Part shown: positions 1 to 64,000 of the stretch, one piece after another
Layout: each line of letters begins with the position of its first letter
How positions within the stretch are numbered: the first letter of the stretch is position 1
Assembly: GCA_020072585.1 (NCBI GenBank)
Contig: JAIQGL010000014.1
Coordinates: forward strand, 62,001-126,000
Length of the DNA stretch: 64,000 nt
Source: Terriglobia bacterium
GTDB lineage: Bacteria > Acidobacteriota > Terriglobia > Terriglobales > Acidobacteriaceae
Direction of reading: 5' to 3'
Position numbers and translations under genes: made by a program
The notes under the pieces: generated by a model
Told to the model about the DNA's origin: nothing
What the model saw: the letters and a program-made list of their open reading frames with translations, nothing else
Databases searched by the model: none

Positions 1-78
1 GTGGCGATAGACGATGGAACATTCAAGATGCCGGCTGCACCGGCCGCGCCCGCCGCAACCAAACCGGCGCCCAAATAA
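1..78 (+). CDS. C-terminal end of an upstream CDS, Ala/Pro-rich tail (partial)
   Basis: Open frame 1-78 reads VAIDDGTFKMPAAPAAPAATKPAPK* and runs off the left edge. Confidence 0.5.
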   Translation: MAIDDGTFKMPAAPAAPAATKPAPK

Positions 79-127
79 AAAGAGCGCAAGACGGCCCACA
101 ATCAGCTGAATATTTGAGAGGAATTTC

Positions 128-3100
128 ATGATGACGACTTCCCGCCTGCCCTTACGCTACTCGATCTCTGTTTTTGCCCTGCTGTTAAGTTTTTGCGCAC
201 TGCCCTCGGCAGTTGCTCAATCCCCGGTGAAATACGATTCCGGCACCATCTCTGGCCTGACGGCAAGAAATATTGGGTCCGCCACCATGAGCGGACGGAT
301 TGCGGCCATTGATGCAGTGGATGAAAACGGCAAGATTACCGTGTTTGCCGGATCTGCCAGCGGAGGCGTATGGAAGTCGATTAATGGCGGCACAACGTTC
401 AAGCCGGTGTTTGACCGCGAGGCGGTGCAATCGATTGGCGCGGTAACGATCGATACTGCGAACCACAAGATTGTCTGGGTGGGAACGGGCGAATCCTGGA
501 CCAGAAACAGCGTTTCCATCGGCAATGGAATTTACAAATCGACCGATGGCGGCGAGAACTGGAAGAACATGGGTCTGAAGGATTCAGAGCGCATTGCCCG
601 CATTCTGGTGGATCCGGCAGATAGCAACACGGTCTATGCATGCGCCACCGGCCACTTGTGGAATGACAATGACGAACGTGGTGTCTACAAAACCACCGAC
701 GGCGGCACAACGTGGAAGAAAGTACTGGCCGGCGCCAACGGCGCGACTGGATGCGCCATGCTGGCAACAAACCCGCAGGAGCCGAAAACAATCTACGCCT
801 CCATGTGGGACTTCCGCCGCCAAGGCTGGACGTTCCGCTCAGGCGGGCCCGGCAGCGGACTGTTTAAATCGACAGACGGAGGCGACCACTGGACGGAGAT
901 CAATTCCAGCAATAGCCAGGGCCTGCCGGAAAAGCCATACGGAAGAATTGCGCTGGCGGTGGCGCCTTCAAAGGCGAACGTGATTTACGCCATGATTGAA
1001 TCCAAGCAGAGTGCGCTGTACCGTTCTGACGATGCGGGCAAGAACTGGAAAAAGCTGGATGCCAGCCAGTACATGGTGTGGCGGCCTTTTTATTTTGCCA
1101 ACCTGATTGTGGACCCCAAGAACGAAAACAAGGTCTTCAAGGTCGATCTGTCACTGCTGGTCAGCCTGGATGGTGGACGCAGCTTTAGCTCCACAGCCAA
1201 CGCCCACGGCGACTATCACACGGTATGGATTGATCCCAGCAATACCAACCAGCTTTATACCGGAGACGACGGCGGCTTCTGGACCAGCGTGGACGGAGGC
1301 ACCCGCTGGGCCCGCGCATGGAACCTGCCCACGGCGCAGTTCTATCACGTAAGCGTGGACAACGCGACCCCGTATCACGTTTACGGCGGCCTGCAGGACA
1401 ACAGCACCTGGGTGGGCGATTCATCGTATCCCGGAGGCATCACGAATTCGCGATGGGAAAATGTATTCGGCGGTGACGGGTTCTGGGCATTTGAAGACCC
1501 GGCAGACCCGGATTATATCTACGCAGAAGCGCAAGGTGGGGAGATTGGCAGAATCAACCGCCACACGCTGAGCGGCAGAGGCATTAAGCCGCAGCCGCAA
1601 TACAACGAGAAGAAGCTCCACTTCAACTGGAACACGCCGATCCATATGAGCCCGAATGAAAAAGGCACCATCTATATGGGCGCGCAGTTCCTCTTCCGCT
1701 CAAGAGATCATGGCCAATCCTGGGAACGTATCTCTCCGGACCTTTCCACCAATGATCCCGAAAAACAAAAACAGGAAGAGTCAGGCGGCATCACCGTGGA
1801 CAACTCCGCGGCGGAGATGCACACCTCGATCTACTCCATCAGCGAATCGCCGAAAAACGGCCAGCTGATCTGGGCCGGGACAGACGACGGCAATCTGCAG
1901 ATCACGCGCGATGGCGGCAAACACTGGACCAACGTAGTAGATAAAGTCCCGAACCTGGGCAAGAACTCATGGGTTTCCACGGTAACGGCGAGCCGGTTCA
2001 ATGAAGGCACGGCCTACGTCACCTTTGATCGCCATACATTCGGCGATATGAAGCCATACGTATACAAGACAACCGATTTCGGCAGCACATGGACTCCTCT
2101 GGTCAGCGATGCAAGCGGCATCACCGGTTATGCACATGTCATCACCGAAGACACGGTTGATCCTAACCTGCTCTTCCTGGGCACAGAGTTTGGTCTGTGG
2201 ATCTCCATTGACGGTGGCAAGCAATGGGCGCAGTACAAAGGCAGCGGATTTCCCGCAGTGGCAGTACGCGACATTGTGGTGCAGGCACGCGAGTCTGACC
2301 TGGTGCTGGCAACGCATGGGCGCGGCATCTGGATTATTGATGACATCTCTTCCCTGCGCGCGCTTACTCCTGACCTGATGGCCAAGGACGCGGTTCTGCT
2401 GGATTCCACCAGCATTCAGTACCTTAACGCCAACGGGGGATGGGCGGAAGGTGATGCCACGTTCTCCGGCCCCAGCCGCACGACCGATGCCTTTATCACG
2501 TACTACCAGAAAGGCCGTCACATTTTTGGTGATATGAAGATTGAGATTCTCGATCCTTCCGGCAAAGTGGTGGATACGATCGCAGGCAGCAAGCACCGCG
2601 GCGTCAATCGGGCAACGTGGTCCATGCGCCTGAAGCCGCCCACAGTGCCGCCCGCGGCCAGCGCGGCGTTTGGCGCTGCCACGGGGCCACGCGTCCTGCC
2701 AGGAACTTATACGGTAAAGATGACCAAGGGCGATAACGTTTACACGGCAAAGCTCAAACTGGTGCTTGATCCACGCGCCTCTTACAACGAGCAGGACCGC
2801 CGCCAGCAATTTGACCTGGCCATGAAACTTTACGGAATGATGGAACGCATGAGCTTTGCCGTGGACTCCATGGTGAGCCTGCGTGACACTGCAACAGCAC
2901 GCACAGCCAAATTGCCCGCCAATGATGCTCTGCGCAACAACCTGCAGCAGTTCTCACAACAAGTGGACGCGTTGCGCTCAAAGATTGTGGCCACCAAGGA
3001 AGGCGGCGCAATTACAGGTGAAGAACGCATCCGTGAGTATCTGACCAATGTCTATGGCGACGTAAATAACTATGACGGCAAGCCCACGAACTCCCAGGTA

Positions 3101-3313
3101 GAGCGCACGGACGCTCTGGGCCGGGAACTGGAAGATGTAATTAAGGAGTTCGACCAGCTCAAAGAAAAACAGCTGCCAGGCATCAATTCCAGCCTGCAAA
3201 AAAAGAAACTGGAAACAATCCAGCCTCTCACACAGCAGCAATGGGAAAAGATGCACGAAGGCGGCAGCGGCGGCGAACAGCACGGTTCAATCAGCCGATG
3301 GGAGCGTGATTAA
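128..3313 (+). CDS. VPS10/sortilin-like BNR-repeat (beta-propeller) glycosyl hydrolase-like exported protein
   Basis: Signal peptide; many repeats of the type YKSTDGGENWKNMG, FKSTDGGDHWTEI, WTSVDGGTRWARA. Confidence 0.85.
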   Translation: MMTTSRLPLRYSISVFALLLSFCALPSAVAQSPVKYDSGTISGLTARNIGSATMSGRIAAIDAVDENGKITVFAGSASGGVWKSINGGTTFKPVFDREAVQSIGAVTIDTANHKIVWVGTGESWTRNSVSIGNGIYKSTDGGENWKNMGLKDSERIARILVDPADSNTVYACATGHLWNDNDERGVYKTTDGGTTWKKVLAGANGATGCAMLATNPQEPKTIYASMWDFRRQGWTFRSGGPGSGLFKSTDGGDHWTEINSSNSQGLPEKPYGRIALAVAPSKANVIYAMIESKQSALYRSDDAGKNWKKLDASQYMVWRPFYFANLIVDPKNENKVFKVDLSLLVSLDGGRSFSSTANAHGDYHTVWIDPSNTNQLYTGDDGGFWTSVDGGTRWARAWNLPTAQFYHVSVDNATPYHVYGGLQDNSTWVGDSSYPGGITNSRWENVFGGDGFWAFEDPADPDYIYAEAQGGEIGRINRHTLSGRGIKPQPQYNEKKLHFNWNTPIHMSPNEKGTIYMGAQFLFRSRDHGQSWERISPDLSTNDPEKQKQEESGGITVDNSAAEMHTSIYSISESPKNGQLIWAGTDDGNLQITRDGGKHWTNVVDKVPNLGKNSWVSTVTASRFNEGTAYVTFDRHTFGDMKPYVYKTTDFGSTWTPLVSDASGITGYAHVITEDTVDPNLLFLGTEFGLWISIDGGKQWAQYKGSGFPAVAVRDIVVQARESDLVLATHGRGIWIIDDISSLRALTPDLMAKDAVLLDSTSIQYLNANGGWAEGDATFSGPSRTTDAFITYYQKGRHIFGDMKIEILDPSGKVVDTIAGSKHRGVNRATWSMRLKPPTVPPAASAAFGAATGPRVLPGTYTVKMTKGDNVYTAKLKLVLDPRASYNEQDRRQQFDLAMKLYGMMERMSFAVDSMVSLRDTATARTAKLPANDALRNNLQQFSQQVDALRSKIVATKEGGAITGEERIREYLTNVYGDVNNYDGKPTNSQVERTDALGRELEDVIKEFDQLKEKQLPGINSSLQKKKLETIQPLTQQQWEKMHEGGSGGEQHGSISRWERD

Positions 3314-3325
3314 TTCTCTATCAGT

Positions 3326-4741
<1,416 letters not shown>

Positions 4742-4814
4742 TCAGGCTCGGCGCTTCCAGCGCTTGCCCACTTCTGTTATGGTGAAACTTTACTCCGAGG
4801 AGAGAGCAACGACA

Positions 4815-5114
4815 ATGTCCATACCCCAGCAGCCCAATATCCGCCTGGTCAACGCGGCCGATTACCGTGATAGCTACGCCAATTCCATCCAGATCCGCGT
4901 GAGTGTTTGGGACTTTCTGCTGGTGTTCGGACGCCTGAACCCGCTGAACGCGCAGGATGTGGAAGTGCAGAATTTTCAGGGGATCTATCTCAGCCCACAA
5001 CAAGCCAAAGCGCTGCTGACGATTCTGGAGCAAAATGTGCGCCAGTACGAAGGCACCTTCGGGGAAATCAAGCTCGATCCCTCCATTACCGCGCAACAAG
5101 GGCAGATCAACTAG
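4815..5114 (+). CDS. DUF3467-like small protein
   Basis: MSIPQQPNIRLVNAADYRDSYANSIQIRVSVWDFLLVFG...SPQQAKALLTILEQNV; GAGGAG upstream of ATG 4815. Confidence 0.7.
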   Translation: MSIPQQPNIRLVNAADYRDSYANSIQIRVSVWDFLLVFGRLNPLNAQDVEVQNFQGIYLSPQQAKALLTILEQNVRQYEGTFGEIKLDPSITAQQGQIN

Positions 5115-5165
5115 TACGCTGTTGACAAGTGGGCTCCGGCATCCTTTCTGTGAGAAACAGAACAA

Positions 5166-6764
5166 TTGACCACCTCGCACACTAACCGGCTCCCGCAACT
5201 ATCGTTCGTGCACGTCTTTCCACTGATCTTTGTTGCGATCTTTCTGCTGCATGCGCCGCTGCTGCGCCTGCCCTTTTTCTGGGATGAAGCCGGCTTTTAC
5301 GTTCCCGCCGCCTACGATCTGGCGCACTCTCACACGCTCATCGCAAAGACGACGATCGATACCGGTCATCCACCCCTTTCCGCGGCGTATCTGGCCCTGT
5401 GGTTCACGCTCAGCGGATGGAAGCCTGCGGTGGCACGCATCGCTATGCTTTTACTTGCGGCGCTGGCGCTGACCAACGTCTTCCTGCTGGCCAGACGGCT
5501 GGCTGGAACCGGCGTTGCCGTGGCAACAACCATTGCCACCGCGCTCTATCCGGTCTTTTTTGTGCAGAGTTCCCTGACGCACGCGGACCTTATGGCTGCG
5601 GCGTTCACGTTCTGGGGAATCAGACTCTACATTGAAGATCATGCCTGGCCCAGCCAGCTTGCGTTTTGCCTTGCTGTTTTGAGCAAGGAAACGGCTGTCA
5701 TCACGCCGCTGGCATTTGCGCTTTGGGAGCTCTTACAGATGCGCGCTCTTGGCCGCAGCCAGCTCCGGCGCGCCGTGATCGCGCTGGTTCCAGTTGTACC
5801 GTTGCTGTGCTGGCTTGCCTACCACTATCACGCCACTGGAAGGTTTTTTGGCAATGCCGACTTCTACCAGTACAACGTGACCCATGCACTCAGCCCGCTT
5901 CGCTTTGTGCTGGCGCTGGCGCAGCGGATCTGGCATCTTTTCGGTGCCATGAACATGCTGGCGCTGACCGCGGCCACCGTGATGGCCATGTTCTTTCCGC
6001 CGGTCAAAGATCCATCCGGAGAGCGCCCGCGTATTGCTGTTCCCGTGCAACTCCAGTTTGGGCTCATCATGCTGGCGCACCTGGTGGCATTTTCACTCCT
6101 GGGCGGCGCGCTGCTCACACGCTACTTGCTGCCGGCTTATCCGCTGGTGATTCTGATTGGCATGTCAACCTTGCACCGGCGCATTGCGCGCTGGGAATGG
6201 CCGGCTGCGGTGATGATTATCGTCTTTGTGCTGGCGCTCTTCTTTGATCCACCATACCGGACCGCGCCTGAGGACAACCTGACGTACAAGGATTTCATTG
6301 AGTTGCACTATCAGGCGGCGAAGTTTCTGGAGCAGCACGAACAGAATTCCACAATCCTCACGGCCTGGCCGGCAACGGACGAACTTTCCCGACCCTATTT
6401 AGGGTACGTGGCGCAATCATTTCCCCTGGTTCAGGTACAGGACTTCACGGTGGAAGAGATGGTCAAGGCGCGACAGATGCGCTCAAAATATCAGGTGGCC
6501 TATCTGTTCTCGACCAAAAATGAATTGTCTCCATGGATTCGCTCCGAGCGGTGGGAAAAACTCAATCAGCGCTTCTTTGGCTCTCACCGTGATGTGTCTC
6601 CTGATTTGGCGGCGGAGTTCCTTCACGGCAAGATCGTTTTTCTGGCCAGAAGCCGGGCGGAATGGGTGGCGATCCTGGAACTGGATCAACCCTCCTCCGT
6701 GGCTTCTGCCGGAGAGATGCATAGACCGCCAAAAGACGCCCACTCAATTTTGCCGCAAAAATAA
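5166..6764 (+). CDS. Glycosyltransferase family 39-like integral membrane protein
   Basis: TTG start; FFWDEAGFYVPAAYDLAHS, HPPLSAAYLALW, multiple TM segments. Confidence 0.75.
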   Translation: MTTSHTNRLPQLSFVHVFPLIFVAIFLLHAPLLRLPFFWDEAGFYVPAAYDLAHSHTLIAKTTIDTGHPPLSAAYLALWFTLSGWKPAVARIAMLLLAALALTNVFLLARRLAGTGVAVATTIATALYPVFFVQSSLTHADLMAAAFTFWGIRLYIEDHAWPSQLAFCLAVLSKETAVITPLAFALWELLQMRALGRSQLRRAVIALVPVVPLLCWLAYHYHATGRFFGNADFYQYNVTHALSPLRFVLALAQRIWHLFGAMNMLALTAATVMAMFFPPVKDPSGERPRIAVPVQLQFGLIMLAHLVAFSLLGGALLTRYLLPAYPLVILIGMSTLHRRIARWEWPAAVMIIVFVLALFFDPPYRTAPEDNLTYKDFIELHYQAAKFLEQHEQNSTILTAWPATDELSRPYLGYVAQSFPLVQVQDFTVEEMVKARQMRSKYQVAYLFSTKNELSPWIRSERWEKLNQRFFGSHRDVSPDLAAEFLHGKIVFLARSRAEWVAILELDQPSSVASAGEMHRPPKDAHSILPQK

Positions 6765-6938
6765 GCTTGGTATGTGCAGCCTCCCGGAAGACAGGCTGCG
6801 CACAAGCTGCCTTCTACGAGAGAATCCTTGCAACAACAGAATGAATGCTGGTGTTGTACCAAAAATAACCGAACACCAACGCCGTCGACTCTACCACCCG
6901 GAACCACTGCTTTTTCATGGCCCTAACCTCTCCCTGAT

Positions 6939-7238
6939 TTAGCCGTTTGCCTCAACTTCCACACGCGCATGGGTAAATGGCTTCTGCTCATTGGGGGAGA
7001 GAACACGCATTTTCTTCCAGTCGTAAGCGAATTCGGTGCCACAATCGAGGCATACTACATACGTTCCCGTCTGCATGGCAGCCTCACAGCGTCGCTGTCC
7101 TGATTTGCTGGTCTGGGGGAAACTGATTCGTTTATGCCAGCATCCGAACAAAGCGTCTAAAATCTTCACGATCTCCTCCCGCTGTTGCTTTCGATTTTTG
7201 AGGAGGGCTCTAATCCCCTCACAAGCAACCTTCGGCAC
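6939..7238 (-). CDS. Small hypothetical protein with CxxC motif
   Basis: 99 aa; CEAAMQTGTYVVCLDCGTEFAYDWKKMRV. Confidence 0.55.
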   Translation of the reverse strand: MPKVACEGIRALLKNRKQQREEIVKILDALFGCWHKRISFPQTSKSGQRRCEAAMQTGTYVVCLDCGTEFAYDWKKMRVLSPNEQKPFTHARVEVEANG

Positions 7239-7650
7239 ATCTTGGGCTCGTACCCCAGGTAACGGGCCGCAGGGCCTGTACCATCGTTATGTAAATAGTG
7301 GTAATTGACCTGACTTCGTTTCACCTCTATTTCCACAAACATATGACACAAAATGTCAGGGCTTTTATTTAACGCTCTCTCTTGCAATACGTTGAACGCA
7401 GGAATTCTGGATTTGTTGCATTAAGAATCGTTGGCTGGCTGGATAAACCCAATTAAACCTCTGTGGAATCAGAGGCTTAGACCATCTTCTGATTTTCCCT
7501 GCCAGCAGCCCGGTTGAGAAAATCCCCTGCTCCTGCTTTAGCAAAACGCAAAATTAGAATGCACCAATAAAAAAGAAGATGCCGCATTGCCTGATCATTT
7601 ATTGTATGGTGCTCGATTCACCCAGCTTGTCCCTTGGAAGGTTGTGCACG

Positions 7651-8226
7651 ATGTACTTCATCCCCGTAATCCTTGGCAGTATCAGGCGCAACCGAGAGAG
7701 CGCTAAAGTGGCTCAATTTGCTTTTGACTGGCTAAGGCAGCTGGATCGGGTCCGGACCGAGTTGTTGGATTTAAAGGAGCTGGACCTGCCCATGATGGAA
7801 GAGCGACTCAGGTTCCGCAAGGATGGGCCTGCCAGTGTCGTGGAGTTCAGCGCCAAGATCAATCAAGCGGATTCAATCGTCATTGTTTCTCCGGAATACA
7901 GTGGCGGCTATCCGGGTGTTCTGAAGAATGCATTGGACTACTTAAAATCTGAGTACCAGCGTAAACCCTTCGGCATCATTACTGTATCCGCAGTTGAAAC
8001 CGGCGGCATTCTCTGCCTGAACGGATTGCGTCAGGTCGTTTTACATCTGGGCGGCGTTCCAATTCCAGCCAGCCTTATGGTGGCGCGCGTGCAGGAGTCA
8101 TTTGACACAGAAGGCAATCCCACTGATCCGAAATTTACACTCAATGCCAGGAAGTTTTTTGATGAGCTTATGTGGTTTACTGAAGCTCTGTCCGCCAGAC
8201 GAAGCGCAAAAACCACGGCAACGTAG
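7651..8226 (+). CDS. NADPH-dependent FMN reductase family protein
   Basis: MYFIPVILGSIRRNRESAKVA..., SPEYSGGYPGVLKNALDYL. Confidence 0.88.
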   Translation: MYFIPVILGSIRRNRESAKVAQFAFDWLRQLDRVRTELLDLKELDLPMMEERLRFRKDGPASVVEFSAKINQADSIVIVSPEYSGGYPGVLKNALDYLKSEYQRKPFGIITVSAVETGGILCLNGLRQVVLHLGGVPIPASLMVARVQESFDTEGNPTDPKFTLNARKFFDELMWFTEALSARRSAKTTAT

Positions 8227-8550
8227 GTCGCTCGCTGGAAAATGATTCCTGCAATCAGGATGCAATTCCATTCACACCTTTTTGTTCTTGTAGAAATTTC
8301 GCACCAAAACCGGGGCGATTCGAAAAATCCCAAAATGAGATTCTTGCCCCACTACGGGAATTCTTGTTGTTCAAATCCTTTCATTAGCGAAATTTTTCTT
8401 TCTAAGATTTGAAATTTGTTGACAGTCCATGACAGAGCGACTAGCCTCCCTCAAAAGATCATGCGCGCGTTAAGGCATTTGACCTTGTTGGCGCGTGAGA
8501 TTTGGCTGCTACAATCTTTTTTCTAGGTTCCCGTGAGGTGAAAGAGCAGG

Positions 8551-10095
8551 ATGGCTAATGTTGCGCTCGTTGCAACCCTCACAGCGCCCTTGTCTTCCGG
8601 TGTACGTGAAATTACAGCGCTCCCCGCTTCAGTTGCATGGCTGCAATGGCGGGCGGACATGGCCGGTCATGTTTCGGCTTTGCGGTTGCGTACTTATTTC
8701 CCCGGAAAGCTCCTATACACCCTCCAAAGCACACGCCACGGCGGCGTGTTTGCGGGACCAGCCACAGAAAGGCACAGTCACATTCTTGCGGCTGCGCCGC
8801 ACTATGATTTGGTGGAACTGGAAGCAGAAACCGATCTCACACATGAACTGCTGAGCGCGATTCCTCCATACCAGCGCATGATTTCCTGGAGTGGCACGGC
8901 GTGCGATGCCGCTCAACTCCATCGCCAGTTCAATGAAATCAGCGCAATACCGGCGCATTCCTATTGCCTGACCGTGACCAGCGACAAAACCAGTGACGGA
9001 TTGCAGACCCTCCTTTTCCTGAAAGCCCTGGACCGCAATGACGTTACAGCCTACTGCAAAGGACCATTCGGCCTCTGGAGCCGTTTGCTGGCGCCTTTTT
9101 TTGGCGCGCCTTTTCTTTTTGGCCATGCTGGACCCCAGACCTCCACTTCTGGCGATCCGGCAGTCAACAAGCTGATTTCTGACTATGGCTTCCCTTCTCT
9201 GTACCCCGTGAGCGAGCTTTATGGCATGGTAGGAAACAGGATCTTCCAGTCGCCATCGCCACGGCTGCACAATGCAGGATACCGCGCTCTCGACTATCCC
9301 GCGCTGTTTCTCCCTTTCCATGTGGAGAGCTTTGAAGAATTCTGGAAAGAAATGATTGCCTCCCCGCAGCTTGAGTCGCTGGGAGTTCCAATTCAAGGGT
9401 TAACGATTGTTTCTCCGCACAAGGAAGTCGCACTGCACGCAGCCGGGCTGCGCAGCCCCATGGTCAGCCGGGCCGGAGCCTCCAACATCTTCGTCCGCAA
9501 AAATGGCGTGTGGGAGGCCCATACCACTGATCCTGAGAGCGTGGCATCGCTTCATAACAGTCACCCAGACGGACAGAATGGCAAAACGACACTGCGGAAG
9601 GCCGCAGTGATCGGCTGCGGGGGCGCTGGCCGGGCCGTGGCTGCCGCGCTGCAACAATCAGGCGTAGACGTCACATTGGTCAATCGCGGCAAGGAGCGCG
9701 GAGACCGCGCCACTCAACTCCTGGGATTGCCGTTCATCTTGTTGTCAGAATTTGAGGCCCACGGCTTTACTCTGCTGGTGAATGCCACGCCTATTGGCCG
9801 TGAAGACGATTCTCTTCCCTTTGCCATTGACTCGCTCAGCCATGACACAGTGGTGGTTGATCTGGCCTACGGAGCACGCCCCACTCCGCTTGTCTCCGGA
9901 ATACATACGCGAGGCGGCACCGTGATTGATGGTTATGACGTAGTCCTGACCCAGGTACGCAAACAATTTGAAATGATGGTGGGATTGGAGATGCCCCGCA
10001 GCGTCGGGCGTGACGCGGTAATGTCAACCAGTCCTCCAATCGGCGCCCTTCACCCAGTGGAAGTTGAGCAGGAGGCTTTTGAATGCAGCCCCTGA
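8551..10095 (+). CDS. aroE: Fused type I 3-dehydroquinate dehydratase-like / shikimate dehydrogenase
   Basis: C-terminal half has SPSPRLHN, IVSPHKEVAL, AVIGCGGAGRAVAAAL (AroE). N-terminal half is collinear with AroD but appears degenerate at catalytic residues. Confidence 0.85.
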   Translation: MANVALVATLTAPLSSGVREITALPASVAWLQWRADMAGHVSALRLRTYFPGKLLYTLQSTRHGGVFAGPATERHSHILAAAPHYDLVELEAETDLTHELLSAIPPYQRMISWSGTACDAAQLHRQFNEISAIPAHSYCLTVTSDKTSDGLQTLLFLKALDRNDVTAYCKGPFGLWSRLLAPFFGAPFLFGHAGPQTSTSGDPAVNKLISDYGFPSLYPVSELYGMVGNRIFQSPSPRLHNAGYRALDYPALFLPFHVESFEEFWKEMIASPQLESLGVPIQGLTIVSPHKEVALHAAGLRSPMVSRAGASNIFVRKNGVWEAHTTDPESVASLHNSHPDGQNGKTTLRKAAVIGCGGAGRAVAAALQQSGVDVTLVNRGKERGDRATQLLGLPFILLSEFEAHGFTLLVNATPIGREDDSLPFAIDSLSHDTVVVDLAYGARPTPLVSGIHTRGGTVIDGYDVVLTQVRKQFEMMVGLEMPRSVGRDAVMSTSPPIGALHPVEVEQEAFECSP

Positions 10096-10162
10096 GGTTC
10101 AGGCTGTGTTGAGCGTGAAATCTTCGCGTCCAAATGAATTGTGAATACCGGAGTTGTTGCCC

Positions 10163-11356
10163 ATGAATATAGAACTGGATCCATCGCAGAAAGAAGTGAT
10201 CGCGCGCGCACGTGACCTGGCGCGGAAGAACTTTGCTCCGCGCGCACCTGCATACGATCGCACCGCGGCATTTCCCGTGGAAGACTTCACAGATCTGTTC
10301 CGCGTCGGTCTGCTGTCTGCTGTGGTTCCCCGCGAGCACGGTGGCATGGGCCTGGGCCCCTATCGCGGTGATGTCTTTACTCTCTGGCTGATCACCAAGG
10401 AGCTTGCCAAAGCTGACTTGTCTCTTGCGCGCTGCTGGGAGGGCCATTGCAATTCCCTGGTGCTGCTGGACGGCATGGGAACGCCCGAACAGAAAGAACG
10501 CTGGTTCAACGGCGTAGTCCAGAAAGGCGAGACGTGGGTGGCCTGGAGCGGTGAACCGCAGGCGCGCGCGTCACTGGAAACCATGAAATTCGGCACCTAT
10601 ACCACCAGAGTCAAAGGCGGTTGGACCGTGGAAGGCAGCAAGGCATTCGCCACCAGCGCAGGCGGAGCACAGTGGGCCATCCTGCTGGTCAGCACTGCCG
10701 GGCCTGGTGGAGCGCGGCACAATACCGGATCGGTGGACTCTCAGCTGCTTCTGGCCTGCGATCTCTCTGATCCCTCCGTGAGCGTGGATTCTTCCTGGTG
10801 GGACCCGATCGGCATGCGCGCCACGGCCAGCCATGTTGTTCGCTTCAACCACACTTTTATCCCGGAAACAAATCTTATTGGACGTCCCGGGCAGTATCTG
10901 GTGGATGGCTGGCAGACCTGCTTCATTCCGCATTACGCGGCAACCTTCCTTGGAGCAGCGGAAGCGGCCTATGAATTCGCCGTTGAATACATCTCTTCGC
11001 AAAACAAGACCGCTGATCCCTATATTCAACACCACATCGCACAGAGCGCCATCAATGTTGAGACTGGCCACCTCTGGCTGCAACATGTGGCGCGCATGTG
11101 GGAAACCGGCCGGCACGATGAAGCACAGCTTGCAGGCAGCCGCGCCCGCCACACCATGGAACATCTGGCGGAAGAGACGGTGAAGCTTTGCATACGGGCC
11201 TGCGGGGCACGCAGCCTGAACCGGCCCAGCGCGCTGGAACGGATCTATCGTGACCTCTCGTTTTATGTCCGGCATGACAATGACGACCAGATTCTGGCGA
11301 CGATCGGAAAATCTCTGCTGGGAGAGCGGCACGATCCGTCGTTCTACAAACCATAA
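10163..11356 (+). CDS. Acyl-CoA dehydrogenase family protein
   Basis: MNIELDPSQKEVIARARDLARKNFAPRAPAYDRTAAFP...VVPREHGGMGLGPY; C-terminal helical domain. Track start is 10154. Confidence 0.82.
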   Translation: MNIELDPSQKEVIARARDLARKNFAPRAPAYDRTAAFPVEDFTDLFRVGLLSAVVPREHGGMGLGPYRGDVFTLWLITKELAKADLSLARCWEGHCNSLVLLDGMGTPEQKERWFNGVVQKGETWVAWSGEPQARASLETMKFGTYTTRVKGGWTVEGSKAFATSAGGAQWAILLVSTAGPGGARHNTGSVDSQLLLACDLSDPSVSVDSSWWDPIGMRATASHVVRFNHTFIPETNLIGRPGQYLVDGWQTCFIPHYAATFLGAAEAAYEFAVEYISSQNKTADPYIQHHIAQSAINVETGHLWLQHVARMWETGRHDEAQLAGSRARHTMEHLAEETVKLCIRACGARSLNRPSALERIYRDLSFYVRHDNDDQILATIGKSLLGERHDPSFYKP

Positions 11357-11409
11357 CAACGCAGCTCTACACTTGCGCAACAAAAGGCCGCGGTAATCTG
11401 GGAAAGCCG

Positions 11410-12600
11410 GTGAAAGCCATGACAAGCACGAAGCGGCAACACACGCTGGGAATCTGGGTACTCGCCCTGGGTTATTTTGCTTTTTACGTTCCTTATAGCG
11501 GGCTGACCAAGGCAGTCACCTCCGGACTGCTCTCCGGTGGCCGTCCGGTTTCTGGTTTTGCGCTGCTGCCTTCCACCGTAATTGCCACGGCCATCTCAAT
11601 GCTGTTGTTCATAACAGTAATGGGCTGGTGGAAGCACGCGGGAAGAAAACAGATCTTTGGATACAACGTGGCTGCCCCCGGAAGGCATACATTGCTTTCA
11701 GGGCTAGCCTTCTCCACTATCATCATCGCTACAACGCTCGCCTACAGCTTCAGCGGCGTCTCCATTCTTTTTGCATTGATTCTGATGCGCAGCGGTGTGC
11801 TCATCATGGCCCCTATCATCGACCGCTTGTTTCAACGCCGCGTTCGCTGGTTTTCCTGGGCTGGTCTGCTTTTCAGCCTTGCAGCGGTTGCCATTGCATT
11901 TGCCGGGGTTCGCGATTATCAACTCAGTCTTGCTGCTCTTTTAAACCTTGCCGCTTATCTCACCGGCTACGCCGTCCGCCTGCCCTGCATGACCCAGATG
12001 TCAAAAACAGGACAGAGGGAAGCCACGCTTGGCTATTTCGTGGAAGAACAGCTAGTCGCCATGCCCGTTCTTGTGCTCGCGCCAGGCCTGTTTGCTCTGG
12101 TGGGACATAGCAGCATTGCCAATGAAATCCGTTTCGGCTTCATGAATATTCTGAACGCGCCATTTACCGTCCCCGGCTTGGCAATCGGGTTCTTCTATGC
12201 AGGATTGGGACTCTTTTTAGCATTCATCTACCTGGACCGCAGGGAAAATACTTTTTGTAATTCCCTGTTCGCCTGCTCCAGCCTGCTATCGGGAATCGCA
12301 GCCAGTTACATTCTTACCTGGTGGCTGCATGCTCCTTACCCCAGCGGAATCCAGTTGAGCAGCGCCTGCCTGATCATGGCGGCTCTCTTTGTGCTTTCCC
12401 CGCTGCATCATCTGCCGATGTACATTACGCAACTGCGCCAGGCAATGGGTGAGCACCGGCTTGTGCTCGTCGACTTTGTGAAGACCGCACCCGGCGAACC
12501 GCCGCCGGCAAGCCAGGGACAAACGGCAAGTGTTATCACCGTGAATTTTCAGGCTGTCCGTGAGGTACTGCAGAAGCGCCAAGCCGGTGGACGCTCCTGA
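11410..12600 (+). CDS. Multi-pass membrane protein, possibly DMT/EamA-like
   Basis: About 10 hydrophobic segments; FALILMRSGVLIMAPIIDRLFQRRVRWFSWAGLLFSLAAVAIAFAG. Confidence 0.65.
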   Translation: MKAMTSTKRQHTLGIWVLALGYFAFYVPYSGLTKAVTSGLLSGGRPVSGFALLPSTVIATAISMLLFITVMGWWKHAGRKQIFGYNVAAPGRHTLLSGLAFSTIIIATTLAYSFSGVSILFALILMRSGVLIMAPIIDRLFQRRVRWFSWAGLLFSLAAVAIAFAGVRDYQLSLAALLNLAAYLTGYAVRLPCMTQMSKTGQREATLGYFVEEQLVAMPVLVLAPGLFALVGHSSIANEIRFGFMNILNAPFTVPGLAIGFFYAGLGLFLAFIYLDRRENTFCNSLFACSSLLSGIAASYILTWWLHAPYPSGIQLSSACLIMAALFVLSPLHHLPMYITQLRQAMGEHRLVLVDFVKTAPGEPPPASQGQTASVITVNFQAVREVLQKRQAGGRS

Positions 12601-12748
12601 TACGTATTTGTTCCATAGGATTTTTCTTCTGCTCCCGGCACAAAAAGTCTGCACCGATCTCGCGGGCGCTACTCATCCACGCCAAGCATCACCACAACAT
12701 CCAAAAAGCACGTAAACTAGTGAGCGGATAAAATTACCTTCTTACACG

Positions 12749-13645
12749 ATGAACACGATCAATCCAAATGCTGTAGGACAACGCTCGAAAGATGCCACAC
12801 GGCCGTGGAAATGGTCCATCGCAATGTACGCCGGGGGATCCCCGCTGCGGCTTAAACCTACTCCCGGCGTGTCGAATCCAGTGCTCTCGGCTGCCGACGT
12901 AACTGATGTTCCGGCACGTTTTGTTGCTGACCCGTTCATGGTGAACGTGGATGGCCTGTGGCACATGTTCTTTGAGGTACTGAACAATGAACCCAACAGG
13001 GGTGAGATTGGCCGCGCAACCAGCATTGACGGCCTGACGTGGCACTATGAACGGATCGTGCTGCAGGAACCATTTCATCTCTCGTATCCCTGCGTCTTCG
13101 AATGGAACAATGATTTTTACATGATCCCGGAAACGCTGGGCGCAGAGGCGGTCCGGCTCTATCGCGCCACATCTTTTCCCGACCATTGGACGAAGGTGAA
13201 GGACCTGGTCCCCGGAAAACACGCTGATCCTTCCATTTTTTTGCGCGACAACAAATGGTGGCTTTACACCTGTCCGACGCCACACCAACATGACACGCTC
13301 AACCTGTATTCCTCCCGCGATCTATTTTCCAACTGGATCGAACACCCTTTGAGCCCCATCATCTCGGGGAACAAAAGCGTGGCCCGTCCCGGAGGCAGAG
13401 TACTGCAATATGACGGCAGGCTGATCCGCTTTACCCAGGATTGTGTCCCGACCTACGGCAGGCAGGTGAGGGCTTTTGAAGTTACCGAGTTGACTGCACA
13501 TACCTATAAAGAGCATGAAGTCGCGGAGTCACCTGTGCTGACGCCGGATGGCGGAGCTTGGAACGTCTCCGGCATGCACCACGTTGACGCACATCGCACG
13601 AATGGATCGTGGCTGGCATGCGTGGATGGGCTCGTGGATGTTTGA
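12749..13645 (+). CDS. Beta-propeller glycosidase-like protein (GIPC transferase N-terminal-like / GH43-like fold)
   Basis: RFVADPFMVNVDGLWHMFFEVLN, EIGRATSIDGLTWHYERIVL, HADPSIFLRDNKWWLYT. Confidence 0.65.
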   Translation: MNTINPNAVGQRSKDATRPWKWSIAMYAGGSPLRLKPTPGVSNPVLSAADVTDVPARFVADPFMVNVDGLWHMFFEVLNNEPNRGEIGRATSIDGLTWHYERIVLQEPFHLSYPCVFEWNNDFYMIPETLGAEAVRLYRATSFPDHWTKVKDLVPGKHADPSIFLRDNKWWLYTCPTPHQHDTLNLYSSRDLFSNWIEHPLSPIISGNKSVARPGGRVLQYDGRLIRFTQDCVPTYGRQVRAFEVTELTAHTYKEHEVAESPVLTPDGGAWNVSGMHHVDAHRTNGSWLACVDGLVDV

Positions 13646-13689
13646 TCCATTCGTGCTGGCCCCCAAATTTGAGAAAAGCGAGAATTAGT

Positions 13690-14682
13690 TTGTCTGCTCC
13701 CTTACGCGTACTGGTGACGCGGCAAAATACTTATCCTGCTCGAGCTTATCCTGTCTCTACTGAGGGACTGGCCAGTCTTCGCATCACTGACCTGATTGTA
13801 AAAGGCCTGGCAGAGCTTGGCCATGAAGTCCACTACCAGGTCCAGCTGGACAAGGTCCCCTTGCCGGAAGGTGTTCGCTGGGTCCCAAATGGCTCAGTCC
13901 CTCCCGTGGACATCACCCATCGCCAGAAAGTCGACCTGAAGGTGAGGAAGTCAGACTTTCCGCAGCCGTGGGTCAGAACTTGCCACACTGACCTGGGAGA
14001 GCGGGACGTTGACCGTGGCTTGGCGCAGGACAACTGGATTTTTGTCTCGCGCACGCTGGCAGAAACCTATGGAAGCTCAAGATATGTGGTCAACGGTATT
14101 GATCCCTCTGAATTCATTTACTCGGAAAGCAAAGACGACTATCTCCTCTTTGTTGGGTGCCTTGACCGCGCGGCGCAAAAAGGACTTGACGTTGCAGTTT
14201 CTCTAGCCGTAAAAACCGGCCTCAGGCTGCTGGTGGGGGGCTCTGCCGTGAGCGATGAAGCAAATGCAACGATCCGAGCGCAATGCAAACATGCCAACAT
14301 CGAACTGCTGGGAGAGATACAGGGCACGCGGAAGGCGGAACTGTTTGCCGGCGCCAGGGCTTTTCTCTTTCCTACGCAGCACAATGAGGCCTTTGGCACT
14401 GTGATGGCGGAAGCCCTTGTCTCCGGGACGCCGGTCATTTGCAGCAATCGGGGAGCATGCCAGGAGCTTATCTCGCCCGACGTTGGGTTCGTTTGCACAA
14501 CGGAGCAGGACTATCTTTCTGCCATTGACCGCGTGCATGAGATCAAACCATTTGCCTGCCGGGAAAAGGTAATGCGTGAATATCATTATCTGCGCATGGC
14601 AAACGATTATGTAGAACAATACCGGCAGGAAATCGAAGGCACACATGCTGAGGCTTGCAGTTCAAACAGCGTAGCAGATTGA
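13690..14682 (+). CDS. Glycosyltransferase, family 1/4-like
   Basis: TTG 13690 (LSAPLRVLVTRQNTYPARAYPVSTEGLASLR); GARAFLFPTQHNEAFGTVMAEALVSGTPVICSNRGACQELI. Alternative ATG 13609 overlaps the upstream gene. Confidence 0.8.
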   Translation: MSAPLRVLVTRQNTYPARAYPVSTEGLASLRITDLIVKGLAELGHEVHYQVQLDKVPLPEGVRWVPNGSVPPVDITHRQKVDLKVRKSDFPQPWVRTCHTDLGERDVDRGLAQDNWIFVSRTLAETYGSSRYVVNGIDPSEFIYSESKDDYLLFVGCLDRAAQKGLDVAVSLAVKTGLRLLVGGSAVSDEANATIRAQCKHANIELLGEIQGTRKAELFAGARAFLFPTQHNEAFGTVMAEALVSGTPVICSNRGACQELISPDVGFVCTTEQDYLSAIDRVHEIKPFACREKVMREYHYLRMANDYVEQYRQEIEGTHAEACSSNSVAD

Positions 14683-14688
14683 ACTATC

Positions 14689-15819
14689 TCATGTCGGCTG
14701 CCAGAGACGAAGAGTGGTGCCCTCCCGCCGGCAAAATAGATTACCTGGACCGCCGCTCACCGCTTCAAAACAGCTCCCTACCGTTTCCTGGGCCAGCAAC
14801 CGCCATTTGAGAGCAGAAAGTTTACGCGCCAGTTCCAGATCGAAATCGCCCTCAGAGGAAGTCATCAAATACTTTGCCTGCACCTTGCGCAATATTGCCG
14901 CCAGGTCGTGCTCCACGTAATACAGGACTTCAGCCAGAAGAACGATGTCGGCCTGAAGCGGCCCCTCTTCAATGCCCTGCTGGACCACGTCCGTTTGTTT
15001 GTCATTGCGGAAGCGCATATGCAGACGGCGCGCGAATTCAGGATGGACTTCCAATGCCCGTATGCGGGCCTGTGGAAACGCCCGTCGCAGATGCAAAGTC
15101 ATGGAGCCCTCGCAGGCTCCCACTTCCAGAATCGTCTTTATGCTGCCAGGCGCGGCGTGTTCCAGCAGAAGTTTGCAGGAACGCTCATAGCGTTGCGTTT
15201 CATATGGCGATGAGAAAAGTCCCCAGGCATCAGGAAACGGCAGTATCTCAGAGCGAGTCAGAGCAATGCCGTGCATCACCTCTTCAAACGTGGCGGGGGT
15301 GAAAGCCTCCACGCCGAGCAGAGCCGTATGAGGCATCCTGAATGCGTCATCCTCTGTTCGAATCCTTGACGCATAGACGGTATTGATAATCCTGGCTTTC
15401 GTTGCAAAGGCTGAACGCTTCAGAACATTCACTTGCAGCGCAAAACCAGAGGGCGCCTGCACCCATACTTCTCCGAATGCCTGGGCTGCGGCGAGGGCCA
15501 CTGTTCCACGCAACGTGTCTTCATCAAATGGGCTGTGCGTGTAAATGCGGCCATCTACTTTCTGCCGACGCAGCTTTTTCACCAGGCTTTGGAACGCGGG
15601 GCTGTCAACTTTTTCTACTACGTGTCCAAGATAGTTCGCCTTCGTGGCCTTGAGTTCGACCGCTGCCCGCTGCAATTCTGCCCGCAGATCGCTTTGGCTG
15701 TCGGGCCATTTGGGGTCGCCGGTGGCGAGGATCGAGGCATTCCTGCACACGGTGCTGAAGCCCAGCGTTTCATCCGAGGGATAGGCAACGACAATCAGGT
15801 TGGAGCGTGGTGTGGGCAT
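14689..15819 (-). CDS. PIG-L-like domain (ligand-poor) fused to SAM-dependent NodS-like methyltransferase
   Basis: N-term LIVVAYPSDETLGFSTVCRNASILATGDP (cf. AHPDDE); C-term TILEVGACEGSMTLHLRRAFPQARIRALEVHPEFA. Confidence 0.75.
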   Translation of the reverse strand: MPTPRSNLIVVAYPSDETLGFSTVCRNASILATGDPKWPDSQSDLRAELQRAAVELKATKANYLGHVVEKVDSPAFQSLVKKLRRQKVDGRIYTHSPFDEDTLRGTVALAAAQAFGEVWVQAPSGFALQVNVLKRSAFATKARIINTVYASRIRTEDDAFRMPHTALLGVEAFTPATFEEVMHGIALTRSEILPFPDAWGLFSSPYETQRYERSCKLLLEHAAPGSIKTILEVGACEGSMTLHLRRAFPQARIRALEVHPEFARRLHMRFRNDKQTDVVQQGIEEGPLQADIVLLAEVLYYVEHDLAAILRKVQAKYLMTSSEGDFDLELARKLSALKWRLLAQETVGSCFEAVSGGPGNLFCRREGTTLRLWQPT

Positions 15820-15854
15820 CCGGATGGTGAATGGTTGAGTCTGTTTTTCAGTCG

Positions 15855-16850
15855 TTAAAGGCGGGCCTTAATGAAACCGAGTAATTTTTCCCGAGTATGC
15901 TCAACGGAGAATTTTTTGACCCACTCAGAAGCATCGATGCGCACGTCGTTCTCCAGCGCGGAAGCGATTGTGTCCGCAATGGGGCCGCGCTTTCTGGTAA
16001 TGGGGCCATACACATGGGGCCGAAGTTCATCCCGCTCAAATCCAAAGTAATTGCCGTTCACCACGCAGGTGGTCCCGCAGGCCATGGCTTCAATCATGGC
16101 GATGCAGAAACTTTCCCGCGGAGAGGCCATCACAAAAAGCCGGGCGCGGCTGCACAGGTCGGCGATCTCCGACGCGGTCCGCCACGATTGGGGCTGCATC
16201 GGCGCTTTCCTGTCGGCCGTGGCGATCACAGAAATGCCATCAAAGTATGGCTCGACTCTTCTGAAGTATTCCAGGTTTTCCGTCCCACCCACCACGTGTA
16301 AGGGGAGACCGAAGCGATCATAGACTTTCTTTTTATAGTCACGCACCAGTTCAAGCTGGTTTTTTTCCGGATAAATCCGGGCGACACAAAGGACGTAATC
16401 TTCACTACTGCGTTTTTTGTAGAAAACTTCAGGGTTGTACGAGCCGCCGATGCGAAGAAGATCGCTATGCGGACGGTCACTCAAGTGGGTAAGGATTCCG
16501 CGGAACAACGCTTCATTGATCTGCTTTTCCGGATGACGCTGCACGAAACAGAAAGAAGGAATCCGGTGGGCGAGCGGGCCGATCAGGGTCCGGTCGTTGA
16601 AGTCTATATCCGGGTGGATAAACAGGCTAAACTCGAACTTGTCTTCAAAAAGAATTTCAAACTTGCGGTGCGGCGGAATCAGCGTGCCGTAGTGCAGAAG
16701 TTCGCACTCGCCCTCACAATGGCATATCAGCAGATAGACGTCATAGTCACAAAAAACGTGGTTCTGGTAATCGCTGATGAGTCGCTCGTATCCGCCAACA
16801 ACAACCGGATAAGGACTGTCACTACAGACAATAAGCGCTTTTGGTTTCAT
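15855..16850 (-). CDS. Glycosyltransferase, family 1/4-like
   Basis: CVARIYPEKNQLELVRDYKK..., FVMASPRESFCIAMIEAMACGTTCVVNGNYFGFERDELRPHVYG. Confidence 0.78.
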   Translation of the reverse strand: MKPKALIVCSDSPYPVVVGGYERLISDYQNHVFCDYDVYLLICHCEGECELLHYGTLIPPHRKFEILFEDKFEFSLFIHPDIDFNDRTLIGPLAHRIPSFCFVQRHPEKQINEALFRGILTHLSDRPHSDLLRIGGSYNPEVFYKKRSSEDYVLCVARIYPEKNQLELVRDYKKKVYDRFGLPLHVVGGTENLEYFRRVEPYFDGISVIATADRKAPMQPQSWRTASEIADLCSRARLFVMASPRESFCIAMIEAMACGTTCVVNGNYFGFERDELRPHVYGPITRKRGPIADTIASALENDVRIDASEWVKKFSVEHTREKLLGFIKARL

Positions 16851-17955
16851 GTTGTGCTAAAGCATCCGTACAGCTTTGGCTATTGAACTTAAGGGGCCCT
16901 ATTGTCCGCGAATGTGTTGCCCAGCTTGCTTTGTAAGCATGCGAGCCGCGGAGCAAATCGTATTCCTCCAAACCGGACGACACGGCATGCTCAATGCCGG
17001 CGGCAAAAAGAAGCCGTCCCGGCGACCACTGCGCCGCCTCCGGCAGAAAACCACCATTCCAGCTGCAAAGGCTGTTCCGCCCGCGCATACAAACGTCAAT
17101 GGCCAGAACCCGGGCGCCGTGGAGCAAAACAAACGCTGCCATTTTGCCCTCAACAAACAATGAAGGCAAGACTTCTCTTACAAACTCTTGCACAGGCCTT
17201 GGTGCGAAGCCACTCCTGCTTTCGAACCGGCTCAGGTTGAGTGACAAAAACAGCTCCACCATTTCATCTGGAGGAATCCGGTCCGGCGTCAACTGGCGGA
17301 CTTCCAGTCCGCTGCTTTGGGCATTCCTTTGTATCCGGCCAAGCCCTTTGCGAAAAACATGGCTTCGTGTGGCAAGATATCCGGCAAAAGTGCCCGAAAG
17401 CTGGATATAGAAACAGTTTTTGTCAGGCTGGTAGCCAGTTTGCAGCCCTTTGCTCTCAGCCAAACAGGCCGCTGCCTGCCTGCAGTTCGAGTCAGGACGC
17501 ACGTTAGAAAGCACAATGCGATAAGACGCAGCATGAGCAAGCGCAAACGCCAGCACGCCGGTCTGCGCGGCCAGATCGCTGGCGCCAGCCACCAGATCGT
17601 TGTAGTCGCACATAGGCGAGGGGAAATCGATGGTCCCCTGCTCTTCCTGCACAGCGAGTGGCAACACCGCCGCCAGTTCAGGACCACGCCTGGCAATCAC
17701 GACAAATGGCGCAAGCTTAGGATAGCTGCGACACCACGCGAGAAACCATTTCGATGAGCTAAAGGCACGATTGCAGGGAGATTGCTCCAGCAGTCTTTCC
17801 CAGCATGAGGCAATGGCTTCAATTTCCACCAGGTCGCGCAGCAGATGATATTCCGGCGCGCTGCCGGATTCACTCGCATTCGCGATCAAACTTGGATTTG
17901 CGCCCAAAACCCTATCGTCACTCCGAGCGACATCATAGCCATTCTTCGTCACCAT
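16822..17955 (-). CDS. GNAT-superfamily N-acetyltransferase (CelD/BcsL/FemAB-like)
   Basis: SSKWFLAWCRSYPKLAPFVVIARRG; EEYDLLRGSHAYKASWATHSRTIGPLKF. Confidence 0.78.
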   Translation of the reverse strand: MVTKNGYDVARSDDRVLGANPSLIANASESGSAPEYHLLRDLVEIEAIASCWERLLEQSPCNRAFSSSKWFLAWCRSYPKLAPFVVIARRGPELAAVLPLAVQEEQGTIDFPSPMCDYNDLVAGASDLAAQTGVLAFALAHAASYRIVLSNVRPDSNCRQAAACLAESKGLQTGYQPDKNCFYIQLSGTFAGYLATRSHVFRKGLGRIQRNAQSSGLEVRQLTPDRIPPDEMVELFLSLNLSRFESRSGFAPRPVQEFVREVLPSLFVEGKMAAFVLLHGARVLAIDVCMRGRNSLCSWNGGFLPEAAQWSPGRLLFAAGIEHAVSSGLEEYDLLRGSHAYKASWATHSRTIGPLKFNSQSCTDALAQHETKSAYCL

Positions 17956-17983
17956 GGCACTACAAATCGCTTTGTCTACACAT

Positions 17984-18023
17984 AAAAAAATGGGCAGGAG
18001 GGAGTTTATTCCGCCTCCTGCCC
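17984..18023 (-). terminator. Rho-independent terminator downstream of the giant multicopper oxidase gene
   Basis: GGGCAGGAGG (17992-18001) / CCTCCTGCCC (18014-18023) perfect 10-bp stem, followed on the minus strand by a 7-T run. Confidence 0.85.
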
Positions 18024-18035
18024 AAATAGTTCTCC

Positions 18036-21000
18036 TTACGGCTTAGGAGTTTCTGGTTCCTCCTCTTTGTCTTCCGCCGCCTTCGCTGGCGCCTTTCTGT
18101 TCAGGAACCGCTCCTGCGGGTCTTTCTTTGCCGGATGCACCTTCTCAATGGCCTCTGGAACCGCGTGTGGATGAACACTGGGCAGCGCCAATAGCTTTGG
18201 CGTCCCACCGGTCAAGCACGTAAGTTGGTCCTTTGGAGTAGCATTCACCCGGAACAAGCCCCAGTTGCCGCCGGAAGCAAACTCGCCGACAGGAAAGCTC
18301 TTGTAGAGGTAGTCTCCCGAGACTTTGTTCCTGCCGCCTGCGCTTGCAAGCACGATGTCGAAATGGTTTCCTGGCCCAAAGCCGTCACGGGCGCCAAACC
18401 ACTGCGAGTTAGCGTTATTACCAATCGCCGCACTGGAGACATTGCCCACCGTGACATATGGCTCTTCCTGCCATACGTGGCCATTGATGGTCCAGACATC
18501 GTCAGGGAAGCCTCCCAGACCGTCTGGATGCAGCATGCGGAAACGAACCGGGGTTCCCGCCACGGCGCAGAAGATCGGCGTTTGCGGGTTACCCTGTGGT
18601 TTCGTCGGACTGAAGAATGGGTTTGGCATGTTGTTGGAAAATGCCTGCGATACATCCACTTCATCAAAATTAGAATTACTCGGCGGTGTTCCCGACGAAT
18701 CCTGGTAGCGGTAAGGCATTGGCTCTGCGCCAAAATTCGTGAAGTTGAAGACGGGGTAGTTATTGCCTGAGTCCGCTTGATTCGCCGTCAAATAGATGTT
18801 GTTCTGCATCATGGTCACGAATTCGCGGAACATCAACTTGCCGTATGAATCCGTCACGTCGGCGCTGGTTCCGTTGGCGGGCCATTTCGACCCCTTGGGT
18901 TCCACGATGAGCGCCCCGATCATCGCCAGCGGCTGCTGCTCGATGGGATCAGAGGCAATCAGGTTGGCCGATCCTAATTCAATCGGTACTCCTGTTGTGA
19001 TGCCGTCAGGATTGGTAATCACTTCCCCGGCATACCATTTGTATTGTCTCGGTGTACAGGCGCCAGTGGCGGGACACGGGGGCGTGACCTGACTCGGGTT
19101 CATGCCCACATTCACGCCGTTGCCTTCTGTAACGTCATAGCCAACCATTTGCGCATGCATGCCCACGTTCACTGAAGGAATCACAGGGATTTGCCAGGGT
19201 GTGGCTCCGCCCGCGCCGCTAATGTTGCCATCCGGTGTGGTGAAGACGCTGCCGGATGCGCTGATCTGGCTGGCGGTGATCCGGTTGAAAAGATTTACGG
19301 TGATGCACTCACCGGCGTTGGCCCGCAGGACCAGTGGATCCTTGGGAGGGTTCGGGCCCACAGGATTTCCATTGTTATCAGCTGTCATATAGAGCAGCGC
19401 GCCGCTCTGGCTGGTAATTGTGCTGGTGGGCGCATCATGGGAGTTGTAGGTAATTCCATCCGCGTTGTAAACCGCGGCAACGTTGTAAGTACGGTTCCCG
19501 GTGGCGTTGGCTGGACAGCTTCCGCTGGCTTTGAGCGTAACACCGCCTCCAGGATTGTTAGGTAGAGGTTGCAAGCCAGGAACATTCTTTGGATTCCCGC
19601 CCGCGTTATACGAACGCAAAATTCCCCACATGCCCTGGCCTACGTCCAGAACTCCTGAACCGGGCATATAGAGATAGTCGGCACTCGACCCTTTGGTTGA
19701 AGGCAGCTTGAACTGGAACTCATAGTGCTCTGAGATGCCCATGGCCTGATTGTCGCGGTATCCAGAGGTACTGGAGGAAGGCTCAAACAGCCACTTGAGT
19801 CCTTCAATACCGAAGTTGTGATTAAAGAGATACGCTCCCACCAGCACGCGTACCTGCACACGATCGCCTTGAAATGCCCGCAGCAGCGGCGTGTAAGGAT
19901 CGCCCTTCTGCACGCAGTTTCCGCAGGAAAGCAGCGGCGGCGGATACTGGAAGTTGTTCGTTGGTCCGGAAGTGATCCGTTGCGGAAATACCGGCTGCGT
20001 ATTCAGGATCGAATCGTTCCGTGTGATGTTGGAGTTGAATACGTAGGAAAGATCGGTGGCCTGGTTGGTTGGATCGTGTTTGCAGTTGTTTGCATTCGGG
20101 CATTTCGGGTCTGAGACGCGGAATGCCAGAGGCTCATTCCTGTAATTCACGTTCATGGTACCCACGATCGGCGATCCGCTGATCAGCGTGGGCGCGCATC
20201 CACTGCCCGGCTGGTTGATGGCGTTTTTGCTTTCACACCATCCCCACGGCGTAGTGGGATTTACCGGCGGAGGTTGCGGATACTTGATCGGCTGCCCTCT
20301 GCTGGTGTTGTTATAGGCCAGCGCAAGGTCCTGGAACTCGATCAGAAATTCGCGATAGCTGTCCGCGGTATTGCTGGTAACGATGTTGGCCTGCCAGCTT
20401 GTGGGGCCGCCATCCGTACCGCCGCCGAGCGGCGTGCCATTTTCAGAGTTGAGCCACTTTGATTGCTCCGGCTCCACCACCAGCCCGGCGTACAAGCCGG
20501 CTTGTTGATGAGTGGATGGACCAAAGTGATCGTGGGTAAAAACGGTCCGCAGGGTCCGGTCACTACCCTTGCCGTTGTTAGGACATGGCGGCCAGAAGCA
20601 GCCATCCAGCGAATCTGCATACCAGCGCTGGATGGTCGTGGTGGCCCCCTTCCAGCTTTGCCCTGCCGGCGCCGTGCCAAAGGAGATGGGATATCCGTTC
20701 GCCGGGGTTGGGTCTTTGGCCACCGGGCAGGTAAAGTTCACCGGAGATGTAGGCTGGCAGTTGTTCTCTTTTCGGATCGCGTCAATGCGGTCCGTCACCT
20801 CGTTTGGACTCAGGGTGCCATCCTCATAGTTGTAGCCATTGGAGGCGCCGTCAGAGGCAAGAACATCAAACTTCACCAGGTGGATGTGCTGGCCCAGAAT
20901 GTCAGTGGGCGTGCGTACCTGGAAATTATCCAGTTCGTAATAGCTGGGGACCAGGTTGGTCTGCCAGAATTCGACAACGTCAGTCTTGCTGTTGGCGCGG

Positions 21001-23480
21001 AAAAAGAACGGCTCCGGCGCGCGTTGTCCGGAGAAGGTTTTAGAGACATCACTCCACAGAGTTATAAAGCGCTCCTGCGGGTAGTGCCATCCCTTCTTGT
21101 TGAAGACAACGTCAGTCTGGATATCGGCAGCCTTGTAACGCCGGACTTCTCCAATGGCTTTTCCATCGTCAGTCACGGCAGGATCAGCAAAAGGCGCGCC
21201 AGGTTGTGGCCCGCGCGGCAGTCCATTGGTTATGAAAACTCCGGGGGCGCCGTCAGGCAGGTAACTGGGATGGTTACGCACCTGATTGAAAGCCATGGCG
21301 ACTTTTTCCACCGGAGTTCCCTCTTCCGGCAACTCTCGGGCAAGCATGGTGTGATTGTCTTTGCTGAAGTCCCACTTGTTGTGGCGCTCGCCGTCAACGC
21401 TCGCGTCCAGCACCACATGCCGCGCCAGCCCGCCATCCAGATACATCGGCTTGCCGTCAGTCCCAAGAATCGGTTGTCCGGTCGCGGTCAACGCGGGTGC
21501 AAAATCAAGTGGAGGCGGCGGAGCACGATGCCCGGCGATTCCGGGAACAAAGAACGGGAATCCGGGATTGGAGCACGTTCCCGCCGTTGATCCGTCCAGG
21601 CGATCACACTTTGGAATAGTTTTGGCTTCATAGCCGTCAAGCTTTCCGGGGGTCTTGGGGTCCTGGACAGGAACAATTTCCACCTTGGCCGGAATGGGAG
21701 CCATGGCTTTGGTGGGCAATGGCACAACGGCCGGAATGGGAGTGCCCGCGGCAATCTCACCATCAGGCAGGGCGCGTGCGCCTTTTACAGGAACACCGTT
21801 TTGTAACTCCGTCCCTGATTCAAAGACATCATGAACGCGGAACATCGACCCCAGGGTCTGGTTGCGGTTGCCGCCTCCGTTGTAATCAATCTCGATCGTA
21901 TAGGAAGCGCCCGGGCTGAGCAGCTGGCTGTCTAAGTAACTGCTGTTGGGATCGTTGGGTGTGTGTATCCACTGATGCGCGTGCTGGTGATGCACATGCG
22001 TAAGGTTGGAGCCGCCATGCAGAACGCGAAACTTCACATGGTCCCGCAGATAGGCGTGATAAACGTTGGAGGGATCATCCGGGAAAAAAGCCACCCTGGC
22101 CTTCTGGCCCGGCTGGGGCGTGGAAGGACTGGGCAACGCTGTGCCATTGACTTGCAGGTCCTGCAACGCGTTGACCCACGGGGTAACAATATTTGGATTC
22201 TTGATCGGCGGATACTGGGTCACGGACGGTATGTTCGCCGGCACATCCACGACCATGGCCGGGTCGCCTACCGCCCACGATGCCAGAAAGAATTCTTCAA
22301 ACTTGCAGTCTGGGCAATTCCACATGGGACCAACATGGACCCTGTTGGCCAATACCTCAGCGCCTATGGCTCCAGTGCCGTAATTAATGGCAAAGTTGTC
22401 TTTGCCTGGCCCGAGCACGGTGTGCATATCCGGTGCGGTGCTGCCTGAAGGCGGCGGATAAAAATCAGCAAACGCCTGCACCGCGCTGGTGACTTCATGG
22501 TAGTGAATCGTAAACTCGCGGTATGGTTCCCGGCGGTTGGGCGATGCGGGAATGGGATTGAATTCCGGTCCCGGCTGTGTTGCAGGAAAAGCGCCGGCGT
22601 TCGGGCCTGTAATGATTGCGTTAAGGTCGGTATGGATGGTATTGCCGGATGTATCCACCATTCTCAAAATCGGCACGCCTGCGCGGGGATGTCCCTGCGG
22701 GTAAACAGCGTTGTAATTCAGAATGGGGTGTCCATCTGGGGTAAAACCGTTATTTCCTTTGGAACGGTTGATCGCCAGCAACAGATCAGCGCGCGTGACC
22801 TGGCTGCGATAGTATTCCGCGTTGGGCGGCTCAACGGTAACCGCGCCAAACAATCCGGCAGTAATCTGCCCGCCTTCACTGCCTGCGCCAAACGTTGAGG
22901 CCGTGGTATAGAGCAGGAACGTTCCTTCTTCCGCTGCATAGAGATTGTAGGTTTTATTACCCCCTGGGGCCACCAGGCTGCTGACATTCTTGCCGACGTT
23001 GGAAGCATCATCTGCAATGCTGGTCGCCAATTCCAGTCCGCTGACGTGCAAAGACGTGGAACGCGTTACCGGCTGAAGCGGGCTTGGCGGAGTGTCCGCC
23101 AGCCAATTCGTGAAATTGATCTTGAGGCATTGCCCCTGGTTGACTCGCAATACGATAGGACGAGGACGTTTGTCCGTGCGCAGGCGCACCTGTCCCTTCT
23201 GGCATGCGACTTTAGAACAGCTCTGGCCGTCGCTGGACCGCACCAGGTCAGACGTGAGCGCAAAAACCATGCCTTGTGGCATTGCGGCGCCCAGCCGGTT
23301 CAGCATGAACGGCTGATCGAGCGAAGCAACATTGGCTGTAACAGTATTCTTAACAGAACAAGCAACCGGTGGGGCTTGAACTGGCGCTGGTGCTGCTCCG
23401 GAAGATTGAATACTCCAGAAGCTGGTTAACAGTATTGCTGCAAACGAAATGAGTCGGAGGAAGGACAGCTTGCGGGGCAT
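18036..23480 (-). CDS. Giant secreted multicopper oxidase-like protein (repeated cupredoxin domains)
   Basis: About 1814 aa with signal peptide from MPRKLSFLRLISFAAILLTSFW; LTHVHHQHAHQWIHTPND, QHIHLVKFDV, TVFTHDHFGPSTHQQAGLYAGLVVEP. Track start is 23513. Confidence 0.8.
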   Translation of the reverse strand: MPRKLSFLRLISFAAILLTSFWSIQSSGAAPAPVQAPPVACSVKNTVTANVASLDQPFMLNRLGAAMPQGMVFALTSDLVRSSDGQSCSKVACQKGQVRLRTDKRPRPIVLRVNQGQCLKINFTNWLADTPPSPLQPVTRSTSLHVSGLELATSIADDASNVGKNVSSLVAPGGNKTYNLYAAEEGTFLLYTTASTFGAGSEGGQITAGLFGAVTVEPPNAEYYRSQVTRADLLLAINRSKGNNGFTPDGHPILNYNAVYPQGHPRAGVPILRMVDTSGNTIHTDLNAIITGPNAGAFPATQPGPEFNPIPASPNRREPYREFTIHYHEVTSAVQAFADFYPPPSGSTAPDMHTVLGPGKDNFAINYGTGAIGAEVLANRVHVGPMWNCPDCKFEEFFLASWAVGDPAMVVDVPANIPSVTQYPPIKNPNIVTPWVNALQDLQVNGTALPSPSTPQPGQKARVAFFPDDPSNVYHAYLRDHVKFRVLHGGSNLTHVHHQHAHQWIHTPNDPNSSYLDSQLLSPGASYTIEIDYNGGGNRNQTLGSMFRVHDVFESGTELQNGVPVKGARALPDGEIAAGTPIPAVVPLPTKAMAPIPAKVEIVPVQDPKTPGKLDGYEAKTIPKCDRLDGSTAGTCSNPGFPFFVPGIAGHRAPPPPLDFAPALTATGQPILGTDGKPMYLDGGLARHVVLDASVDGERHNKWDFSKDNHTMLARELPEEGTPVEKVAMAFNQVRNHPSYLPDGAPGVFITNGLPRGPQPGAPFADPAVTDDGKAIGEVRRYKAADIQTDVVFNKKGWHYPQERFITLWSDVSKTFSGQRAPEPFFFRANSKTDVVEFWQTNLVPSYYELDNFQVRTPTDILGQHIHLVKFDVLASDGASNGYNYEDGTLSPNEVTDRIDAIRKENNCQPTSPVNFTCPVAKDPTPANGYPISFGTAPAGQSWKGATTTIQRWYADSLDGCFWPPCPNNGKGSDRTLRTVFTHDHFGPSTHQQAGLYAGLVVEPEQSKWLNSENGTPLGGGTDGGPTSWQANIVTSNTADSYREFLIEFQDLALAYNNTSRGQPIKYPQPPPVNPTTPWGWCESKNAINQPGSGCAPTLISGSPIVGTMNVNYRNEPLAFRVSDPKCPNANNCKHDPTNQATDLSYVFNSNITRNDSILNTQPVFPQRITSGPTNNFQYPPPLLSCGNCVQKGDPYTPLLRAFQGDRVQVRVLVGAYLFNHNFGIEGLKWLFEPSSSTSGYRDNQAMGISEHYEFQFKLPSTKGSSADYLYMPGSGVLDVGQGMWGILRSYNAGGNPKNVPGLQPLPNNPGGGVTLKASGSCPANATGNRTYNVAAVYNADGITYNSHDAPTSTITSQSGALLYMTADNNGNPVGPNPPKDPLVLRANAGECITVNLFNRITASQISASGSVFTTPDGNISGAGGATPWQIPVIPSVNVGMHAQMVGYDVTEGNGVNVGMNPSQVTPPCPATGACTPRQYKWYAGEVITNPDGITTGVPIELGSANLIASDPIEQQPLAMIGALIVEPKGSKWPANGTSADVTDSYGKLMFREFVTMMQNNIYLTANQADSGNNYPVFNFTNFGAEPMPYRYQDSSGTPPSNSNFDEVDVSQAFSNNMPNPFFSPTKPQGNPQTPIFCAVAGTPVRFRMLHPDGLGGFPDDVWTINGHVWQEEPYVTVGNVSSAAIGNNANSQWFGARDGFGPGNHFDIVLASAGGRNKVSGDYLYKSFPVGEFASGGNWGLFRVNATPKDQLTCLTGGTPKLLALPSVHPHAVPEAIEKVHPAKKDPQERFLNRKAPAKAAEDKEEEPETPKP

Positions 23481-23717
23481 AGAGTCTCCTTCTTGCTGCG
23501 ATCGAGTTCCCAAAATGCCGTTTGTGTGGGGGATTTTTCAGACGCTCATCGAGCGCCCGGGCTGTTTGCTTACAATGGTTCAGCAAACATTTGTCTGGTT
23601 TCCGAACTTGAAGCAGCGCGCAAATCACTTTTTGGATTGAGTCAAAACTGGTGGTAGTGTAGTCGGCGATTTATTGCTTCGCAACTTAATAAGAAAAATT
23701 TTGGACCTGTTAACCAA

Positions 23718-25400
23718 ATGTGTAAACATCACCTTTCCCTAGGTTCCATTTTGGTGCTCTCGTGCGCGCTGGCGGCACAATGCATCTCCAATGAAGTCTC
23801 GCGGCACGAAAAATCGTCTGCGCAACAACCCGGCAGGCCAACAACCACCGTCACTAGCAACAGCCCCATGCAAACGCCTTCGGACGCGACAGCACGCTGG
23901 AAAAAAGTCCAGCGCACTCTTCTCCGCGATGGAATCGCGCTGCAACTTGAAGTGGAGCCGATTGAACCACAGGTCTCTTCTTCCGCGGCACACGCGGGAA
24001 CGGCGCTACGGGTCCGTCTGGCCGTCAATGATTCTGTCACGCATGCACCGTTGACCGGGCTGCATCCCTCTGTCTGGATGAGTCTGAGCGCGGGTGAAAA
24101 CGTTCCCTGCAGCGCGCGGGCGCGCGCATTTTTGCGCAGAGGCCTGCTGGAAAAGCAACCGGAGCTGGACCTGAACGACTATTACGTTCTGGTGCTGAAT
24201 CAGGATGCGACCATTCATGTGGTTGATCCGCAATTTTCCTCCGGACGCCCGCAACTGGTGACCTCCATTGCCTTGCCTGGACACGCCGACGATTGGCTGC
24301 TTTCTGCCGACCAATCCAGGCTTTTGGTTTCCATCAGCCAGCCTGGCGAGATCGTGATGGTTGACACCGCAACGTGGACGATCGTTCATCGCGTAAAAAT
24401 TTCCGGCGCTCAAAAACTTGTATTGCAACCTGACGAACACTACCTTTGGGCCAGCTACTCCGGTAGTGAGTCAGGCGTTGCCGTGCTTTCAGCGGCAGAC
24501 CTGCATCTGATCACGCGAATACCACTGCATGCCGGCCGTCATGATATCGCCATCAGCAGTGACAGCCGTCTGGCATTTGTAACTGACCCCGGCGCCACAT
24601 CCGTTTCCATTCTTGACGTTGCGCGGCTCACTCGCACCCGGGAGTTGAAGACACCCGGGCCTGCTTCGTCGATTGCTTACTCGGCTGCCTCCCAATCTGC
24701 TTACGTAACGACCACCAGCGGAAGCATCGTTGTCATCAACGAACGCGGTGAGATTATCAGCCGCATGGAAACCGAGCCCGGCCTTGCGCACATCGCCTTC
24801 TTCCGTGACGGACGTTTTGGCTTTGCGCTGAACCCTGAGAAAGGATTGCTCCATGTGATTGACGCCGCGCGCAATACCGTGGTGCAAACCACTCCGATTG
24901 ACGCTAAGCCAGAACAAATCGCTTTCTCAGACCAGCTCGCCTACGTCGTCCGCCGTGACAGCGATCTCATCGAGATGGTTCCTCTCGACCGAGTGGGCGC
25001 GCCTGGCACTGCTGTCTCCACGGTGGACCTTCCTGCCGCGCATAACGCCTTCGCGCACGCCACCGCCGATGAGCTGACCACGACCATGGTCCAGGCGCCC
25101 GGCGAAAATGCGGTAGTAATTGCGAACGCAGCCGATAAAGCCGTCTTCTACTATGAAGAAGGAATGGCAGCACCCATGGGAACTTTCAGCAACTTTGGCA
25201 AACCACCAAGATCCGTGCTGGTGGTTGATCACAGCCTGAAAGAAAAATCTCCGGGCATCTATGAAGCCGCTGGCCGCCTGGAAAAACCTGGAATATATAT
25301 TGTTCCCGTTCTGCTTGACGCGCCGCGCATCGTTGAATGCTTCACGCTTCCTATCGGCTCTGGAGATCCCGCACCTGCGGCAAACCCCGCGCCTCACTAG
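23718..25400 (+). CDS. Exported YVTN/YncE-like beta-propeller protein
   Basis: Repeats such as LLVSISQPGEIVMVDTATWTIVHRVKISGAQKLVLQPD and SRLAFVTDPGATSVSILDVARLTRTRELKTPG. Confidence 0.75.
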   Translation: MCKHHLSLGSILVLSCALAAQCISNEVSRHEKSSAQQPGRPTTTVTSNSPMQTPSDATARWKKVQRTLLRDGIALQLEVEPIEPQVSSSAAHAGTALRVRLAVNDSVTHAPLTGLHPSVWMSLSAGENVPCSARARAFLRRGLLEKQPELDLNDYYVLVLNQDATIHVVDPQFSSGRPQLVTSIALPGHADDWLLSADQSRLLVSISQPGEIVMVDTATWTIVHRVKISGAQKLVLQPDEHYLWASYSGSESGVAVLSAADLHLITRIPLHAGRHDIAISSDSRLAFVTDPGATSVSILDVARLTRTRELKTPGPASSIAYSAASQSAYVTTTSGSIVVINERGEIISRMETEPGLAHIAFFRDGRFGFALNPEKGLLHVIDAARNTVVQTTPIDAKPEQIAFSDQLAYVVRRDSDLIEMVPLDRVGAPGTAVSTVDLPAAHNAFAHATADELTTTMVQAPGENAVVIANAADKAVFYYEEGMAAPMGTFSNFGKPPRSVLVVDHSLKEKSPGIYEAAGRLEKPGIYIVPVLLDAPRIVECFTLPIGSGDPAPAANPAPH

Positions 25401-25412
25401 ACTTGCCATCTG

Positions 25413-27029
25413 TCATTCATCCGTCTTCCGGGACTTGCCGCATTCGGGCTGGAATGATTTCGTGTCCAGGTCCGCACAGACAATCTCAGCCCTGGTGGAG
25501 CCAATGCGTCGATTGGCGCCAAACGTAATGCCGGGAAGCAGGCCGGTCTTAAAATCGCGCAGCTGTTCCATCCCCAAAATCAATTTTTCGCGGGTAACGT
25601 TGCGGCCCGCGCGGGTCAGAGCATCTTCCAGGATTTTTGCCGCGCAATACACTGAAATCTGCACTAACCGGTGGTCGCGCGTCAGCTTGTGGCGTTGCAG
25701 AAAATCGTCAAATGAGTCCACCGCGCCCAGTTCAGGCTGAAGCTGTGGATAGGCCGCAAAGATCCTCCCCTGCAAACGAACGGGCGCGGTGAAGATGCTT
25801 TCGTCCATGAGCGGTCCCAGAACGAACACGTCAGGTGCCCATCCTGCGCGGTCGGCAGCCTGCATCCACAGCGAAAGCTGTTCTCCGTTGCCGATGAAAA
25901 AGATCGCGCTGGTTTCCTGGCCTTGCAGATCGTGAACAAGCTGTGCGGCGTTCGCCGGAGAAAACGCGACGGCACGCGGCTGGCCTGCTCCCAGTTCGCT
26001 CCAGGTGATTTGTATTGCGCCGGACAGTTCCGATTGCAGCTCGCTATCCGCAACAATGATGGCCGACTTTGCCGGCGTCAGGTTGCCCTGTACAGCGGCA
26101 AAGCGAATCAGCTCCTGCTCCAGTTGCTGGAAGCCCGGCAGAAGGTAGAAAACTTCACGATTCGCAGGATCGTCAGGCACGGAAAGCGCCAGCAGTCCGA
26201 CGAGCGGCAGGTGGTCCGCATGGGCCAGCGCCGCAAGACCGTGCTCTGCTCCCGGCACAAAAGGCGCTACCATTGCAAACGTTGGCGCAGCAGCAAGCCG
26301 CCTGGCGGTCTTCAATGCCATGGCGCTATCAGCTCCGGAATCGGCAAAGCGCAACAGGATTTTGCGTCCGTAGATGCCGCCGCGCTGATTCACATCGTCA
26401 AAATATGCCGTTAGTACCGCCCGCACTGCAATGCCAACGTCAGCATTTGCGCCCTGTAAAGGCGCCAGGCTGCCTATTGTGATGCGCGCCGGTTCTATTC
26501 CCGGATCACTGTCAGTTGAAATCTTTTTGAGATATGCCACCAGCGCTGCCGCACTTGCTGGCGACAACCGGAATCGTGGCATCAATGCGGAAAGCTTGGC
26601 CCCCGCAGGATCAAGCCCTGCCATGACCGCGCGCGTGAATGACGTAGCAGTAAATGCGCCGTGCTTCCGTCCATCGGCATGAGTATGGCCGTAAGGAACA
26701 GTCAGGAATTGCCATGTGATCTCGCCAGGGTCTTGTCCGTTCTCCGGACGCCCTTTGCCGTCAGCGCCATGGCAACTCGCACAAGGCTGGAGCCGGGCGG
26801 ATACTAGAAGGTCGCCCATCACGCCCTTGATTTCTTTTCCTGCGCAGTCCGCTCCCTGGAAGTAAATCTTTCTGCCGCATGCTTCCTGTTGCGTGAGTGG
26901 GGCTGCGCACATTGCAGGCGTGCTAAAGGCAAACAGCAAACCTGCGCAGAGTCCCGTCTGCCAGTAGCTTCGAGCCAAAAAGCCGGCATGCTGCAAAATC
27001 ATTTCACTCAATCTCAGGATCAAAATCAC
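25413..27029 (-). CDS. Cytochrome c domain fused to ABC-type periplasmic substrate-binding protein
   Basis: Heme motif CASCH in LQPCASCHGADGKGRPENG; then ITIGSLAPLQGANADVGIAVRAVLTAYFDDVNQRGGIYGRKILLRFAD (Peripla_BP_6-like). Confidence 0.82.
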   Translation of the reverse strand: MILILRLSEMILQHAGFLARSYWQTGLCAGLLFAFSTPAMCAAPLTQQEACGRKIYFQGADCAGKEIKGVMGDLLVSARLQPCASCHGADGKGRPENGQDPGEITWQFLTVPYGHTHADGRKHGAFTATSFTRAVMAGLDPAGAKLSALMPRFRLSPASAAALVAYLKKISTDSDPGIEPARITIGSLAPLQGANADVGIAVRAVLTAYFDDVNQRGGIYGRKILLRFADSGADSAMALKTARRLAAAPTFAMVAPFVPGAEHGLAALAHADHLPLVGLLALSVPDDPANREVFYLLPGFQQLEQELIRFAAVQGNLTPAKSAIIVADSELQSELSGAIQITWSELGAGQPRAVAFSPANAAQLVHDLQGQETSAIFFIGNGEQLSLWMQAADRAGWAPDVFVLGPLMDESIFTAPVRLQGRIFAAYPQLQPELGAVDSFDDFLQRHKLTRDHRLVQISVYCAAKILEDALTRAGRNVTREKLILGMEQLRDFKTGLLPGITFGANRRIGSTRAEIVCADLDTKSFQPECGKSRKTDE

Positions 27030-27652
27030 TGCCGCCTATTCTGGGCGCTGCCGGAAGCAGTCGCCATCATCTGCTCAACGTTGTGCATGAGCGCCGCAGT
27101 GGCACCCAGACCGTAAACGCGCTTCCACAGCGCCGCTTTGTCATTCACGATCAACACCATGGGCGAATGATTTTCCGGCGATGCCGTATCGGCCCCCAGC
27201 ACACGCAAGAGCCGATTCAACTCTGCTTTATCGCCTGTAACCAGCGTCCAGCCGGGCTTTGCTTTGAATTGCGCTCCCCAGGCGCGCAAGCGCTCAGGAG
27301 TGTCAGTAGCAGGGTCAACCGAAACGGAAATAAGAAACACGTCTTTCCCTAGCCGCTCTCCCAGGTTTTTTTGCAGCTTGCCGAATGTTGCTCCCAGCGG
27401 CGGACAAATCGTGGTGCAGGTAGTGTAAATAAAATTAATCACCACAACCTTGCCTCGGACCAAGTCACTGTAAAAATGGCGTGGCGTGCCATTCTGGTCC
27501 ACTACTTTTATGTCAGGTATCTGCGCCGGCGCGTGATCAGCGGTAAATGCCTTCTGCGCACCACCAGTAGGCAGATTAGAAGTATGTGCGGTTATGCCCA
27601 GCAGCAGTGCCGGCGTCACAAGGGCCATCGCGAATTTCCATGTGCCGTCCAA
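27026..27652 (-). CDS. SCO1/SenC family copper-binding thioredoxin-fold protein
   Basis: INFIYTTCTTICPPLGATFGKLQ (CxxxC); downstream His region. Stop overlaps the next gene start by 4 bp. Confidence 0.9.
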   Translation of the reverse strand: MDGTWKFAMALVTPALLLGITAHTSNLPTGGAQKAFTADHAPAQIPDIKVVDQNGTPRHFYSDLVRGKVVVINFIYTTCTTICPPLGATFGKLQKNLGERLGKDVFLISVSVDPATDTPERLRAWGAQFKAKPGWTLVTGDKAELNRLLRVLGADTASPENHSPMVLIVNDKAALWKRVYGLGATAALMHNVEQMMATASGSAQNRRQ

Positions 27653-27672
27653 CGATAGCGCCTTCCGGAGTG

Positions 27673-27749
27673 TGGTGACCCTGGCAGGAGTCGAACCTGC
27701 GACCTGCGGTTTAGGAAACCGTCGCTCTATCCATCTGAGCTACAGGGCC
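27673..27749 (-). tRNA. tRNA-Arg (anticodon CCU), CCA encoded
   Basis: Minus strand GGCCCTGTAGCTCAGATGGATAGAGCGACGGTTTCCTAAACCGCAGGTCGCAGGTTCGACTCCTGCCAGGGTCACCA folds as a cloverleaf; loop TTCCTAA gives CCU. One A27-C43 mismatch. Confidence 0.95.
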
Positions 27750-27816
27750 ACTCGAACCATTTTACCGTAAACCGCACAGTGGCCCGCGACCTTAGTCATG
27801 CATGTTTTGGTTGCCT

Positions 27817-28548
27817 CTACGCCGGCAACCGCTTCAGCAATGCTGATGCCCGCCGAAACCACGGCCGCTCACGGCGTTTCAAATAGCGTGGCATTGTGGC
27901 TTTTTTGCTTAAAACGCGTTGCGCCCACTGCCGCGCCTCCGGCATCTTTCCCTTCGCCGCCAGAAATTGCGCATAGTTGAACTGTGTCTCAGAAAGCGTG
28001 GAGGTCAAAGTAATATGCTCAAACAAGCTTGCCGCCTGTTCGTCCTGGTTGTTCCGCGCCCACGCATACGCCAGCAGTCCCGCGGCACGCTGGTAATCAT
28101 AGTTCCCATCCATTCTGACGACTCGTTCCAGGTCCGCAACCGCGGAAGGGAAATCATTCAACTCCATCTCACAGAGCCCGCGCCGGTAGAAAGGATCGGG
28201 AGAATCCGTTCGCGACGAAATGGCCCGGTCGTAGCACTCTTTTGCCTTGCCAAACTTCTTCTGCTCCAGATAAAGGTCGGCCAGCTCTTCATAGTTTCCG
28301 GCGGAAGGATTGTCCAGCACAATCATCTCCAGCTGCCGGATCCTCTTACGATGCGAAAAAATCTGGAAAGATTGCCGCAGCAGCCCCAGGTCAGGCAGCA
28401 CCTCGGCGGCAATGTAAATCAACGCACCTACTCCCCCGCCCATAATAATGATCCACAGCCAGTAGTTGTCCGGACGCCGCCGGATAAAGTGCACTACAGC
28501 AATCGCTACAAAGATGAAACCAAAACTGTAATTTCCGAATAGGTTCAT
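27817..28548 (-). CDS. TPR-repeat membrane protein
   Basis: N-terminal TM segments; YEELADLYLEQKKFGKAKECYDRAISSRTDSPDPFYRRGLCEMELNDFPSAVADLERV. Confidence 0.75.
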   Translation of the reverse strand: MNLFGNYSFGFIFVAIAVVHFIRRRPDNYWLWIIIMGGGVGALIYIAAEVLPDLGLLRQSFQIFSHRKRIRQLEMIVLDNPSAGNYEELADLYLEQKKFGKAKECYDRAISSRTDSPDPFYRRGLCEMELNDFPSAVADLERVVRMDGNYDYQRAAGLLAYAWARNNQDEQAASLFEHITLTSTLSETQFNYAQFLAAKGKMPEARQWAQRVLSKKATMPRYLKRRERPWFRRASALLKRLPA

Positions 28549-28605
28549 GGGCGCAATCTGGCTTAGCCAACTGATAGATTTCCTGCCGGTATCCGGACAA
28601 CGGGG

Positions 28606-29196
28606 CTAAGGCTTCTTGGTGCTCTCTTTTTCTGCCTCTGCCATCTTTGCTACACGCTCATCTATCTTCTGGAACATTGAGCGCGCAATTCTCTGCTGTA
28701 TGCCCGCGGAAGCCTCCATGCTCTCCTCCACCATCGCCGGCTGTTCGTGAAGTATCTTCTGCCCTATGGGCGAAGAATAAAACGCCACCATCGCATCCAG
28801 GTCTGCCTTGGTCAGGTGCCGCTGATATACCGGGACCGTGGCTTCCAGCATTTCCTTGATCGCATCCGGCCCCAGCGCTTCATGCATCACTTGATCCAGC
28901 ATCTCTTGGAACTTTTTCTTCTGTTCAGGAGTGGCTTCAGGCATCTTCTCGTGAATCATCTGCTCGGCAATTTCCATGCTCTGCTGTTTGGTTGCGGTCA
29001 CAACGGCATCCATCGTCTTGGTGATCTGCAACAGGTCAAACAGCTTCAGCACTTCCTCGCGCGTGGGTGGCGCGGCAGCTGCTCTTCTGGCTTCCGCGGC
29101 AGCCCGGCTCTGCGCGGCCGCTTCCGCCACGGTCTGCTGGGCAAAGGCAGAAGACACTGTCATTACCACCAACAGCAAACTTGCAGCTCTCAACAT
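28606..29196 (-). CDS. DUF2059-like secreted protein, copy 1
   Basis: Signal peptide; LPAMVEESM-type MVAFYSSPIGQKILHEQPAMVEESMEASAGIQQRI. Confidence 0.75.
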   Translation of the reverse strand: MLRAASLLLVVMTVSSAFAQQTVAEAAAQSRAAAEARRAAAAPPTREEVLKLFDLLQITKTMDAVVTATKQQSMEIAEQMIHEKMPEATPEQKKKFQEMLDQVMHEALGPDAIKEMLEATVPVYQRHLTKADLDAMVAFYSSPIGQKILHEQPAMVEESMEASAGIQQRIARSMFQKIDERVAKMAEAEKESTKKP

Positions 29197-29362
29197 GTTC
29201 TTGGGCTCCTTTTGTGATCACCTGGAATTCCCTGTCCCATCAAGAAAATTCCACGGGAATGGCGATTCAGCCACTTATCAAAAACGCAACTACCGGCGTA
29301 CGAAAAACGCTTTTAACCCAAGGGGCATGGCGCAAACAGCACCATGCAAATTAGCCCGGCAA

Positions 29363-29941
29363 TTATTTCTTTCCGGTGCCGCTCTTTTCCTCGCTCGCTT
29401 CAGCCAGCTGCTCTGCGCGCTCACGCACCTTGATCATGATCTGGTCCATCCTTTTTTCCTGGATGGCCATTCCCGCCTGCATACCTTCCTGCATCATCTG
29501 CGGCTGCTCGCGCAAAAGCTTCTGTCCCACCGGCCCGGCAAAAAAGCGGATCATCTCTTCAACATCGGATTTGGTGAGGTGCCGCCGGTAGATTGGCACC
29601 ATGGCCTCCACCAGCTCATTCAGGGGCATCTCTCCAATCGCATCGTCGATCATGCCGTGCAACGCCTCAAGCTGCTTGGGCGTTGGATCCGGCACTCGCT
29701 CGCGAAAGCTTGTTTCGGCGCCCTGTTTCATCGCCTGCTTCATCCCGTCCATCATCGTCGTCATTGTTTTGCGTATCTGGAGCAGGTCCAGAAGCGTCAT
29801 GACTTGATCATGGGTGGCCGCATCGGGCGCAAAGGTTTCCTCTGTGGTTTTTGCCTGACTTGCAACCTTGGCTCCAACAACCTGCGCGAATACCGGCGCA
29901 CCGGCTACCACCAATACAAGAAGTAACAGAACTTTACGCAT
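29363..29941 (-). CDS. DUF2059-like secreted protein, copy 2
   Basis: MRKVLLLLVLVVAGAPVFAQ; MIRFFAGPVGQKLLREQPQMMQEGMQAGMAIQEKRM. Track start is 29986. Confidence 0.75.
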   Translation of the reverse strand: MRKVLLLLVLVVAGAPVFAQVVGAKVASQAKTTEETFAPDAATHDQVMTLLDLLQIRKTMTTMMDGMKQAMKQGAETSFRERVPDPTPKQLEALHGMIDDAIGEMPLNELVEAMVPIYRRHLTKSDVEEMIRFFAGPVGQKLLREQPQMMQEGMQAGMAIQEKRMDQIMIKVRERAEQLAEASEEKSGTGKK

Positions 29942-30070
29942 GGCTTTCGTCTCCTGCAAGTTTTCGGGGAACCAAAAGAATCGCACATCTTCTATGTCAA
30001 TGCCACAGCAAAATAAGCTTAGGCGAATGACAAGGCCATACCCCTTGGTGACCTTATAAGCTCGCGTCTC

Positions 30071-30994
30071 CTACTTTGCCCGGGGATGCGTCCTGTCATA
30101 TACATCCATCACATGGGTAATCGATAGCTGGGTATATTTCTGCGTAGTGGAAAGCCGCTCATGTCCCAATAGCTCCTGGATCGCCCTCAGGTCTGCCCCT
30201 TCCGTCAACATGTGCGTGCCAAAGGCATGGCGCAAAGTGTGCGGATGGATGTCCGGCGGCAACCCTCTGGCCACCGCAACCTGCTTTACGATCCGCCCCA
30301 CACTGCGCGTGGTCAACGGACCGCCGCGCTGGTTAATGAAAAGCCGCCGCGTACTCTTGCCCGTTGCGTTGAGCAACCGCTGCCGCGCCTCGCGATAAAC
30401 CGTCAGTGCATCCGCCGCCGCGCCTTCCAGTGGCACATAACGCTGCTTCTTCCCTTTTCCCCGGATCAGGATCACCCCGTTGGCCTCTTCAATATCGCCC
30501 AACTCGGTCCCCACCAGCTCTGAGTTGCGCAGCCCGCAGCCATAGAGCAGTTCAAAGATCGCGCGGTCGCGCTCCGGAAAAGCCGCGCTCTCCGGCATCT
30601 CGCTGTTCAGCAGCCCGTTGATCTCTTCCATCGTCGGAACGCGCGGCAGTTTCTTTGGCAGCTTTGGCGTGGAAACCAGCTTTGCCGGGTTCTGCTGGAC
30701 AACTCCCTCCCGCGCCAGCCACTTGTACATGGACCGCAACGCTGCCAGAGCCCGCGCCACCGATACCTTGCTCAAACCACAGCCATGCAGATGCGAGAGA
30801 AATCCTCGAATGGAAACGTGATCAATCTCTTTCCAATGCGCCTCCGGGCCCATGTATTCGGCAAAGCGCTTCAGTTCATTGCCATACGCGCGCAGCGTGT
30901 GTGCTGAGGCATTCCGTTCGCCCCGCAGCGAATCAAGAAATTTCTTGATGCCTCTCTGGATTTCCGCGCCCACCCGGTTCTCTGCTGACTTCAT
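30071..30994 (-). CDS. xerC: Tyrosine recombinase XerC-like
   Basis: Catalytic set present: [44 protein letters not shown]. Confidence 0.85.
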
Positions 30995-31947
30995 GGCTGC
31001 CCCGCTGTCCCGCTTCTCTTGCCTCGCGGATGAAACTTGCGATACACGGTTTTCAGCCGGTCCAGCGCCACATGTGTATAGATCTGGCTGGTAGAGATAT
31101 CGGCATGGCCCAGGATCGTCTGGACGGTGCGCAGGTCCGCTCCGTTTTCCACCATGTGCGTGGCGCAGCTATGCCGCAGCATGTGCGGGCTCGCGTGTCG
31201 GCCGGAAGCGGAAGCGTCTTTCACCATCTTCCACACGCGCTGCCGGGTCAACAGGCTCCCTCCGCGACGCACAAAAAGCATCGCTGAAACCCTGCCATTC
31301 AGCAGCGCCTGACGTCCGTCAACGATATACGTGCGGATTCCCTCTTGTGCGGCTTTTCCTATCGGCACAATTCGTTCCTTGTCGCCTTTGCCCCGAACCA
31401 GCACGTATCCCATCTCCAGTTTCAGGTCTTCCAGCTTTACGTGCACAATCTCTGAGACCCGCAACCCGCCTGCATAGAGCATCTCCAGCATCGCCCGGTC
31501 GCGCTGGGCCAGCGCCGCGGAAAATTTGGAATCTCCCGCCCTTCCCGCCGACTCCAGCATGGAATCTATCTCCGCCGCCGCCAGCGACTTCGGTAGCACC
31601 TTCCACTGCTTCGGCGAATCAATTTCCAGCGTCGGGTCATGCTGGATCATCCTGTCCAGCAGCAGGTATTTGTAAAAGTGCCGCAGTGTTGACAACTTGC
31701 GTGCCACTGAACGGTCTTTAACGTCGTTCGCAAACAACTGGCTCAAAAAGCCGCGCACATCTTCCCGCCGGGCTTGCGCTAATGTCCGCCGGCGCGCTTG
31801 CAAGAACTCCGTGAATTGCACCAGGTCAGAGTGGTAGGAACTCACCGTCAGCGGCGCCAGCCCTTTCTCTACTTTCAGATAGTCGAGAAAGCCTTTCACC
31901 ATTGGATCAGGACGACCGGTGCTTCCGTGCTTGTTATCAGACGCCAT
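30991..31947 (-). CDS. xerD: Tyrosine recombinase XerD-like
   Basis: [46 protein letters not shown]. Start at MASDNKHG; track start is 32046. 4-bp overlap with xerC-like gene. Confidence 0.83.
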
Positions 31948-32184
31948 ACGCTCCAGTATCCTGCATGCCCGGATTGCGGCAAATACCTCCGCTGGTTCCG
32001 AATTCGCTTTAACCTGATCAGTTCTGTCTTCCCTGATCAGCGTCATCTGCGTTAATCAGCGGTAGGGTTTTGGTTTTCCGATCACACAAAGCCGCGCGGC
32101 GCAAATTCGCCGCGCCTCAAACCGTCATCCTGAATGAGCGGCCAAAGCCGGGAGTGAAGGACCCAAACCGGCGAAGCCCACTTT

Positions 32185-32346
32185 GCGACCCTCTGCCTGT
32201 CCTCTCAGCCAGCCACCCTCCCCTCCTAGTATTCCAGCCCATTCCACCCCACTCACAACCCAGCTCACCCCGGCGTGTGAGGCGACCCCTTGGGTTGAGA
32301 CAGCCCAGAATCTCCCACTCGGCTGAGAGAACCGGCAGAGGGTCGC
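32185..32346. repeat. Long-spaced inverted repeat (26-bp arms)
   Basis: GCGACCCTCTGCCTGTCCTCTCAGCC (32185-32210) versus GGCTGAGAGAACCGGCAGAGGGTCGC (32321-32346); arms complementary with 3 mismatches. Confidence 0.8.
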
Positions 32347-32348
32347 AG

Positions 32349-32403
32349 CCCATAAAGCACAAAACGCAACGGCAGGTTCTCCGTTGCGTAGCGGCTTTAT
32401 GGG
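32349..32403. repeat. Hairpin-forming imperfect palindrome
   Basis: CCCATAAAGC...ACGCAACGG-(8 nt)-CCGTTGCGT...GCTTTATGGG: two perfect stem segments of 10 and 9 bp. Confidence 0.85.
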
Positions 32404-32583
32404 CTTGCTGATTGAATGATAGAGAATTTTTAGCGAATAGTCAAGGCATGGAAAATGGAGTGGCGACACAGTTTTGCTAGTTGACCGCATCGCTGTTTCA
32501 GAAACGTCATCCAAGCCCCGCGCGCGCCTTTGCCAGCGCGCGAGTAGGGTGTGAGGAACCTGCGGTTTCTTCGGTTAAATCTT

Positions 32584-32619
32584 GGCAATTCCGGCGATTT
32601 GGGCAATTCTGGGCAATTC
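32584..32619. repeat. Short tandem repeat, 9-10 bp period, about 4 units
   Basis: GGCAATTCC GGCGATTTG GGCAATTCTG GGCAATTC. Confidence 0.75.
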
Positions 32620-32908
32620 ACCCAACTCCCTTCGCCAGAAGAACCACCGCATCCGAGCCCGCTTTCCTGTCTTTCGCTATTTCCAGATATTCCGGCGACT
32701 CCGCCCACTCGCGGAACGCGGGTTCATCAGGAAACGATAGCAACACAACCTTCTGCCGGTCCCAGGTGCCTTCCACTACCTGGGGACTCTCGTCCGCGGC
32801 CAGCACCCGTCCTTGAAAACGCTTCATCACGCCCATGAACTTCGCCTGGTACCGGTCATACGTGGCCCGGTCCGTGATCGTCAATTGTGCAATCGCATAA
32901 ACCGCCAT
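32618..32908 (-). CDS. DUF1330 family protein
   Basis: MAVYAIAQLTITDRATYDRYQAKFMGVMKRFQGRVLAADESPQVVEGTWDRQKVVLLSFPDEPAFREWAESPEY. Confidence 0.88.
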   Translation of the reverse strand: MAVYAIAQLTITDRATYDRYQAKFMGVMKRFQGRVLAADESPQVVEGTWDRQKVVLLSFPDEPAFREWAESPEYLEIAKDRKAGSDAVVLLAKGVG

Positions 32909-32939
32909 CTGCCTGCATTTCTCCTGTCAAATATCTGCT

Positions 32940-33707
32940 TCATGACGCCGCGTCCTTCTTCGCTCTGCTTTTCTTCTCCGGCATCACAAACGGCTTCTCT
33001 TCAATCCCGTTCAGCCTCGCCACGGTCACCGCGTTCAGCGCGCTCTCCGGCTGCTCCTCATGTTTGAAAAATGCAAACACATCGCGCTGCGCGCTCTGTG
33101 TCCTCAGCTCTTCCGCCATCTGCTCCAGGTTCGGCTTGCTGTACTCGGGCTCGCGAAACCTGTAGTAAACAAAATCCGCGGTGATGACTTTCGGTACAAC
33201 AATTTTTTCGCTCTCCGCCCAGCACAGCGCGGCATTTCTGGTTTTCAGGATTTCGTAAATCTCGTCGTTGAACCAGCTCTCATGGCGGAACTCAAAGGCA
33301 AACCGGTACGCCACTGGCAATAGTTGCGAAAAAGTCCTGAGCAGCCCGGCGTCTGCCTTGAGGTTCGGCGGAATCTGCACCAGGATCGGCCCCAGCTTCC
33401 CTGACTGCCGCATCGGCTCCATGCTCTGTAGAAAGAAACGCATGGAATCATCCGCATCTTTGAGCCTCTTGAAGTGCGTGATTGACTGGTGCACCTTGGC
33501 GGCAAAGCGAAAGTCCGCCGGCGTGGCTCCCACCCAGCCGGCAATCGCGCTGGCCGTGGGCATGCGGCGAAATGTGCCGTTCAACTCTACTGCGTTCAGC
33601 CGCGTTCCATAGAATTCAAGAAATCGCTTTGATGGCAGCTTTTCCGGAAAGAACGCCGGCTTCCAGCTCGCGTAGGACCACCCTGATGTTCCTATGTACA
33701 CGTTCAT
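32940..33707 (-). CDS. DUF72 family protein (YecE-like)
   Basis: MNVYIGTSGWSYASWKPAFFPEKLPSKRFLEFYGTRLNAVELNGTFRRMP; FEFRHESWFNDEI. Track start is 33761. Confidence 0.92.
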   Translation of the reverse strand: MNVYIGTSGWSYASWKPAFFPEKLPSKRFLEFYGTRLNAVELNGTFRRMPTASAIAGWVGATPADFRFAAKVHQSITHFKRLKDADDSMRFFLQSMEPMRQSGKLGPILVQIPPNLKADAGLLRTFSQLLPVAYRFAFEFRHESWFNDEIYEILKTRNAALCWAESEKIVVPKVITADFVYYRFREPEYSKPNLEQMAEELRTQSAQRDVFAFFKHEEQPESALNAVTVARLNGIEEKPFVMPEKKSRAKKDAAS

Positions 33708-33760
33708 GCACGGAAGTATAGAAGGAAGCCAGAAGCCGTGGAAAGGCCGCATTCCAGTCA

Positions 33761-33787
33761 TAAAAAAGCCCCGGCCGAAGCCGGGGC
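33761..33787 (-). terminator. Rho-independent terminator of the TonB-dependent receptor gene
   Basis: GCCCCGGC-CGAA-GCCGGGGC stem-loop (33768-33787), then a 6-T run on the minus strand. Confidence 0.88.
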
Positions 33788-33808
33788 CAATGAGCGCTAG
33801 TTAGAGAA

Positions 33809-36800
33809 TTACCACGTCAGCCTCAACCGCATCTGCATTGAACGGCCGGTTGAGTTGCTGAAGAATGGGTTCATGAAGGTTTGTGTCTGTCCTGGTTTCA
33901 AGGTCGCGTTGGAGAAGATTGTGCGCGCGGGCACGTCACCCAGGTTAATGTTGTTCAGCGCGTTGAACATATCAACGCGGTATTCAAAATTGGTGCCTTC
34001 GGTGATTTTGAATTTTTTAGCAATGGAGAGATTGAGCGTGTCCGTTGCCGGCGCGCGCAGCGTGTTCCGCCCAACCGTATTCGCATTGGGCGCTCCTATA
34101 CCTTCAATCCAATGGACCGTGCGGGGGTCCCAGCAGGCAGCTCCGCCTGTAGTTCCCCGTGATGGGTCGAAGACATCCGGGTTGGCGAACCCAAGAGGAC
34201 ACCCCGCGTCACGCTGGGCGCGGGTATTCAATGGGGCCGACTGGTTGCTGATGTCGGGACGGTCTGAGGTAATGTTCCCGTCGCCATCCCGGTCCTTGCC
34301 GTTGCTTGCCGTAAAGGGCTGTCCGCTCTCCCAATGAGGAATCGCGGCAATGCTCCATCCCCCAAATGCCTGGCCCATAAAACCATGCTTGGGGCCGCGG
34401 ATATCCCAGAAAACCGCCAGCGCCGCAACGTGCCGCCGGTCAAAATCCGATGGACCGTAGTCAATGTGGGGGCTTACTCCAAGCACCTGTGAGACGGATT
34501 GCAACGAGCCGGGAGTGGAGTTAAATCCGAACACGTCACTCACGTCATCCATGTACTTGGCATACGTATAAGAACCCTGGAACTGCAGACCACCAAGGGG
34601 CGTGTTCTTAAAACCGCGCCGCAGATTAAACTGGGCCGACTCAAAGTTGGAATTTGCCGAAGGAGCACGCACCGTGCGCTGGCCCACCTCGGGGTGGAAG
34701 CGCTTGCCCGTGGACGCCAGCAGCGGATTCATATCAATCGTGCGGTAGAGCTTGTGCGAGACAGATCCTACGTAGGAGCCGTCCGCCACCAGGTCATACG
34801 GCAGCTCGCGCTGAAAACCGAACGACCAACGGTCTGTATATGGATTGGGGAAGTCGCCCAAAAACAAACTGTTCTGGGGTGATTGCGCCGTTGCCGGCGT
34901 TGCCGTAATGCCGGCGAACAGCGGGCTGAAGGTGGCCAGGCCGCGCTTGTTGGCAACAGACAGCTGTGATTGCACCAGTCCGCCCAGTGTATTCGGGGAT
35001 GAACCGGCAATGTTGGACAACAGGTTGTTGAAGCTGTTGTCGTAAGTTGTCTGGAAGCCGCCGCGCCATACCATCTTGCTTCCGCCCATCATGCGGTTGA
35101 ACCAGTTTGATCCTGCGGGGTTCCAGGCAAAGCCGACGCTCGGAGCAAAGTTGTTCCGGTCCGGCTCTATCTTGTTGGGCTTGGCAAAATTCACCGGATC
35201 GTAATTGGTGAAGGCGGGGATAGCAAAAGTATTCTCCGGAGCCCCAAAGTATTCGTAGCGCAGCCCTAGATTCCAGGTCAGGTTCTGGGTCATCTTCCAG
35301 GAATCCTGAAAGAAGTACGACTGCCTGAAGAGATCAGGATGGTAGATCGACGAACCGAAACTGCGCTGTAGAGAGCCAGTGTTCCCGCCAAAGTCATCCA
35401 GGAAATTGGCGAATGACGTTACCGTGGCTATGCCCAGGGGAACGCTGCCTGAACTGGTATAGGCAAACGAACCCCGCTCGTTGAACGGCGGATGCTGCCG
35501 CGCCAGCTGGCGCAGAAAATCTACGCCATAGCGGAACGTGTGTTTTCCATGAACATAGGTCTGCGTGTCCTGGTACTGCCAGTTATTGGCATACCTGAAT
35601 TGCGGTATGTTGGTGGCGACGCCAAATCCAGTCACGCCGAGACCGGAATAGTTGGCCAGCGCGAGGACCGCGGAGTCCGAAGAAACTGGCGGAAAATTAA
35701 ATCCAATGCGTCCGTAGTTGAAGCGGAATTCATTTGTCCAGCGTGAGGTAATGAGGTAGGTGTCGGCAAATGTCCCGCTCAGGGTGGTCCCCTCAAAATT
35801 GCTGTCGAAGCCTGGCAGGTTATTCAGACTGGGACCGGAGATATCCCGGTCATAAAGCCACCGGAAACTCAATGTCTGCTTGTTGGAAGCATTGTGGTCG
35901 ATCCGGATTTGATGGTTGTTGTCCAGGTTTGAGCCGGTCTCACTGCGTGTTGCAAGGCCGTTTGTCAGCAGCATGCCCGTCCTGAGCGTGCCATCGCAAG
36001 TGGGGCCACCCACTGATGCCGGCACTGCAAGACTAATAGGGGCCTGCGAACCATCCCCGCGAAGACTGCCCAGGGCCTTTAGATACAACGCGGCATTGGG
36101 GCATGAAGGAGCCAGCGAGTTCAGGACTGCAACGCCCGCTGCGTCCGGTACAGTTACGGTTGACCTGTTGGCGCCAAAGAAGCGGTCCCATTGAGCAGCG
36201 CCAAAGAAAAAGGTCTTGTTGTGGCCGTTATAGAGCCCAGGGATCACTACCGGGCCGCCAATCGAAAATGAAGGAATGTTTTCGACCGCCCGGGCCGGAT
36301 CTACTCTGTGGTTAATGACATCAGAATGGTTCAAGGCCTTAAACACGCTCCCCGTGTAGGCCCAGTTCGCCGTTCCGTGAATTGCATTTGTGCCCGACTT
36401 GGTAATCTGGTTGAAGACCGCTCCACCGGCACGGCCAAATTCGGCCGTAAAATCCGCCGTTTGAATATGGACTTCCTGCACCGCATCCGGATTGGTGATG
36501 GTGAAAGCCGGTCCGGTCACGGAAATGTCGTTATTCTCAACGCCATCAATCATGAAATTGTTGCCGCGCGGACGCTGCCCGTTCACTGAGTAGGAGAATG
36601 TGCCATTCTGATTGATCGATCCACCTGCCGCAAGCGCCACGCCGGGCGTGATCTGAGCGAGCGTCAGGGAGTCCGATCCTACCAGCGGCAGGTTCGTAAT
36701 CGATATGGCATCGAAATGCTCTCCTCGGGTCTGCTCTGAAGTGTCCAGCTTAACGTCAATCCCTGAAGCTTCAACCGTCACCGTCTCTTGGGCGGCCCCG

Positions 36801-37138
36801 ATCCTGAGCGAAAAATCAATGTTACTTACGTGGGCCGACTGGATTGCTACTCCACTCTTGCCCGCGCCCGCAAAACCGGGGGCCTGTACCGATACCGTGT
36901 AGGTTCCAAGATCGACCGCATCAAACCTGTAGATGCCGGCCGCATTCGTGGTTGTTTGACGGGTGATGCCGGTAGCGCCTTCCGTGATTTTGACTGTGGC
37001 GTTGGAAACAACCGCATTCGAACTGTCAGTTACCGTGCCAGTGAGGGTCCCACGACTCGTTTGAGCAATTGCTATTGCGCACATAAACGCGAGCAACAGC
37101 ACGCCAAGGGCAGAGCGCAGCTGAAACTTCTTCATCAT
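33809..37138 (-). CDS. TonB-dependent receptor with carboxypeptidase regulatory-like N-terminal domain (Oar-like)
   Basis: Signal peptide; SRGTLTGTVTDSSNAVVSNATVKITEGATGITRQTTTNAAGIYRF; plug and beta-barrel features to the C-terminal MQMRLRLTW. Confidence 0.9.
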   Translation of the reverse strand: MMKKFQLRSALGVLLLAFMCAIAIAQTSRGTLTGTVTDSSNAVVSNATVKITEGATGITRQTTTNAAGIYRFDAVDLGTYTVSVQAPGFAGAGKSGVAIQSAHVSNIDFSLRIGAAQETVTVEASGIDVKLDTSEQTRGEHFDAISITNLPLVGSDSLTLAQITPGVALAAGGSINQNGTFSYSVNGQRPRGNNFMIDGVENNDISVTGPAFTITNPDAVQEVHIQTADFTAEFGRAGGAVFNQITKSGTNAIHGTANWAYTGSVFKALNHSDVINHRVDPARAVENIPSFSIGGPVVIPGLYNGHNKTFFFGAAQWDRFFGANRSTVTVPDAAGVAVLNSLAPSCPNAALYLKALGSLRGDGSQAPISLAVPASVGGPTCDGTLRTGMLLTNGLATRSETGSNLDNNHQIRIDHNASNKQTLSFRWLYDRDISGPSLNNLPGFDSNFEGTTLSGTFADTYLITSRWTNEFRFNYGRIGFNFPPVSSDSAVLALANYSGLGVTGFGVATNIPQFRYANNWQYQDTQTYVHGKHTFRYGVDFLRQLARQHPPFNERGSFAYTSSGSVPLGIATVTSFANFLDDFGGNTGSLQRSFGSSIYHPDLFRQSYFFQDSWKMTQNLTWNLGLRYEYFGAPENTFAIPAFTNYDPVNFAKPNKIEPDRNNFAPSVGFAWNPAGSNWFNRMMGGSKMVWRGGFQTTYDNSFNNLLSNIAGSSPNTLGGLVQSQLSVANKRGLATFSPLFAGITATPATAQSPQNSLFLGDFPNPYTDRWSFGFQRELPYDLVADGSYVGSVSHKLYRTIDMNPLLASTGKRFHPEVGQRTVRAPSANSNFESAQFNLRRGFKNTPLGGLQFQGSYTYAKYMDDVSDVFGFNSTPGSLQSVSQVLGVSPHIDYGPSDFDRRHVAALAVFWDIRGPKHGFMGQAFGGWSIAAIPHWESGQPFTASNGKDRDGDGNITSDRPDISNQSAPLNTRAQRDAGCPLGFANPDVFDPSRGTTGGAACWDPRTVHWIEGIGAPNANTVGRNTLRAPATDTLNLSIAKKFKITEGTNFEYRVDMFNALNNINLGDVPARTIFSNATLKPGQTQTFMNPFFSNSTGRSMQMRLRLTW

Positions 37139-37703
37139 CTTCCTCCGGGAGTTCTTGCAAAAAAAAAGACTGGGAGGATTCGGACCGCGTTAAGGATCGG
37201 CAGGATTAGCTGAAATAAAATCACTGCAACAAATACGAACTAGCTATCGCCGCCAGCTTGATTCAGTTCCCCCGGAGACCAATGTCATTGCACGATGGAG
37301 ACCAAGAATTTTGGACCTCAAATCGCGACCCGAACTTTGGGCGGGCATCCTTATAAAACGAATGTAAAGTTATGTCAACAATAATGTTAAGCACCCATGT
37401 ACAAAATATTTCATCGTTAAAGAAAAACGCCATCCCAACTTTCCCATTATGAGATTCCATAGCTGAAGAAGGATTTTTCTCTGATTTATTGAAAGAAAAG
37501 GAAGGTGTAGTCAGGGTAGTTAGTTGGCGGTGCTCATTACTCTTGAGGAATCACAAATGGCTTCTTCCCATTCAGCAGTTGGTCGGTAATCATCATCCGT
37601 GTTTACCTGTCCCGGCTTGCCGTGGGTTGCCATGATCCGTGGTAAGGGTTACGGCTCCACCCCGGGTTTCTCCGCGTCTCCGCCCTCCGCAGTGAACAAG
37701 CTC

Positions 37704-40115
37704 TTACTTATAAAGAAGATATTTCGTCCGCAGCGCCCTGAACTTCTGGAGATCATCTTGCCATGCCTGCGCAATGGCGCGGGGATCGTCGCCAGCGGCC
37801 AATGAGTCAAAGACTTGTTGATTGGAAAGCGCGGTAATCATGTGGTCCATCTTCCAGTTATCGGGATAGAGCTTCTTGAGCGCCGCCGCCAGTTCAATGC
37901 CCATCTCCGGGGCATCGAGCACCGTGCGGTCCGTAACAATAATATTGACGCCCTTGCACTGCTGGTTCTGGTACGGTCCGCTGACCGGCGTAAACGTGAC
38001 CGGAACAAAGCGTACTCCCGGAATCAGCCGCGCATTCAGATAGTCAGAGTATGCGCGCGGATCAATCCACGGCGCGCCCATCACTTCAAATGGCGTGTCC
38101 GTACCGCGGCCTACGGAAACATTCGTTCCCTCCACCAGCGCCACACCCGGATAAAGCTCAGCCTCGTTCACTGACCGCAGGTTTGGTGAGGTGTTAATCC
38201 ATACGATTCCGGTGGAATCGAACCAGTCGCCCCGCAGCCAGCCCTGCATGGGAATCACCCGCAAACGCGCGCCGATTTTCCTCTCCACGTTGTAAAGCTG
38301 CGCCAGTTCCCCCAGCGTCATGCCATGGCGTATCGGCGTGGGATGATAGTTGGTAAAGCTTGCGAACTCCGCCTGCGACATGTTTCCCTGGACAAACGAT
38401 CCATTGACCGGATTCGGCCGGTCCAGCACGATCACTTCCGTGTTCGCCTGCGCCGCCGCTTCCAGCAGGTAGCCCAGCGTCGTCGTATACGTATAGAAAC
38501 GCGCTCCTGCATCCTGAATATCAAAGACCACGGCATCCAGCGTCTTAAGTATCTCCACCGGCGGACGCTTCTTCGCGTCCGTGCCGCCATATAAAGAATA
38601 CACAGGCACGCCGGTCACCGTGTCGGTCGTATTGTCGACCTTCAGATCATCCACCGCGCCAAAGATGCCATGTTCCGGAGCAAAGATTGCCGCCAATTTC
38701 ACTCCCGGCGCTGCCGCCAGCACGTCAATCGTTCGTTTGCCCTGCCCGTCCACGCCGGTATTGTTCGTGAGCAGGCCAATCGTCATCTCCGTCTTGTCCT
38801 GCTTCAAGGACGCAAAATTGTCCTGCTCCAGCACATCAATCCCGGTAAGCACATGTCCGTTGCGGGCGCCCAGCCGGCGCGAGGCGGTCGCTGCCTCGTT
38901 ATAGCCTGTAATCGCCAGATGCTTCTCACGGTCAGCCGCAGTTACGTCCAGATGCAGCAGCGCTGCCACCGCCGTGGCCACGCGCGATCGCAAAGAAATG
39001 ATTGCTGGCCCCTGCCGCGGCAGCACAGAGTTGGTCAGCAGGATCACATACGTATTTGTATAGGGATCAATCCACATGGATGTGCCGGTAAACCCGGTGT
39101 GCCCAAACGACCCCACCGGCAGCAGCCCTCCCCGGTTCGAAGAGAAAGACGAATCAATGTCCCAGCCCAGCCCGCGTACCTCTGTGGCGTTCGGTGGTTG
39201 CTGCGGCGTAGTCATCTTTTCAATAATGTCGCCATCCAGGATCGTCTTCCGGCTGATCAGCGCTTGCGCATACAACGCCAGATCGCCCGCTGTCGAGAAC
39301 AAGCCGGCATGTCCCGCCACACCGCCCATGCGCTCCGCCCTGGGATCATGCACTGTCCCGCGCAGGATCTGCTTTCTGTCCGGGGCATACGTTGCCGCGA
39401 TCTTGCTTCTCCACTGAGGAGGCGGCAGGAAACGAGTGTGCTTCATCCCCAGCGGCTGGAAAATATGTACCTCGGCGTACTTGTCCAGCGTCAGGCCAGA
39501 GAGCCGCTGCACCATTTCACCCAGTACCATAAAATTGGTGTCGCTATAAACAAAGAGTGAGCCCTGCGGGGACTGCAACTTCTCTTCATGGGCCAGCCGA
39601 AACGCAGTGTCGCGTCCCTCCCACGGTGGATTCAGGTCTATGTCTGGCCGCAGCCCGGAATAATGTGTAAGGAGCTGGCGTACTGTCACGGTGTCTTTCC
39701 CATTCATGCCGAAGTCAGGAATGTAGTGGGCCACCGGCTCGTCCAGCCTCACCTGCCCATACTGAATCATCCGCATCACGCTCGGCGTGGTCGCCACCAC
39801 CTTGGTGAGCGACGCCAGATCAAAAATCGTGTCCAGGGTCATGGGCTCGGGACGCGGCGCGGTCGCGCGCAACCCAAAAGCCTTCTGGTGCACAATGCGT
39901 CCGTCATGTCCCACCAGCAGCACCGCGCCCGTAATCGCCTGGTCGTTGACCTGCTCCTGCACCAGCGCATCGGCCGGAGAAAAATTCGCCGTCTCCCTAA
40001 CAGGAGATGCAGCCTTCTTTTTCTTCTGCGCGGGCGCAGCCGGCACAGCAGAAAGACTCTGCAACAGCAAAATAGGTATAAGGAATAAGCTCAGGGCTTT
40101 GCGCGGGAATATCAT
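37704..40115 (-). CDS. Serine hydrolase (beta-lactamase family) fused to DUF1343/NamZ-like exo-beta-N-acetylmuramidase
   Basis: FDLASLTKVVATTPSVM (SxxK), HYSGLRPD; then GIDVLEQDNFASL...IGLLTNNTGVDGQGKRTIDVLAAAPGVKLAAIFAPEHGIFG. Track start is 40154. Confidence 0.87.
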   Translation of the reverse strand: MIFPRKALSLFLIPILLLQSLSAVPAAPAQKKKKAASPVRETANFSPADALVQEQVNDQAITGAVLLVGHDGRIVHQKAFGLRATAPRPEPMTLDTIFDLASLTKVVATTPSVMRMIQYGQVRLDEPVAHYIPDFGMNGKDTVTVRQLLTHYSGLRPDIDLNPPWEGRDTAFRLAHEEKLQSPQGSLFVYSDTNFMVLGEMVQRLSGLTLDKYAEVHIFQPLGMKHTRFLPPPQWRSKIAATYAPDRKQILRGTVHDPRAERMGGVAGHAGLFSTAGDLALYAQALISRKTILDGDIIEKMTTPQQPPNATEVRGLGWDIDSSFSSNRGGLLPVGSFGHTGFTGTSMWIDPYTNTYVILLTNSVLPRQGPAIISLRSRVATAVAALLHLDVTAADREKHLAITGYNEAATASRRLGARNGHVLTGIDVLEQDNFASLKQDKTEMTIGLLTNNTGVDGQGKRTIDVLAAAPGVKLAAIFAPEHGIFGAVDDLKVDNTTDTVTGVPVYSLYGGTDAKKRPPVEILKTLDAVVFDIQDAGARFYTYTTTLGYLLEAAAQANTEVIVLDRPNPVNGSFVQGNMSQAEFASFTNYHPTPIRHGMTLGELAQLYNVERKIGARLRVIPMQGWLRGDWFDSTGIVWINTSPNLRSVNEAELYPGVALVEGTNVSVGRGTDTPFEVMGAPWIDPRAYSDYLNARLIPGVRFVPVTFTPVSGPYQNQQCKGVNIIVTDRTVLDAPEMGIELAAALKKLYPDNWKMDHMITALSNQQVFDSLAAGDDPRAIAQAWQDDLQKFRALRTKYLLYK

Positions 40116-40126
40116 CTGTGAACTGA

Positions 40127-41299
40127 GTGTGTTATAAACCGAAAACAAAAGCAACGCGAGGACATTTTCTGCACCAAAGTACCAATCACCTTCCGGGTAC
40201 GCAACCTTTGGCCCACGCTTACAGCGGCCAGCAGAACCAGTTCCAGCGCGCCTTTGATGTCCTGCGTTCCGGCATCGAGCAGCGCGCCTTCCCCGGTGCA
40301 GCCGTTGCCGTAACTCACCGGGGCAAGCTCATTGCCTTGGAAGGTCTGGGGCGTTTCACCTACGCGCCTGATTCTCCCGCCGTCAAGGCTGATACTGTCT
40401 ATGATCTGGCATCGGTCACCAAGGCCGTGGCAACCACTACCGTCTGCATGATTCTGTATGAGCGTGGCCAGTTTAAGCTCGACCAGCCGCTGGTTGAACT
40501 AATACCCGAATTTGCCGCCAGCGGCCTAGAAAATGACGACCCTCGACGCCGGGCGGTCACTCTCCGCATGCTCTTGGCGCATTCCTCCGGACTGCCTGCT
40601 TATGTAAAACTCTTCCAGACCGCCCAAACTAAAGAGGAGTTATTGCGTCAGGCACTCAAAGTTCCGCTCACCGCCGCCCCAGGCTCCCGCGCTGAGTACA
40701 GCGATATAGGGTTCATTCTCCTGGGCCAGGCCCTGGAACATCTGGTACGGGAGCCTCTTGATCAGTTCTGCCATCGTGAGGTCTTTGCCAGACTGAATCT
40801 GGAGCAAACCTGCTTCAACCCGCCCGGAGATTGGAAAACCTCGATTCCTCCCACGGAAGACGACCAGATATTCCGCCACCGGCTGATCCAGGGGGAGGTC
40901 AATGATGAAAACGCCTCCGTCATGGGCGGCGTTGCTGGGCATGCCGGCTGTTTTGCCCGAGCCATGGACGTGTCAATTTTTGCCCACTGCATGTTGCACG
41001 GCGGCACACCTCTGGTTCGCCAGGAGACGCTAGAAATTTTTACTCGACGCGAGAACTTTCCACTCGGTACCTCCCGCACTTTAGGCTGGGACACACCTTC
41101 GCAACCGTCTCAGTCAGGAAAATATTTTTCCTCGCGTTCCTATGGCCACTTGGGCTATACAGGTACATCACTATGGATTGATCCTGATCGCCAGCTCTCT
41201 GTTACGCTGCTAACCAATCGTACCTGGCCGGACCGTGGTTCGCAGTTGATCAAGCAAATCCGGCCCGCATTCCACGACGCAATTGTCGAGGCTATTTGA
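40127..41299 (+). CDS. Serine hydrolase / beta-lactamase family protein
   Basis: YDLASVTKAVATTTVCMILYERGQFKLDQPLVELIPEF (SxxK), AEYSDIGFILLG (YxN-like). N-terminal start uncertain. Confidence 0.85.
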   Translation: MCYKPKTKATRGHFLHQSTNHLPGTQPLAHAYSGQQNQFQRAFDVLRSGIEQRAFPGAAVAVTHRGKLIALEGLGRFTYAPDSPAVKADTVYDLASVTKAVATTTVCMILYERGQFKLDQPLVELIPEFAASGLENDDPRRRAVTLRMLLAHSSGLPAYVKLFQTAQTKEELLRQALKVPLTAAPGSRAEYSDIGFILLGQALEHLVREPLDQFCHREVFARLNLEQTCFNPPGDWKTSIPPTEDDQIFRHRLIQGEVNDENASVMGGVAGHAGCFARAMDVSIFAHCMLHGGTPLVRQETLEIFTRRENFPLGTSRTLGWDTPSQPSQSGKYFSSRSYGHLGYTGTSLWIDPDRQLSVTLLTNRTWPDRGSQLIKQIRPAFHDAIVEAI

Positions 41300-41315
41300 C
41301 TGAGGTATTAGCGGC

Positions 41316-42236
41316 GTGAGTCCCCGCAAACTCACTATCGGTGATCTGGGAACCGAGCAGCAAAACCGCGCTTCGTCTGCCCTGGACACCCTTTCCGCCC
41401 TTGAAATTGCCCGGGTCATCAACCAGGAAGACAAAAAAGTTGCCGCTGCCATCGAGCGAGCCCTGCCCCAGATCGCGCGTGCGATTGATGCCATTGCCGC
41501 GGCCATCGGCAACGGGGGAAGGCTTATCTACGCGGGCGCGGGCACCAGCGGACGGCTGGCCGCGCTTGACGCCGCTGAATGTCCCCCCACGTTCAATACC
41601 GATCCTAAGACCGTCCAGTACGTGATCGCCGGAGGCAATAAAGCTTTGGGCCGCGCTGCCGAATACAGTGAAGACTCCCGCTCCACTGGCAGGCGCGATA
41701 TGGCCAAACGCAAGCCGGGCAAGAAAGATGTTGTGGTGGGAGTTGCGGCGAGCGGGCGCACACCATACACGATCGGCGCTTTGGAGCACGGCAGCAAGAA
41801 AGGGGCCAAAACCGTGGCTGTGGTCTGCAATCCTGGCTCAGAGCTGGGTGCGCTGGCCGACATTGAGATCGTGATTGAGGTCGGTCCGGAGGCGGTATCC
41901 GGCTCCACGCGCATGAAGGCCGGATCTGCACAGAAGATGGCTCTCAACCTGCTTACTACAGGAGCAATGGCCCGGCTCGGTTATATCTACGGCAACCTCA
42001 TGGTCAATGTTCACACCACAAATGAGAAATTGATGGAGCGTGGCCTCTCCGTGCTGGAAAAAACTGCCGGGGTGGACCGGCTCACCGCTGTAAAAACTCT
42101 CAAGGCTGCGGATAACCAAGTTGCTCTGGCGCTCATCATGTTGAAGACCAGTTTGGGGCGCGCCCAGGCTGCGAAAAGACTCAAGAGCGTTAAGGGCAAT
42201 GTCCGGCAGGCGATTGCGCAGGGTAATTTAAAATGA
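41316..42236 (+). CDS. murQ: N-acetylmuramic acid 6-phosphate etherase
   Basis: GRLIYAGAGTSGRLAALDAAECPPTF; GPEAVSGSTRMKAGSAQKMALNLLTTGAM. Confidence 0.95.
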   Translation: MSPRKLTIGDLGTEQQNRASSALDTLSALEIARVINQEDKKVAAAIERALPQIARAIDAIAAAIGNGGRLIYAGAGTSGRLAALDAAECPPTFNTDPKTVQYVIAGGNKALGRAAEYSEDSRSTGRRDMAKRKPGKKDVVVGVAASGRTPYTIGALEHGSKKGAKTVAVVCNPGSELGALADIEIVIEVGPEAVSGSTRMKAGSAQKMALNLLTTGAMARLGYIYGNLMVNVHTTNEKLMERGLSVLEKTAGVDRLTAVKTLKAADNQVALALIMLKTSLGRAQAAKRLKSVKGNVRQAIAQGNLK

Positions 42237-42382
42237 AGCTTGTTCCCAAGTCACCGAATGTCCGCTCCACCCATCCGGCATCGCTGCTGCCCGGAGCCGT
42301 TGGGGACTTCAAAAAACCGGTTTCGCGCAGCCGGACCATTCGGATTGACTTCAGGGAAGTGGCGATTGCGCCAGAGAGTCTT

Positions 42383-43687
42383 ATGGATAAATTTGTAATT
42401 CGTGGCGGTAATCCGCTGGTAGGAAGCGTCCGCATCAGCGGCGCCAAGAATGCCGCTCTGCCTGCGATGGCCGCCGCCATCCTGACCGACGAGCCAGTTA
42501 TTCTGGAAAATATTCCCGATGTCCGCGATATTCAGACAGAGCGCAACCTGCTCGTCTCCATGGGCGCCGAGGTTGAATTAGGTTACGGGCGCGCCTCGCA
42601 CCGTACCACCATCTCATGCAGCAACCTCGCTAATCCTGAAGCCGCGTACGAGTTGGTTAAGACCATGCGGGCTTCCACCCTGGTGCTGGGGCCGCTGGTG
42701 GCGCGCATGGGACGCGCCCGTGTTTCCCAGCCCGGAGGCTGCGCCATTGGCGCCCGCCCCATCGATCTCCACATCAAAGGCCTGGAACGCCTCGGCGCAA
42801 TCATCAAACAAGAGCATGGCTATATAGAAGCCAGCGCGGAACGGCTCCACGGCGGACATATTATTTTTGACAAGATCACCGTTACAGGCACGGAAGATCT
42901 GATGATGGCCGCAACTCTCGCCCAGGGCGAAACCATCATGGAAAACTGCGCGCGCGAGCCTGAGGTGACCGATCTTGCCGCGCTATTGACCAAGATGGGC
43001 GCCCGGATTGAAGGCGCGGGTACAGGCACTATCCGTATTCAGGGGGTGGAAAAGCTGCACGGAGCCCGCCACCGCATCATTCCTGATCGCATTGAGGCAG
43101 GCACATTCGTGATTGCTGCCGTGCTGACCGGGGGCGACCTCACGTTGACGAACTGTGACCCCACACATCTCGGCGCGCTAATTCAAAAGCTGGAAGAATG
43201 CGGCGTGCGTATCCGGACAGCCCCTGATTCCATGCGTGTCACCAACGGCCATCAACTCATCGCCGCCGACATCACCACGGAAGAATATCCCGGCTTCCCC
43301 ACGGACATGCAGGCCCAGTACATGACTCTGGCCACGCAGGCGCAGGGGACCTCCATCATCACAGAGAATATTTTTGAGAACCGCTTCATGCACGCCCATG
43401 AACTTGTGCGCATGGGAGCCAATATCAAAGTGGAGGGTAGCCGCGCCGTGGTTCGTGGGAAAACGCCCCTCAGTTCAGCCGCTGTTCAATGCTCCGATCT
43501 TCGCGCTTCAGCGTCTCTGGTCATCGCCGCCCTGGTTGCTGACGGTGAGACCATCATTGACCGCGTCTATCACGTCGACCGCGGTTATGAGCGCATTGAA
43601 GAAAAGCTGAAAGGCGTTGGCGCGCAAATCCGCCGCATCGGTGAAATCCTTCCCAAGCGCACCGCGGCTCCAAGTGTTGTAGCCTAA
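42383..43687 (+). CDS. murA: UDP-N-acetylglucosamine 1-carboxyvinyltransferase
   Basis: [73 protein letters not shown]. Track start is 42233. Confidence 0.95.
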
Positions 43688-43702
43688 GACGCAAGCGTTG
43701 TG

Positions 43703-43755
43703 GCCGCTGGCTTCAGCCTCTGAAAGGTATCAGGGCTCGGCTTCAGCCGTACCAT
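43703..43755. repeat. Intergenic repeat-like segment
   Basis: GCCGCTGGCTTCAGCCTCTGAAAGGTATCAGGGCTCGGCTTCAGCCGTACC: GGCTTCAGCC occurs twice as a direct repeat and each copy is flanked by complementary bases. Confidence 0.4.
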
Positions 43756-43910
43756 CCACTTTCGTATTTCGATAAAGTCAACGAAATTTTCAAAATCTCT
43801 CCTTCCCGTTTTGAAACAGCTCTGGATTTTTATTTACGATTTTTCAACTCTCACTACTACCCGCCGCCGTAATATTGACCTCTTCTTATTCGCATGGAGC
43901 GAATCACAAG

Positions 43911-44549
43911 ATGCCTATGCCGGGCGAAAGCGTCTCTTCCGCGGACCGCCACAACAGCGCTGAACCCTTGCCGCTGTTCCGTCCGGAAGCGCTCGCCGCA
44001 CAGCAGCAAAAGTTTCACGGCGAGATCATTCTTATCCGCCCTTTTTCTCTCATGTTGCTGGGTTGGTTCGCCATCGGCATTACAACTGCGGTCCTGGGAT
44101 TTTTTCTGCTTGGCCAGTACACCGAGAAAGCACACGTGCCCGGCATGATCACTTCCGGCCGTATCTCAGGCGCGTCTGCTCCTCGGCTTGAGGCGGATTT
44201 CTATGTGCCTGGCTCTTTGATCGGCCGGCTACGCCCCGGCAACCAGCTCACCCTGCGTTGCGAAAAGTGCTCCACGCCTTTCGCACAACAAGTGGGAACT
44301 GTTCTGGAAGTTCCAGCTGCGCCGCTGGGCCCTGCTGAACTTTCTCAGATGAATTTGGCCCTGGCCGAGCCAGTAGACATTCCGGTTGACAAAATCCCGG
44401 TTTACAAAATCAAGGTGTCGCTCCCGCCACAGACGGCACGGATCTCGCAACTCAACTCTTCGCCGCAAATGGGAACCAGAATGGAAGCCGACATCCCGCT
44501 GGGGCGTAAACCTCTAATCAAGTGGTTCTTCGATCGGTCTGGAAGCTGA
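43911..44549 (+). CDS. Short HlyD-like membrane fusion protein (apparently lacks the lipoyl/coiled-coil insert)
   Basis: N-term TM then LGQYTEKAHVPGMI followed directly by LEADFYVPGSLIGRLRPGNQLTLRCEKCSTPFAQQVGTVLEVPAAPLGPAEL, typical of the C-terminal barrel of CvaA/HlyD-type proteins. Confidence 0.7.
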   Translation: MPMPGESVSSADRHNSAEPLPLFRPEALAAQQQKFHGEIILIRPFSLMLLGWFAIGITTAVLGFFLLGQYTEKAHVPGMITSGRISGASAPRLEADFYVPGSLIGRLRPGNQLTLRCEKCSTPFAQQVGTVLEVPAAPLGPAELSQMNLALAEPVDIPVDKIPVYKIKVSLPPQTARISQLNSSPQMGTRMEADIPLGRKPLIKWFFDRSGS

Positions 44550-44580
44550 ACGGACCGCGGGACGAAGTACTTCGGACAAA

Positions 44581-46731
44581 ATGAAATTCTCCTGGGGACA
44601 GAAACTACCGTTGGTCTTTCAGACTGAAGCGGCGGAGTGTGGTCTGGCGTGCCTGGCGATGATCGCAGGCTATCACGGCGCGCAAATTGACCTGGCGGCC
44701 CTCCGGCAGCGCTTCTCCGTGTCGCTTCGCGGCGCAACGCTGAACCACATCATCAAGTTCGCCGCTGCTCTTGATCTCACCGGACGTCCGCTCCGTGTAG
44801 AGCTTGAAGACCTGGCCTGGCTGAAGACCCCTTGCATCCTGCACTGGAAAATGGACCACTTCGTGGTGCTGAGGAAGGTCACCCGGAAACACATCTATCT
44901 GCATGATCCTTCCATGGGCCCGCGCCGGATGAGCTTCGCCGAAGCGAGCCGCCATTTCACCGGCGTTGCGCTGGAGCTCACGCCCACGCCCAGTTTTGCG
45001 CCCCGCGATGAGCGCCGCCCGCTCCGTCTGCGTGATCTGATTGGCCGTGTCGTCGGCCTTAAACGCGCGCTCGGACAGATCTTTGCCCTTGCCGCTGCTC
45101 TGGAGTTGTTCTCCATCATTAGCCCCTTGTTCCTGCAGCTCACGGTGGACAAGGTCCTGGCCTCCTTCGATCACAATCTGCTCCTCACGCTGGGCCTAGG
45201 CTTCATGCTGCTGATCGCCCTGCAATCCCTCCTGGGAGCATTGCGAAGCTGGACAACTCTGTACTTTGGCATATCACTCAAGCTGCAGTGGTATGCCAAT
45301 CTCTTTTCGCACCTGGTCCGTCTTCCGGTCTCGTTTTTTGAAAAACGATATTTCGGTGACATCCTCTCGCGCTTTGACGGCGCGGAGGCCATCCAGCGCA
45401 CTCTGACCAACAACTTTATTGAAGCGATTCTTGACGGCCTGATCTCTATCTTCGTCCTCGCGGTCATGTTCATCTATAGTCCGAAGCTGGCCTTGATCGT
45501 CATTGTCAGCGTCTTGCTCTATGTTGCTCTGCGCAACCTCGCCTATGCTCCTTTGCGGAGATCCACGGAAGAGCAGATCTTGCGTCTTTCCAAACAGCAG
45601 GGTTATCTGATTGAGACGCTCCGTGGCATTCGCACCATCAAGGTCCTTGGCCGTGAAGACAGCCGTAAAACCCGATGGATGAATCTTCTTGCGGACTCGA
45701 CCAACGCCCAGGTTGCCGCGGAAAAACTCTCGCTGCTCTTCAAGGCCGCGAACGGACTAATTTTTGGTCTGCAATCGGTAGCTGTCGTCTGGATGGGCGC
45801 GACATTGGTCCTGGGGGGGAAATTCAGCGTCGGTATGCTGTTTGCTTTCGTTGCTTATCAGGAGCAGTTCAAGGCCCGCATCACGAATCTGGTAGACCGC
45901 CTCTTTGATTTCCGCATGCTCTCGCTGCAGGTCCATCGCCTTGCGGACGTGGTTCTTGAGAAGCCCGAATCCTCCGTCGATGAATCTGCCGGCTCCCTGG
46001 AAGACGCCTCCATCCAGGTGCAGCACCTCTTCTTCCGTTACTCAGATACAGAACCGTGGCTGCTGGAAGATGTCACCTTGAGCATCGCGCCGGGCGAGTG
46101 TGTGGCCGTTGTTGGCCCTTCAGGCACGGGAAAATCGACGCTTCTCAAATTAATGGCGGGGCTGCTGAAGCCACAATCGGGCGATGTGATCGTGAACGGG
46201 CATTCCGTGTGCGCCAGCCGCGCCGCCGTTCTGGGAAACGTAGGGTTTGTTTTGCAGGACGATTGTCTCTTTGCCGGGACCATCGCTGACAACATCGCCT
46301 TCTCCGCTGACATTGCGGACATGTCCCGCGTTGCGGAGTGCGCCCGGCTCGCCTGCCTGGACGATGAGATCCATGCGATGCACATGGGCTACAACACCCT
46401 GATCGGTGATATGGGCTCAGCCCTTTCTGGAGGCCAGCAGCAGCGTCTTCTGCTGGCCCGCGCTCTTTATCAGCGGCCGTCCATCCTGATCCTGGATGAG
46501 GCCACCAGCCATCTCGACGTTCCCACGGAGCAGCGTATCGCCGCCATGCTGGCTGAACTGTGCATGACGCGCGTCTTCGCAGCCCATCGGCCCGACACAA
46601 TCAGGATTGCTGACCGCGTCATCACTCTGTCGCGTTCAGGAAAAATTTCAGAGCAGCCGGCTTCACTGCGCGCCGTTCCCGCAGCCGGCACAAGACTTTA
46701 CCGAGGAGAAAGCTATGCCCAACCAAAATGA
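44581..46731 (+). CDS. Peptidase-containing ABC transporter (C39 peptidase, TM domain and ATPase)
   Basis: C39: QTEAAECGLACLAMIAGYHG, DHFVVL, YLHDPSMGPRRM; ATPase: GPSGTGKSTLLKL, LSGGQQQRLLLARAL, ILILDEATSHLD. Confidence 0.95.
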   Translation: MKFSWGQKLPLVFQTEAAECGLACLAMIAGYHGAQIDLAALRQRFSVSLRGATLNHIIKFAAALDLTGRPLRVELEDLAWLKTPCILHWKMDHFVVLRKVTRKHIYLHDPSMGPRRMSFAEASRHFTGVALELTPTPSFAPRDERRPLRLRDLIGRVVGLKRALGQIFALAAALELFSIISPLFLQLTVDKVLASFDHNLLLTLGLGFMLLIALQSLLGALRSWTTLYFGISLKLQWYANLFSHLVRLPVSFFEKRYFGDILSRFDGAEAIQRTLTNNFIEAILDGLISIFVLAVMFIYSPKLALIVIVSVLLYVALRNLAYAPLRRSTEEQILRLSKQQGYLIETLRGIRTIKVLGREDSRKTRWMNLLADSTNAQVAAEKLSLLFKAANGLIFGLQSVAVVWMGATLVLGGKFSVGMLFAFVAYQEQFKARITNLVDRLFDFRMLSLQVHRLADVVLEKPESSVDESAGSLEDASIQVQHLFFRYSDTEPWLLEDVTLSIAPGECVAVVGPSGTGKSTLLKLMAGLLKPQSGDVIVNGHSVCASRAAVLGNVGFVLQDDCLFAGTIADNIAFSADIADMSRVAECARLACLDDEIHAMHMGYNTLIGDMGSALSGGQQQRLLLARALYQRPSILILDEATSHLDVPTEQRIAAMLAELCMTRVFAAHRPDTIRIADRVITLSRSGKISEQPASLRAVPAAGTRLYRGESYAQPK

Positions 46732-46876
46732 CGCCAATCGGGTGCTCAACCGCATGGGTGCTCGCGAGTTAACACAGGAAGAAATCGAAAGCGTAAGCGC
46801 CGCCGGGCCACCGTGCCGGCTGACGTTCACGCACCTGCCCGGCGGAAGCTCTGACGAAGATACCGTATGTCCATAA
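46715..46876 (+). CDS. Putative RiPP precursor peptide 1
   Basis: MPNQNDANRVLNRMGARELTQEEIESVSAAGPPCRLTFTHLPGGSSDEDTVCP; start overlaps the PCAT stop by 17 bp. Confidence 0.8.
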   Translation: MPNQNDANRVLNRMGARELTQEEIESVSAAGPPCRLTFTHLPGGSSDEDTVCP

Positions 46877-46981
46877 ACCGGGGATGCGGGCAGGCGAACA
46901 GATGTAACGCCAAGTGGCTGGACAAAACTATTTTTTGAAGAGCTTGGGCCGTTCAACGGACCCATGAAAGGAGAAAAAAAT

Positions 46982-47137
46982 ATGAATAACCAGAACAGAG
47001 TGTTGATTCGCAGAGGCGCTCGTGAGTTGACACCGACAGAAACTGAACTTGTGAATGGGGGAATTCTTACTCTTTCACTCTGCACCGCCGCTCCTTCTCC
47101 GGATGGGGATCAACATGTCGGTGAACTCGGCTGCTAA
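46982..47137 (+). CDS. Putative RiPP precursor peptide 2
   Basis: MNNQNRVLIRRGARELTPTETELVNGGILTLSLCTAAPSPDGDQHVGELGC; AAAGGAG upstream. Confidence 0.85.
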   Translation: MNNQNRVLIRRGARELTPTETELVNGGILTLSLCTAAPSPDGDQHVGELGC

Positions 47138-47206
47138 GCGCTAAAAACTCTTCTGAGAGCTTGGGGCCGCTTCAACGGAACCAAAATTGACGAAAAGGAG
47201 AAAAGC

Positions 47207-47359
47207 ATGAATGACCAGAACAGAGTGTTGGTCCGCAGAGGCGCTCGCAATCTGAACGAAAAAGAGATCGAGCAAGTGAGCGGAGGTCTACGCACTGATA
47301 CCGTTTGCACCTTCGGTCCCAATGGCAATGACGGCGACACTTTCCTGCATGAGTGTTGA
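47207..47359 (+). CDS. Putative RiPP precursor peptide 3
   Basis: MNDQNRVLVRRGARNLNEKEIEQVSGGLRTDTVCTFGPNGNDGDTFLHEC; AAAAGGAG upstream. Confidence 0.87.
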   Translation: MNDQNRVLVRRGARNLNEKEIEQVSGGLRTDTVCTFGPNGNDGDTFLHEC

Positions 47360-47367
47360 ATTTTATC

Positions 47368-47397
47368 CGGTGGCGCCATGCGGCGTCGCCGTTTTTT
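47368..47397 (+). terminator. Rho-independent terminator/attenuator after precursor peptide 3
   Basis: CGGTGGCGCC-ATGC-GGCGTCGCCG, 10-bp stem (two G-U pairs), followed by TTTTTT. Confidence 0.8.
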
Positions 47398-47470
47398 AAA
47401 TGACCGGGCTTGCTTTCCCGGCGCATTTTGAGGTTGGCATTTTACAAACAATCAAAAAAGGAGAAACGTA

Positions 47471-47623
47471 ATGGACCAGGACAATCGTGTACTTACCCGC
47501 AGAGGCGCCCGTGAGTTGAATGAGCAGGAAGTCCAGAAAGTGAGCGGGGGAATCAGAACGCTGACCTTGTGTACTAACGAAGGTGGCGTCCGCGATGGAG
47601 ATACCTTCCTCGGCGAATGCTGA
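47471..47623 (+). CDS. Putative RiPP precursor peptide 4
   Basis: MDQDNRVLTRRGARELNEQEVQKVSGGIRTLTLCTNEGGVRDGDTFLGEC; AAAAAAGGAG upstream. Confidence 0.87.
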   Translation: MDQDNRVLTRRGARELNEQEVQKVSGGIRTLTLCTNEGGVRDGDTFLGEC

Positions 47624-47630
47624 TCGGAAA

Positions 47631-47656
47631 GCGGAGGCGCCTTCGGGAGCCTCCGC
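47631..47656. other. GC-rich hairpin after precursor peptide 4
   Basis: GCGGAGGC-GCC-TTCG-GGA-GCCTCCGC: perfect 8-bp outer stem, UUCG-type loop; no T-run. Confidence 0.7.
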
Positions 47657-47745
47657 TTCCTGGATATATAACACGAAGACATACAACACGAAGATACAAA
47701 CGGAAAATCGTATGGCTGTTTTTCTATACAGCCTGGGAGGAAATA

Positions 47746-47916
47746 ATGAAAGAAGAAAATCGCGTACTGAGTCGCAGAGGCGCTCGTGAACTATCGGAAC
47801 AGGAAATAGAAGCCGTCACCGGCGCTCTCAAGATCATACGTCACACGTTGACGCCGTGTTTCATCGATAGCAAACAGCAGTTGCTCAACGGAGACCAGGC
47901 AATCGGCGAGTGCTGA
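47746..47916 (+). CDS. Putative RiPP precursor peptide 5
   Basis: MKEENRVLSRRGARELSEQEIEAVTGALKIIRHTLTPCFIDSKQQLLNGDQAIGEC; GGGAGG upstream. Confidence 0.82.
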   Translation: MKEENRVLSRRGARELSEQEIEAVTGALKIIRHTLTPCFIDSKQQLLNGDQAIGEC

Positions 47917-47932
47917 TGTGCCTGGAATAAGT

Positions 47933-47950
47933 GGGCGGCCAGGGCCGCCC
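47933..47950. other. GC-rich hairpin after precursor peptide 5
   Basis: GGGCGGC-CAGG-GCCGCCC. Confidence 0.65.
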
Positions 47951-47991
47951 ATCTGCTATAAACCTGAATTGCCAGCGTCGGAGGTGAAGCC

Positions 47992-49086
47992 ATGAAACTC
48001 ATAGTTTTAGCGCCGGAAGATGATAACCACACAGCCCCCATCAAGTGGGCGCTGGAAAAAGCAGGCCATCGCGTGGTTTGCTGGGCCGGACTCACCTGGA
48101 TGGAAGACGGCCAGGCCTCACTGTTGATCGGTGACAATGACACGCTTGTTCTCGGCGCGCACTCTGTTGATCCTGGTGATGTGATCTGGGTCCGCCGCCC
48201 GGAGCCGCCTCTTCCCAATCCTAAGACATCAGAGCCCGACAAGAAATTTGCCGCTCTCGAATACCGGTCCTTCTATCATTCTATCGCCTATTTTCTGGAA
48301 ACCCTGCCGGTGTGGTGCATCAACAGGTATTCCGCTGCCCGGGTAATGGTCCAGAAGGCCGTGCAGATACGCCTGGCCCGCAAGTGCGGTCTCAAAGTAC
48401 CCGCCACCCTCATGTCCAATGCTCCTGCAACCGTCAAAGAATTTTTTGAGCGGGAGAATAGCAGAAATATCTGCAAAGGCTTCACTCCACATGTATGGCA
48501 GAAGGAAGGAAAAATGACCGTGGCCATTACAGAGACTTTTGAGCTGACGCGCAGCCAGCTGCCCAGCGATGAAGTCCTGACCTATGCGCCCGCAATCTAC
48601 CAGGAACGTGTTCCCAAAGAGTTTGACGTGCGCATGGTGCTCATGGGAAACCAGATTTATTCCTACGCTCTCATCAACAAGAAGCAGGCGCTGGATTGGC
48701 GGCAGGATGCAGGCTTAGGTCACGTCGCGGCGGAACGCATTCCCACCCCGCCTGAGGTCGAAAAGGGTGTACTTGAGTTCGCCCGGCAGTCCGGACTTTG
48801 CTTTGGCTCGCTCGACTTCGGCGTGGATGCGAAAGGAGATTGGTGGTTCCTGGAAATCAATGAAGAAGGACAGTTTCTCTGGCTGGACCAGTTCAGTCCT
48901 GACGCCAGGCTGCTGGAAAAGTTCTGCGCGTTCGTCACTGCTCCCCAGGGCTCAACCGCGCCGCTGGAAGAGCGCGAGCACCTCTTCCCTTCTCTGCGCG
49001 AGTATGAAGACTACGTCACTGGACGGGAGATGCCGGAACCTACGCGCCCCCGTACTGAAGACCCATTTCTTTCCATGGAGGCGTAG
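47992..49086 (+). CDS. ATP-grasp protein, MvdC/MvdD (graspetide synthetase)-like
   Basis: KEFDVRMVLMGNQIYSYALINKKQALDWR; LCFGSLDFGVDAKGDWWFLEINEEGQFLWLDQFSPDARLLEKF; directly downstream of the five peptides. Confidence 0.8.
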   Translation: MKLIVLAPEDDNHTAPIKWALEKAGHRVVCWAGLTWMEDGQASLLIGDNDTLVLGAHSVDPGDVIWVRRPEPPLPNPKTSEPDKKFAALEYRSFYHSIAYFLETLPVWCINRYSAARVMVQKAVQIRLARKCGLKVPATLMSNAPATVKEFFERENSRNICKGFTPHVWQKEGKMTVAITETFELTRSQLPSDEVLTYAPAIYQERVPKEFDVRMVLMGNQIYSYALINKKQALDWRQDAGLGHVAAERIPTPPEVEKGVLEFARQSGLCFGSLDFGVDAKGDWWFLEINEEGQFLWLDQFSPDARLLEKFCAFVTAPQGSTAPLEEREHLFPSLREYEDYVTGREMPEPTRPRTEDPFLSMEA

Positions 49087-49138
49087 CGTCAGGATATGGC
49101 TTTGCGGTTGGTATCTGCTTTGGGGTACAACTGATGCG

Positions 49139-50029
49139 ATGAAGATTGCCAAAAAAGCCCATAAGCTGGCGGATGCGTTTGAGATCAGGCACGGAGATTC
49201 TTTCCGCCTGAAAGACTACGATCCCGCCGATGCCGGGAGCATTCAATCCAAGGACAAAGACAAGGCCATTGAGCTCTTGCAGCAAAGCGTTGCCGTGCTG
49301 CAGGAATTACAGGAAAAGCTTTACGCCCAGGACCAGTGGGCCGTCCTGCTGATATTTCAGGCCATGGATGCCGCTGGAAAAGACAGCCTGATCAAGCACG
49401 TCATGTCGGGCGTGAATCCTGAGGGATGCGATGTTGCCAGCTTCAAGCAGCCCTCCGCAGAAGAACTGGACCATGATTTTCTGTGGCGGACCACGCGCCG
49501 CCTGCCGGAGCGCGGAAAAATCGGCATTTTCAACCGTTCTTACTATGAAGAAGTCCTGGTCGTCCGTGTTCATCCGGAATTTCTGGCCAAGCAACATCTT
49601 CCCGCGCAGCTGATCACGAAGAAAATCTGGAAAGAACGCTACGAAGACATCCGCAATTTCGAGAGTTACCTCAGCCGCAATGGCACGGTCATTCGCAAAT
49701 TTTTCCTGCATGTATCCAAGGAAGAACAGAAAAGGCGTTTTCTGGCCCGCCTGGACGAAGCGGAAAAGAACTGGAAGTTCTCAGAGGCTGACGTGCACGA
49801 ACGCCGGCACTGGGACGAATATATGAATGCCTATGAAGACATGATCCGGCACACGGCCACGCCGGAAGCGCCCTGGTATGTTGTGCCTGCTGACAGCAAA
49901 TGGATCACGCACCTGACCGTCAGCGCGGCCATTATCCAGACGCTCAAGGAGCTTAACCTGCAATTCCCCAAGGTCGATAAAGAACGCCGCAAGCAACTGG
50001 AAGTGGCACGGCAGGCTTTGCTGAAATAA
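49139..50029 (+). CDS. Polyphosphate kinase 2 family protein (PPK2)
   Basis: LLIFQAMDAAGKDSLIKHVMSGVNPEGCDVASFKQPSAEELDHDFLWR; IGIFNRSYYEEVLVVRVHPEFL. Track ORF starts upstream at 48767. Confidence 0.93.
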   Translation: MKIAKKAHKLADAFEIRHGDSFRLKDYDPADAGSIQSKDKDKAIELLQQSVAVLQELQEKLYAQDQWAVLLIFQAMDAAGKDSLIKHVMSGVNPEGCDVASFKQPSAEELDHDFLWRTTRRLPERGKIGIFNRSYYEEVLVVRVHPEFLAKQHLPAQLITKKIWKERYEDIRNFESYLSRNGTVIRKFFLHVSKEEQKRRFLARLDEAEKNWKFSEADVHERRHWDEYMNAYEDMIRHTATPEAPWYVVPADSKWITHLTVSAAIIQTLKELNLQFPKVDKERRKQLEVARQALLK

Positions 50030-50054
50030 AAACCAAGCAGAAGCTCCTGCGGGG

Positions 50055-50636
50055 CTATTTTGATTTGTATACGATGTTGTCTGAGAGCGGCGATTTCAAC
50101 CATGCGGCAAGGCCCTGCGCATTGCGGTCTTTCTCAGATGTTTCCGCGGTGGAAATATCGATCGGCCACTTCACGCCGATCTCAGGATCGGCAAAATAGA
50201 TCCCGCTCTCGCCCTTCTGGTTATAGACCCCCGTCGTTTTGTACTGGACTTCGCAATCGTCGGTGAGCGAGCAAAACCCGCGGGCAAACCCGTAAGGCGC
50301 CCAAACCTGTTTCTTGTTCTCCTCGGAGACTTCCAGTCCAAACCATTGTCCCAGCGTCGGCGAGCCCTTGCGCACGTCCACCGCAACCAGGAATGCCGTG
50401 CCCCGGGTCACGCGCATCAGCTTGCCCATAGGCGGGTCCCATTGGAAGTGCAGGCCGCGCAAAACGCCCTTCTTGGATTTTGAGTGGTTGTCCTGAACAA
50501 AGTCTGTGGGTAGGCCGAGTTCGCGAAACTGGTCCGCGCGATACGTCTCCATGAAAAAGCCGCGCGAGTCTCCACGCACCTCCGGCAGCACAACCTTAAT
50601 ATCATTCAGGTGAACAGACTCGATCTTGAAGGCCAT
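50055..50636 (-). CDS. rfbC: dTDP-4-dehydrorhamnose 3,5-epimerase
   Basis: VLPEVRGDSRGFFMETYRADQFRELGLPTDFVQDNHSKSKKGVLRGLHFQWDPPMGKLMRV. Confidence 0.95.
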   Translation of the reverse strand: MAFKIESVHLNDIKVVLPEVRGDSRGFFMETYRADQFRELGLPTDFVQDNHSKSKKGVLRGLHFQWDPPMGKLMRVTRGTAFLVAVDVRKGSPTLGQWFGLEVSEENKKQVWAPYGFARGFCSLTDDCEVQYKTTGVYNQKGESGIYFADPEIGVKWPIDISTAETSEKDRNAQGLAAWLKSPLSDNIVYKSK

Positions 50637-50687
50637 TTGAGCGGCGGCTCCTTAAGAAAATTTGACGGCGAATTTGGCTCCGGCTTG

Positions 50688-52646
<1,959 letters not shown>

Positions 52647-52845
52647 TAAGCTCTCCGATTCTGAGTTTAGGCTCGCGGCTCAGGGCCAGACTAGCAGATC
52701 AAAGCGCCTGCGGGACCCGGGGAAACCGCTTAACAGCCGGGGAGGCGCCTGCAACGTCAATGCCCGCAAAGGCACGACTGGCGCTGTCCCGCAGTCACAA
52801 CAGAATCTCGCCAACCGTCCGCGCTAATTCTGGTATTGTTGCGCC

Positions 52846-54732
52846 ATGGTGGAAAAGCTGGTGTTCGCCGGCATCTGTTTGCTGGCCCTGTCCTCTCCTG
52901 TCGCAGCCGGTGAGTTTCAGCGTGCCGCCCTGGTCCATGTCGATCGCGATGGTGCAAAGTGGGCGGAAAAGACCCTCAAGAAGCTTTCTCTTGAGGAAAA
53001 AGTCGGACAGATGTTCATGGTCCGTCTGATCATGCCTCAGTTTGTAAATATCAGGAATCCCGAGTATCTCAAATGGCTCGATCAGATTAAACGCTACCAC
53101 CTGGGCTCTGTTCTGCTCACCGTGCCTGCCGATGGCCCATCGCTTTCCAAAAGTGAGCCGTATGAGGCGGCCATGCTGATCAACCAGCTTCAACATGTCT
53201 CCAAGGTCCCCCTGCTGGTTGCCGCCGACTATGAACGCGGCCTCTCCATGCGCCTGAACGGAACAACGGTATTTCCGCACAGCATGGCCTTCGGCGCAGC
53301 CGGCAAACCGGAGCTGGCGGAAGGCTTCGGCAGGCTGGTGGCGCAGGAATCGCGCGCCATCGGCGTGCAATGGAACCTCATGCCGGACGCCGACGTAAAC
53401 TCCAACCCGGTCAATCCTGTCATCAACACGCGCTCTTTTGGTGAAGATCCCGCGCAGGTGAGTGCGCTGGTAAGCGCCTATATCCGCGGCGCTCATGGCT
53501 CAGGGCTTTTGACCGCTGCCAAGCATTTTCCCGGTCACGGAGACACCGCGACGGACTCGCACCTGGGAGTGGCTGCCGTGAATCGGAGCCGCGAGCAGAT
53601 CGAGCAGATTGATCTTCCGCCTTTCCGCGCCGCCATTCAGGCAGGCACAGACGCCGTAATGGTGGCCCATATCACTGCGCCATCGCTTGATCCCGATACT
53701 TCCCGCGTGGCTACAAACTCCAGCGCTATTGTCACAGGACTCCTCAAGCAAAAACTTGGCTTCAAGGGATTGGTTATCACGGACGCAATGGACATGGGCG
53801 GACTCACCAGTGTCTATCCTGAAGGCGGAGCCGCGGCGGCGCGGCACGCCGCACTGGACACCTTGAATGCCGGCAATGACATGTTCCTCCTCTTCTCTGA
53901 CCTGGATGGCGCGTACAAAGGCCTGGTTGACGCTGTCCGCAAAGGAGAGGTTTCAGAGAAACGCATTGATGAATCTGTGCTGAAAATTTTGCGCGCCAAG
54001 GCAAGTGTTGGGCTGAACCATGCCACGCAGGTCGATATCAATGCGCTCTCTTCCATCATCATCAGCCCGGAAAATCTGGCGTTCGCGCAGCAGGTGGCCG
54101 ATTCCTCGATCACCCTTGTCCGGGAAAACGGCCACATGATACCGCTCAATCGCCAGGGCGCTTCCGGCTCCGGCCCGGCTTACGGAGCCATCCAGAAGGA
54201 AGGAAGCAAACTGCTGTGCATCATCTTTACCGATGACGTACGGAGTGATAACGGACGCCAATTGCAGCGTGAACTGCGCGCGCGCGTGCCCGACACCCGC
54301 GTGATTTTTGTAGACCCGCGCATCGCCGCAGGCAGCATGCCGGAAATCCAAAGTGCCATGAATGCGGCGGAAAACGTTATCGCAGCAATCTACCTCGTTC
54401 CTGTTCCGGGCCGGGCTGTCCGAACCGAAGGTGCTACAGGCGTGAATACCATCTCCATGCCGGACGCCACCGCCACCTTGCTCCAATCCATCCTGCAAGC
54501 AAAGCGCGATAGGACAGTGGTGATAAGCTTTGGATCACCATACTTCCTGGCGGACTTTCCTCAGATTGAAAATTACGTCTGCGCGTATTCCAACGCCTTT
54601 ACTTCTGAGGTGGCTGCCGTGAAGGCGCTGTTCGGTGAGATACCATTTCGCGGGCGCTTGCCGGTAACGATCCCCGGCGTGGCCAAGCGCGGAACCGGCA
54701 TGGACCAGCCGGCGCTTGCTCTCAAAAAGTAG
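52846..54732 (+). CDS. nagZ: Glycoside hydrolase family 3 beta-N-acetylhexosaminidase (NagZ-like)
   Basis: LLVAADYERGLSMRLNGTTVFPHSMAFGA; TAAKHFPGHGDTATDSHLGVAAV; GLVITDAMDMGGL. Confidence 0.88.
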   Translation: MVEKLVFAGICLLALSSPVAAGEFQRAALVHVDRDGAKWAEKTLKKLSLEEKVGQMFMVRLIMPQFVNIRNPEYLKWLDQIKRYHLGSVLLTVPADGPSLSKSEPYEAAMLINQLQHVSKVPLLVAADYERGLSMRLNGTTVFPHSMAFGAAGKPELAEGFGRLVAQESRAIGVQWNLMPDADVNSNPVNPVINTRSFGEDPAQVSALVSAYIRGAHGSGLLTAAKHFPGHGDTATDSHLGVAAVNRSREQIEQIDLPPFRAAIQAGTDAVMVAHITAPSLDPDTSRVATNSSAIVTGLLKQKLGFKGLVITDAMDMGGLTSVYPEGGAAAARHAALDTLNAGNDMFLLFSDLDGAYKGLVDAVRKGEVSEKRIDESVLKILRAKASVGLNHATQVDINALSSIIISPENLAFAQQVADSSITLVRENGHMIPLNRQGASGSGPAYGAIQKEGSKLLCIIFTDDVRSDNGRQLQRELRARVPDTRVIFVDPRIAAGSMPEIQSAMNAAENVIAAIYLVPVPGRAVRTEGATGVNTISMPDATATLLQSILQAKRDRTVVISFGSPYFLADFPQIENYVCAYSNAFTSEVAAVKALFGEIPFRGRLPVTIPGVAKRGTGMDQPALALKK

Positions 54733-54755
54733 CAACGCGCAGGTCGAAGCGCAAG

Positions 54756-55601
54756 CTAGTCCGATTCCTGCAAGGTCTTTACGTGGGCCTCAAGGGCTCT
54801 TGCGTATTCGCGCTCTGCCTGCAATTCTGACTGGAGCTTCTTGACCAGACCTTCTAGCCGCATAATTTCGATCTTGAGCTTGCCCGCGTCAGTAAGATTG
54901 GCCGATTTTCCATTTGCCTGAGCCGCGGGCACTGCTGCGGCTGCTGGAGCCGTAATCGGCGTGGCAGCTGCTGGCGTTACAGGCCCAGGCGCTGCTGCTA
55001 CAGGAACCGGCTGGGCAGCGGGAACTGCTGGAGTCGTGGTGACCGGCAATGGCATGGCTGCAACAGGCGCTGGTGCTGCGGCGACGGCCACAGCAGCGCG
55101 TTGCTGAACCGGAGCAGGCGCGGGCACAACAGACCGCGGAGGTATGGGAGCGGCCGCTGCCGAGAAAATACTGCTTAACGCCACCGCTGCATTTGCTGCC
55201 GCGGCGGGCGTAGGCGCTGGTGCGCCGTTCGGCTTAAGCAGATGCTTCACCCGGGCAATCAGATCTTGCGGCTGAAATGGCTTGCGGAGCAGTTCGTCGG
55301 CTTTCACCGCAAATGCCTTCTCCGCCACGGCGCGGTTCACCACGCCGGACATCAGGATCACCGGCGTCTTCGCCAGCTCCGGATGCGACTTAATATGCTG
55401 GCAAACGTCGTAGCCGTCCTTGTCCGGCATGATCACGTCCGTGATAACAATGTCCGGCCTGGCTTGTTCAATCTCCTTCAATGCGGTCGCGGCATCGTGG
55501 CACGCCACTACATTGATGTTCTCCCGCCGGAAGGCGATCTTGATCACCTCGCGCATGGTCGCACTGTCATCAATAAAGTAGACAGTGGGCGTAGTGCTCA
55601 T
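54756..55601 (-). CDS. Response regulator receiver protein with Ala/Pro-rich linker and C-terminal coiled coil
   Basis: VYFIDDSATMREVIKIAF, DIVITDVIMPDKDGYDVC; AP-rich tract; LKIEIMRLEGLVKKLQSELQAEREYARALEAHVKTL. Confidence 0.85.
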   Translation of the reverse strand: MSTTPTVYFIDDSATMREVIKIAFRRENINVVACHDAATALKEIEQARPDIVITDVIMPDKDGYDVCQHIKSHPELAKTPVILMSGVVNRAVAEKAFAVKADELLRKPFQPQDLIARVKHLLKPNGAPAPTPAAAANAAVALSSIFSAAAAPIPPRSVVPAPAPVQQRAAVAVAAAPAPVAAMPLPVTTTPAVPAAQPVPVAAAPGPVTPAAATPITAPAAAAVPAAQANGKSANLTDAGKLKIEIMRLEGLVKKLQSELQAEREYARALEAHVKTLQESD

Positions 55602-56392
55602 CGAAAACCTCCATCGCCGTTGTCCTGCGCGGCTTCGTCCAGCTCGCGTAGTGCTTCCAGCATTAGCTCCGTGGCGGAACGGAGCACGGTCCGCGTGGCT
55701 GCGCTTTCTCCCGGCAAAAATTTGTACGATCCTGTTTCCACGCCATTGCAGTACTTCACAATGTGGACCACCGCGTCGTCTCCAATTCGGTCACCGCTTT
55801 CCGCGTGAGTAATATTGCCATTCTCAAAAAAAATGATTCCGTCAATCTCCCCTGAATTGACTGAAAGCGAACCAGTCTGCCGCGAGTGCACCAGCATCTG
55901 CACCACTCCCGGCAAATCCAGATGCGAAAGACTGCCGCTCAAACCTTCATCGGACGAACCCAGCATCTGCACCGGACGAAATCCTTCAGAGTTACTGCGC
56001 AGGAACGTTTTGATCTGCGCCGCGATCAGCTCCGGCCCCAGCCGCTTGTCCACATAATCAGCGCAGCCGGAACGAAAAGCCTCCATCAGCGCCTGGTCGC
56101 CGCCATCGCCCAGCGCGATCACCGGAATGTGCGCGGTCTTGGGATCGGCATGGATAATCGGCGGCAGATCATGTGCGCTGATTTCGCGCAGGCTGGTGGA
56201 ACAAAGAATCGCTGAAGGCGTGTCATATTCCAGCATGGTCAATGCGTAACCAGATTGCGTGGTGTGCACCACTTCAAACCCTTCAAGCTTCAGCGCCTCG
56301 GTGATCCGCCGGGCCAGAAACACGTTGGCATCAATCAGCAGAATCTTGGCGGGCGTGGAGACGGTTGGGTTCATTGCGGCGCCTCCACACAA
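55598..56392 (-). CDS. Receiver domain plus DUF4388 (PATAN-like) protein
   Basis: KILLIDANVFLARRITEALKLEGFEVVHT; GLSGSLSHLDLPGVVQMLVHSRQTGSLSVNSGEIDGIIFFENGNITHAESG. Confidence 0.83.
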   Translation of the reverse strand: MCGGAAMNPTVSTPAKILLIDANVFLARRITEALKLEGFEVVHTTQSGYALTMLEYDTPSAILCSTSLREISAHDLPPIIHADPKTAHIPVIALGDGGDQALMEAFRSGCADYVDKRLGPELIAAQIKTFLRSNSEGFRPVQMLGSSDEGLSGSLSHLDLPGVVQMLVHSRQTGSLSVNSGEIDGIIFFENGNITHAESGDRIGDDAVVHIVKYCNGVETGSYKFLPGESAATRTVLRSATELMLEALRELDEAAQDNGDGGFR

Positions 56393-56799
56393 ATCAACTT
56401 CTCCAGCGCAACAATCGCAACGGTCTCATCGCCCATGGCCAGCAGGCCGCTCACGTAAGGCGCTTCCATCCCTGTGAGTGGAACGCGCGCCGCGCTGGCC
56501 AGCTCACATTCGCCGGTAACCGGCACAGCCGTCAATTCCTGGCGTGGTCCGAGATTGCAGTTCGCGATCAAATAAAACTTTCTTGGCGGCGCAGCCGCTC
56601 CAACCAACACCTGGGCCACGTCGCATACAGGAACAATTTTTCCCCGCCGCACCAGCACGCCCGTCAGCAACGGCGTCCGATGCGGAAAGGTCTGTACGCT
56701 GTCCGGACGGGCCAACTCCGTTACGGTCTCCGCGGGCAGAGCAAAGCGCTTCTCACCCAGAGGAAAGAGCACGTACGATTTGTCTGGCTCCGCCATCAT
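56371..56799 (-). CDS. CheW-like protein
   Basis: YVLFPLGEKRFALPAETVTELARPDSVQTFPHRTPLLTGVLVRRGKIVPVCDVAQVL. Confidence 0.82.
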   Translation of the reverse strand: MMAEPDKSYVLFPLGEKRFALPAETVTELARPDSVQTFPHRTPLLTGVLVRRGKIVPVCDVAQVLVGAAAPPRKFYLIANCNLGPRQELTAVPVTGECELASAARVPLTGMEAPYVSGLLAMGDETVAIVALEKLICVEAPQ

Positions 56800-57308
56800 A
56801 CGGTTACCACACCCCGCACGCGTTCCAACCCGGCACGCAGAATTTCCAGCTCGGTCTTGTTGAGGAAAGCGTTATGGTTCACCACGGGAACCACAGCCCC
56901 GTTCACTACAGCCAGCCCGCGATACCAGCCGCGTTCCTCATGGGTAAAAGCCCGTGGCAGCGCATGCAGTGACGAAATCTCCATGATGCGGTCCGTCGAA
57001 TCCACCAGCACGCCCGTTGGCACGTTTCTCAGCACCATCACGCGCGCTCCGTGCGACTCCGGCAGTAGAAAGTGCTGCGCCGCATCCACCACAAAATAAG
57101 TCGTGCCGTTCCTCTCCAGCGTGTATTTCAGCTTGGAGATCTGTGCCGAGATTCCACCCAGCGCAAACGCATGCAGGTCTTCCATGCCGCGGATTTCTTT
57201 CACTACGCTGGCCGCAATCGCCAGCTTGAATCCGCCCACGGCAAACACAATCACATCTTCCCGTGCCGCTTGCGGCGGCTGGGAACGCGTCTGTTTCAGG
57301 GGTTTCAC
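56796..57308 (-). CDS. CheW-like protein
   Basis: VIVFAVGGFKLAIAASVVKEIRGMEDLHAF; GWYRGLAVVNGAVVPVVNHNAFL. Confidence 0.8.
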   Translation of the reverse strand: MKPLKQTRSQPPQAAREDVIVFAVGGFKLAIAASVVKEIRGMEDLHAFALGGISAQISKLKYTLERNGTTYFVVDAAQHFLLPESHGARVMVLRNVPTGVLVDSTDRIMEISSLHALPRAFTHEERGWYRGLAVVNGAVVPVVNHNAFLNKTELEILRAGLERVRGVVTV

Positions 57309-58519
57309 ATGGCCCCCACTTTCGCGGCGCCAAAAATATAGAGAACGCGCTTCTCAATGCCGTGGTAGATGTTTTCTATCGGCAACACCTGGTCCACCGC
57401 GCCTGTCTTGATGGCCTCCTGCGGCATGCCGAAGATCACGGCCGTTGATTCATCCTGGGCGATCACGTGCCCGCCGACGGACCGGATTGTCTGCACTCCT
57501 TTGGATCCGTCATTGCCCATGCCGGTCAGGATCACTCCAATGGTCATCGGCCCGGCGTATTCCGCCGCGCTTTCCAATGTGAGATCAGCGCACGGACGAT
57601 ACCCGCTGACGCGCGGCCCATCGTCAAGAGAAACTCTGCCTGTGGGCGAAACGCGCAGATGATGTGAGCCCGGACAAACATACAGCTGCCCTGGCACAAT
57701 GATCTCTCCGGCTTCCGCTTCCTTCACTTTGATTTGCGAGGCTTCTGCCAGTTGCGTGCTGAATTGTGAGGTGAAATTTCCAGGCATATGCTGGACCAGA
57801 ATCACTGCGCCGGGAAAATCTTTGGGGAAATAAGGGATAAATTTCATCAGTGTAGCGGGACCGCCCGTGGACGAAGCCAGCACCACGATGGGAAACTTCC
57901 CTGCACCCTTGGCCGCGGCATTCACCGCCGCTCGCACTTCCTGCAATCCGCTGTCGCCGTTTTTTGACGCCGGCTCCACTCGAGGCGACGATGATGCCAC
58001 CTCATGCTGCAACTTTGAGCGCGTGGCCGTACGCACTACGCGGACCTTAGCAGCCATCTTGAGCTTGCGGCACAACTCTTCTTTCACCGAGCTCATATCA
58101 AGGTCAATGCCGCCGCTTGGCTTGGCCACAAAATCGATGGCTCCGAGCTCCAGGGCCTTCAAAGTAACTTCCGCGCCTTCCTTTGATTCAGAGCTTACAA
58201 TCAGGATCGGCCGGGGATTGCTGGACATGATGATCTCGGTGGCCTGAAGACCATCCATGTGCGGCATGTTGATGTCCATGCTGATAACGTCCGGCTTGAG
58301 CACTTCAGTTTGCGTGACCGCGTCGCGTCCGTCGCGCGCCTCACCGCAGACTTCAAGCTGCGGATCATCGGCGATGATGCTTTGCAGCACCTTGCGCATG
58401 AACGCCGAGTCGTCCACTACCAGCACTCGAATTTTCTTTCCTGCAAACGTCATCTTGAACTCTGTCGCTCCGCTCCGAACCCGCCGCAGAGCCTCAATCG
58501 CCTGGTCTTCTTTCAGCAC
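57305..58519 (-). CDS. cheB: Chemotaxis-specific protein-glutamate methylesterase/deamidase
   Basis: IRVLVVDDSAFMRKVLQSII; VLASSTGGPATLMKFIPYFPKDFPGAVILVQHMP; LTGMGNDGSKGVQTIR. Alternative start 58453. Confidence 0.95.
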   Translation of the reverse strand: MLKEDQAIEALRRVRSGATEFKMTFAGKKIRVLVVDDSAFMRKVLQSIIADDPQLEVCGEARDGRDAVTQTEVLKPDVISMDINMPHMDGLQATEIIMSSNPRPILIVSSESKEGAEVTLKALELGAIDFVAKPSGGIDLDMSSVKEELCRKLKMAAKVRVVRTATRSKLQHEVASSSPRVEPASKNGDSGLQEVRAAVNAAAKGAGKFPIVVLASSTGGPATLMKFIPYFPKDFPGAVILVQHMPGNFTSQFSTQLAEASQIKVKEAEAGEIIVPGQLYVCPGSHHLRVSPTGRVSLDDGPRVSGYRPCADLTLESAAEYAGPMTIGVILTGMGNDGSKGVQTIRSVGGHVIAQDESTAVIFGMPQEAIKTGAVDQVLPIENIYHGIEKRVLYIFGAAKVGAM

Positions 58520-58580
58520 TTGCGTCAGGCCGCTCAGCGCGTGGTCGGCTTCGCGGCCTTTTGAAAATTCTTAAAGTTCC

Positions 58581-61500
58581 TTACTCTCCGGCAACCGCCG
58601 CGTGCTCCAACTGCATGCCCGCGGGCGATCCAATCAATTTTCCGACTGCGGCAATAAACTGGTCTTCCTGCACCGGCTTGGTCAGGAATGCCGCCGCACC
58701 TTCCTTGATAGCGCGGTCACGGTGCTTGGCGCCCGCCCGTGAAGTAACTACCATCACCGGAATGCCGCGCGTCTGCGGGTCTTGCCGCAGATGTGACAAC
58801 AGTTCGTAACCATTGGTCCGCGGCATCTCAAGATCGGTCACCACCAGATCACAATGTGTCTGGGTAACGATCTCCAGCGCTTCCAGTCCGTCTGCCGCCA
58901 GCTTTACGCGGTATCCGGCTTTTTCGAGCATGCGGCCAACGAACTTGCGCACGCTGATGGAGTCGTCCACCAGCACCACGAGTTTTTCTTCCGGCACAAA
59001 ATCAATGGCCGCCTGCGGAATCGCCCCATGGGCCACAGCCGCCGCGCCCGGAGCAAAGATGCGTGCAGCGTTCGCGCTGGTCATCAAAGGACGATGCTCA
59101 ATGGCCTCGCCGGCCACCAGGCGGTTCACGTCAATCAGCAGAATCAGGCTGCCATCCGGCGCAATGGTGGCGCCGGGAAACATTTTCAGGTTGCGCAGGA
59201 ATTCGCCCAGGCTCTTGATGACGATTTCATCTTTGCGGACCACATCTTCCACCACCACGCCAACCTGGCGGCCCGCAACATTCACAATCACCATGCGGTA
59301 ATAACCGTTGATCGGCTGAATGGGCTCGAGCCCCAGCGCGCTATCCAGGCGCACGATCTCCGTTACCACATCCCGGACCTTCGTGAGCAGCTTGCCGCCG
59401 ACTTCCTCCACTTCCGTGGTGCGGAGCCGTCTGATCTCTTCCACAAATGCCAGCGGCAAGGCAAACATCGTGCTGCCGCACCGGACAAACAGCGCCTGGG
59501 AAATAATGAGTGTGAGCGGGACCTTGAGCGTGAAGCGCGTGCCAAACGCCTTTTGCGTCTCTACTTCAATCTCGCCATTCAGCAGCGCAAGGTTCGATTT
59601 CACCACGTCAAGGCCAACGCCGCGGCCGGCCAGTTCGGTCTTGCGTGGAGCGGTGGAGAACCCAGGCTGGAAGAGAAGATCAAGCAACTCCCGCTCCCCG
59701 AGTTCAGCCGCACTCTCAGCCGAGAGCATTCCGTGGTCGACGGCGGTCTTGCGTACTTTCTCGTAGTCGATACCGCGTCCGTCGTCTTCCACTTCAATAT
59801 ATATATGGTTGCCGCGATGGTAAGCGCGTACCGCTACGTTGCCGGAGTCGCTCTTGCCCAGTGCGTATCTTTCTTCGTCGCGCTCCAGACCGTGGGCCAC
59901 CGCGTTGCGCACCAGGTGAATCAGTGGATCAGAGATCTGCTGGATAATGTTGTTATCAAGCTCTGTCTCCGCGCCGGCCAGCGTAAGCTCCACTTTCTTG
60001 TTCACTGCCTTGGCGGCATCGCGCACCGTGCGCGAGAGGCGCGTATACAGGTTGCCGATGGGCACCATGCGCGCCTGCGTGATCTCATCCTGCAAGCGAT
60101 GCGCGAGCTTGGTGAACTCGTCAATGTCGCCATCCACGCGGCGCACAAAGCCATCCAACTGCGTCAGGACTTCGGTGATGTCGGCGGAAATCTCCGTCAG
60201 CGAACGCGAGAGGATATTGAAATCGTCGTAGCGGTCCATCTCCAGTTCGCTGAACTCAGCGAGCGAATGATCGAAAGTATGCGAATAACTGGAGTAGCCG
60301 CTGCGTAGCGGGAAATTGTCAGAAGGCCTGGGCGCGGGCACAGAGTGTATGCGGCTGAACTCATGTTTCTCCTGGAACTCGGAGACCTTGTCCTGCATGC
60401 GCCCCTTGGAAAAATTCAGCACATCGGCAAGGCGCTCCAGCTCAGCCACTCGTCCGAGCATGCGCGTGCGGTTGATCACCAGCTCGCCCACCGCGTTCAT
60501 CATGCGGTCCAGCCGTTCCAGCGCAATGCGGACCGTCTTGGATTGCGGCATGGACGCAGGTTCCTTGCGCAGGAAGTCTTCGTCCGCGAATTTCTCGATT
60601 CCTTCCGGCTTCTTGATCTCCGCCGCCGCTACCAAGGGAGGCGCGGAGACCGGTGCAGCGGGCTCCTGCGTGCCGGCAACAACCGGTTCGGCTATCGTCG
60701 CCGCCTCGTCCGACAAATGAATCTCTTGCAGGTAGCTGGCGGGTGCGATAGCGATGGGTTTCGCCGCAGGCGGCTGCGTGACAGGCGATTGCACCGCGAT
60801 GGGAGCAACAATCTCCTTGGCCTGTGCGGCCGCCGGAGCCACGGCTTCCTTCTCCGGCTCTTTTTCAGCAGGCGCCAGGCGCGAGATGCGTGCAAACAAT
60901 CCCTGTACTGACGACTGCATGGCAGCATCGTCAGTCCATTGGTGATAGAGGAATTTCTTGAGCGTATCCACCGCGTCAAGACAGATGTCAATGATCTCAG
61001 CGCTGGGACGAAGCTCGCCTTCTCGTAGCCGCCCAATCAGGTCTTCCGCGCGGTGCGCCACGTGCGATATCCGATGCAAGCCAACTTGTGCCGCCGATCC
61101 CTTCACCGTGTGCATCGCGCGCAATAGGCGGTGAATCTGCTCAGAACTGGGGTTTGTCTCCAGTGAGAGCAGGCAGTGCGTAACCACCTGCAAATGTTCT
61201 TCCGCTTCCGGTATAAAAAATTCCAGCACCTCCGCGGGAACTTCAGTGTCCTCCGGCAGAGGCTCAGGGGGCGGCGGTACAGGTGCTGCCTCCGCGACGG
61301 GCGCAGGAGCCGCTACTTTGGTCTGTTCCGCGCTTGATACGGAAGGCGCTTCCTCCAGGACAGTCTGTGGCCGCGCTTCTTGTTGCGGAGGCGCCGCTGC
61401 GGCAACTGCCGTCTGGAATGCAAACGGATAGCGCTGCTTAAAGATGCCAATGTCTTCGTCCGCCTCGATCGCATTGGTGCTGATCATGATCAGGTCAGAT

Positions 61501-61802
61501 TCAAGCAGGGCAACTGCTTCAGAGATAAATTCCACCAGAGGACCAGCGGCGTCAGCGGCGATGCTGGCGTTCATTGCATACTGGAAAATATGCGCCAGCT
61601 TGCCGGAAATCTCAGAGAACAACGGAAAACCATACGAGGCCGAAGTGCCGGCAAGCGTGTGCGCGGCAATGTGGAGCCGCTCCACGTCTTCCATGCGCGG
61701 GTATGCATCCTGCAGAATGCCCGCGTATTCCCGCAAAAACTGCAGGCGCTCTGACGCTTCCTGGAGGAAGACCTCTACGAATTCTGCCCCTTGCCCGTTC
61801 AC
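58581..61802 (-). CDS. cheA: Hybrid CheA histidine kinase (two Hpt-like, HATPase, CheW, REC)
   Basis: Two Hpt motifs (LHIAAHTLAGTSASYGF, LRAMHTVKGSAAQVGL); HLVRNAVAHGLE; DDGRGIDYEKVR; C-terminal VVLVDDSISVRKFVGRMLEKAG. Confidence 0.93.
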   Translation of the reverse strand: MNGQGAEFVEVFLQEASERLQFLREYAGILQDAYPRMEDVERLHIAAHTLAGTSASYGFPLFSEISGKLAHIFQYAMNASIAADAAGPLVEFISEAVALLESDLIMISTNAIEADEDIGIFKQRYPFAFQTAVAAAAPPQQEARPQTVLEEAPSVSSAEQTKVAAPAPVAEAAPVPPPPEPLPEDTEVPAEVLEFFIPEAEEHLQVVTHCLLSLETNPSSEQIHRLLRAMHTVKGSAAQVGLHRISHVAHRAEDLIGRLREGELRPSAEIIDICLDAVDTLKKFLYHQWTDDAAMQSSVQGLFARISRLAPAEKEPEKEAVAPAAAQAKEIVAPIAVQSPVTQPPAAKPIAIAPASYLQEIHLSDEAATIAEPVVAGTQEPAAPVSAPPLVAAAEIKKPEGIEKFADEDFLRKEPASMPQSKTVRIALERLDRMMNAVGELVINRTRMLGRVAELERLADVLNFSKGRMQDKVSEFQEKHEFSRIHSVPAPRPSDNFPLRSGYSSYSHTFDHSLAEFSELEMDRYDDFNILSRSLTEISADITEVLTQLDGFVRRVDGDIDEFTKLAHRLQDEITQARMVPIGNLYTRLSRTVRDAAKAVNKKVELTLAGAETELDNNIIQQISDPLIHLVRNAVAHGLERDEERYALGKSDSGNVAVRAYHRGNHIYIEVEDDGRGIDYEKVRKTAVDHGMLSAESAAELGERELLDLLFQPGFSTAPRKTELAGRGVGLDVVKSNLALLNGEIEVETQKAFGTRFTLKVPLTLIISQALFVRCGSTMFALPLAFVEEIRRLRTTEVEEVGGKLLTKVRDVVTEIVRLDSALGLEPIQPINGYYRMVIVNVAGRQVGVVVEDVVRKDEIVIKSLGEFLRNLKMFPGATIAPDGSLILLIDVNRLVAGEAIEHRPLMTSANAARIFAPGAAAVAHGAIPQAAIDFVPEEKLVVLVDDSISVRKFVGRMLEKAGYRVKLAADGLEALEIVTQTHCDLVVTDLEMPRTNGYELLSHLRQDPQTRGIPVMVVTSRAGAKHRDRAIKEGAAAFLTKPVQEDQFIAAVGKLIGSPAGMQLEHAAVAGE

Positions 61803-62665
61803 ACTTTCTCCTGCGCCACCGCCGCCCGTGCCAGGTTGGCCGGCTTCTGGTAAATCCGCGCATCACGATGGATATGCGTGTCAAACTTTACGTCCGCCCG
61901 GTTAATGGATTCCGCATGCCCCAGGAACAGATATCCGCCCGGCTCCAGGTATTCATAAAAACGCTGGATCAGCTGCGCCTGCCGTTCCTCAGAAAAATAA
62001 ATCAGCACATTCATGCAGAAGATGCAGTCGAACTTTCCCATGTAGACAACTTGGGCAAGGTTCATTGGAGCAAACGTAACCAGGTTGCGGATGCGCGGCC
62101 GGACCAGATAATGGTCGCCCATGCGGGAAAAATATTGTTCGCGCTGCCGCGGTGAAACCGTTTCCAGGTCACGCGGCTCAAACACGCCATGCTCGGCATG
62201 GTCCAGGGCCTGGCGGCTCACGTCCGTGGCCAGAATGTGGATGTTCCACGCATCGGCAAACTCAATAGTGTCCGCCACTGTCATGGCGATACTGTAAGCT
62301 TCTTCACCGGTGGAACAGCCGGCGCTCCATACGCGCAGCGAACGCGGGCTTTCCCAGAATTTTTTCATGTGCAGGTCCGGCAGGACCTTTTTCTCCAGCG
62401 CTTCAAAGATCGCGGGATAGCGAAAGAATGAAGTCTCCTGCGTCAGCAGGCGCTGCAACAAAGAGTCATATTCCACGTTGGAATTCTTGATCAGGCGCAA
62501 CAGATCGGTGCCGTGCATCAGCTTTCTGGCTTCAATATGCTCGAGCACACGGGTGGAGAAAAAACGCTCGCGCGAATCATCAAAAAGGATTCCCGAGCGC
62601 GTCTCTATCAGGCCGCGAATCTCGCTGAGTTCGTGTTCGCTGACTGTCACTACTCCCCCTGCCAT
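61799..62665 (-). CDS. cheR: CheR-type protein-glutamate O-methyltransferase
   Basis: RVWSAGCSTGEEAYSIAMTV; ILATDVSRQALDHAEHGVF; FDCIFCMNVLIYFSEERQAQLIQRFYEYLEPGGYLFLGHAES. Confidence 0.95.
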   Translation of the reverse strand: MAGGVVTVSEHELSEIRGLIETRSGILFDDSRERFFSTRVLEHIEARKLMHGTDLLRLIKNSNVEYDSLLQRLLTQETSFFRYPAIFEALEKKVLPDLHMKKFWESPRSLRVWSAGCSTGEEAYSIAMTVADTIEFADAWNIHILATDVSRQALDHAEHGVFEPRDLETVSPRQREQYFSRMGDHYLVRPRIRNLVTFAPMNLAQVVYMGKFDCIFCMNVLIYFSEERQAQLIQRFYEYLEPGGYLFLGHAESINRADVKFDTHIHRDARIYQKPANLARAAVAQEKV

Positions 62666-62703
62666 GTCTCTCCTCTAGTTGCTCGTTGCTCCTGAATACG
62701 GCA

Positions 62704-63996
62704 CTAGCGCCTTGCCATGGCCGCAGCAGCGCTTACCAGCTCCGGCCGGGATTCGCCGGGAAGCGCATTGGTATTGGCATTGCCGCCCGCGGAAACACGG
62801 AATTGTGAAAGTGCTTCGTTCAGCTGTTCTGACATGTGCACCAGCTGCTCCACCGTGCGCGAAGTCTGCCGCGCGCCCTGGGAAGTCTGGCGGGTAATAT
62901 TGGAGATGATCTGCATCGCGTTGGCCACGCCTTCCGTGCCGCGCACCTGCTGTTTGGAAGCCAGAGAGATTTCCTGCACCAGCTCTGCCGACTGCCGCAC
63001 CACGCTGGAAATTGCGTCCAGGGCGCGGCCGGCCTGGTCAGCCAGCTTGGCGCCGATTTCCACTTCCTTGGTGCCTTCTTCCATCACGATCACGGCGTCA
63101 TTCGTCTCCGCCTGAATGGCCTTGATCAGAGCGGCGATATCTTTCGTTGCAGCGCGTGAGTGTTCGGCCAGCTTGCGGACTTCATCGGCAACCACGGCAA
63201 ATCCGCGTCCGGCTTCACCAGCTCGCGCGGCTTCAATAGCAGCGTTCAACGCCAGCAGGTTGGTCTGTTCGGTAATGTCATTGATGACGTTGACGATTTC
63301 AGAAATTTCCAGCGACCGGTCACCCAGGGCCTTAATGCGCTTGGCGGTTGCCTGCACTGAGGAACGAATGCGCTGCATGCCTTCCAGCGTGTCCCGCACG
63401 GAGCGGTTGCCCTGCTCGGCTGCGTCCAGCGCGCGTCGCGCGGCTTCCGCGCTGGCCTCAGCGTTGTTGGAAACCTGTTTCATCGAGACCGTAAGCTGTT
63501 CCACGGCGGACGACGTGTTGGTAATTTCCTGGTCCTGCTGGATGGCGCCGGTAGACATCTCTTCCGACGCGATCAGGATTTCGTTGGCGCTCGACTGCAC
63601 GTCAATGGCTGCCTTGCGCACGCGCTCCAGCACCTTGGCAAAGTTATCAAGCATGTAGTTGACGGAGTCCACCACATTGCCCAGCGCGTCATTACTCACG
63701 CGCCCGCGCAGCGTCAGGTCGCCGCGGGCAATCTGGCTCACAATCGTCAGGAACTCGGTCACGCTCTTCTGCAAGCTCTCCTGCGCTTCCTGGTTGAAGA
63801 TGGCGCGGGACGAGCTCTCGGCAGCGCGGTTCAGCTGTTCGGCAATAAAGCCGAAATCGTCCGCCGAATCCACCACTGCGCGCGTGCGGTAGTCACCCTG
63901 GGCAAAGCGTTCGGCAAATTCCGACAAACGCTTAATGGGATCAAGCACCCGGTTGGCGATGCGGAAAACCGTAAACGCTACTGCGCCCACGCACAC
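62704..63996 (-). CDS. Methyl-accepting chemotaxis protein (N-terminus beyond window)
   Basis: HAMP-like [23 protein letters not shown]; signalling tip [50 protein letters not shown]. Confidence 0.93.
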
Positions 63997-64000
63997 GGCC

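Follow-up and report, generated by a model that had tools for sequence, protein, structure and literature searches.

Among the graspetides, the microviridins are recognised by the core motif TxKYPSD. Published graspetides comprise 24 plus 19 core groups (PMC13097080), and neither Acidobacteria nor a core of the form TxTxCT...DGD...EC is named in the main texts of that paper and of PMC8939145, the group consensus tables being placed in supplements. The open literature searched yielded no account of a disulfide occurring naturally in a graspetide product. A cysteine of the ThfA precursor was exchanged in order to avoid disulfides (PMC13003496), while sponge knottins possess both disulfides and a Ser-Glu ester, with no grasp enzyme having been found in the sponge transcriptome (PMC13418204).

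The locus described here lies in a stretch of 64,000 nucleotides (the window) on contig C48 of the 6.9 Mb genome of an Acidobacteriaceae bacterium, assembled in 74 contigs (G000). An array of five precursor genes (46715 to 47916) was found to be flanked by the gene of a C39-peptidase exporter (44581 to 46731) on one side and that of an ATP-grasp ligase (47992 to 49086) on the other. The locus as a whole is probably a graspetide cluster, whose cores would carry esters around a variable loop, be exported by the C39 system and gain a disulfide outside the cytoplasm. The features are as follows:

43875 to 44549, forward strand: small membrane-fusion-protein-like gene (224 amino acids), probably a partner of the exporter.
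44581 to 46731, forward strand: C39-peptidase ABC exporter (716 amino acids), assigned by Pfam domains.
46715 to 46876, forward strand: precursor P1, core PPCRLTFTHLPGGSSDEDTVCP, overlapping the end of the exporter gene; from translation, with orthologues in L003 and L050.
46982 to 47137, forward strand: precursor P2, core ILTLSLCTAAPSPDGDQHVGELGC; from translation, with orthologues in L003 and L050.
47207 to 47359, forward strand: precursor P3, core LRTDTVCTFGPNGNDGDTFLHEC; from translation and precursor model (E 2e-28, a self-match, P3 being a row of the model).
47471 to 47623, forward strand: precursor P4, core IRTLTLCTNEGGVRDGDTFLGEC; from translation and precursor model (E 1.8e-26, likewise a self-match of a model row).
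47746 to 47916, forward strand: precursor P5, core LKIIRHTLTPCFIDSKQQLLNGDQAIGEC; from translation, with orthologues in L003 and L050.
47992 to 49086, forward strand: ATP-grasp graspetide synthetase (364 amino acids), assigned by NCBIfam and PDB profile matches.

The exporter was found to match Peptidase_C39 (9.1e-35), ABC_membrane (1e-41) and ABC_tran (3.9e-31) of Pfam, its best NCBIfam model being TIGR03796 (NHLM_micro_ABC1) at 508.6 bits, below the cut-off of 853. It is expected to cut the leader after a double-glycine site and to export the core. The product of the gene at 43875 to 44549 gave no match in searches of Pfam and NCBIfam; its role as an exporter partner is proposed because of the position of the gene and the single-membrane-anchor appearance of its product. 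A homologue was identified immediately 5’ of the C39 exporter in L003, L050, L054, L056 and L118.

All five precursors share the leader NRVLxRxGARxLxxxExxxVxGG, and each of their genes is preceded by a purine-rich, GGAG-like ribosome binding site. For P2 a longer start option exists at 46964, with the ATG at 46982 being preceded by AAAGGAG. The cores that had been quoted in the initial annotation for P2 to P4, as well as the end of the P5 core (...HTLTPCFIDSKQQLLNGDQAIGEC), agree with the translations, but the range assigned to them (47207 to 47623) contains P3 and P4 only. The motif [IL]xTxTxCT...DGDTFLxEC proposed there likewise holds in its strict form for P3 and P4, whose cores read [IL]RTxTxCT...DGDTFLxEC, and fails for P2, in which the second Thr is replaced by Ser and the core ends in GELGC. 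The P1 core possesses two Cys, a TxT and three acids in a different order, while in the P5 core Phe replaces the third Thr/Ser and Asn the first Asp.

A terminator-like stem-loop with a T run was observed at 47368 to 47391 of the window, right after P3 and within the array, and might reduce the expression of downstream genes; three such sites were found against 2.3 expected. A short hairpin (TTGGG..CCGTTCAACGG..CCCAA) was also observed just 5’ of the ribosome binding sites of P2 and P3 (about 46944 to 46970 and 47166 to 47195), and in L003 and L050 the same hairpin precedes those of the majority of precursors. Single-sequence folding of this hairpin gave z values of -0.6 to -2.8, RNAalifold consensus folding on a plain alignment predicted no pairs, and an Rfam search returned no match.

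Comparison of P1 and P2 to their orthologues in L003 and L050 showed that 54-60% of synonymous and 9-14% of non-synonymous sites differ, with dN/dS values of 0.12-0.13 for P1 and 0.08-0.10 for P2, similar to that of the ATP-grasp gene (0.13). Eight precursor pairs compared between L003 and L050 gave pooled values of 0.27 for pS and 0.027 for pN. For the orthologues tested, the precursors are thus coding genes on which purifying selection acts, with dN/dS of about 0.1. The precursor model matched at E <=1e-3 in 9 of 399 family genomes, which belong to three genera, the best E-value being 1e-25; a phylum-wide search gave only weak matches outside the family, and these are probably due to chance. 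The precursor motif itself is not a chance occurrence, given dN/dS of 0.08-0.13 and the confinement of model matches to these nine genomes with E-values down to 1e-25.

Comparison of the ligase to NCBIfam models gave scores of 157.8 bits for TIGR04187 (cut-off 350), 127.3 for TIGR04184 (cut-off 475) and 104.8 for TIGR04185 (cut-off 425), all below the curated cut-offs, as was also the case for the ligases of four relatives, and no Pfam family was matched above its cut-off. Profile matches to PDB entries were obtained for 5ig9 (4.8e-35), CdnC 7mgv (1.3e-34), AMdnB 7m4s (9.6e-31), 9bou (3.1e-27) and 7drm (1e-12), the last of which we take to be PsnB. The DWR and ExN motifs of the ligase align with those of 5ig9 and CdnC, and residues K162, R214, D235-W236-R237 and E288-x-N290 were found to be invariant in 15 relatives. 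By homology, the ligase is placed in the graspetide-synthetase family (microviridin/CdnC/PsnB) and outside its named subfamilies. A second, distant ATP-grasp homologue of 28% identity was identified in the same genome (G000:C61:3044-3652; L002, L065).

An Acidobacteriaceae metagenome genome (L003) is the nearest named relative, its ATP-grasp sharing 80% identity with that of the window. A scan of contigs across the species gave a single relative. The ligase was identified in seven of the nine genomes of the genus (distant homologues being among these matches) and in a small number of further genomes of the family. From Acidobacteriaceae relatives, 84 leader-bearing precursors were collected. 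In L003, 11 precursors are intact and one further copy is frameshifted, and L050 possesses 14, all of them lying before one ATP-grasp gene in each case; L054 has five precursors with two ATP-grasp genes, and L120, of another genus, has three precursors with exporter and ligase. The frameshifted copy (L003 4198-4455) corresponds to the L050 8539 precursor and represents decay within the array. A minimal set of exporter, precursors and ATP-grasp was found to recur in L003, L050, L054, L056 and L120.

The ligases of the sister clusters L052 and L058 are 53% identical to that of the window, and their cores are Cys-free, with the layout T..S..T..SNPD..D behind the same leader. Each was observed to hold seven such precursors (L052 10086-11649, L058 8871-10329) together with an ATP-grasp gene of its own, and neither stretch contained a homologue of the exporter. 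Lone leader-bearing precursors were also identified on other contigs, with no ATP-grasp gene in the stretch examined. Two of these belong to the genome of the window, namely L104 4215-4361 (G000:C4), with the core TTGCQGTSLHKNGPIVDVLCDPS, and L105 2634-2837 (G000:C44), with a four-Cys core. These two may be modified in trans.

The layout initially described, with Thr/Ser towards the N-terminus of the core and Asp/Glu towards its C-terminus, recurs across the relatives, both in alignment and among the 84 precursors, and the Cys and acidic positions were found to be conserved in this wider comparison, so that the motif finding survives it. A set of 41 non-identical cores was found to fit Thr-x-Thr/Ser-x-Cys-Thr/Ser, a loop of 3-10 residues and Asp/Asn-Gly/Cys-Asp/Glu, a count that is conditional on this pattern as written by the analysts. 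Both flanks are constant while the loop varies in length, an arrangement that resembles a hairpin or stem-loop graspetide. The initial annotation had cited Thr/Ser/Lys as the linking residues of known graspetides; the choice can be narrowed here, as Lys occurs in 19 of the 41 pattern-fitting cores at no conserved position, and esters rather than lactams would therefore be expected. Each core contains two or three donors and two or three acceptors. Cores that retain three Thr/Ser frequently have two acids, so that not every hydroxyl can be esterified.

P5 and its orthologues are without both the third Thr/Ser and the first Asp, which hints at a link between the two. A pairing of these residues on grounds of covariation was rejected, since the L051 714 core is without the first Asp yet keeps the Ser. 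A hairpin in which all three Thr pair with D, D and E in fully nested fashion was also rejected for the main type, where it is impossible in combination with a disulfide unless crossings are allowed; the L053 9876 and P1 cores might nest. The natural core variation does not reveal the ester connectivity.

Cysteines are even in number in 81 of the 84 cores, with two in 46, none in 27, four in eight and one in three. When precursors were clustered at 60% identity, an odd count was found in one of 16 Cys-bearing clusters, where random placement of extra Cys would give 8.7 (P = 5e-5), and the same comparison for Cys-bearing clusters at 50% gave P = 0.024, the null being a simple model and the clusters sharing ancestry. 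Differences in Cys content also occur in pairs. Joint absence was identified in three cases (L056 9577, LLTLTVQT..DGDHSFGA; L050 7758, FNTLSITW..DGDGLLGEA; and the HTNVCT..GDGDGC versus HTNVIT..DGDG family), as was joint excess (L003 4018 with L050 8261; L054 10025; L107 5374). The position of the second Cys is mobile (GEC, GExGC, DGDC, DCD, CDGD and that of P1). Leader Cys, which are cut off, follow no parity, with exactly one found in eight precursors. The one exceptional family is FFTNP..DVTTTFCTLASDGDDD, three copies of which in L051 and L055 have a single core Cys.

These observations (even counts, paired differences, a mobile second Cys) favour an additional intramolecular disulfide in the cores. 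Pairing by itself is also compatible with a graspetide whose Cys both stay reduced, for target recognition or for binding a metal at a site of two Cys and neighbouring acids. This is regarded as unlikely, as free thiols are not likely to persist in an exported peptide and some cores of these arrays (L050 7758, L056) have no Cys at all, from which it also appears that neither synthetase nor exporter needs Cys. Both a disulfide and a thioester had been left open by the initial annotation. A native thioester, with the Cys of TxTxCT attacking an activated Asp/Glu instead of or besides Thr, would be in keeping with the ability of graspetide synthetases to form non-native thioesters with another nucleophile (PMC13097080; PMC12291112) and with the single-Cys family of L051 and L055, which has four Asp. 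However, a thioester needs no second Cys, whereas core Cys occur in twos or fours and are absent in twos, and L050 7758, where the TxTxCT Cys is missing, keeps its two Asp as well as the Glu; on the parity evidence the disulfide option is retained, and the thioester is judged improbable.

Other RiPP chemistry on Cys (lanthionine, sactionine or azoline), besides or instead of that of the ATP-grasp, could draw on the adjacent Cys and Thr, and radical SAM/SPASM enzymes are present in other graspetide clusters (PMC8939145). It is considered very unlikely here, no such enzyme or other RiPP tailoring enzyme having been found among the neighbours tested and none of the former recurring in the clusters. 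That the precursors are unmodified double-glycine bacteriocins beside an unrelated ATP-grasp gene can hardly be maintained, since the resemblance of the leader end to class II bacteriocin leaders amounts to weak TIGR03949 matches and the ATP-grasp gene adjoins the precursors in the relative clusters examined, including those with no exporter homologue nearby (L051-L053, L055, L057-L059).

The case for graspetide identity of the cluster is strong, judged from sequence. The initial reading to this effect is upheld by the neighbouring ligase, an ATP-grasp enzyme of the graspetide-synthetase family, by the exporter with its C39 peptidase, by the double-glycine leader conserved among precursors and by the Thr/Ser-then-Asp/Glu core, whose nucleophile and carboxylate positions are conserved in relatives. 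In the preferred reading of a graspetide with an added disulfide, the ligase would recognise the shared leader, probably by its RVLxRxGAR part, and would use ATP to phosphorylate the side chains of Asp/Glu in DGD...E. Hydroxyls of the Thr/Ser in TxTxCT would then attack the activated acids, so that each core would carry two or three side-chain esters, after which the C39 exporter would cut at the GG/GA site and secrete the core, with the two Cys closing as a disulfide outside the cytoplasm. For the P3 core the calculated [M+H]+ is 2512.087 without modification, 2476.066 after two and 2458.055 after three dehydrations, and for the P4 core 2470.170, 2434.149 and 2416.138, a disulfide lowering each value by 2.016. 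Leader recognition, activation, esterification and leader removal with export are supported by homology, and the disulfide step rests on parity; the cluster contains no recognisable gene for a thiol oxidoreductase. The product may be a protease inhibitor, in analogy to microviridin and plesiocin, or have another secreted role.

It is further possible, as a tentative proposal, that an obligatory disulfide is interlocked with two or three ester rings and that a single synthetase, acting on arrays of up to 14 differing cores and perhaps on precursors elsewhere in the genome, generates a natural peptide library. If this reading is true, disulfides would be added to the few secondary modifications known from graspetides, a synthetase tolerant of very different cores behind one leader would be useful for multicyclic peptide libraries, and natural core variation in the family could help in reading ring connectivity. 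It would also bring an understudied phylum into graspetide work.

Comparison to the microviridins and chryseoviridin (AMdnC 5ig9, AMdnB 7m4s, CdnC 7mgv) showed that the synthetase sequences belong to the same ATP-grasp family (lowest E 5e-35) and that the core likewise has Thr/Ser N-terminal and Asp/Glu C-terminal. Membership of the microviridins (group 1) was considered and rejected, as the leader is NRVLxRxGARxL rather than PFFARFL and the cores possess neither TxKYPSD nor a conserved Lys; furthermore, core Cys are paired here, and each precursor has one core, with many precursors per synthetase. The hairpin and stem-loop graspetides plesiocin (PsnA/PsnB) and fuscimiditide (ThfA/ThfB) share the succession of donor cluster, loop and acceptor cluster (7drm, E 1e-12), but differ in leader and spacing, while the cores of the locus are not repeated and have a Cys pair, and its neighbours include no PIMT methyltransferase. 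Rosaritide (MirA/MirB/MirC/MirD, group 21; PMC13097080) is alike in having a TIGR04187-type synthetase and a TIGR03796-type peptidase exporter beside the precursor, with a different core and with a PPIase partner gene of which no counterpart was seen here. The Cys-conserved graspetide precursors of PMC8939145 also combine an ATP-grasp cluster with core Cys, but in that study the Cys were interpreted as potential thioether donors for enzymes of the radical SAM type; no such enzyme was seen in the present cluster, where the Cys are paired. From these comparisons we infer that the cluster represents a variant within the graspetides, with the predicted disulfide as its variant feature.
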